Shown here one piece after another: positions 1 through 27,875 of a DNA stretch of 27,875 nt (positions are counted from its first letter, which is position 1; every line of letters starts with the position of its first letter). The notes below the pieces were generated by a model, which worked only from the letters and a program-made list of their open reading frames with translations, had not been told where the DNA came from and did no database searches. The position numbers and the translations under genes are program-made. Location of the stretch: positions 1-27,875 of IMG/VR virus record IMGVR_UViG_3300037193_001895. One strand, written 5' to 3'. Source of the DNA: a virus.

Positions 1-1
1 C

Positions 2-172
2 CGCTACCGCGGCTCGCGCTACGCGACCGCGTTCCGCCGCCTCGATCTGGGCTTCACCCTGGTTCAGCCGTTCTGGACGGACAGCGGTCGCGTCGCGGCG
101 GTCGTCGCCGACGCCGCGACGGCGGACAACCCGCGCGGCAGGTACGTGGTGGGCCGGGACGCCCAGCCTGAT
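2..172 (+). CDS. C-terminal fragment of a probable short-chain dehydrogenase (partial)
   Basis: The first ~170 bases are GC-rich and open in one frame with actinobacterial codon use. The encoded ~57 residues end in a segment of the form VAAVVADAAT....RGRYVVGRDA, which resembles the C-terminal substrate-binding end of short-chain dehydrogenases/reductases, where a helix of alternating Val/Ala is followed by RYVVGPDA. The N-terminal Rossmann fold and the YxxxK site would lie outside the window. The frame runs into AT-rich sequence after about position 172, at a TGATCA site (169-174), and stops at about 211, so the gene is cut by a junction rather than ending naturally. It has no functional link to the phage genes. 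Family assignment rests on a short tail and is tentative. Confidence 0.4.
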
Positions 173-726
173 CATAAATTACTCCACACTTTTTATTTGT
201 GCCTACTCTAGGAATTGGATCATGCAGATAATACTAAACATATAATTTCCGTTGTTTTCCCTGGAATAACACATTTAACTTTCCTGACCAAATAGCTCAG
301 TTTCACTTCATGATCAGCTACGTTGGGAAAATAGTACTGGCATGCCTACTTGTCGGCCTCAGTGCCTCACATTTGCAGGTGCCATTGTGCAACTTGTGTA
401 TACAGAGTTAATTCTCTGAAGTTTTTTAGAACCTTTTGCCAGATAGTCAATTACTTCACCTCTGAATGTGTTGCAAGTTTTGCTTTCTTGTTGGCAGCAA
501 ACTTATGCACAGTACCAGGCCTTATCACATCATGGTATTGTTACTGTGTTTCTCTGAGCACTGTACCAGGCCTTTTTTAAAAGACAAATAATATGAATGC
601 AATCCCAATTCTAAGACCTATGGGGGATTGCAATAAACCAAACCTATGTGTTGATCCTTTTTTCTATAGAATTCCCTATGCAGGTAGTTGGTCTGGATTG
701 TTTAACGAATTGTATCTCGATTTCAG
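173..726. other. Plant-like AT-rich noncoding DNA (probable intron/upstream region)
   Basis: This stretch is strongly AT-rich, unlike everything to the right of ~1600. It has T-rich tracts and no credible bacterial gene, promoter or ribosome binding site. It ends in a good eukaryotic 3' splice site (pyrimidine-rich run then TTTCAG, 721-726) in front of the LRR-like exon. It looks like intron sequence of a plant gene. No mobile element or tRNA is visible. Confidence 0.65.
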
Positions 727-1171
727 GTGGTGCCAGTTGTTGAACATGTTGATTTCCCTATACTAAAAAACCTGAGAACCTTGTGCCTGTGTTTTTGCAA
801 TTTGAACGACAATTTCCAGATATTGCTTCATTGTCTGCGAAATTCTCCGAATTTGGAAAAGCTCAAGATAGCAGGTTGCAAGGTATGTCATTGTCTCCTA
901 GCACAATGTAGCTCCTGCACATTTTATCTTGGTACCAGTAACGTAAGCAAGTCCTTTATTATGGAAACAGCTCTCAGATGATTCCATGGGAGGGAAAGGA
1001 AAGGCCAAGTCGAAGAAGACATATTCTAGAAACCTGGCATGCTTCCAGTGTCTGAAGCTAGAGTATGCTGAAATCTCCGGCTGCGAAAAAGATGCCAGTG
1101 TTCCCGAACTGGTCAGCTTTTTGTTGGTCTTTGCTGCACCAACGATTACTATAAAAGTTTCAAGTCTATGA
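727..1171 (+). pseudogene. Plant F-box/FBD/LRR-like gene fragment (two exons)
   Basis: Two exons can be read. Exon one, 727-882, encodes 52 residues with an LRR-like pattern (FPILKNLRTLCLCFCNL, then NSPNLEKLKIAGCK). It is preceded by TTTCAG and followed by the splice donor AAG|GTATGT. Exon two starts after an AG at 970. It continues in the same phase with SDDSMGGKGKAKSKK, then FQCLKLEYAEISGCEKDASVPELVSFLL, and stops at 1171. The pairing of an LRR with a 'CLKL..I....D..VPELV.FLL' segment is typical of plant F-box/FBD proteins, especially in grasses. In family members this protein is a substrate adaptor of SCF ubiquitin ligases. Here only the 3' part is present and the F-box is missing. It cannot function in a phage or bacterium and marks the segment as eukaryotic. 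Confidence 0.65.
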
Positions 1172-1649
1172 ATTGCTTACCAGCCTGACGACACTAGGTG
1201 GCCTTCTTGTTATCTTGTTTCTGACAAATTAAACTTCCTAGTTGTAAACTATCTATAGGCAAGAAATATACTTGTACCCGAACTCAATATGGGAGTGCTT
1301 GAATTGAAACAGTGCTGATCTGTTGTCAGAAATGCTGCCTGATATCCTAGAATGCAGAATGCCAGATACTGTGCCATTTGAAATGCATTGTTAGGTTGTG
1401 AAAACTTCTGATTAGCTCCCGTGGTATACGGATGCCATCTGTTGCCCATTTTTCTGCTTGTTCTTGCAAAGTTAGACCTGTTTAGTTCTGAAAAGATTTC
1501 GGATTTATATATCCTCAGTCGCGTTTCGGCCTGGGCCTTGCGTTCCCATCATCATCCGTAAAAAAAAATGCGAACGGACACGTTTCACCGCGGCCACAGG
1601 TGACAGCGACTGGAAGAGAAGGCGCGGTCACAGTCAGGGGGGGCGGCCT
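1172..1649. other. Plant 3' flank and junction zone with phage DNA
   Basis: Sequence 1172 to about 1560 is AT-rich plant-like DNA without a convincing gene. It includes a run of nine A's at 1560-1568. From about 1570 the GC content climbs, but the text up to ~1690 does not resemble capsid sequence, so the exact junction cannot be placed by eye. It lies somewhere between ~1560 and ~1740. No att-like repeat, transposon end or tRNA marks the boundary. Confidence 0.55.
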
Positions 1650-2255
1650 ATGAAGGCTGGCACGGCAGAGGAGCGACCCACAAACCTGCAGCGCGGGAAA
1701 ACCTCCATCTCCGGCGGAGCGTCCACTGACGCCGCGGCCCCGCGCATCTACAACGCCGTCGGCCTGGCCGCGACGGACTACCGCGAGCGGTTCGGCATGT
1801 GCCTCGACGACGTCCTCGAAGTCGTCATGCCCGCCTGGGTCCGCGAAGTCATCCGTGGCGATCTCGCCTGGAAGGCCGGCGTCGAGCTGCAGGCCGTGCC
1901 GAACAGTGAGATCGACTCGTACTTCACCGCCCGGAACGTGCGCGTGCAGTGGGTCGACGACTGGCAGGTCCGCGGTACCGGGCAGTTCGGCAACGCGACC
2001 TCGCTGACGGCGTGGCCGACCACCGTGGATTTCATGCTCTACGCCGCAGGCACGTTCGTGCACGGCAACGGCATGAGCCTCGACCTCGGCGTGGTCCGCG
2101 ACTCCGTCCTGAACGAGACCAACGACCACACCGCGCTGTGGTCGGAGGAGGCTCACCTGATCGCCAAGGTCGGTCACGAGTCGCGTCAGTACCGGGTCGG
2201 CTTCAACGTCAACGGCAGCACCAGCGCGCTGTTGTCCGGCACCGTCCGCGTCTGA
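1650..2255 (+). CDS. Major capsid protein, HK97-fold, N-terminally truncated
   Basis: This is the shell-forming subunit of the phage head. The recognisable part begins near residue 30 (APRIYNAVGLAATDYRERF). It continues through EVVMPAWVREVIRGDLA, the QWVDDWQ segment, and a C-terminal block of the form WPTTVDFMLYAAGTFVHG...LDLGVVRDSVLNETNDHTALWSEEAHLIAKVGHESRQ. That block is characteristic of actinophage HK97-like capsid proteins. Full-length relatives are roughly 300 residues or more; only ~170 homologous residues are present. The ATG at 1650 lies in sequence that looks foreign, so residues 1-30 are probably an artefact of the plant-phage junction. It is followed after 39 bases by the next head gene, as in a normal late operon. 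The missing N-terminus, together with protease, portal and terminase, would have been upstream. Confidence 0.85.
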   Translation: MKAGTAEERPTNLQRGKTSISGGASTDAAAPRIYNAVGLAATDYRERFGMCLDDVLEVVMPAWVREVIRGDLAWKAGVELQAVPNSEIDSYFTARNVRVQWVDDWQVRGTGQFGNATSLTAWPTTVDFMLYAAGTFVHGNGMSLDLGVVRDSVLNETNDHTALWSEEAHLIAKVGHESRQYRVGFNVNGSTSALLSGTVRV

Positions 2256-2294
2256 CCTCTGGCCCGAACCCGAGCAGGAAGGTGGTGAGCGCCG

Positions 2295-3179
2295 GTGGCC
2301 GGAGCACGCCAAATCGTCGACCCGCCGGCGTTCACCAGCCTGCCCTACGGGCTATGGGACGCCGTCCAACCCCGCACCGCCGACAACCCCCACTGGCAGA
2401 ACGGCGTCACTTGGATCGAGCGCTGCCCGACCGGCGACACCACCTACGACGAATGCCTTGCCGTCACCGGCACCGGCGGGCCCCCGCCCGAGCCGCCCGT
2501 CAAAACCGGCAACGTCGAACAGACATACCGAGGCGCCACCCCGATCACGGTGTACACCCGCTTCGACTGCAACCCCGTCGGCGTCGGCGACGCAACCAGC
2601 GTTGCCTCCGACGCCCTCGCCCGCGTCGAACAGCAGCAGGTGGAGGCCGCGTTCTGGACCGGCACCGCAGGCGGCCAAGAGGTGGCCTTCCCCCACCTGG
2701 CCGCCGACGCCGAAGTCCTCGACACGCAGGACATCGTCCTGCAGACCGCCGCCACACCGGTCGTCACCGGCGCCGACGCCGCGCACGCACTCGGCGAACT
2801 CGAAGCCGAACTCGCCGACTGCTACGGCGGACAAGGCGTCATCCACGTCCCCCGCGCCGCACTTCCCACGCTGGCCGCATGGAACCTCCTCGACGAGCGG
2901 GACGGCCGTCTGTACACCACGGCCGGGAACCTCGTGGTGGCCGGCGGCGGCTACACCGGATCGAGCCCGGCCGGCGCCGCTCCGGCTGAGGGTACGGCGT
3001 GGATCTACGCGACCGGGGCGGTGTTCGGCTACCGCGGTGAGGTGCAGTTGCGCTCGCCGAGGGAGTCCATCGACCGGTCTGTGAACACCCTGAGCATGAT
3101 CGCCGAACGCACGTACGTGCTCGGCTTCGAGTGCTGCCATCTGGCTGCGCACATCGTCCTGGGCGTGCCCACCGAGTAG
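2295..3179 (+). CDS. Second capsid-like structural protein
   Basis: This 294-residue protein has no name I recognise with certainty. Its C-terminal half shows a capsid-like arrangement: a long helix (GADAAHALGELEAELADCYGG), then GVIHVPRAALPTLAAWNLL, GRLYTTAGNLVVAGGGYTG, WIYATGAVFGYRGEV and a final helical segment with IDRSVNTLSMIAERTYVLGFECC. This order recalls the P-domain and A-domain strands of HK97-type capsid proteins, and its place directly after the major capsid gene fits a head component. The N-terminal ~100 residues are Pro/Gly/Cys rich. The start is a GTG with a good Shine-Dalgarno (AGGAAGG, 2276-2282). It may be a minor capsid or vertex protein. The capsid-like fold is an inference from pattern only. 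Confidence 0.75.
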   Translation: MAGARQIVDPPAFTSLPYGLWDAVQPRTADNPHWQNGVTWIERCPTGDTTYDECLAVTGTGGPPPEPPVKTGNVEQTYRGATPITVYTRFDCNPVGVGDATSVASDALARVEQQQVEAAFWTGTAGGQEVAFPHLAADAEVLDTQDIVLQTAATPVVTGADAAHALGELEAELADCYGGQGVIHVPRAALPTLAAWNLLDERDGRLYTTAGNLVVAGGGYTGSSPAGAAPAEGTAWIYATGAVFGYRGEVQLRSPRESIDRSVNTLSMIAERTYVLGFECCHLAAHIVLGVPTE

Positions 3180-3191
3180 GAGTAGATCACT

Positions 3192-3869
3192 ATGGCAGCT
3201 ACGTCGACGTGCGTGACTCCCATCAAGGGCACGCACATGCGGGTCATCGCTTTGGACGCGTGCGGGGTGCCGGTTACTGGCGCGTCCGGTCAGGTTTCCG
3301 TGTCGTCCGGTTTCGTTCAGGTCGAGATGGAGCCCGACTACGAAGACGGCGAGGAGTTCTTCGAGCGGACCGCGTCCGGTGCGCCGTGCGTGAACCAGAA
3401 GGACGACCCCACCCTCAAGCGGATGGGCCTCACGGTCCAGATGTGCGAGGTCAACGTCTCCATGCTCGCGTACATCATCAGCGCCCGCGAACTCACCACC
3501 GGTTCACCGACGACTGGGACGGGCTTCGCGGTGGCGGAGGGCAACCCGACGAACCGGTTCAGCCTGGAGGTGTGGCAGGAGGTCGCGGGTTCCGGTGCGT
3601 GTGACGCGTCCGGGAACCAGCGGTACATCTACCACGCCTGGCCCAACGTCGGCGCCACCCAGATCGGCAGCCAGACCATCGAGAACGGCCGCACCACCTT
3701 CGAGTTCACCTCGGAGACCAGGGGCGCGGCAGCGAACTGGGACACCCTCGTCGGCGAGGACTACCTCCCGGCTGGGGAGACGGTCGAGACGGACGAGCAC
3801 TGGATCTGGAACGTGACCACGACCGCACCCCCGACCGTGGCATGCGACCCGACCACACTGGCCGCGTAG
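3192..3869 (+). CDS. Major tail protein (tail tube)
   Basis: This 225-residue protein is probably the tube-forming subunit of a long non-contractile tail. It begins with MAATSTCVTPIKGTHMRVIALDACG. The middle is beta-rich (VSVSSGFVQVEMEPDYEDG, KRMGLTVQMCEVN). It ends with FEFTSETRGAAANWDTLV and a Thr/Pro tail, TTTAPPTVAC, which is the usual ending of actinophage major tail proteins. A clear Shine-Dalgarno (AGGAG at 3178-3182) overlaps the stop codon of the preceding gene. Unusually, it sits before the head-tail adaptor gene instead of after the connector genes, so the assignment rests on the sequence pattern rather than on synteny. Confidence 0.75.
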   Translation: MAATSTCVTPIKGTHMRVIALDACGVPVTGASGQVSVSSGFVQVEMEPDYEDGEEFFERTASGAPCVNQKDDPTLKRMGLTVQMCEVNVSMLAYIISARELTTGSPTTGTGFAVAEGNPTNRFSLEVWQEVAGSGACDASGNQRYIYHAWPNVGATQIGSQTIENGRTTFEFTSETRGAAANWDTLVGEDYLPAGETVETDEHWIWNVTTTAPPTVACDPTTLAA

Positions 3870-3895
3870 CACCACCGCCCTGAGAGGGGGCCGCG

Positions 3896-4834
3896 ATGGC
3901 GCTCGCCCAGTACAGCGAGCTGTTCTGGTTCCCCTCAGGGACGCTCGCCACGAGCATCCCGGCGAGGGTGTTCCAGCACGCTACGAACACCCTCGCCACC
4001 CTGTGGGCGGACGCGGCCGGCACCGTGCCGCTCGCAAACCCGCTGTCGACGAGCGGTACAGGGCGGCTGGAGTTCTGGGCCGAGGAGGGCCAGTACTGGG
4101 TCCACATCGACTCCGAAGCGTTCGAGATCGCAGTGGGCGCAGCCGCTCAACCGGCAACACAGCAAGACATCACGGACGAGGTTGCGCGGGCGGACACCGC
4201 GTACGCCCCGCTCGTACACGCAGCCCGTCACACAGCAGGAGGCGCCGACCCCGTCACCCTCACCCAAGCCCAGATCACGGGGCTCGTTGCCGCGCTTGCT
4301 GCGAAGGTGGCCGGGCCCGGCTCGTCGACGGACAGCGCCGTGGCCCGGTTCGACGGCGCGACAGGCGTGGTGCTGCAGAACTCGACGGTGATCATCGGCG
4401 ACGACGGGTCAGTGACGATCACAGGCAACCTCACCGATGCAGGAGACCTCCTCGTGAGGGACTCCAACACCACGCCGACGAAGGGATACCGGCTCCGCAC
4501 GTCCGGGGGCGCCCTGGACACGGAAGGCGCAGGCGCCGACTGGTTCTGGTCGATGTTCCCCAACGCGGACTTCACCGGAACCCAGCGGAACTACTTCCGC
4601 ATGGAGGCCGGGACAGGGCTCCTGCACGTGCTGGCGGAGACGCAGTTCAACGCATCCGCATTCGGCGCCCGCGTCCACACATTGAACGGGCCCGCGAACA
4701 CGATCGGTTTCCACGGCGCAACACCGGTCGGGCAAGCGACCATCACTGGCTCCCGTACGGATGGCACCGCCCTGGCCAGCCTCCTCACCGCGCTCGCTGC
4801 GCGCGGTGACTTCGTCGACAACACCACCGCGTAG
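3896..4834 (+). CDS. Fibre- or spike-like virion structural protein
   Basis: This 312-residue protein is not a named family to me. The N-terminal ~85 residues form a compact beta domain ([22 protein letters not shown]...[18 protein letters not shown].....[16 protein letters not shown]), a layout common at the start of phage fibre and baseplate proteins. A linker with [20 protein letters not shown] follows, a motif typical of phage tail-fibre shafts. After it comes a Gly/Thr-rich region with [20 protein letters not shown], resembling repetitive fibre or lectin-like strands. The C-terminus ([22 protein letters not shown]) could be a trimerising helix. It lies between the major tail protein and head-tail adaptor genes, a strange place for a tail fibre, so a head fibre or decoration role is also possible. 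Confidence 0.7.
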
Positions 4835-4845
4835 AGGAGGGCGCC

Positions 4846-5676
4846 ATGCCGGTCATCAACCCCATCCTGAGTACGCCGTCCGGGACCGGCGGCATGCGCG
4901 GCCCGTGCGCGGACTGGCCCGTCACATGGACATGCGAACTCGACACGCTGAACCCGGCGGTCACCGGGATCGCCGTGAGCATGGCGACGGAAACCCTGTA
5001 CGCGCTGACCGGGATGCGGTTCGGGCTGTGCGAGGTGACACTCCGGCCATGCCGCAGCGACTGTGGTACCGGCTCGTTCTTCGATGACTTCGGGCCCCCG
5101 TGGGCTGGCTCCCACTACCCGCAGCCTGCGCTGATCGGCGGCCTGTGGTTCAACCTCACCTGCGGATCGTGCTCGTCGGGCTGCTCGTGCGGCGAGGTGT
5201 CGGAGGTTCGGCTGCCAGCCCCGGTGTACGACGTCACCGAGGTTGTGATCGATGGGGTGGTGCTGGCGCCGTCGGCGTACCGGCTGGACAACAACCGGCT
5301 ATTGGTGCGGACGGACGGGGGGAGGTGGCCGTACTGCAATGATCTGTCGATCGACTCAGGGGAGGGCACGTGGTCGGTGACGGCACGGTACGGGGAGCCG
5401 CTGCCGGAGGGTGCCGAGCTGGCGATGGGCCAGTTGGCGTGTGAGATCGCGAAGGCTGCGGACGGCGGGGACTGCAAGCTGCCTGCCGGGCTGCAACAGC
5501 TCGTACGGCAAGGCGTGACGATCTCGTACCCGGATGTGGGAGAGCTGTTCAAGCAGGGGCGCACCGGGCTGTATTTGGTGGATATGTTCGTGGCGACATG
5601 GAACCCCAGCGGGCTGCGGCAGCGTTCGCGGGTGTACCGGGTGGATCAGCCGACGGTGAGACGGGCGGGCACCTGA
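4846..5676 (+). CDS. Head-to-tail adaptor
   Basis: This 276-residue protein resembles head-tail adaptors of Streptomyces phages, which form the ring under the portal that receives the tail. The N-terminal helical part (TAVSMATETLYALTGMRFGLCEVTLRPC region, residues ~40-70) matches the 'A...LY.LTGR.FG.C..TVRPC' signature of that family. A Cys-rich loop follows (FNLTCGSCSSGCSCGEVSEVRLP), then VYDVTEVVIDGVVLAPSAYRLDN and a C-terminal helical part (ELAMGQLACEIAKAADGGDCKLPAGLQQLVRQGVTI). About a dozen cysteines suggest bound metal. A strong Shine-Dalgarno (GAGGAGG, just after 4834) precedes the ATG. Its stop overlaps the next start as TGATG, implying coupled translation. Confidence 0.8.
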   Translation: MPVINPILSTPSGTGGMRGPCADWPVTWTCELDTLNPAVTGIAVSMATETLYALTGMRFGLCEVTLRPCRSDCGTGSFFDDFGPPWAGSHYPQPALIGGLWFNLTCGSCSSGCSCGEVSEVRLPAPVYDVTEVVIDGVVLAPSAYRLDNNRLLVRTDGGRWPYCNDLSIDSGEGTWSVTARYGEPLPEGAELAMGQLACEIAKAADGGDCKLPAGLQQLVRQGVTISYPDVGELFKQGRTGLYLVDMFVATWNPSGLRQRSRVYRVDQPTVRRAGT

Positions 5677-6182
5677 TGCCGATGATCACCGGGCCGCTGA
5701 AGTGGTACACCGTCGCCTCCACGCTGGAGCAGGCGGTGTACGCCGAGCTGACCACGAAGCCCGCCCGGCACTCTGTGGTTCCGGGGGCGATCGCGTGGGA
5801 CGAGTGCGACTGCGGACTCCTCGCCGTCTCCGTGGCGCAGGTGTTCCTCACCGAGACGTTCCCCGACCAGCTCGCCCGCCGCGTCGGCAACGGGTGTGAC
5901 GCGCCGTGGGAGGTCGCCGAGCTGGTGATCCAGTTGGTCCGCTGCGCCCCCAACCCCGACGACCCCATGACCGCGCCCACCACCGCCGAGCTGGACACGT
6001 CCGCGCAGGAGGTGCTGACGGACGCGTACGAGATGCTCAGCGCCGTGTCGGTGAAGCTGTGCCAGATGAACCGGGACCGCGAGATCAGCGACTTCATGCT
6101 GCGCCCGCTCACCGCGCAAGGCCCGTCGGGCGGCTGCGTCGGCAACGAGCTGCGCGCCTACGTCTCACTGCCCCGGAACTGA
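5676..6182 (+). CDS. Head-tail connector or tail completion protein
   Basis: This 168-residue protein is encoded directly after the adaptor, its ATG overlapping the adaptor stop (TGATG at 5674-5678). It starts MPMITGPLKWYTVASTLEQAVYAEL and contains DECDCGLLAVSVAQVFLTETFP, a segment shared by small connector proteins of actinophages, and the helix TSAQEVLTDAYEMLSAVSVKLCQM. The length and position fit a stopper or tail-terminator type protein that joins portal and tail. I cannot decide which from sequence. A second in-frame ATG at 5682 is a possible alternative start, but the overlap favours 5676. Confidence 0.65.
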   Translation: MPMITGPLKWYTVASTLEQAVYAELTTKPARHSVVPGAIAWDECDCGLLAVSVAQVFLTETFPDQLARRVGNGCDAPWEVAELVIQLVRCAPNPDDPMTAPTTAELDTSAQEVLTDAYEMLSAVSVKLCQMNRDREISDFMLRPLTAQGPSGGCVGNELRAYVSLPRN

Positions 6183-6193
6183 GGGAGGTCGTC

Positions 6194-6586
6194 GTGTTCA
6201 CCGTGTCGACCAGCTTCGCCCTCGACCGAACCCGTATCGAACGCATGCTGCGGCTGCCTGGCGGCATCGTCTACCGCAACATGGAACGGCGCGTCCGCCG
6301 GGCTGAGGCCGAGGCGATCCGGCGGGCGCCAGGCAGCATGGGGACCACGATCCGCTCGCAGATCCAGCGCGGGCCGGGCGGCGAGTTCCGGGGCGTCATC
6401 AACGTCCGCCACCCTGCGGCCCTGTACGTAATCGGCGGGACGCGGCCCCACATGATCCGTCCGCGCAGGCCGGGCGGGGTGCTGCGGTTCACGGTGGGCG
6501 GCCGCGTCGTGTACGCGAGGTACGCGATGCACCCCGGCACACGGCCGAATGACTTCCTGCGGCAGGCGTTGCGTGCGGCTCTCTGA
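6194..6586 (+). CDS. HK97 gp10-like minor head-tail protein
   Basis: This 130-residue basic protein begins at a GTG (VFTVSTSFALDRTRIERML) with Shine-Dalgarno GGAGG at 6184-6188. It carries a long amphipathic helix (YRNMERRVRRAEAEAIRRAP), then MGTTIRSQIQ, a strand region (RGVINVRHPAALYVIGGTRPHMIRPRR) and the ending YARYAMHPGTRPNDFLRQALRAAL. The pattern 'Y..G...H.I.P.......F.........v.HPGT.p..fl..Al' is the signature of HK97 gp10-like tail completion proteins, which act between connector and tail. It closes the head-tail connection block; a promoter-like element separates it from the chaperone genes. Confidence 0.75.
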   Translation: MFTVSTSFALDRTRIERMLRLPGGIVYRNMERRVRRAEAEAIRRAPGSMGTTIRSQIQRGPGGEFRGVINVRHPAALYVIGGTRPHMIRPRRPGGVLRFTVGGRVVYARYAMHPGTRPNDFLRQALRAAL

Positions 6587-6630
6587 CCGCCCGGAATGAT
6601 CATGGCGGGGCGGTACCTACCGTCCCCACC
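6587..6630 (+). promoter_or_regulatory. Leaderless-type promoter element, copy 1
   Basis: This 44-base intergenic segment lies between the connector block and the tail chaperone. It contains the palindrome ATGATCAT (6596-6603) and a -10-like hexamer TACCGT (6618-6623), followed by seven bases and then the ATG, the spacing of a leaderless actinobacterial transcript. No Shine-Dalgarno is visible. An almost identical 44-base segment occurs at 13861-13904: 18 identical bases, 11 variable, 15 identical. Confidence 0.6.
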
Positions 6631-7086
6631 ATGACTCAGCCGATCCCCACCGAAACCGCAACGCCGGTCAAGGACTTCAGCCGCAAACGCGAACGGCTGG
6701 TCTTCCGCATCGACGACGACATCTTCGAAGCCGCCACCGCGCTCCCCGGCAAAACCCTCGCCCGGTTCGCCGCACGCTTCGCCGACATCGAGCACACACC
6801 CATCGACAAGCAGCTCGACGCGTTCGCCGACGCCCTCGGCATGGTCCTGCTGGCCGAGTCCAACGCCCTGTTCCAGAAGCGACTCGACGACCTCGAAAAC
6901 CCCATCGAGCTGGAGCAGGCGTCCGACGTCATCCAATGGCTGCTGGAGAAGTACGGGCTCCGCCCTACCGAGCCGTCCTCGGACTCGTCCACTGGGCCAG
7001 CGAGCCCGGAACCTGGCACGAGCTCGACGGACGCGCCGCAGCCGCAGGCTTCGATCCCGGCGACCTTCCAGCCGACCGCTTCCTGA
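6631..7086 (+). CDS. Tail assembly chaperone, short form (gpG-like)
   Basis: This 151-residue acidic helical protein precedes the tape measure gene. Its core (FSRKRERLVFRIDDDIFEAATALPGKTLARFAARFADIE...KQLDAFADALGMVLLAES) is typical of actinophage tail assembly chaperones, which coat the tape measure protein while the tube polymerises. A helical segment (SDVIQWLLEKYGLRP) leads into a low-complexity Ser/Pro/Thr tail that is probably the unshifted read-out of the frameshift region. The gene has no visible Shine-Dalgarno, and the ATG lies seven bases after a -10-like box, suggesting leaderless translation. Confidence 0.85.
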   Translation: MTQPIPTETATPVKDFSRKRERLVFRIDDDIFEAATALPGKTLARFAARFADIEHTPIDKQLDAFADALGMVLLAESNALFQKRLDDLENPIELEQASDVIQWLLEKYGLRPTEPSSDSSTGPASPEPGTSSTDAPQPQASIPATFQPTAS

Positions 7087-7316
7087 ACTGGATCTACGCC
7101 GAAATGGTCCAGCGCCTCCCCGTCCGGGAGAACGAAACACCCGACCGAGCCCGCAAGCGGTTCGACGGGCAACTCGGCGTGCGCAACTGGGCCACCCCCG
7201 GCACCGAACTCAAAGCACCCGACCCCACCCGCGACCCGAAAGCGCCCTGGTGGTGGGACGGCGCTGAAGACGCATCCCAGACCTTCCTCAAGTCCATGGG
7301 GGTGAACCTCGCATGA
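6963..7316 (+). CDS. Tail assembly chaperone, -1 frameshift extension (gpT-like)
   Basis: A second reading frame, -1 relative to the short chaperone, stays open through the Ser/Pro-rich tail of that gene. It encodes PYRAVLGLVHWASEPGTWHELDGRAAAAGFDPGDLPADRFLNWIYAEMVQR, which looks like a real conserved domain, and ends ...WWWDGAEDASQTFLKSMGVNLA. In lambda and most siphophages the equivalent gpG-gpGT product is made by programmed -1 slippage. The likely slip zone is around 6955-6968; the CCCT within CGC CCT ACC (6961-6969) would let a proline tRNA re-pair, but no textbook heptamer is visible. The start given is the approximate slip point, not an initiation codon. The stop overlaps the tape measure ATG. 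Confidence 0.75.
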   Translation, partial: PYRAVLGLVHWASEPGTWHELDGRAAAAGFDPGDLPADRFLNWIYAEMVQRLPVRENETPDRARKRFDGQLGVRNWATPGTELKAPDPTRDPKAPWWWDGAEDASQTFLKSMGVNLA

Positions 7317-10300
7317 GCACCCCCGCAGGCGACGGCAACCTCGTCGGCGACGCAACCATCCGCGTCGACGGCGACACCGACCCGGCAACACGGGCCCTCG
7401 CCCAGTTCTCCCGCGACGCCCAAGGCCGCATCCGCGACGTACGAGGCCGGTTCGTTTCCGAATCCGCCCTCATCAACCGCACGATCACCAACAACACGCC
7501 CACCCTCACCGTCAACACGGCCCCCGCCACAACCGCGATCAACAACTTCACCCGCGACGCCAACGGCCGACTCCGCGACGTCAACGGCCGCTTCGTCCGC
7601 ACCGGCGACAACATCACCCGCAGCCTTACAACGGCGGCCGGCGGCGGCGACCGGTTCAGCTTCAGCCTCCGCGGACTCGCCAACGCGGCCCGCAGCGCGG
7701 CCGGGATCCTCGGCCGCGTGGGTATCGGCGTCGGCGCAATCGGCGCGGCAGCCGGCACCGCAGCGCCACTGCTGGCCGGGATCGTCACCACCCTGGAGAA
7801 CATCGCGCCAGCCGGGGCAGTAGCGGTCACCGGCATGCTGGCCATCACGCAGGCTCAGGCGGCGATCCGGCTCGGCATGGTCGGCGTGGAGGATGCGGTC
7901 ACTGCCGCATTCGACACATCCGAGGCCAGGGCGAAGAAGTTCGACGAGGCCCTGAAGAAACTCGCCCCGAACGCCCGCGCCTTCGCCGTACAGGTCAAGG
8001 AACTCCAGCCCGCCTTCCAACGCTTCCAGCAGGGCGTGCAGAACCAGCTGTTCGCCGGGTTCGCAGACGAACTCCAGCGCCTGTCCACTTCCGTGCTGCC
8101 GATCGCCCGAAAGAACCTCAACGACACGGCCGCATCCCTCAACCGCATGGCCCTCGGCGCCGGAGCCGCCGCCCGCGGACTCGCCACCAGCGGCACCCTC
8201 GGCCAGGCGATGGCCGGCGCCAACAAGGGCCTGTCCAACCTGCAGAAGATCCCCGGACAGGTTGTCACCGCGCTGGGGCAGCTGGCAGCAGCTGGCGCGC
8301 CCGCGTTCGACCGGCTGACGGCCGGGGCAGCCGGCTTCGCCACGAGCATCAGCGAGAAGCTGAGCAGGGCGTTCGAGTCGGGCGCGCTGACGGTGGCGGT
8401 GGATACCGCGGTCGGCGTGCTGAAGGATCTGGGCTCCGTCGCGGCCAACGTCTTCGGGATCCTGGGCAACGTCATGCGCCCGGTGCAGGCTGCGGGCGGC
8501 GGCCTGGTCGGGACCCTGAAGGAGATCACTGGAGTCCTGCGGGATGCCACAGCCACGGAGGGATTCCAGGCCGCGATCTCGGCTGTGTCCCAGACAGTGG
8601 CGACCCTGGCCCGTACGGCGGGGCCGCTGCTCGGGCAGGCCCTTGCTGCCATAGGCCCTGTTCTGACGGCCCTCGCCGGGCCCGCGCAAACGCTGATCCA
8701 GTCCTTGGGGGCAGGGCTGTCGCCGATCATTCAGGGGCTCGGGCCGGTTCTGCAGTCGGCAGCCGAGGCGGTCGGCGTACTCGTCGAGGCTGCGGCCCCT
8801 CTGCTGCCTGTGGTCGGGCAACTCGCGGCGAGTCTGCTGCCTGCACTGATCCCGATCCTCGACGCCGCAAAGACCGTTTTCGCCGCACTTGCCCCCGTTG
8901 TCCAGACACTGAGCCAGACCCTGCAGGCCACCCTCGCGCCGATCCTCGCCCAACTGCCCGCCATCATCGGCCCGCTCGCGGACATGCTCGCCGGGCAACT
9001 CGTCATGGGGATCCAACTCCTCGGCGACCTCCTCGTCCAACTCGCCCCGTCTTTCGTCAGCCTGGGTCAGTCGGTCGCTCAACTCCTCGTTGCTGCCGCT
9101 CCGCTGATCAGCATCATCGCCGGGATCACCACCCAGCTGATGGGTGCGTTGCTGCCCGCCATCCAGCCGATCATCAACGTGATCGCCACCCTCGCCGCCG
9201 CGCTCGCCGGGCAGCTCGCCTCCACCCTGACCAATCTCGTCGTGCCCGCCCTCCGACTGATCACCGATCTACTGCGCGGCGACTTCTCCGCAGCCTGGAC
9301 CTCCCTGAAAGCGCTGGTCAGCGGCGCCGTCGCCCACTTCACCGGCACCTTCTCCCGCATCGGGTCGATCGTCAGCTCGATCGTCGGCGGCATCGTCGAC
9401 CGCTTCAAATGGCTCTACAACATCCTCATCGGCAACAGCATCATCCCCGACCTGATCACCGGGATCATCGGCTGGTTCACCCGCCTGCCCGGCATGGCGT
9501 TCTCCGCCCTCGCCTCCCTCGTTGGCGGCCTCGCACGCATCGCCACCAGCGCCCTCAGCGGCTTCCGTTCCGCCATCGTCGCCGGCGCGAACGCAGCCGT
9601 CGGGTTTGCGCGAGGCATCCCTGGGCGCATCCGCGCCGCCATGAGCGCCCTCGGCGGGTTCCTCTCCGGCATCGCCCGCAGCGCCCTCGCCGCGTTCCTC
9701 GCCGCCGTACGCGCCGGGGCCAGCAGCGCGATCGGCTTCGTCCGCAGCATCCCCGGCCGCATCCGAGGCGCGCTCGGCGGTATCGGAAGCCTGCTCGCCG
9801 GGGCTGGCGCCGACCTGATGCGCGGCATGATCGGCGGCATCCAGAGCATGGCCGGGTCCCTGGCATCGACCGCGAAGAACGTCGTCGGGGGCGCCGTCAG
9901 CGCAGCCAAGAGCGCGCTGGGCATCTCCTCACCGTCGAAGGTGTTCGCCGCGATCGGCCGCGACACCGGACGCGGCTTCATCATCGGCCTGACCGGAACC
10001 CGCGACAAGATCCGCCGGACCACCGAGTCAATCGCTGCTGCGATCACGAAGGCCTTCCGCGGGCGGAACAGCCGCGTCGACGACCGGCTCGTGTCCATGC
10101 TGGAACGCGGCAACACGCGACTGCAGAAGCTCGCCGCTGAACGCGACCGCATCGCGGACCGTTTGAAGAAAGCGCAGGAGTTCGCGTCGCAGACCACGCA
10201 GTCCGCCCTCAGCTTTGCTGCCCTGGGTGGCGGACTCGGCGGCGAGGGCCCCACCCTCCAGTCCGTCCAAGGCGACCTACAAGCCCGGCTGAAGCAGATC

Positions 10301-11005
10301 CGCTCCTTCACCGCCAACATCAAGAAGCTCGCCGGGCTCGGCCTGCGTAAAGACCTCCTGCAGCAGATCATCGAACTCGGCCCCGAGCAGGGAGCCGCCT
10401 ACGCATCCGCGCTCTCCCAGGGCGGCAAAGCGGGCATCAAGGAAATCAACAAGATCCAGGGCCAGATCGCCGGAGCCGCCAAGAGCCTCGGCCGGATCGG
10501 CGCGGACCGGCTCTTCGACTCCGGGAAGAACGCAGGCAAGGGCTTCTTGGAGGGGCTGAAAGGCCAGCAGAAGTCCATCGAGCGACTGATGCTGAACATC
10601 GCTCGGGGCATGCAGAAAGCGATCCGCCGAGCACTCGGCATCAAGTCCCCGTCAACCGTGATGGCACAAGTCGGACGACAGACGCTACTCGGACTCCAGG
10701 CAGGCATCGCCCGCACCGCCCCCCTCGCCGCCCAGGCCATGGCCCGCGCCGCAGACGCCGTCGCAAACGCAGCACCCACCACACTGCCGTTCACCGCAGA
10801 CCGCATGCGGGCACCGGACCTCAGCGTCAACGCCACGCGCACCACCGCGGCCGGCGCGCCCGTCACCATCGTCAACCACTACCACCTGCGCAACGAAGGC
10901 GTCATCGGCTCGCAGATCGAACTCGACGCATGGGTCACGCGCACTCTTGACCGCCTCGCCCAGCAGCGCCGACTGCCCGCCTCCCTGCGAAGGGCAGTCG
11001 CCTGA
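7313..11005 (+). CDS. Tape measure protein
   Basis: At 1230 residues this is the largest protein in the window. It sets tail length and lies inside the tail tube. It is Ala/Gly/Leu-rich and largely helical, with hydrophobic stretches around residues 140-190 and 680-860. Near the N-terminus a 15-residue motif of the form RDA.GR.RDV.GRFV occurs twice (residues 34-48 and 81-95). In the C-terminal third an ALGI.SPS.V segment occurs twice (around residues 868 and 1106), each after a helical Gly/Ala region, a recurring feature of tape measure proteins. No peptidase motif is evident. By the usual ~0.15 nm per residue the tail would be about 185 nm. Start and stop overlap the neighbouring genes (ATGA, TGATG). 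Confidence 0.95.
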   Translation: MSTPAGDGNLVGDATIRVDGDTDPATRALAQFSRDAQGRIRDVRGRFVSESALINRTITNNTPTLTVNTAPATTAINNFTRDANGRLRDVNGRFVRTGDNITRSLTTAAGGGDRFSFSLRGLANAARSAAGILGRVGIGVGAIGAAAGTAAPLLAGIVTTLENIAPAGAVAVTGMLAITQAQAAIRLGMVGVEDAVTAAFDTSEARAKKFDEALKKLAPNARAFAVQVKELQPAFQRFQQGVQNQLFAGFADELQRLSTSVLPIARKNLNDTAASLNRMALGAGAAARGLATSGTLGQAMAGANKGLSNLQKIPGQVVTALGQLAAAGAPAFDRLTAGAAGFATSISEKLSRAFESGALTVAVDTAVGVLKDLGSVAANVFGILGNVMRPVQAAGGGLVGTLKEITGVLRDATATEGFQAAISAVSQTVATLARTAGPLLGQALAAIGPVLTALAGPAQTLIQSLGAGLSPIIQGLGPVLQSAAEAVGVLVEAAAPLLPVVGQLAASLLPALIPILDAAKTVFAALAPVVQTLSQTLQATLAPILAQLPAIIGPLADMLAGQLVMGIQLLGDLLVQLAPSFVSLGQSVAQLLVAAAPLISIIAGITTQLMGALLPAIQPIINVIATLAAALAGQLASTLTNLVVPALRLITDLLRGDFSAAWTSLKALVSGAVAHFTGTFSRIGSIVSSIVGGIVDRFKWLYNILIGNSIIPDLITGIIGWFTRLPGMAFSALASLVGGLARIATSALSGFRSAIVAGANAAVGFARGIPGRIRAAMSALGGFLSGIARSALAAFLAAVRAGASSAIGFVRSIPGRIRGALGGIGSLLAGAGADLMRGMIGGIQSMAGSLASTAKNVVGGAVSAAKSALGISSPSKVFAAIGRDTGRGFIIGLTGTRDKIRRTTESIAAAITKAFRGRNSRVDDRLVSMLERGNTRLQKLAAERDRIADRLKKAQEFASQTTQSALSFAALGGGLGGEGPTLQSVQGDLQARLKQIRSFTANIKKLAGLGLRKDLLQQIIELGPEQGAAYASALSQGGKAGIKEINKIQGQIAGAAKSLGRIGADRLFDSGKNAGKGFLEGLKGQQKSIERLMLNIARGMQKAIRRALGIKSPSTVMAQVGRQTLLGLQAGIARTAPLAAQAMARAADAVANAAPTTLPFTADRMRAPDLSVNATRTTAAGAPVTIVNHYHLRNEGVIGSQIELDAWVTRTLDRLAQQRRLPASLRRAVA

Positions 11006-12345
11006 TGCCACTCACCGAAACCCTCACCGACGACTTCACCGCCACCACCGTCGACACCGCCAAATGGCCCAACAACTACGGCGCACCGGCACCCGACCAA
11101 CCAGCCGGTCGCGCCCGCGTAGTCGCCGACACAAGCTTCGCCGCATACGCCAGCGACACCGTGTACACCCTGCAGGGCTCGCACGTGCACGTCCAAGTGT
11201 TCCCGGCAGCAGCCGGCGGGGCAGCGGAGGCATACACGCAGTTGCTGGTGCTCTCCAGCGCGCCGGGCAACGTCATCGTCTTCGAGATCGACACCGCCTC
11301 CAACACCGTCCTCATGGCCACGAGAGTCGGGGGATTCGACCAGAGCTCACAGACCCTCGGATACGACCCGGACGCACACGCGTGGCTCCGCATCCGCGAA
11401 ACCTCCGACACCGTGTACTGGGAGACCTCCCCCGAGGGGCGCACGTGGACGATCCGTCACTCCACCACATCCCCGTCGTGGGTGTCGGATACCGACATCC
11501 ACATCCAGCTCCTCGCTCACCGCAACGCGGGCACCGTCGACTTCGCCGAGTTCGACAACGTCAACATCACCCCGGCCCTCACCGACGGCTACACCGTCGC
11601 CGTCGACTGGGCAGGCGACGGCAGCTTCGACAGCCCCCACGACGACGTAACAGAAAATGTTCTTGCCCGCGGCCCCGTCGTCTTCGAATTCGGGCGTGAC
11701 GCCGCCCGCGCCCTGTCACCCCCACGCGTCGGACAGCTCACCACCACCCTGTGCAACGCGGACCGCATCTTCTCCCCAGAGAACCCTGACAGCCCCATCA
11801 GCAGTGACATCGAACCGGGCGCCGAGATGAAAGTCGACGTCGTCATCGACAACGTCCTCTACCCGCTGATGCGCCCCCGCATCAACACCTTCCAGGTCAA
11901 CACCGACCGCGGCGACCGCTCCGCCACCATCACCGCCCTCGACGGCCTCGCCCTCCTGCAAGGCACCAAAATCAGCACCGACCTGTACGCCGCGCAGCGC
12001 ACAGGCACCCTCATCGGGATCCTCCTCGACACCATCGGCTGGACCAGGCCCCGAGACCTCGACCTCGGCGCCACGCACGTGCCCTGGTGGTGGGCCAACG
12101 AACAGGACGCCTTCGACCTTCTCACCGACCTCCTGCGCTCCGAAGGCCCCCCGTCGATCGCCTACATCGCACCCGACGGAACGTTCGTCTTCCGCGACCG
12201 CCACCACCGGCTCCTGCGGGCCGCATCCCTGACCAGCCAGGCAACATTCGCCAGCGAACCCACCAGCCTCGAATGCTGCGACATCACCGGATTCGGCGAC
12301 GGCGGCTTCGGCGAATGCGGATTCGGAGGAGGACCCCCCTCATGA
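11005..12345 (+). CDS. Minor tail protein / tail hub, N-terminal part
   Basis: This 446-residue protein follows the tape measure by TGATG overlap. Residues ~8-190 look like a beta-sandwich of the LamG/concanavalin type (DDFTATTVDTAKWPNNYG; later SDTVYWETSPEGRTWTIRH; VDFAEFDNVNITPA). From ~195 the tail-hub signature begins: DGYTVAVDWAGDGSFDSPHDDVTENVL, then LCNADRIFSPENPDSPISSDIEPG, RPRINTF and a domain ending in PSIAYIAPDGTFVFRDRHHRLLR. The protein ends in a Gly/Phe-rich tail (FGDGGFGECGFGGGPPS). In related actinophages this kind of sequence usually continues in one chain into the material found here as the separate gene at 12974. The next ATG overlaps the stop. Confidence 0.8.
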   Translation: MPLTETLTDDFTATTVDTAKWPNNYGAPAPDQPAGRARVVADTSFAAYASDTVYTLQGSHVHVQVFPAAAGGAAEAYTQLLVLSSAPGNVIVFEIDTASNTVLMATRVGGFDQSSQTLGYDPDAHAWLRIRETSDTVYWETSPEGRTWTIRHSTTSPSWVSDTDIHIQLLAHRNAGTVDFAEFDNVNITPALTDGYTVAVDWAGDGSFDSPHDDVTENVLARGPVVFEFGRDAARALSPPRVGQLTTTLCNADRIFSPENPDSPISSDIEPGAEMKVDVVIDNVLYPLMRPRINTFQVNTDRGDRSATITALDGLALLQGTKISTDLYAAQRTGTLIGILLDTIGWTRPRDLDLGATHVPWWWANEQDAFDLLTDLLRSEGPPSIAYIAPDGTFVFRDRHHRLLRAASLTSQATFASEPTSLECCDITGFGDGGFGECGFGGGPPS

Positions 12346-12959
12346 CCTACACACCCATCCCCGCCGGAACCACCCAGTGGGACGTCCCACTCAACGCCGC
12401 CCTGCAGGATTTGCAGGACCAGATCGAAGCACCCGCACTCTTCACCCCCGACGACCACAACCTGCTGTCCTGGACGATGGACCCGGCCATCGCCGCAGGC
12501 GGCACAGCCTTGACGTCAGGCGTCCTACACCTGATCAAGATGAAACTCCCCGAGGACAGCTCGGTCACCAACGTCATCACCTGCGTGACCAGCGGAGGCG
12601 TCACCCTGACAAGCAACCAGAACTTCGCCGCCCTCTACACATCATCCGGCACCCTGGTCGCCATCACCGCAGACCAGTCAGCATCCTGGACCGGCGCCGG
12701 AGCCAAGACCATGGCACTGGCCGGAGGCCCCTACAGCCTCAGCGCCGGAACCTACTACGGGGCACTCCTCGCCAACGGCGCCACCCCACCATCCTTCCTA
12801 CGCGGCCACGGCGTCTCCACCTCCACCCTGAACATCGGTCTCACCGCAGCCACCGGCCGCGCCCTGACCTCCGGTGCCGGCCTGACCACCCCGCCCGCGT
12901 CGGTCACACTCGCCTCCGCGAGTTTCGACTTCAAAGCCTGGTGGTTCGCCCTCTCCTAG
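12342..12959 (+). CDS. Small tail structural protein inserted between the hub halves
   Basis: This 205-residue protein is encoded at an ATGA overlap with the preceding hub gene. Its N-terminus, TTQWDVPLNAALQDLQDQIE, is the 'W...lN.al..l..qi' peptide that begins many small actinophage tail or fibre proteins. A beta-rich, Ser/Thr/Gly-rich domain follows (LIKMKLPEDSSVTNVITCV, LYTSSGTLVAITADQSASW, YSLSAGTYYGALLANG, SFDFKAWWFALS), compatible with a jelly-roll or lectin-like receptor-binding fold. Its exact role is unknown; surface exposure at the tail tip is likely from position. It appears to be a unit inserted between two parts of one ancestral hub protein. Confidence 0.65.
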   Translation: MTYTPIPAGTTQWDVPLNAALQDLQDQIEAPALFTPDDHNLLSWTMDPAIAAGGTALTSGVLHLIKMKLPEDSSVTNVITCVTSGGVTLTSNQNFAALYTSSGTLVAITADQSASWTGAGAKTMALAGGPYSLSAGTYYGALLANGATPPSFLRGHGVSTSTLNIGLTAATGRALTSGAGLTTPPASVTLASASFDFKAWWFALS

Positions 12960-12973
12960 AAAGGCCGCTGGCT

Positions 12974-13858
12974 GTGGCGTTCGACTACATCGCCCCGTTC
13001 ACCTACGAGATCGGCTGGCGCGACATCGTCAACGACGTCTCTTTCGACGTCGAAGAACGCGCTCCCGCGGGCGAACTGTCTGTGGTGTGGGAGTCCGACG
13101 ACACCCTCTCCCTCACCCTCGGCGAGTCCGTCCAAGTCCACGTCCAGGCAAGCGATCCGTTCATGGACGCCCAGGATCTGCAGACCGGAACGGACATCAT
13201 CACCACCGGTGCAGGAACACCCATCGTCACGCTGTCGCGCCGCTCCGGGCAGAACACCACCATCACCATCACCGCCGCCGGCGCGGCCCTGACCGTCACC
13301 CACCTGCAAGTGCGGGCCTTGTCCGTGCCGGTGACGCGTACCGTGCAAGTAACGGCGGACGACTCGACGTCGATCTCCCGGCACGGCTTGCGCTCCTACC
13401 CGGACGATGCTCCTTATGCGGGCCGGCACGACGCGTTCGCCATCACTCAGCTGCTGCTCGCCCGGTACGCGGAACGCCGTCCGACGGTGGAACTGCATCT
13501 GGTGTCCTGCGACACCGCACACCATGTGCAGGAGGTGACACGGACGATCTCGGATCTGATCACGATCCGCAACGGCGAGCTCGGCCTTTACGGCGACTTC
13601 TACATCGAGTGGTTGCAGCACACGCTGACGCGGATGCCTGCGCAAGGGGAGGTGTGTCCGGGCCCCGTGCATTACGCGGTGCTGGGGTGTGAGACGTCGG
13701 GGATCACGGTGCCCGCGAACCCGTTCACGTTCGACAAGGTGGGTGCCGGATTCGACGACGGCGTGTTCGACCCGACGGCAGCGGACAACCCGTCCTCGGT
13801 GTTCATCTTCGATCATCCGACGCAGGGCCAGTTCGATGTGGGGAAGTTCGCCACCTGA
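12974..13858 (+). CDS. Minor tail protein / tail hub, C-terminal part
   Basis: This 294-residue protein starts at GTG 12974, with Shine-Dalgarno AGAAAGG at 12958-12964. It opens with APFTYEIGWRDIVNDVSFDVEERAPA, then SVVWESDDTLSLTLGESVQVHVQASDPFMDA, RRSGQNTTITI, LRSYPDDAPYAGRHDAFAITQLLL and FYIEWLQHTLT. In other actinophages this order is the second half of a single long hub protein (WRDIVN...VEER, then ASDPFLDA, then SGQS, then YPDDAP). No signal or membrane segment is present. The start codon and ribosome site show that it is made as its own polypeptide here, so the two halves would need to assemble in trans. It ends just before the second copy of the leaderless promoter element. Confidence 0.8.
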   Translation: MAFDYIAPFTYEIGWRDIVNDVSFDVEERAPAGELSVVWESDDTLSLTLGESVQVHVQASDPFMDAQDLQTGTDIITTGAGTPIVTLSRRSGQNTTITITAAGAALTVTHLQVRALSVPVTRTVQVTADDSTSISRHGLRSYPDDAPYAGRHDAFAITQLLLARYAERRPTVELHLVSCDTAHHVQEVTRTISDLITIRNGELGLYGDFYIEWLQHTLTRMPAQGEVCPGPVHYAVLGCETSGITVPANPFTFDKVGAGFDDGVFDPTAADNPSSVFIFDHPTQGQFDVGKFAT

Positions 13859-13860
13859 CC

Positions 13861-13904
13861 CCGCCCGGAATGATCATGCGGGTGGGGTGCCTACCGTCCC
13901 CACC
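13861..13904 (+). promoter_or_regulatory. Leaderless-type promoter element, copy 2
   Basis: This 44-base segment is nearly identical to 6587-6630. It has the same GGAATGATCATG block with the ATGATCAT palindrome, a diverged 11-base middle, and CCTACCGTCCCCACC directly before the ATG. The TACCGT box again ends seven bases from the start codon. No Shine-Dalgarno is visible. Confidence 0.6.
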
Positions 13905-14243
13905 ATGGCCCACCTGATCACCACCCGCGCCCGAGCCAGGGTCAACTACGGCAGATGGATCGCCGACTGCCCCCGCGCGCACTGCGCCAACGCCATGCGC
14001 CTGGAACCCAGGCAGGCAACGTTCCACTGCGGCGGCGAGGGCGGCTGCCAGATGGTCGCCCCGGTCGAGTGGCCCGCTGACGCCGACGGCATCTGGGAGG
14101 CCCTGCTGGAACGGCCGGTGCCGGGCACGCGGCACTGGTATCCGAGCGGCCACCCGGAGGCCGTCAAGTTGTCGATCCCGCACGGTCAGAGCGTCGCCGA
14201 GTTGCGTGACGAAACCCGCGACCACGAAAGCGAGATGGTCTAA
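13905..14243 (+). CDS. Small Cys-containing protein of unknown function
   Basis: This 112-residue soluble protein is driven by the second leaderless element. It has an N-terminal basic stretch (TTRARARVNYGRWIADCPRAHCANAMRL) and a second Cys cluster, FHCGGEGGCQM. The C..C....C....C spacing suggests a small zinc-ribbon domain spanning residues ~22-49. The rest (WEALLERPVPGTRHWYPSGHPEAVKLSIPHGQSVAELRDE) is unassigned. Its start has the ATG seven bases after a -10-like box. The next gene's GTG abuts its TAA. Placement within the tail module suggests a virion or assembly role, but nothing in the sequence proves it. Confidence 0.75.
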   Translation: MAHLITTRARARVNYGRWIADCPRAHCANAMRLEPRQATFHCGGEGGCQMVAPVEWPADADGIWEALLERPVPGTRHWYPSGHPEAVKLSIPHGQSVAELRDETRDHESEMV

Positions 14244-14783
14244 GTGGCCTGGACAGCACCCATGACGGCGGTCGCCAACAGCGTCCTCACGGCAGCGCAG
14301 TGGAACCAGCACGTCCGCGACAACCTCAACGAGACCGCCCCCGCCAAGGCCACGCAGGTCTCCAGCCACTTCGTCGGCAACGGCCTCAACAGCATCGTCG
14401 AACGCGTCATGCAAGTCGACAACGTCGGCACCGGCGAAACCACAACCAGCACCAGCTACACCGACCTCGCCACCGTCGGCCCCACCGTCACCCTCAACAC
14501 CGGCACTCGGGCGATCGTCTTCTTCCGCGCCGCCATGGACAACAACACCGCCAACGAGGCGTGCTTCATGGGCTTCGAAGTCTCCGGCGCCTCCTCACTC
14601 GCCGCGTCCGACACCAGCGCCATCAACTTCGACGGGCTCGCCGCGAACTCCCGCAACCGCCTCGGCAGCCCCTACGTGATCACGTCACTGACCGCTGGCT
14701 CCAACACGTTCACCGCCAAATACAAGGTCACCGCCGGAACAGGCACCTTCACCACCCGCCAACTCGCCGTCTTCCCCCTCTGA
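14244..14783 (+). CDS. Small tail or fibre-like structural protein
   Basis: This 179-residue protein begins at a GTG abutting the previous stop (TAAGTG), so translation is probably coupled. The N-terminus, MTAVANSVLTAAQWNQHVRDNLNETAPA, is the widespread 'T...W N.hvRDNL..l.p' anchor peptide of actinophage tail and fibre proteins. A Thr/Ser-rich beta domain follows (TSTSYTDLATVGPTVTLNTGTRAIVFFRAAM, TSLTAGSNTFTAKYKVTAGTGTFTTRQLAVFPL) with the look of a small jelly-roll at a tail tip. It sits directly upstream of the sialidase, which may share the tail tip with it. The specific receptor or partner is unknown. Confidence 0.7.
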   Translation: MAWTAPMTAVANSVLTAAQWNQHVRDNLNETAPAKATQVSSHFVGNGLNSIVERVMQVDNVGTGETTTSTSYTDLATVGPTVTLNTGTRAIVFFRAAMDNNTANEACFMGFEVSGASSLAASDTSAINFDGLAANSRNRLGSPYVITSLTAGSNTFTAKYKVTAGTGTFTTRQLAVFPL

Positions 14784-14796
14784 CCTCGGAGACCCC

Positions 14797-15888
14797 ATGA
14801 CCTGCCCCGCCGCGACCGTCCCCTTCCAAGGCGGCACCGACGGCTACCACACCTACCGCATCCCGGCCCTGACCCTCACCCCGTCCGGCGTCCTGCTGGC
14901 CTTCGCCGAAGGACGCAAGACCAGCGGCGCCGACCACGGCGACATCGACATCGTCCTGCGCCGTTCCACCGATGGCGGCACCACATGGGGGCCGCTGCAG
15001 GTGGTCACCACGCACGGCTCGGACACCGCTGGGAACCCCTGCGTCGTCGTCGACCCCGCAAGCGGAGACGTGGTGCTGGTGTCGTGCCGCAACGGCGGCA
15101 GCGACACCTGGAGCGAGATCGCCGCAGGCGCGGCCCCAGCACGCCGCGTGTACGTGCAGCGGAGCACGGACGACGGCGCATCATGGACCGCCCCAGCCGA
15201 GATCACAAGCCAGGTACGGCCGTCGTGGATGCGCTGGTACGCCACCGGCCCCGGCACTGGCGTCGCTCTCGCGACAGGCCCGTACGCCGGGCGGCTGGTC
15301 ATCCCCTGCAACCACACCCGCACACCATCCGGCTCGGACACCGGAGCCGAGTCGAAATACAGCGGCGGCCACGCCATCTACTCAAGCGACGGCGGCGCGA
15401 CCTGGCAGCTTGGGTTCACCAGCTCCAACCCCAACAACGAGATCAACGAAGACGAGACCGCCGTCGCCCCACTCCCCGACGGCCGCCTGTACTTCAACTG
15501 CCGGTGCGGCACCAGCGACGAACAACCCGGCACCCGCGCCGACGCCGTCAGCCTCGACGGCGCCCAGAGCCTCGTCCGGTCCTACCGCCCCCAGGCCACC
15601 ATCACCACTCCCATCGTCCAAGGATCGGTGATCACCCTTCCGGCCGGGCACCTGCTGTACTCGGGGCCCACCCACCCCTACGAGCGGGCCGCGATGGGCC
15701 TGCGAGTCAGTACGGACGAGGGCCGCACCTGGAGCCTTCGCCGCCGTATCTCCGGGCTGCCGGCCGCGTACTCGTCGATGGTGCTCCTCGATGACACGAC
15801 TTTGGGTCTGCTGTACGAAACGGGCGACTGGTCCCCGTACACGCGGATCGAGCACACGCGCATCCCTCTGGCCGACCTCGGCCTGTGA
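14797..15888 (+). CDS. Exo-sialidase (GH33-type neuraminidase), virion-associated candidate
   Basis: This 363-residue protein is a six-bladed beta-propeller sialidase by motif. It has YRIP at residues 20-23, AEGR at 37-40 and four Asp boxes (STDGGTTW 57-64, STDDGASW 123-130, SSDGGATW 196-203, STDEGRTW 305-312). Candidate catalytic residues are the Arg triad R21, R236 and R297, acid/base D46, the Glu-Tyr pair E220 and Y325, and E341 near the end. The spacings E220-R236 (16) and R297-Y325 (28) equal those of the Micromonospora viridifaciens enzyme (E260-R276 and R342-Y370). Such enzymes release terminal nonulosonic acids from glycans. There is no signal peptide or anchor, and the gene lies between tail-tip and lysis genes, so I infer a tail-borne enzyme acting on a host wall glycan rather than a secreted one. 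Shine-Dalgarno is CGGAG. Confidence 0.9.
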   Translation: MTCPAATVPFQGGTDGYHTYRIPALTLTPSGVLLAFAEGRKTSGADHGDIDIVLRRSTDGGTTWGPLQVVTTHGSDTAGNPCVVVDPASGDVVLVSCRNGGSDTWSEIAAGAAPARRVYVQRSTDDGASWTAPAEITSQVRPSWMRWYATGPGTGVALATGPYAGRLVIPCNHTRTPSGSDTGAESKYSGGHAIYSSDGGATWQLGFTSSNPNNEINEDETAVAPLPDGRLYFNCRCGTSDEQPGTRADAVSLDGAQSLVRSYRPQATITTPIVQGSVITLPAGHLLYSGPTHPYERAAMGLRVSTDEGRTWSLRRRISGLPAAYSSMVLLDDTTLGLLYETGDWSPYTRIEHTRIPLADLGL

Positions 15889-15900
15889 GCAAGGAGCCCG

Positions 15901-16677
15901 ATGATGGCCGAACCCCGCACCCCTGACAGACTGATTGCGATCCTCAAGAAGGAAGGCGTCAAGGTCGCCGAGTACCCCGGCTGGCGCGACCATGAGCGGG
16001 ACGACGAGACGGGCAAGGCTTTCGGCCCGGTGCACCTCGTACTGAACCACCACACCGTCTCGCGGGACTCTCTGCGTATCGTCGCTGAGACCGGATACGC
16101 GGGGCTGCCCGGTCCGCTCGCCCACATCCACCTCGCGAAGTCGGGGCTGGCCACGATGTGCTCAGGCGGTCGGACAAACCATGCCGGCCTGATGGCCCGC
16201 AACGCCTACGAGTCCTTCCGCCGCGAGGAGGCCGTCCACCCGAGGCCCGACGAAGCGTCGGGCACCGTGGACGGCAACGACGTCGCGTACGGCATCGAGG
16301 CCGAGAACCTCGGCGACAACGTCGACGTGTGGCCCCGCGCCCAGTACGACGCTCTGGTGCGGATCAACGCTGCGTTCTGCAGGGAGTACGGATGGAAGGG
16401 CGACTCCTGTGCCGGGCACAAGGAGACGTCAGTGGAGGGCAAAGTAGACCCGCGCGGCCCGGTGGAGGGGTACGGGACACGGGGCCGGTTCGACTTCACG
16501 CTGGGCCAGTTCCGCAAGGACGTCGACGAGCGGCTCGCACACGCGGCCAGCTGGTCACCGGCCACGACGACTACGCCGGCGCCGAAGCCTCCGACTGTTG
16601 AGGAGCGGCTGGCATTGCTGGAGAAGACCGTGAAGGACCAGGGCGTGCGCGTCGCCGCCCTGGAGAAGGGAGCCTGA
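15901..16677 (+). CDS. Endolysin, N-acetylmuramoyl-L-alanine amidase (amidase_2/PGRP fold)
   Basis: This 258-residue lysin cleaves the amide bond between muramic acid and the stem peptide at the end of infection. The zinc amidase domain spans residues ~10-200. HLVLNHHTV supplies the first ligand (H50), NHAGL (residues 93-97) lies mid-domain, YGIEAEN (130-136) is a core strand, and AGHKETSVEGKVDP supplies the other two (H173 and D183). A Thr/Pro linker (~208-218) leads to a C-terminal coiled coil (VEERLALLEKTVKDQGVRVAALEK) rather than a recognised wall-binding domain. No signal peptide is seen, so release depends on the adjacent holin. AAGGAG (15891-15896) serves either of two adjacent ATGs; 15904 has the better spacing. 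Confidence 0.9.
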   Translation: MMAEPRTPDRLIAILKKEGVKVAEYPGWRDHERDDETGKAFGPVHLVLNHHTVSRDSLRIVAETGYAGLPGPLAHIHLAKSGLATMCSGGRTNHAGLMARNAYESFRREEAVHPRPDEASGTVDGNDVAYGIEAENLGDNVDVWPRAQYDALVRINAAFCREYGWKGDSCAGHKETSVEGKVDPRGPVEGYGTRGRFDFTLGQFRKDVDERLAHAASWSPATTTTPAPKPPTVEERLALLEKTVKDQGVRVAALEKGA

Positions 16678-16678
16678 C

Positions 16679-16867
16679 ATGAGGATCTCGAAGTACTGGA
16701 AGGCCGTGGTCGCCGCGCTGGCGGCCGGGGCCGGCACGCTGTCCACCGCCGTCCTCGACGACACCGTCACCGCGGCCGAGGGCTGGGCAGCACTCATCGC
16801 CGTGCTCGGCGCGCTCGGGTTCACGTGGGCCGTCCCCAACAAAACCGTCACGGAGGACGAGGGATGA
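16679..16867 (+). CDS. Holin
   Basis: This 62-residue protein follows the endolysin by one base. It has two predicted membrane segments (about residues 8-26 and 35-52) separated by a short polar turn (LDDTVTAAEG), a basic N-terminus (MRISKYWK) and an acidic, charged C-terminus (NKTVTEDEG). This is the architecture of small class II holins that open the membrane for the endolysin. Its stop overlaps the ATG of the next gene (ATGA at 16864-16867). Identification is by topology and position rather than by a conserved motif. Confidence 0.85.
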   Translation: MRISKYWKAVVAALAAGAGTLSTAVLDDTVTAAEGWAALIAVLGALGFTWAVPNKTVTEDEG

Positions 16868-17148
16868 GCAGCCCACTCGACGGACGTATCCGCAAGCTCG
16901 CCCGCGAGGAGGTCACCGCCCTCCTCGACAGCATCAAGTCCCCGAGCGCCGAGATGGCGGGGGTCGGCAAGCCAGTCCAAGGCGGGGAGCTGCAGCAGCA
17001 GATCACCGACCTGCACGAGCACCTCCACCACGCGGCCACCAGCATCAAGCGGCTGGAGGACCGGATCGACGCGCTGGAGAAGACGAGCAGCGCTACTGCG
17101 GTGCGCCGTGCTACCCGTAAGGCCAGCAGTTCGGAGGGCAGCGCGTGA
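16864..17148 (+). CDS. Small coiled-coil protein after the holin
   Basis: This 94-residue soluble protein has no recognised family. It starts at an ATG overlapping the holin stop and ends overlapping the glycosyltransferase GTG. The N-terminal third (GRIRKLAREEVTALLDSIKSP) is amphipathic. A clear heptad region follows (LQQQITDLHEHLHHAATSIKRLEDRIDALEK), then a basic Ser/Ala/Arg tail. The tight coupling places it in the lysis operon. It could regulate lysis or be a small structural protein; nothing decides between these. Confidence 0.75.
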   Translation: MSSPLDGRIRKLAREEVTALLDSIKSPSAEMAGVGKPVQGGELQQQITDLHEHLHHAATSIKRLEDRIDALEKTSSATAVRRATRKASSSEGSA

Positions 17149-18224
17149 GGGTCGTCGCATACCCGTCAGATCGCTACGGGTGCGGCTCGTTCCGGATCAT
17201 CTGGCCCGGCGAGACGCTCGCCGCAGCTGGCCATGATGTGACCGTGGTCGGGCAGGACAAGCGAGCGGTCCGCCTCGTCATGGAAAACGACGTAGTGAAG
17301 GACGTCCTCGTCGACGACGGCGTGGACGTGGTCGTGATGCAGCGCACCACGCACGCCTACATGGCGCAGGCCGTCGCGGTGATGCGGTCGAAGGGCATCG
17401 CCGTGGTGATCGACGTGGACGACGACCTGTCCTCCATCCACCCCTCGAACCCGGCGTGGGCCACCCACCACCCGGGCAACGAAGGCCGGTTGAAGAACGG
17501 CATGGTGCACCGGCACTCGTGGCGCAACCTCGCCACCGCGTGCCGCGACGCGACGCTGGTGACCGTATCCACGCCGGCGCTGTTGGAGGTGTACGCCCGG
17601 CACGGCCGCGGCCACGTCCTGCCGAACTACTTGCCTGACCACTACTACGGGCTGCCCCGTCAGGACTCCGACATGATCGGCTGGCCGGGCTCGTTCCACT
17701 CCCACCCCAACGACCCCGAGGTCGTGGGTGGAGCGGTCGCACGGCTTGTCGATGAGGGCGCCGATTTCGTGATGCGCGGCGACAGCAACGGCGCTGGCGC
17801 GGCGTTCGGCCTGGCGCAGGATCCGGTGGGTGGGGGTGTGCCGATCGAGGAGTGGCCGGCGGCGGTCGCCGAGTTGGGCATCGGAATCGCCCCGCTGGCG
17901 GACACGAAGTTCAACCGGTCGAAGTCGTGGCTGAAGCCGCTGGAGATGAGCGCGGCGGGCGTGCCGTGGGTGGCGTCGCCGCGCGCCGAGTACGAGCGGC
18001 TGCACGCGATGGGCGCCGGCATCTTGGCGGAACGTCCGCGTAACTGGTACCGGGAGTTGAAGCGGCTGCGGGAATCGCCCGCGATGCGTGCGGACCTGAG
18101 CGACGCCGGCCGCATGGTCGCCGACAGGCTCCGGTTGCGCGGGAATGCGTGGCGGTGGGCTGAGGCATGGGAGAAGGCGTACGAGTTGCAGCAGGCTACG
18201 CCGCGGACACAGGTAGCGGTGTAG
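17145..18224 (+). CDS. GT-B type glycosyltransferase
   Basis: This 359-residue protein is a predicted cytoplasmic glycosyltransferase. It opens MRVVAYPSDRYGCGSFRIIWPGETLAAAGHDVTVV, the 'G.g.yRi..P...L...GH.V' start of GT4-like enzymes. DVVVMQRTTHAYMAQAVAVMRSKGIAVVIDVDDDL and TLVTVSTPALLEVYARHG.....LPNYLP complete the N-terminal Rossmann domain. The C-terminal domain holds IGWPGSFHSHPND, the ELGIGIAPLADTKFN segment and SWLKPLEMSAAGVPWVASPRAEY, where donor sugar-nucleotides bind in this superfamily. Similar genes are frequent in actinophages. Donor and acceptor are unknown; virion proteins, phage DNA or a host wall glycan are all possible. The GTG overlaps the previous stop, and the 3' end overlaps the convergent WhiB gene by 29 bases. 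Confidence 0.8.
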   Translation: MRVVAYPSDRYGCGSFRIIWPGETLAAAGHDVTVVGQDKRAVRLVMENDVVKDVLVDDGVDVVVMQRTTHAYMAQAVAVMRSKGIAVVIDVDDDLSSIHPSNPAWATHHPGNEGRLKNGMVHRHSWRNLATACRDATLVTVSTPALLEVYARHGRGHVLPNYLPDHYYGLPRQDSDMIGWPGSFHSHPNDPEVVGGAVARLVDEGADFVMRGDSNGAGAAFGLAQDPVGGGVPIEEWPAAVAELGIGIAPLADTKFNRSKSWLKPLEMSAAGVPWVASPRAEYERLHAMGAGILAERPRNWYRELKRLRESPAMRADLSDAGRMVADRLRLRGNAWRWAEAWEKAYELQQATPRTQVAV

Positions 18225-18618
18225 CGGCGATCGGCTCTTCGCGGATGTCGCGGATCCAGGAGATGCCGCAGCCGAGGCAGAGTTCGTGCGGGTCGCTGTA
18301 GACGAGTGCGGTGCCGAGGCAGAGTGGGCATTTCGCGCGGGTGCGAACTCGCCTCAGTTGGTTGCGCTGGTAGGTGGTCGTGCCACCCCAGTAGCCCTCC
18401 GCGCTGTGCAGCATCGCCCACGCCAGGCACTGGGTGCGGACGTCGCAGGTGCGGCACCACTGCTGCGCCTCAGCGACACCGTCGTCGGTTTCGACGTCGG
18501 GGATGAAGTCGAAGTCGGCGGTGGCGCAGGGTGCGTTGTCCTGCCATTCGGTGCCTTCGGCGCTGATCGCGGTGAGGATCCGCTTCTCGTAGTCCACGGC
18601 GGCCGCCTTCAGGGGCAC
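18196..18618 (-). CDS. WhiB-family Fe-S regulator with C-terminal zinc ribbon
   Basis: This is a 140-residue protein if the GTG at 18618 is used, which lies just inside the end of the upstream gene. It has the four WhiB cysteines (C31, C55, C58, C64) in the order C, CRTC, C, expected to hold a [4Fe-4S] cluster. The GYWGG turn follows at residues 75-79, where WhiB proteins bind the sigma factor region 4. An unusual second Cys set lies behind it (CPLC at 97-100, CLGC at 114-117), spaced as a zinc ribbon. WhiB proteins are confined to actinobacteria and their phages and can act on host transcription or in superinfection exclusion, as the mycobacteriophage TM4 WhiB does. It is probably co-transcribed with the winged-helix gene at 18609-18857. 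Confidence 0.85.
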   Translation of the reverse strand: MPLKAAAVDYEKRILTAISAEGTEWQDNAPCATADFDFIPDVETDDGVAEAQQWCRTCDVRTQCLAWAMLHSAEGYWGGTTTYQRNQLRRVRTRAKCPLCLGTALVYSDPHELCLGCGISWIRDIREEPIAATPLPVSAA

Positions 18619-18857
18619 GGGGTGTCGTTGGCGATGGTCCAGATGACGGCTCCGTTGGGGCCGAGGCATTGGCGTACGCGGCCGTCCCGCTGAAGTCGTT
18701 TGCAGGAGAGGTAGACGGCGTCGCGGTCGTGGCCGGTCGCGTCGGCGAGTGCGCTGCGGGAGGCGACGCCCTCAGTGATGAGTTGGTAGATGGCTTCGTC
18801 GCGGGCTTGGACTTGGGGGTCGCGGGGGCGTCCGGGGCGGCGTGCGGTTTCCTGCAT
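18609..18857 (-). CDS. Small winged-helix DNA-binding protein
   Basis: This 82-residue protein starts at the ATG ending at 18857. It opens with a basic GRPRDP motif like an AT-hook. A helix-turn-helix with wing follows: ARDEAIYQLITEGVASRSALADATGHDRDAVYLSCKRLQRDGRVRQC. The recognition helix is probably RDAVYLSCKRL and the wing is the GRVR...AVIWTI hairpin. It overlaps the next gene, WhiB, by ten bases, so the two are likely translated together as a regulatory pair. I infer a transcription regulator; the target is unknown. Confidence 0.75.
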   Translation of the reverse strand: MQETARRPGRPRDPQVQARDEAIYQLITEGVASRSALADATGHDRDAVYLSCKRLQRDGRVRQCLGPNGAVIWTIANDTPCP

Positions 18858-18923
18858 GACTGGCGTCCATTCAGTTGGCCGGTCGGCTGAAATTCATTAT
18901 GCATGCGTGCGCAAGTGACGCCC

Positions 18924-18940
18924 GGTTCCGGAACGGAACC
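18924..18940. promoter_or_regulatory. Inverted repeat in divergent intergenic region
   Basis: GGTTCC and GGAACC are separated by five bases between the divergently transcribed winged-helix/WhiB pair (minus) and the membrane protein at 18996 (plus). The nested GTTCCGGAAC is itself palindromic. A minus-strand CATAAT sequence nearby (about 18896-18901) could be a -10 box. A regulator-binding role is inferred from position only. Confidence 0.35.
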
Positions 18941-18995
18941 CTGGTGCAGGAGTGCCAGACTGCCAGTTGAGACAGGGCGCTGATCGGAGGGGCGG

Positions 18996-19292
18996 ATGCC
19001 AGACGACCCGACCCTCGGCGAGGTAGTCCGACGGTTCGACGAGCGGTTCGCGGACGTCCGTGACGACATCGCCCAGATCGGCCGCCGCCTCGACGAGAAG
19101 GTCGACCAACGCATCTACGACCTGCGGCATGAGGCGCTGGCCGGACGCGTGACGACGCTGGAGACGCTACGGGAGAAGGACGCCGAGAAGCTCGTCGCGA
19201 CGAGGCGGTGGCTGATCGGCGCGGTGATCGTGCCGCTGGTCGGCATTCTCCTGCCGGTGGTCCTCCTGCTGTGGCAGGGAGCTGGGACATGA
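18996..19292 (+). CDS. Coiled-coil protein with C-terminal membrane anchor
   Basis: This 98-residue protein has an acidic/basic heptad region (residues 8-70: [26 protein letters not shown]...[16 protein letters not shown]) and a single C-terminal membrane segment (about 73-93: [22 protein letters not shown]). The Shine-Dalgarno is GGAGGGG. The layout resembles small phage proteins near lysis genes (spanin-like or holin-associated) and tail-anchored prophage proteins. It overlaps the collagen-like gene by ATGA, so the two membrane proteins are produced together. The function is unknown. Confidence 0.8.
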
Positions 19293-19936
19293 GTCGGGCA
19301 CAGATCCGCACGGAGGAACGTCGTTGGCGGCGTGGCGACGTGTTCACGGTGGCGGGGGCGCTGCTGCTGGGCGCCGTGCTGGCGTGGATCGTTGTGACCA
19401 TCCAGACCATGGGCCAAGACCTGCATGAGGAGCGGGCCTACAACCGGGCGCTCGCTGCGCAGGTGGTGGAGTTGGGCGGGAAGCCAGTGGAGGGCCCGCC
19501 GGGGTCACGTGGTGAGCCGGGGGCTTCGGTGACGGGTCCGCCTGGCCCTCAGGGTGAGCCCGGTCCTACGGGGCCGCCGGGGCCGTCTGGTTCGCCGGGT
19601 GAGGACGGCGACGACGGCAAGAGCGGGAATGCTGGCGAGACGGGCACTCCTGGAGAGCCAGGCGTTGTGGGGCCGAGTGGCCCGGCTGGTCCTCCGGGGG
19701 CGCAGGGCGAGCCCGGTCCGGCCGGTCCACAGGGTGAGCCGGGTCCTGCTGGCGCTGATGGGGCGGATGGCGCGGATGGGCAGTCGTGCCCGGACGGGTA
19801 TTCGTTGCAGGCCCCAAGCTACGACCCGGATGCTCTGGTGTGCAGGCGGGATGGTGCGCCGGATCCGGATGAGCCGGGGAATGGGAATCCGCAGGCTGCG
19901 GGTGCGTTGGATCCGCAGCGCAGGGTGTACGCGTAG
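19289..19936 (+). CDS. Membrane-anchored collagen-like protein
   Basis: This 215-residue protein has a basic cytoplasmic N-terminus ([11 protein letters not shown]), one membrane segment (about 20-38), a short juxtamembrane helix and a collagen-like region. A first Gly-X-Y block starts at residue 69, with a break at 78-83. Twenty-eight uninterrupted Gly-X-Y triplets follow (residues 83-166), many of the GPP/GEP/GPA type that trimerise without hydroxyproline. Beyond lies a two-cysteine cap (C167 and C185 around [17 protein letters not shown]) and a Pro/Asp/Gly-rich end. Collagen-like proteins are common in phage tail fibres, but those lack membrane anchors; this one should display a trimeric rod from the cell membrane. 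A role in surface modification of the lysogen is an inference. Confidence 0.85.
19535..19786 (+). repeat. Collagen-type Gly-X-Y coding repeat (28 triplets)
   Basis: Every third codon is glycine over 28 consecutive triplets within the collagen-like gene. Codons are varied (GGC, GGT, GGG, GGA), so the DNA is not a simple tandem repeat and the protein pattern is kept by selection. Confidence 0.9.
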
Positions 19937-19954
19937 ACGAGTTCGGCCCCCACT

Positions 19955-19975
19955 GCCCTCGCGGGCGGTGAGGGC
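19955..19975. terminator. Hairpin between convergent genes
   Basis: GCCCTC and GAGGGC enclose a nine-base loop, followed by CGTTT. It lies between the end of the collagen-like gene and the convergent gene ending at 19991. It probably works in the plus direction. The stem is short, so confidence is moderate. Confidence 0.5.
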
Positions 19976-19990
19976 CGTTTCGTGATGCCG

Positions 19991-20620
19991 CTACTTCGTG
20001 GCCCACGCGTCCACGTCGGCGGGTGACCAGAGGCCTTCTCGGCCGACACGGCGGACGGCGGCGGGCGCCTGGTTCCGGGCGACGTAGCCGCGCCAGGTGC
20101 CCGGCCCGATGTGGCGGCCGTGATGCTGGGCGAGGTGGTCGACAACACCGCGCACGGTGAGCAGGTCATCCTCAGCCGCTGCAGCGGCAGACGGCACAGG
20201 CTCCGGGCGCGGAGAGGCCGTGATCAGTGCGGACACGATCGCCCACTCCGGCGGGATCTTTCGGGCCTGCCGCTCCAGGTACTCGCTCGCGGGCATCTCC
20301 GAGTCGGCCGGGTAGCGGTCCCACGCGGACCAGCGCATCTCGGCCCGGTCGTCCATCTGCTCCGGACTCAGCCAGACCTCCGGGTTGGGGGTGACGTCGC
20401 GGCGGGTGAGGGTGCGGTGCTCGCACAGGATGTCTCCGGCGCCCTTGCGGCGGCCGGGCATCTGGGCGACGGCTTCGGCGAGGGCGCGGGCGCGCGGGGT
20501 GAGCGCGTCGAGGTCGATGTCGTCGGGCTCGGCGAGGATCCACGGGAGGGTCCCGTCCTCGTCCTGTTCGGCGGTGAGATCACGGGTGTCGGTGCGGAGC
20601 TTGAGCGTCACGGTCGTCAT
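19991..20620 (-). CDS. Protein with C-terminal excisionase-like helix-turn-helix
   Basis: This 209-residue protein has no named family known to me. The N-terminal half is acidic (MTTVTLKLRTDTRDLTAEQDEDGTLPWILAEPDDIDLD). The middle has a charged helical section (WLSPEQMDDRAEMRWSAWDRYP). The C-terminal ~55 residues (LLTVRGVVDHLAQHHGRHIGPGTWRGYVARNQAPAAVRRVGREGLWSPADVDAWATK) match the MerR/excisionase-like fold in which a short HTH leads to a 'W...DV.AW' end. In streptomycete plasmids and phages such domains act in excision or transcription. The ATG at 20620 lies 14 bases after the stop of the 164-residue gene, and both are read from the promoter at 21160-21188. Confidence 0.75.
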   Translation of the reverse strand: MTTVTLKLRTDTRDLTAEQDEDGTLPWILAEPDDIDLDALTPRARALAEAVAQMPGRRKGAGDILCEHRTLTRRDVTPNPEVWLSPEQMDDRAEMRWSAWDRYPADSEMPASEYLERQARKIPPEWAIVSALITASPRPEPVPSAAAAAEDDLLTVRGVVDHLAQHHGRHIGPGTWRGYVARNQAPAAVRRVGREGLWSPADVDAWATK

Positions 20621-20634
20621 CGGTCGGCCCCTGT

Positions 20635-21129
20635 TCAGACGGAGAGCTGGGTGCGGATCTGCTCGGCGAGGTCGAGGATGTCGTCGACGGTGATCTGGGG
20701 GATCTCGCCACGGTAGGTGGTGCGGACGAGTCCGGCGTTGCGGGCGTTTGGCTCTGCGTCCCAGCCGGTGTCGGGGGTGTCGCTGAGGATGATGCAGGCC
20801 CGGTCGAGGACGGTGGCGGCGTGGGCTCGGTCGCCAGCGTCCGGGATCTGGTCCAGCTTGTCGGCGAGCAGGACGGTCATGTCCGTGACGCGGGTGATGG
20901 TCTCTCCGGTGGGGCGGGTGCGGGTCTTGATGGTGGCGGCGGAGAGGTCGAGCACGGCGGCCTGCTTCCTGGCGCGCATGGCGCCGATGGCGATGCGGTG
21001 GGCGAGGGAGGCGGTGTCGATGATCCAGCGTCCGGCCTGCTTGGCGGCGGCGATGACGTTGCGGCGGCACCAGGTGCGGATGGTGTCGGCGGTGACTCCG
21101 GCCTGTACGGCTGCGGCGGTGGTGTTCAT
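20635..21129 (-). CDS. HTH-containing protein of unknown function
   Basis: This 164-residue protein starts with a MerR-like helix-turn-helix: NTTAAAVQAGVTADTIRTWCRRNVIAAAKQAGRWIID, where the RTWCRR helix would contact DNA. A helical section (ASLAHRIAIGAMRARKQAAVLD) and a mixed region follow (ADKLDQIPDAGDRAHAATVLDRACIILSD). The last part, GLVRTTYRGEIPQITVDDILDLAEQIRTQL, resembles a small effector domain. The ribosome binding site is GAGGGGG just upstream of the ATG. The gene is first in a two-gene minus-strand operon behind a promoter overlapped by repeats, which suggests autoregulation. It is annotated as DNA-binding by fold pattern only. Confidence 0.75.
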   Translation of the reverse strand: MNTTAAAVQAGVTADTIRTWCRRNVIAAAKQAGRWIIDTASLAHRIAIGAMRARKQAAVLDLSAATIKTRTRPTGETITRVTDMTVLLADKLDQIPDAGDRAHAATVLDRACIILSDTPDTGWDAEPNARNAGLVRTTYRGEIPQITVDDILDLAEQIRTQLSV

Positions 21130-21159
21130 CGTGGCCCCCTCTGTCTTGCTGACACCACC

Positions 21160-21196
21160 ACGTTACAGCGCAGCGCTGTGCAGCGCAAGGCTGTAA
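21160..21196 (-). promoter_or_regulatory. Promoter with overlapping operator repeats
   Basis: On the minus strand, TTGCGC (21183-21188) and TAACGT (21160-21165) are separated by exactly 17 bases, a good sigma-70-type promoter for the two genes at 19991-21129. It is overlapped by TTACAGC...GCTGTAA (21163-21169 and 21190-21196) and by ACAGCG/CGCTGT half sites (21165-21179). A repressor bound here would cover both promoter boxes. Confidence 0.6.
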
Positions 21197-21207
21197 GTGT
21201 TGACGTC

Positions 21208-21387
21208 CTACGCAGCCTCGACGACCTCGGCCCTCTTCGCTGCCGCCCACTCCACGCACAGCCGCTCATACTCGGCCCGCTGCTCATCCGTCAACCGCAC
21301 AGACGGGTCCCGCCACAGGGCACGTATCGCCGCGTTCACAGCCGCAGCAGAGCGCACGGGGCCAGAGGCCGAGGTGGTTGGGGGCAT
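21208..21387 (-). CDS. Small protein of 59 residues, unknown function
   Basis: A short gene lies upstream of the HTH operon on the minus strand, from ATG 21385-21387 to TAG. The protein reads MPPTTSASGPVRSAAAVN, then AAIRALWRDPSVRLTDEQRAEYERLCVEWAAAKRAEVVEAA. The first part is low-complexity, and the second is a charged helical domain of the type IRALW.DP..RLT.EQR.EYE.L..EWAAA, which I believe recurs in streptomycete mobile elements. It has no Cys pairs or membrane segment. The strong helical pattern and third-codon GC preference favour a real gene, though the ribosome binding site (GAGGGC) is weak. Confidence 0.6.
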   Translation of the reverse strand: MPPTTSASGPVRSAAAVNAAIRALWRDPSVRLTDEQRAEYERLCVEWAAAKRAEVVEAA

Positions 21388-21468
21388 GCCCTCAGCGTAT
21401 CGAGCGAGGGGCCCAGAAACTCATGGCCGCCTCCGGAAAATGGAGAAGACCCCCACGGACCGCAATCC

Positions 21469-21481
21469 GTAAGGGCCTTAC
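21469..21481. promoter_or_regulatory. Palindrome upstream of XRE-TPR gene
   Basis: GTAAGG and CCTTAC flank a single G, giving a perfect palindrome between the divergent small gene and the XRE-TPR gene. A possible operator; no other evidence. Confidence 0.35.
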
Positions 21482-21507
21482 CCACGCACACCACCGGCCG
21501 TCCGGCG

Positions 21508-21537
21508 TACCGTTCCAAGTGTCGAAGCAAGGAACGG
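21508..21537 (+). promoter_or_regulatory. Promoter/operator of the XRE-TPR regulator
   Basis: A -10-like TACCGT (21508-21513) overlaps the left arm of an inverted repeat, CCGTTCC (21510-21516) with GGAACGG (21531-21537), separated by 14 bases. The right arm ends eight bases before the ATG and includes the likely Shine-Dalgarno purines. Binding here would block both initiation and the start region, consistent with autorepression. Confidence 0.5.
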
Positions 21538-21545
21538 AGACCAGT

Positions 21546-22766
21546 ATGGCCCACACCACCGACATCGCCGAGTCCAACGGACAACGCCTCGCCCGACTCC
21601 GCGCCCGCCACCGCTGGACACAAGCCCGCCTCGCCACCGAATCCGGCTACTCCCTGCCCGCCGTCAAAGCCTTCGAGCAAGGCCGACGCTCCCTCGACCG
21701 GCCCGCCGTCATCCTCGCCTTCTCCCAGGCGTTGGACTGCCACCCCACCGAAATCACCGGAGCCCCCTACGTGCCCGTCCAAACCGACCGCGACGGCCAA
21801 ACCGCCGTCGCCTCGGTGGCCGCCGTACGCCGCGCCCTTCTCCGCCACGGCCGGCCAGCCCGACCCACCGAAGCCGAAACTGCAGCGGTCGACCTGCTGC
21901 AGCTGCAGACCCGCGTCGACGAAGCCAACCGATTCCGGCAGGCTGCAGCGCTGACCAAGTCCGGCGCCCTGCTCCCTGCGCTGCTGCGGGACCTCCAGGT
22001 GGCCGCCGAACTCACCGAAGGCGACGACCGCCGCACCGTCTACAACCTGCTGGCCTCGGCGTACGAGTGCGCCATGCAGTACCTGTACAAGCTCGGCCAC
22101 TCAAGCGACGCCACCCTCGCCACCGAACGCGTCGTCTGGGCCAGCCGCGAGACCGGCGACCCGCTGCGCCTTCTGGCCGCGCACTGGTACGACGCTGGGG
22201 AGTTCCTCACCATCGGCGAGCACGACGAGGCCGGCGCCATCATCGACGAGGCCCTGACCGAGCTGGGCGCGATCGCGTCACCTGGCCCGGAGGCGGTGTC
22301 GCTGCGCGGCGCGTTCCACCTGAAAGCCTCGCTGAACCTCGCGCGCGCCACGGACGCGAAGGGCGCGGTCCGCCACCTCGGGCACGCCCAGCAGGCGGCC
22401 GACGAACTCGGCGAGGACCGCAACGACTGGCAGATGCAGTTCGGCCCCACCAACACCGCCCTCTGGTCCGTCAGCCTGCCCGTGGAACTCGGGCAGGGGA
22501 AGGCTGCCGTCGCCCGCGCGGAGAAGGTACGGCTGCCAGCCGACTACTCCCGTGAGCGGCACTCCCACTTCCACATCGACCGGGGCCGCGCCTACTTCTA
22601 CAACGGGCAGCGGGAAGAGGCTGTGGCCGCGTTCCTGGACGCGGAGCGGCTGGCCCCGCAGGCGACCCGCGCGCACGCTGCGGTACGGGAGACGGTCGGC
22701 ACCATGATCCGCACCCGGAAGCGGGGCGACCTCGTCGAGTTGGGGATCCGGCTGGGCGTCGTGTAG
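21546..22766 (+). CDS. XRE-family regulator with TPR-like C-terminal domain
   Basis: This 406-residue protein starts at ATG 21546 behind GGAACGGAG. The N-terminal HTH (GQRLARLRARHRWTQARLATESGYSLPAVKAFEQGRRSLDRPAVILAFSQALDC) is a canonical XRE domain. Residues ~145-400 are helical TPR-like repeats: TVYNLLASAYECAMQYLYKLG, RLLAAHWYDAGEFLTIGEHDEAGAIIDEAL, AFHLKASLNLARATDAKGAVRHLGHAQQAADEL, FHIDRGRAYFYNGQREEAVAAFLDAERLAPQ. This architecture is very common in Streptomyces chromosomes and conjugative elements. The TPR part generally senses a peptide or protein partner. The three Cys-rich genes downstream are natural candidates for control. It may be a host-derived cargo gene rather than phage core. 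Confidence 0.9.
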   Translation: MAHTTDIAESNGQRLARLRARHRWTQARLATESGYSLPAVKAFEQGRRSLDRPAVILAFSQALDCHPTEITGAPYVPVQTDRDGQTAVASVAAVRRALLRHGRPARPTEAETAAVDLLQLQTRVDEANRFRQAAALTKSGALLPALLRDLQVAAELTEGDDRRTVYNLLASAYECAMQYLYKLGHSSDATLATERVVWASRETGDPLRLLAAHWYDAGEFLTIGEHDEAGAIIDEALTELGAIASPGPEAVSLRGAFHLKASLNLARATDAKGAVRHLGHAQQAADELGEDRNDWQMQFGPTNTALWSVSLPVELGQGKAAVARAEKVRLPADYSRERHSHFHIDRGRAYFYNGQREEAVAAFLDAERLAPQATRAHAAVRETVGTMIRTRKRGDLVELGIRLGVV

Positions 22767-22771
22767 CCCAG

Positions 22772-22794
22772 AAGGGATACAGACTGTATCCCTT
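22772..22794. promoter_or_regulatory. Perfect 23-base palindrome (probable operator)
   Basis: The 11-base arms AAGGGATACAG and CTGTATCCCTT flank a single A, immediately after the XRE-TPR stop and upstream of the Cys-rich operon. RNA would fold it into a hairpin, but with no real loop (one base) and only a TT run it is a poor terminator. DNA-level binding by a dimeric regulator is more likely. Confidence 0.6.
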
Positions 22795-22797
22795 CAG

Positions 22798-22856
22798 TGA
22801 CCCCCTGGCCCGTAGCGTCGGTTGAGCAGCACAAACCGCGCCAGGCCAGGGGGTCA
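22798..22856 (+). promoter_or_regulatory. Long inverted repeat enclosing the ribosome binding site
   Basis: TGACCCCCTGGCC (22798-22810) is perfectly complementary to GGCCAGGGGGTCA (22844-22856), with a 33-base interval. The right arm contains the Shine-Dalgarno AGGGGG, seven bases from the ATG at 22861. If transcribed from upstream, the stem would hide the ribosome site. A TAGCGT box (22813-22818) inside the interval could also start a transcript without the left arm, giving a free ribosome site. Confidence 0.55.
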
Positions 22857-22860
22857 TCGC

Positions 22861-23175
22861 ATGTCAGCCAGCAGAACCAGCAGGGCCAGCACCCTGGTGC
22901 TGGACACCCTGGACCTCCCGAACCCCGCACACCTCACCCCCGATCAGGTCCGTGGCGGCCACTGCTGCTGGTGCGACAGTGTCCTCACCGCCGAGACGGC
23001 CGTGGACCTCGGCGAACGCCGCCACCCGGAGCACTGGTTCCCCCGCTGCTGCCCCACCTGCATACGGTCGCAAGCGCGGAACCACGTCAGCATGTGCGAA
23101 ACCTGCGTCGAAACCCCCGGCGCCTGCGAGACCGCGGCCGCGCTCCGCCAGCTCGTCAGGGAGCACAGCCGATGA
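22861..23175 (+). CDS. Cys-rich zinc-binding-like protein, 104 residues
   Basis: The first gene of a three-gene overlapping set. The N-terminal ~30 residues (SASRTSRASTLVLDTLDLPNPAHLTPDQVRGG) form a linker. The rest contains three Cys groups (C35/C36/C38, C63/C64/C67 and C79/C82/C89) plus His residues at 55 and 58, consistent with two zinc sites. It has no catalytic motif and no membrane segment. It is probably expressed from the palindrome-controlled region upstream, and its stop overlaps the next ATG. Candidate roles are nucleic-acid or protein binding, but nothing in the sequence selects one. Confidence 0.75.
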   Translation: MSASRTSRASTLVLDTLDLPNPAHLTPDQVRGGHCCWCDSVLTAETAVDLGERRHPEHWFPRCCPTCIRSQARNHVSMCETCVETPGACETAAALRQLVREHSR

Positions 23176-23396
23176 AACAGCCTCCCGAAATCCCTGCCGC
23201 CACCGACCTCCCCCACGGCGTGTACCGCGGCTGGAACTGCGTCTGGTGCGAAGCCCGACTCCTGCGCGGCGCCGTCCTCGCAGGCCGAGCCGAAGGGTTC
23301 GCTGGCGCCCACGACATGAGCACCGACGTCTACGCCTGCGCCGACTGCGCGGAAAAACACGACCTGGCTGGCCGCCAGAAGGCGAGGAAACCGTGA
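23172..23396 (+). CDS. Small two-CxxC protein, 74 residues
   Basis: The second gene of the set starts at an ATG overlapping the previous stop (ATGA). The motif order is GVYRGWNCVWCEARLL with C23/C26, then DVYACADCAEKHDL with C56/C59. This C-x2-C...C-x2-C spacing of about 30 residues forms a zinc ribbon or treble clef. The Trp residues next to the first pair also occur in the gene upstream (CCWC), which suggests a common origin by duplication. Function unknown. Confidence 0.75.
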   Translation: MKQPPEIPAATDLPHGVYRGWNCVWCEARLLRGAVLAGRAEGFAGAHDMSTDVYACADCAEKHDLAGRQKARKP

Positions 23397-23563
23397 AGAC
23401 CTGCGGACGCTGCCACGAGCAGATCAAACCGGGCGAGCCCTACGACGAGTACACCCCGCACTCCGGGACTGGTGCCGCGCCCACCGAGTACCTCCACAAG
23501 CGGCTGTGCAAGCCCGTGCTCCGCCAGACCGCACCCGACAGCCCGATAGGCCGTTACTGGTAG
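23393..23563 (+). CDS. Small zinc-ribbon-like protein, 56 residues
   Basis: The third gene of the set starts at a GTG overlapping the previous stop (GTGA). The protein begins VKTCGRCHEQIKPGEPYDEYTPHSG with C4/C7 and ends EYLHKRLCKPVLRQ with H35 and C39, giving a CCHC-type zinc site like a half LIM or treble-clef domain. It is short, but start coupling, the Cys/His pattern and the strong terminator directly after it support expression. Confidence 0.7.
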   Translation: MKTCGRCHEQIKPGEPYDEYTPHSGTGAAPTEYLHKRLCKPVLRQTAPDSPIGRYW

Positions 23564-23566
23564 ACC

Positions 23567-23598
23567 CCTCGGCGCCGTGTGGGCATCCGGCGCCGAGG
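23567..23598. terminator. Strong hairpin terminator
   Basis: CCTCGGCGCCG (23567-23577) pairs perfectly with CGGCGCCGAGG (23588-23598) around a ten-base loop. It follows the third Cys-rich gene and faces the convergent XRE gene. Confidence 0.75.
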
Positions 23599-23600
23599 AC

Positions 23601-23625
23601 AGCCGCCCCCGCGCCGAGGGCGGCT
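23601..23625. terminator. Second hairpin, tandem with the first
   Basis: AGCCGCCC (23601-23608) pairs with GGGCGGCT (23618-23625). The right arm runs into the stop codon of the minus-strand XRE gene, so it may stop transcription from that side, while the hairpin at 23567-23598 serves the plus side. Confidence 0.6.
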
Positions 23626-23899
23626 AGGGCCCGCCGACTGCCTCCCCCGTAGCAGCGGCGGGCCCATCCCGCACCAACTCCGCCAACGGCACACCGAGAG
23701 CATCCGCGATACGGATCAAGTTGTCGATCAACGCAGCCTGATGCCCCTGCTCGATCCGATTGATGGACTGCCGGTCCATACCGGCTAACTCGGCAAGCTT
23801 CTCCTGACTGAGCCCAGCTTCACGGCGGGCGGCACGGATCTGGTCGCCGATGACCCGGCGGCGGCCGAGGACCCAGTCGGGCGGTGGGGCGGATGGCAC
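23624..23899 (-). CDS. XRE-family HTH regulator, 91 residues
   Basis: This compact repressor-like protein carries a full XRE domain: IGDQIRAARREAGLSQEKLAELAGMDRQSINRIEQGHQAALIDNLIRIADALGVPLAELV, residues ~17-76. The recognition helix is about RQSINRIEQG. Short Pro/Gly-rich ends flank it (MPSAPPPDWVLGRRR; GPAAATGEAVGGP). It lies next to the integrase and is transcribed in the same direction, separated from it by a strong terminator. A palindrome 34-51 bases upstream of its ATG may be its own operator. It could repress the integrase or serve as a second immunity regulator. Confidence 0.85.
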   Translation of the reverse strand: MPSAPPPDWVLGRRRVIGDQIRAARREAGLSQEKLAELAGMDRQSINRIEQGHQAALIDNLIRIADALGVPLAELVRDGPAAATGEAVGGP

Positions 23900-24120
23900 C
23901 CGACCACGCTGGCGTGATCAACTTTCGGTGTCTGTATCGTGCACCGTACATTTGCGGTCCTACAGCAAAGGCGTGTGAACCTTCCGTGGAGGTGCGTCAC
24001 TCGAACGGGTGAACCGCTCCTGACCAAGCCTTTCGGGGGTAAAAGGCAGACCAAGAGTAGAAAGCGCCCTCACAGACGGGCCGTCCCCGATCAGCCCCCC
24101 AGGCGGTCGGTGGACGGCCG
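23900..24120. other. Intergenic region between XRE regulator and integrase
   Basis: This gap holds the palindromic operator candidate at 23933-23950 and a small TTTGC/GCAAA inverted repeat (about 23952-23969). I see no convincing gene. The Lys/Arg-rich reading frames that cross it lack a ribosome binding site and codon bias. Confidence 0.5.
23933..23950 (-). promoter_or_regulatory. Operator candidate upstream of the XRE gene
   Basis: TGTA..GTGCAC..TACA is an 18-base palindrome with two imperfect positions, centred on GTGCAC. It lies 34-51 bases upstream of the XRE start codon on the minus strand, where a promoter would be. Confidence 0.45.
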
Positions 24121-24152
24121 CAGCGCCCCCGGCCTCCCGGCTGGGGGCGCTG
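24121..24152 (-). terminator. Terminator of the integrase gene
   Basis: CAGCGCCCCC and GGGGGCGCTG form a ten-base perfect stem directly abutting the integrase stop codon (24153-24155) on its downstream side. Confidence 0.75.
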
Positions 24153-25757
24153 TTACTTCCAGTCGATCTGAATCGACTCCGTGTCGAAGTACACGCCGCC
24201 AGGCAGGCGCCCCCTCCGGGCCGGGTAAACAGTGACCGTCATCAGGAAGTCGATCGCCGCCCGCTTACGCGAGAGGTCCATCCGCTTCCACTCGGCGTCG
24301 ACGTCATCGGCGCCCACGAGACCGGCTACGGGGTTCGCTTCGACAGCGTGCGACAGGATCTCCTCGGCACGCGCTTTTCGTGCCCGAGCCGCGGCGGAGG
24401 CAACCCGCCATTCCTGCAAGTCCATCGTGCCGGCGCCGAGCTCCTGCGCCAGCTGGTCGAGCATCTGCCGCGCCTCACGCATATCCTTCTGCGCGCCCCG
24501 AATGTCGACGGGGTTCTCGCGGGCTGCCAGCAGTTCGACGGCGTCTGGCTGCGACACACGGAGCTTGGCTAGGTTCGCCACGTGCACGTCGAGCGGCTCA
24601 GCCTTCCGCACCACGTGCTTACTCACCCGGCAGTTGTAGGCGGCGAAGTACCGCTTGTCCGCGCGCCGGTTGCTGGTACCGCACCGCATCGTCGATCCGC
24701 ACACCCCACACAGGTACAGACCTGACCCCAGGTACTTCCGCTCATTGCCGGGCGTGGTCCGCCGAGACGGATCATCGAGGAGCGCGGTAAGGCTCCGCCA
24801 CGTCGCCTCATCGAGCGGCGCCGGCCAGTTGCCCGGCCCGGCCTCCTGGCCGCGGTGTACGAGGATCCCAGCGTTGCGGTGGCGCCGCAGCATCCCACCG
24901 ACTTCCGGGCCCTCCCAGGCGCCTCCTGTGCTTGTCAGCACGGGCGGCGTCATGGCGTTCCACTCGTTGGCAATCGAGCGGAGGGACGCGCCAGCGAGGA
25001 CGGAGTCTGCGGACTCACGGATGCGGTGGAACTCGCTGCCCTCGACCACGCTGGCGGCCGTCGCACAGCGCTTGCACTCGGCCCACACATGCCGCGCGTT
25101 CGACACCTTGCAACGGGTGCAGGCCCAGCCGTCGATACCGTCGCCCTTCCCGCACTCCTGGCAGGTGATGACGATGACGAAGTCGTCCGGTTCGTCACGG
25201 CCGCAGCTGAGGCAGATGAGGGAGCGAGGGGTCACGCCGTCGGCCTCCCAGCCGAAGGGCCGCCGCCCGCCGAAGAACTTGCCGTGTTGAGCCATCTCGT
25301 CGCGCTTGCGGCGCTGCCGCTCAATCATCCGCTCGACTTCGTAGCGGGCCTGGACACCGAGCTGGCGGGCGATCATCCGGCCGGTGGCCGTGGTGAGGTC
25401 GAGGTGGCCTGCCTTGACCGTGCGGGTCTGCACGCGCCGCGGCTCGCACACGTCGATGTACTCCTCCAGCTCTGCCGGGGAGCGGTGGAGACGGTCGGTG
25501 TGCCAGGCAAGGACGGTGTCTGCGCGGCCCGCGCGAAGGTCGTCGAGGAGACGCTGATAGCCGGGCCGGGGCTTGCCGCTGTAGGCGGAGAGGTCGTTGT
25601 CGGTGTGGACGGCGACGACCTCGATGCCGAGCTGCTGGGCGAGGGCTTCGCAGTCTTCGCGTTGGCGCTCGACGCCGAGGCCGGCGCCTTCGCGGTCGCG
25701 TCTGATGCCGCAGTAGATGATGGCGCGGGTGGGGATGCCTGGCGGGTTTGTGGGCAT
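24153..25757 (-). CDS. Large serine recombinase (phage integrase), lacking the catalytic serine
   Basis: This 534-residue integrase has the full family layout. The resolvase-type N-terminal domain (~10-150) includes VERQREDCEALA, HTDNDLSAYSGKPRPGYQRLLDDLRAG and LAWHTDRLHR. The recombinase domain (~155-300) has FFGGRRPFGWEADG and VLAGASLRSIANEWN. A canonical zinc ribbon follows (LCGVCGSTMRCG...YNCRVSKH), then a coiled coil (~420-465) and a C-terminal domain ending FDTESIQIDWK. Two oddities stand out. The active-site segment reads IYCGIRRDREG, whereas the family has IYxRxSxD, so the nucleophilic Ser is Arg19 and its Arg is Gly17. Four extra CxxC pairs (182/185, 199/202, 213/216, 228/231) are inserted in the recombinase domain. 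As encoded it should bind DNA but not cleave it. There is no frameshift or premature stop. Confidence 0.92.
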   Translation of the reverse strand: MPTNPPGIPTRAIIYCGIRRDREGAGLGVERQREDCEALAQQLGIEVVAVHTDNDLSAYSGKPRPGYQRLLDDLRAGRADTVLAWHTDRLHRSPAELEEYIDVCEPRRVQTRTVKAGHLDLTTATGRMIARQLGVQARYEVERMIERQRRKRDEMAQHGKFFGGRRPFGWEADGVTPRSLICLSCGRDEPDDFVIVITCQECGKGDGIDGWACTRCKVSNARHVWAECKRCATAASVVEGSEFHRIRESADSVLAGASLRSIANEWNAMTPPVLTSTGGAWEGPEVGGMLRRHRNAGILVHRGQEAGPGNWPAPLDEATWRSLTALLDDPSRRTTPGNERKYLGSGLYLCGVCGSTMRCGTSNRRADKRYFAAYNCRVSKHVVRKAEPLDVHVANLAKLRVSQPDAVELLAARENPVDIRGAQKDMREARQMLDQLAQELGAGTMDLQEWRVASAAARARKARAEEILSHAVEANPVAGLVGADDVDAEWKRMDLSRKRAAIDFLMTVTVYPARRGRLPGGVYFDTESIQIDWK

Positions 25758-25793
25758 GGTTCAACCCTGCCACGCTAGAACGGCTCTTGTCTC

Positions 25794-25813
25794 GGGTTCG
25801 CTAGGTCGAACCC
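25794..25813. other. attP candidate / inverted repeat upstream of integrase
   Basis: GGGTTCG (25794-25800) and CGAACCC (25807-25813) flank CTAGGT, 37-56 bases upstream of the integrase start. Streptomyces phages such as phiC31 have attP upstream of int, and attP sites are imperfect inverted repeats, so this is the best local candidate. It could equally be an integrase promoter operator. No second copy (attB, attL or attR) is in the window. Confidence 0.3.
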
Positions 25814-25826
25814 CGGCGAAAGGCAG

Positions 25827-25863
25827 TTTTAAAGCCGCAGGCTGCACGCCTGCGGCTTCAAAA
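25827..25863. terminator. Bidirectional terminator isolating the integrase
   Basis: AAGCCGCAGGC (25832-25842) pairs perfectly with GCCTGCGGCTT (25848-25858) around a five-base loop. TTTT on one side and AAAA on the other make it a symmetrical intrinsic terminator, one of the clearest in the window. It separates the integrase from the gene at 25882. Confidence 0.85.
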
Positions 25864-25881
25864 AGTGGGGGTTGCGTTGAG

Positions 25882-26133
25882 TCAGCTGGTTCCGGGCCAG
25901 TTCTGCACCCACCAGCCCTCTCTCACGATCCGCTGAAACAGCTCGACCAGCTCGTCCCTGGCCTGCTCGCTGATGTGCTCCTTGGATGCGAGCCAGGTGA
26001 AGGAACCTTCCTGCTCCACTCCGGCAATTGCCCGCCCGCCGGGGAGGCTGCCGACCAGTTCCATCTGGATCTCCGGCTGAGGTTGTACCTCTTGTGACTC
26101 GCCGTCACCCCGTCGGGTGTCCTCGTCCGCCAT
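25882..26133 (-). CDS. Small acidic protein of unknown function
   Basis: This 83-residue protein starts at ATG 26133 (MADEDTRRGDGESQEVQPQPEIQMELVGSLPGG) behind GGGAGG. After an acidic, Gln-rich N-terminal stretch it reads AIAGVEQEGSFTWLASKEHISEQARDELVELFQRIVREGWWVQNW, a mix of strand and one amphipathic helix. It has no Cys, membrane segment or known motif. The frame extends upstream, but that extension has poor codon usage and crosses the palindrome at 26161-26188, so the short form is chosen. It lies between the putative immunity region and the integrase and is the last gene of its minus-strand unit. Confidence 0.7.
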   Translation of the reverse strand: MADEDTRRGDGESQEVQPQPEIQMELVGSLPGGRAIAGVEQEGSFTWLASKEHISEQARDELVELFQRIVREGWWVQNWPGTS

Positions 26134-26160
26134 CTCGCGCTCGCCTCCCTGCTCACAACC

Positions 26161-26188
26161 GGGCGCTCGTACATATGTCCGAGTGCCC
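26161..26188 (-). promoter_or_regulatory. 28-base imperfect palindrome in the leader of the 83-residue gene
   Basis: GGGCGCTCG at the left and CGAGTGCCC at the right surround ACATATGT. Only two base pairs of the 14-pair symmetry are mismatched. It lies 28 bases upstream of the ATG at 26133. Either an operator or a leader hairpin. Confidence 0.5.
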
Positions 26189-26287
26189 AGATGAGGTGAT
26201 CCCTTTGCGCCCCCCAGGCGGATCACTGACTGTGTCATATCGATCAGTCTGTGACCAGAGGGAATCAGCGAGTAACAGAAAGTCGTA

Positions 26288-26719
26288 CTATTCGCCCGAG
26301 TTTTCGTCACTCTGAGTGCGCCTGCGGGCAAAGGTTTCTGCGATGGCGGCGAACTGCCGGCGCTCTTCCTCGGTCATCTCCTCGGCGCGCGCCACGATGA
26401 GACGGGTCGTGAGATCGCCGCTCCACACAACGGAGGCGTCAGCGGCCGGGTCGTAGCCGAAGAACTGAAGGGCGGCGGCTCGCTGCAACTCCTTGAGCGG
26501 GAGGCCGTAGCCGGCCGCGATGGCCCTGAGTCGGTGCTCCTTTGGCGGGTCGACCGACTTGGCTAGCTCCACCTTTGAGAGCCAGCCGAACTTTGCCTGC
26601 TCGCCGCTCTCGGGGTCGATGCAGAGCTTTTCCATCTCGCGCAGGCTCTTGCCGAGCTCGGCACGCCGAGCCTTCAGCAGGTCGGTGAAGTCGGTCCGCT
26701 GCTCAGTCATGGCGTGCAT
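26288..26719 (-). CDS. XRE-like regulator (candidate immunity repressor)
   Basis: This 143-residue protein begins MHAMTEQRTDFTDLLKARRAELGKSLREMEKLCIDPESGEQAKFGWLSKVELAKSVDPPKEHRLRAIAAGYGLPLKEL, an XRE-type helix-turn-helix with an insertion in the middle. A C-terminal helical domain follows (LTTRLIVARAEEMTEEERRQFAAIAETFARRR) that could dimerise. The ATG at 26719 is preceded by AAGGGG; a second start (MTEQ, 26710) is possible. It is divergent from the 97-residue XRE gene at 26978. The intergenic region between them holds several copies of one operator-like word, the arrangement of a phage lysogeny switch. Which of the two is the maintenance repressor is not clear. Confidence 0.8.
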   Translation of the reverse strand: MHAMTEQRTDFTDLLKARRAELGKSLREMEKLCIDPESGEQAKFGWLSKVELAKSVDPPKEHRLRAIAAGYGLPLKELQRAAALQFFGYDPAADASVVWSGDLTTRLIVARAEEMTEEERRQFAAIAETFARRRTQSDENSGE

Positions 26720-26769
26720 TGTGCCCCTTCGCTGCGCTTGTCGTGACGCCTGATGTCTACGTTACGGCT

Positions 26770-26786
26770 TTTGATCATCGATCAAA
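26770..26786 (-). promoter_or_regulatory. Palindrome near the promoter of the minus-strand regulator
   Basis: TTTGATC and GATCAAA are separated by ATC, a perfect 7-base inverted repeat. On the minus strand it lies just before a TAACGT -10-like box (26759-26764), so a bound repressor would cover the -35 region. Confidence 0.5.
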
Positions 26787-26829
26787 TGCCAGGTCAGCGG
26801 ACGCAACCGTTTGTGGTCCCGGACAGAGT

Positions 26830-26843
26830 GTCTACGGAAACGC
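26830..26843 (+). promoter_or_regulatory. Operator-like word, direct copy
   Basis: GTCTACGGAAACGC. Its exact reverse complement occurs at 26894-26907. Shorter matches occur at 26943-26952 (ACGGAAACGC) and 26960-26968 (GTCTACGGA), and GTCTACG at 26755-26761. Confidence 0.55.
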
Positions 26844-26893
26844 TCCACGGCGCCATCCCTTCCGGATGTGATGACCGAATCTGACTTGCTTGT

Positions 26894-26931
26894 GCGTTTC
26901 CGTAGACAGTGCGTCTACCCAGGTGTACTGT
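26894..26931 (+). promoter_or_regulatory. Promoter of the 97-residue XRE gene with overlapping operator
   Basis: TAGACA (26903-26908) and TACTGT (26926-26931) are separated by exactly 17 bases, a good sigma-70-type promoter. The operator word in inverted form, GCGTTTCCGTAGAC (26894-26907), overlaps the -35 box. A second site, ACGGAAACGC (26943-26952), lies just after the expected start point. This is the expected form of a repressed phage promoter. Confidence 0.65.
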
Positions 26932-26942
26932 CGGTCTTGTTC

Positions 26943-26968
26943 ACGGAAACGCACACCTCGTCTACGGA
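26943..26968 (+). promoter_or_regulatory. Downstream operator-like words and ribosome binding site
   Basis: ACGGAAACGC (26943-26952) and GTCTACGGA (26960-26968) lie between the predicted start point and the GTG at 26978. The Shine-Dalgarno GGAGGT (26966-26971), six bases from the GTG, overlaps the second word, so binding here would also affect translation. Confidence 0.5.
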
Positions 26969-26977
26969 GGTAGTCAC

Positions 26978-27271
26978 GTGCGCCCCCAACAGGAATACAT
27001 GGTCCTCGTGAGCCCCGACCGCCTGGTCATGCTCATGGAGCGCACCGGAGACGGACGCGAAGTCAGCGTCCGCGAACTCGCCGACGCAGCCGGATGCCAC
27101 CCCAGCAAGATCGACGCCCTCCGTAACGGACGACGCGAAAAGTCCCTCTACGGCGAGGCCCTGGCAATTGCCAAACGGCTGGGAGTGGACCTGCTCGTCC
27201 TCTGGAAGCCCACCGGCCGAACCGTCGAAGCCCCCGCCGATCCCCCGCACATCGCCGCGGTGCCGGCATGA
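26978..27271 (+). CDS. XRE-like regulator, 97 residues
   Basis: The protein starts at GTG 26978, chosen because GGAGGT lies six bases upstream. It reads VRPQQEYMVLVSPDRLVMLMERTGDG, followed by an HTH: EVSVRELADAAGCHPSKIDALRNGRREKSLYGEALAIAKRLGVDLLVLW. The recognition helix is probably HPSKIDALRNG. The C-terminus is Pro/Ala-rich and probably disordered. It belongs to the XRE or phage-Cro-like class of small DNA-binding proteins. Being divergent from the regulator at 26288-26719 and controlled by the shared operator words, it is a candidate Cro or early activator. Its stop overlaps the next ATG (ATGA at 27268-27271). Confidence 0.85.
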   Translation: MRPQQEYMVLVSPDRLVMLMERTGDGREVSVRELADAAGCHPSKIDALRNGRREKSLYGEALAIAKRLGVDLLVLWKPTGRTVEAPADPPHIAAVPA

Positions 27272-27447
27272 CGGCCCCGTTCTCGTTCGAGGCGGCCGAG
27301 CGCCGTGTCGGCGTGGCCGGCATGAAGGCCGCCGAGAGGAATGCGGAGAACGCGCCCCCGATCAGCCCGACGATCCGGGCGCAGGTCCGCGCGGTGGTCC
27401 TGTCGGCGCGGGTCTCACGCCCGCAGCGCACGGCTGACGCTGCCTGA
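27268..27447 (+). CDS. Small protein of 59 residues, unknown function
   Basis: The ATG overlaps the stop of the XRE gene, so the two are translationally coupled. The product, MTAPFSFEAAERRVGVAG, then MKAAERNAENAPPISPTIRAQVRAVVLSARVSRPQRTADAA, is a basic helical protein. It has no Cys pairs, membrane segment or recognised motif. Coupling to the XRE gene and GC-rich third positions support it. It may be an early-gene product; no function can be assigned. Confidence 0.6.
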   Translation: MTAPFSFEAAERRVGVAGMKAAERNAENAPPISPTIRAQVRAVVLSARVSRPQRTADAA

Positions 27448-27536
27448 CTCCCTTCACGCCGAAGGGCCGCCCCCTAGCCCGGATGACGGCCCAACGACTT
27501 CGGCGACCCCTTCAACACTCAGAAAGAGAGGTCCCC

Positions 27537-27875
27537 GTGACCGAACAGATTAGCCCGATGGTGGAGGCGCCGGTGCGCCTGCATAAGGCGGCGCTGGTGT
27601 TGCAGCTGCTGACCGAGCATCCGGAGGTGGCTGCGGCTCCGATCGACTGGACGATCAATGACCACGACGCCTACCTGTGGGCGACGACGGCGTACGGCAA
27701 TCCGGAGAGTGAGGCGGCTGCGCAGGTTCTGGCTGCTGCTCTGGGTGTGGCGGTGTGCGTCCGCGAGGTGAGGGACGGCTGCCTGTACGAGGTGGATGGG
27801 CGTTGGGCTGGTGTCCGGGTTGCGTTTCACGCGTTCGGCCCGGAGTCGGCTGCTGCTGGGGTGGTGGCCGCATGA
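27537..27875 (+). CDS. Small protein of 112 residues, early-side gene
   Basis: The protein starts at GTG 27537, preceded by GAGAGG at a normal distance; upstream in-frame codons have no ribosome site. It reads ISPMVEAPVRLHKAALVLQLLTEHPEVAAAPIDWTINDHDAYLWATTAYGNPESEAAAQVLAAALGVAVCVREVRDGCLYEVDGRWAGVRVAFHAF, an alpha/beta fold with a helix-strand-helix start. I recognise no catalytic motif. The stop is the last codon of the window, and an ATG overlapping it (27872-27874) suggests that the next gene of the early operon begins there. Confidence 0.8.
   Translation: MTEQISPMVEAPVRLHKAALVLQLLTEHPEVAAAPIDWTINDHDAYLWATTAYGNPESEAAAQVLAAALGVAVCVREVRDGCLYEVDGRWAGVRVAFHAFGPESAAAGVVAA

Follow-up and report, generated by a model that had tools for sequence, protein, structure and literature searches.

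A predicted GH33 sialidase occupies a recurrent slot behind the tail genes of Streptomyces phages

Why would an actinophage carry a sialidase gene among its tail genes, and where would such an enzyme act? The question is raised by a 27,875-base virus record in IMG/VR, which is the whole stretch of DNA analyzed here and is called the window below. Its gene content (a major capsid fragment, major tail protein, head-tail adaptor, tape measure, Dit-like and Tal-like proteins, endolysin, glycosyltransferase, collagen-like tail protein, regulator, and large serine integrase) identifies a siphophage, which the integrase indicates is temperate. The features on which the argument draws are the following.

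7313..11005, plus strand: tape measure protein (phrog_305, 1e-98)
11005..12345, plus strand: distal tail (Dit-like) protein, function assigned by position after the tape measure gene (phrog_14065, 6e-55, function not annotated)
12339..12959, plus strand: tail protein of about 206 aa between the Dit-like and Tal-like genes, possible receptor-binding protein (from reading frames; start inferred)
12974..13858, plus strand: Tal-like tail-tip protein, the query used for sister phages (GTG start inferred)
13881..14243, plus strand: conserved small tail-module protein of about 120 aa, with homologs in the same place in most relatives of this tail type (start approximate)
14244..14783, plus strand: small minor tail protein, 179 aa (phrog_7565, 7e-21)
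14797..15888, plus strand: single-domain GH33 sialidase lacking a signal peptide (Pfam, phmmer, alignment, structure model)
15901..16677, plus strand: endolysin, Amidase_2 (N-acetylmuramoyl-L-alanine amidase; Pfam, phrog_880)
16825..17148, plus strand: small protein after the endolysin, conserved in relatives
17145..18224, plus strand: glycosyltransferase (phrog_7162, 1e-31)
24153..25757, minus strand: large serine integrase (Resolvase and Recombinase; phrog_95, 3e-81)

The product of 13881..14243 had no PHROG match. A sequencing frameshift was considered for 11005-13858 and rejected, as the region holds three normal overlapping genes. Past the lysis region, positions 19208-19936 encode a collagen-repeat protein akin to tail fiber proteins. 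The first approximately 1700 positions are AT-rich (45-53% GC versus about 69%); an open reading frame at 727-981 has a weak match (E 0.0019) to PF24758, an F-box/LRR family of plants, and the capsid reading frame at 1650-2252 covers just the final third of phrog_777. These features point to a probable chimeric contig with its junction near 1.65-1.7 kb.

The open reading frame at 14797-15888 encodes 363 amino acids from an ATG start, with zero internal stops. Its product matches the Pfam families BNR_2 (E 2.9e-32) and BNR, and phmmer comparison with the PDB retrieves Streptococcus pneumoniae NanA (E 2.4e-32) and, over residues 12 to 349, the Micromonospora viridifaciens sialidase 1EUR (E 3.5e-31). 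Residues 20 to 25 (YRIPAL) form the RIP motif of GH33, and Asp-box/BNR repeats are matched too. An AlphaFold model built from a 13-sequence alignment (pLDDT 86.8, pTM 0.89) superimposes in VIA-align on NanA over 350 residues (Z 48.2) and on 1EUR over 337 residues (Z 45.9, 2.2 A, 33% identity), and the structure prediction proposed as a check by the initial annotation thus returned a sialidase fold. The matches listed for this protein by structure comparison, Pfam, and phmmer are GH33. GH58 endosialidases do not appear among the 50 structure matches listed, an absence that excludes no similarity. The product is therefore predicted, far beyond chance, to be a complete GH33 sialidase with a six-bladed propeller fold.

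The putative active site comprises seven residues, invariant in the 13-sequence alignment, whose codons were checked in the DNA.

14857-14859, plus strand: R21 codon
14932-14934, plus strand: D46 codon
15454-15456, plus strand: E220 codon
15502-15504, plus strand: R236 codon
15685-15687, plus strand: R297 codon
15769-15771, plus strand: Y325 codon
15817-15819, plus strand: E341 codon

These include the full GH33 set, namely the arginine triad R21/R236/R297, the acid/base aspartate D46, the nucleophilic tyrosine Y325, and its glutamate partner E220. In a profile alignment R21, D46, E220, R236, and Y325 fall on NanA R347, D372, E647, R663, and Y752, while R297 is displaced by a single residue from R721, where that alignment passes through an uncertain loop. 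We take the NanA numbering to be R347/D372/E647/R663/R721/Y752, with which the positions agree at a single offset. The aspartate changed in the Porphyromonas gingivalis D219A structure 8t26 lines up with D46 too. Pfam, phmmer, the model (Z 46-48), and the invariant residues all bear out the initial annotation, which had described a complete GH33 enzyme with every expected catalytic residue.

Many viral attachment proteins have this fold without being sialidases, and paramyxovirus attachment proteins are among the structure matches, so the protein could be imagined as a catalytically dead propeller that serves purely as a lectin-like receptor binder. The invariance of the seven catalytic residues in 13 relatives speaks against this, as does the fact that the phage copies are under purifying selection (pairwise dN/dS 0.17-0.52 among ten phage sialidase copies). 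We consider a dead propeller very improbable.

The sialidase gene starts 13 nt past the stop of the 179-aa tail gene and ends 12 nt before the amidase endolysin gene, on the same strand as both. Its location between tail genes and the endolysin was thus read correctly at the outset, with the phrog_7565 tail gene upstream and Amidase_2 downstream. Gaps this short are too small to hold a separate promoter for the gene. Lysogenic-conversion cargo (a moron) would have its own promoter and terminator apart from the structural operon, an arrangement not found for this gene; it is encoded within the tail gene module, as a tailspike depolymerase would be. No fusion to a tail-attachment domain, as in a tailspike, was found in the 363-aa protein. 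The GH33 domain fills residues 1 to 363 of the predicted model, so the chain has no tail-anchoring domain.

In IMG/VR, nine loci were recovered with a single sialidase query, L117 with the alignment as query, and L051 with a tail-protein query. Some loci are redundant: the modules of L005 and L006 are nearly identical, and the pairs L007/L013 and L010/L012 represent the same Streptomyces graminilatus prophages in two collections. Ten distinct phage or prophage copies remain besides the window (L002, L003, L004, L005, L007, L008, L009, L010, L051, and L117). Seven (L003, L004, L005, L008, L009, L051, and L117) have tail genes homologous to those of the window and keep the order tape measure, Dit, Tal, the 13881..14243 homolog, one or more copies of the 179-aa protein gene, and sialidase. 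In L002 and L010, which share one tail type, and in L007, which has another, most tail genes are not alignable with the window, and the sialidase gene again lies behind the last small tail gene, followed in L002 and L007 by an amidase gene. The slot, past the last small tail gene and before the endolysin where one is recognizable, thus recurs across at least three tail types.

The same position is variable in sister phages. Eighteen sister loci retrieved with the Tal-like query (L084-L101) are without a sialidase. In L091-L094 the gene for the 179-aa protein homolog is followed directly by the endolysin, leaving the slot empty, and in L085, L087, and L089 a 165-aa gene fills it. The sialidase is therefore optional, and because most sister phages are without it, it is not essential; an empty or swapped slot is as expected of an adaptive tail accessory. 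The alternative slot proteins (L085:8387-8881, L087:8387-8881, and L089:8372-8875; 164-167 aa) gave no Pfam or PHROG match. In a tblastn search of 50,697 isolated phage records, 18 matched the sialidase and none of these is an actinophage. This agrees with the earlier view that neuraminidases are rare in phages, and the search for the gene in other actinophage tail modules that had been suggested succeeded for phages and prophages in the form of ten further copies but yielded none in isolated actinophage records.

Two observations concern the glycosyltransferase gene at 17145..18224, which nearly every sister phage shares, irrespective of a sialidase gene. Its product might modify a host wall polymer or virion proteins. 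In L005 (13295-14401) the gene is split by an in-frame insert of about 369 aa that starts CVDSS, contains LAGYFEADG, and ends VSHN before S; these motifs suggest an intein that carries a LAGLIDADG-type endonuclease.

A missing tail anchor and a missing signal peptide fit both carriage in the virion and release at lysis, and lacking a signal peptide, a sialidase that is not part of the particle would leave the cell only at lysis. It might then remain cytoplasmic until late, be freed with the endolysin, and clear debris and adjacent hyphae of receptor glycans, which would keep progeny from being trapped. The gene's place directly before the endolysin gene, at a 12-nt gap, is consistent with such a role. 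It is also directly behind tail genes, however, and the adjoining endolysins differ in type among relatives, whereas the slot is constant. We judge a solely lysis-released enzyme to be somewhat unlikely, though it is a close rival of the reading favored below.

The neighboring 179-aa tail protein offers a possible partner. Its model (pLDDT 90.5) comprises a short N-terminal part and a jelly-roll knob, for which the top Foldseek matches are the BC2L-C and PLTL lectins, the short tail fiber of cyanophage A-1(L), and the needle knobs of HS1 and Sf6 (P22-like). With E values of 3e-5 to 8e-4 and TM scores of about 0.4-0.5, these are moderate fold matches, from which the protein is predicted to be a TNF-like lectin knob, probably trimeric. 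The knob gene occurs in one to seven tandem copies across relatives. L052, L053, and L054 carry about six to seven tandem, diverged copies, as if a set of receptor-binding proteins were being diversified there. In a tree of knob proteins, one supported clade (98/100) contains seven members, six of which adjoin a sialidase. The exception, L050, is without both sialidase and endolysin. Since the sequences are kin, this count is suggestive at most.

What might the enzyme cut? Enzymes of family GH33 usually remove alpha-linked residues in exo fashion. The initial annotation had pointed to a Kdn-containing wall polymer of the host as substrate, and this is plausible from what is reported for streptomycetes: the major wall glycopolymer of Streptomyces coelicolor is a teichulosonic acid of galactose and Kdn with up to seven repeating units (PMC11481543, PMC7831098). 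The nonulosonic acid synthase NeuB (PF03102) is encoded in 279 of 296 sampled Streptomyces genomes (94%). Streptomyces graminilatus, which hosts two sialidase prophages, has a polysialyltransferase-family (PF07388) gene and a GT2 gene no more than about 6 kb from its NeuB gene. An association between phage sialidases and NeuB-positive hosts was set aside as uninformative, because NeuB is nearly universal. Also set aside as support for Kdn was the umbrella-toxin paper (Cell 2025), which describes teichuronic-type polymers (TUA), not Kdn, in Streptomyces griseus and Streptomyces antibioticus and backs wall polymers as recognition targets merely in general.

On an alternating galactose-Kdn polymer an exo-enzyme would trim ends or branches and would not depolymerize the chain, which makes the proposed analogy to capsule depolymerases doubtful. 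Alternatively, the target of an active GH33 enzyme could be not the Kdn of the host wall but Neu5Ac, a sugar of the legionaminic type, or some other glycan in the environment. Its sequence does not tell Kdn from Neu5Ac specificity, and the best structural matches listed are Neu5Ac enzymes; against this, the hosts identified belong to Streptomyces, for which the nonulosonic polymer reported is built on Kdn (PMC11481543). We regard a substrate other than wall Kdn as improbable.

Streptomyces chromosomes also encode relatives of the enzyme. Of 296 genomes sampled from the Streptomyces genus group, 134 (45%) contain homologs (E <= 1e-60), mostly with about 50-56% identity to the window sialidase and an equal domain extent. 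A tree of 47 proteins places 10 phage copies with five chromosomal copies (L011, L014, L015, L020, and L021; support 94/97) apart from 30 other chromosomal copies (97/91). No tail genes were seen around the five, and transfer is therefore possible in either direction. No clear signal peptide was seen in any of the copies examined, whether from phages or from actinobacterial chromosomes. The absence noted in the initial annotation is thus real for the window protein, but its value as an argument is lost: a trait common to the chromosomal relatives is uninformative on virion carriage, and the notion that the phage enzyme is leaderless as a phage adaptation was likewise rejected.

ABC sugar importer genes and a gene for a DHDPS/NanA-superfamily aldolase are found near chromosomal copies, joined in L104 by a gene for a GntR regulator, for which NanR is the closest model. 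None of these scores reaches the NCBI equivalog cut-off, that of the aldolase for NanA included, so nonulosonate catabolism is a putative assignment for these loci. L107, L110, L113, L114, and L104 have such leaderless sialidases beside importers and aldolases, often in two copies per genome, and these neighborhoods suggest a nonulosonate salvage route in Streptomyces. By extension, the phage enzyme might act inside the host, releasing nonulosonic acid from oligosaccharides that the cell imports or recycles and so feeding the cellular aldolase pathway. The nearest cellular family, leaderless and set among such genes, is consistent with such a metabolic or host-takeover role, but the phage copies sit inside a structural, late operon in the same slot, and no importer or aldolase was seen adjoining them. 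This metabolic role seems to us quite unlikely.

The reading we favor, at a probability of roughly 0.45, is that of a late, extracellularly acting exo-nonulosonidase that trims the Kdn wall polymer in partnership with the lectin-like knob. The sialidase would be made along with the tail and lysis genes and, once outside the cell and perhaps attached to the tail, would cut a nonulosonic acid, most likely alpha-linked Kdn, at the ends or branches of the wall polymer. The knob would hold the glycan that the active, receptor-destroying sialidase trims, and this bind-and-release pair may help particles cross the wall to the injection site and avoid sticking to debris. We infer activity, Kdn specificity, lectin function, and tail attachment as parts of this best explanation. 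In its favor are the intact site and fold, the dN/dS values, the short gaps, the recurrent slot and its empty or swapped state in sister phages, the lectin-like neighbor and its clade, NeuB, the Kdn polymer, and the importers and aldolase beside the chromosomal relatives. Counting against it are the lack of a tail-anchoring domain and of a signal peptide, the gene's absence from most sister phages, the aldolase score below the cut-off, the moderate lectin match (TM about 0.5), and the few residues that exo-action on galactose-Kdn repeats would remove.

Most Streptomyces phages have no known wall receptor. A recurrent tail-module sialidase, together with near-universal NeuB, asks whether Kdn teichulosonic acid is a phage receptor or a barrier, and provides a testable lead on how these phages recognize or leave their hosts. 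Phage sialidases may also help to analyze Kdn-type wall polymers. A single-domain GH33 enzyme, found in none of the isolated actinophage records searched, thereby joins the hydrolases of actinophage tail modules.

Sialidase relatives are already known in enterobacterial phages. The Salmonella phage Fels-1 gene STM0929.1n (E 8e-9, 29% identity), which is regarded as nanH, a cargo gene, lies near tail genes but on the opposite strand and near the prophage end. Kuttervirus (Vi01-like) proteins annotated as tailspikes or tail fibers with exo-alpha-sialidase function share a sialidase-like domain (25% identity over 64% of the query), whereas the Streptomyces phage enzyme is a separate single-domain protein. 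In the literature searched we found no direct report of actinophage sialidases, nor of a separate single-domain GH33 enzyme in the tail-endolysin slot of Streptomyces phages across tail types. Coliphage K1 endosialidases (GH58) act on sialic acid polymers and also have a six-bladed propeller fold, but they are trimeric tailspikes that cleave internally and differ from GH33 in CAZy family and catalytic residues. To call them unrelated, as had been done, is too strong, since the propeller is presumably common to both.

Among cellular enzymes, the M. viridifaciens sialidase (1EUR/1EUT) has a like fold and catalytic residues, with about 30-33% identity over the catalytic domain; it is bacterial and secreted, and its long form has extra galactose-binding domains. 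The chromosomal Streptomyces family is closer in its domain extent and missing signal peptide, and differs in its importer and aldolase neighborhoods and its mostly separate clade. Fungal Kdnases (Aspergillus fumigatus 2XCY and Trichophyton rubrum) are GH33 enzymes with E-values on par with other GH33 sialidases but are secreted by fungi. The proposed pairing of a lectin with a receptor-destroying sialidase is alike in logic to influenza HA/NA and other bind-and-cut pairs, an analogy for which no shared ancestry is claimed, and the release role of influenza neuraminidase is the model for an enzyme acting at lysis. It is possible, if doubtful, that a phage counterpart of hemagglutinin and neuraminidase exists here, in which actinophage tails would direct both a lectin knob and, as a second protein, a receptor-destroying exo-sialidase at one Kdn wall polymer, the enzyme gene being kin to the Streptomyces family putatively engaged in nonulosonate catabolism and exchanged as a tail-slot cassette.
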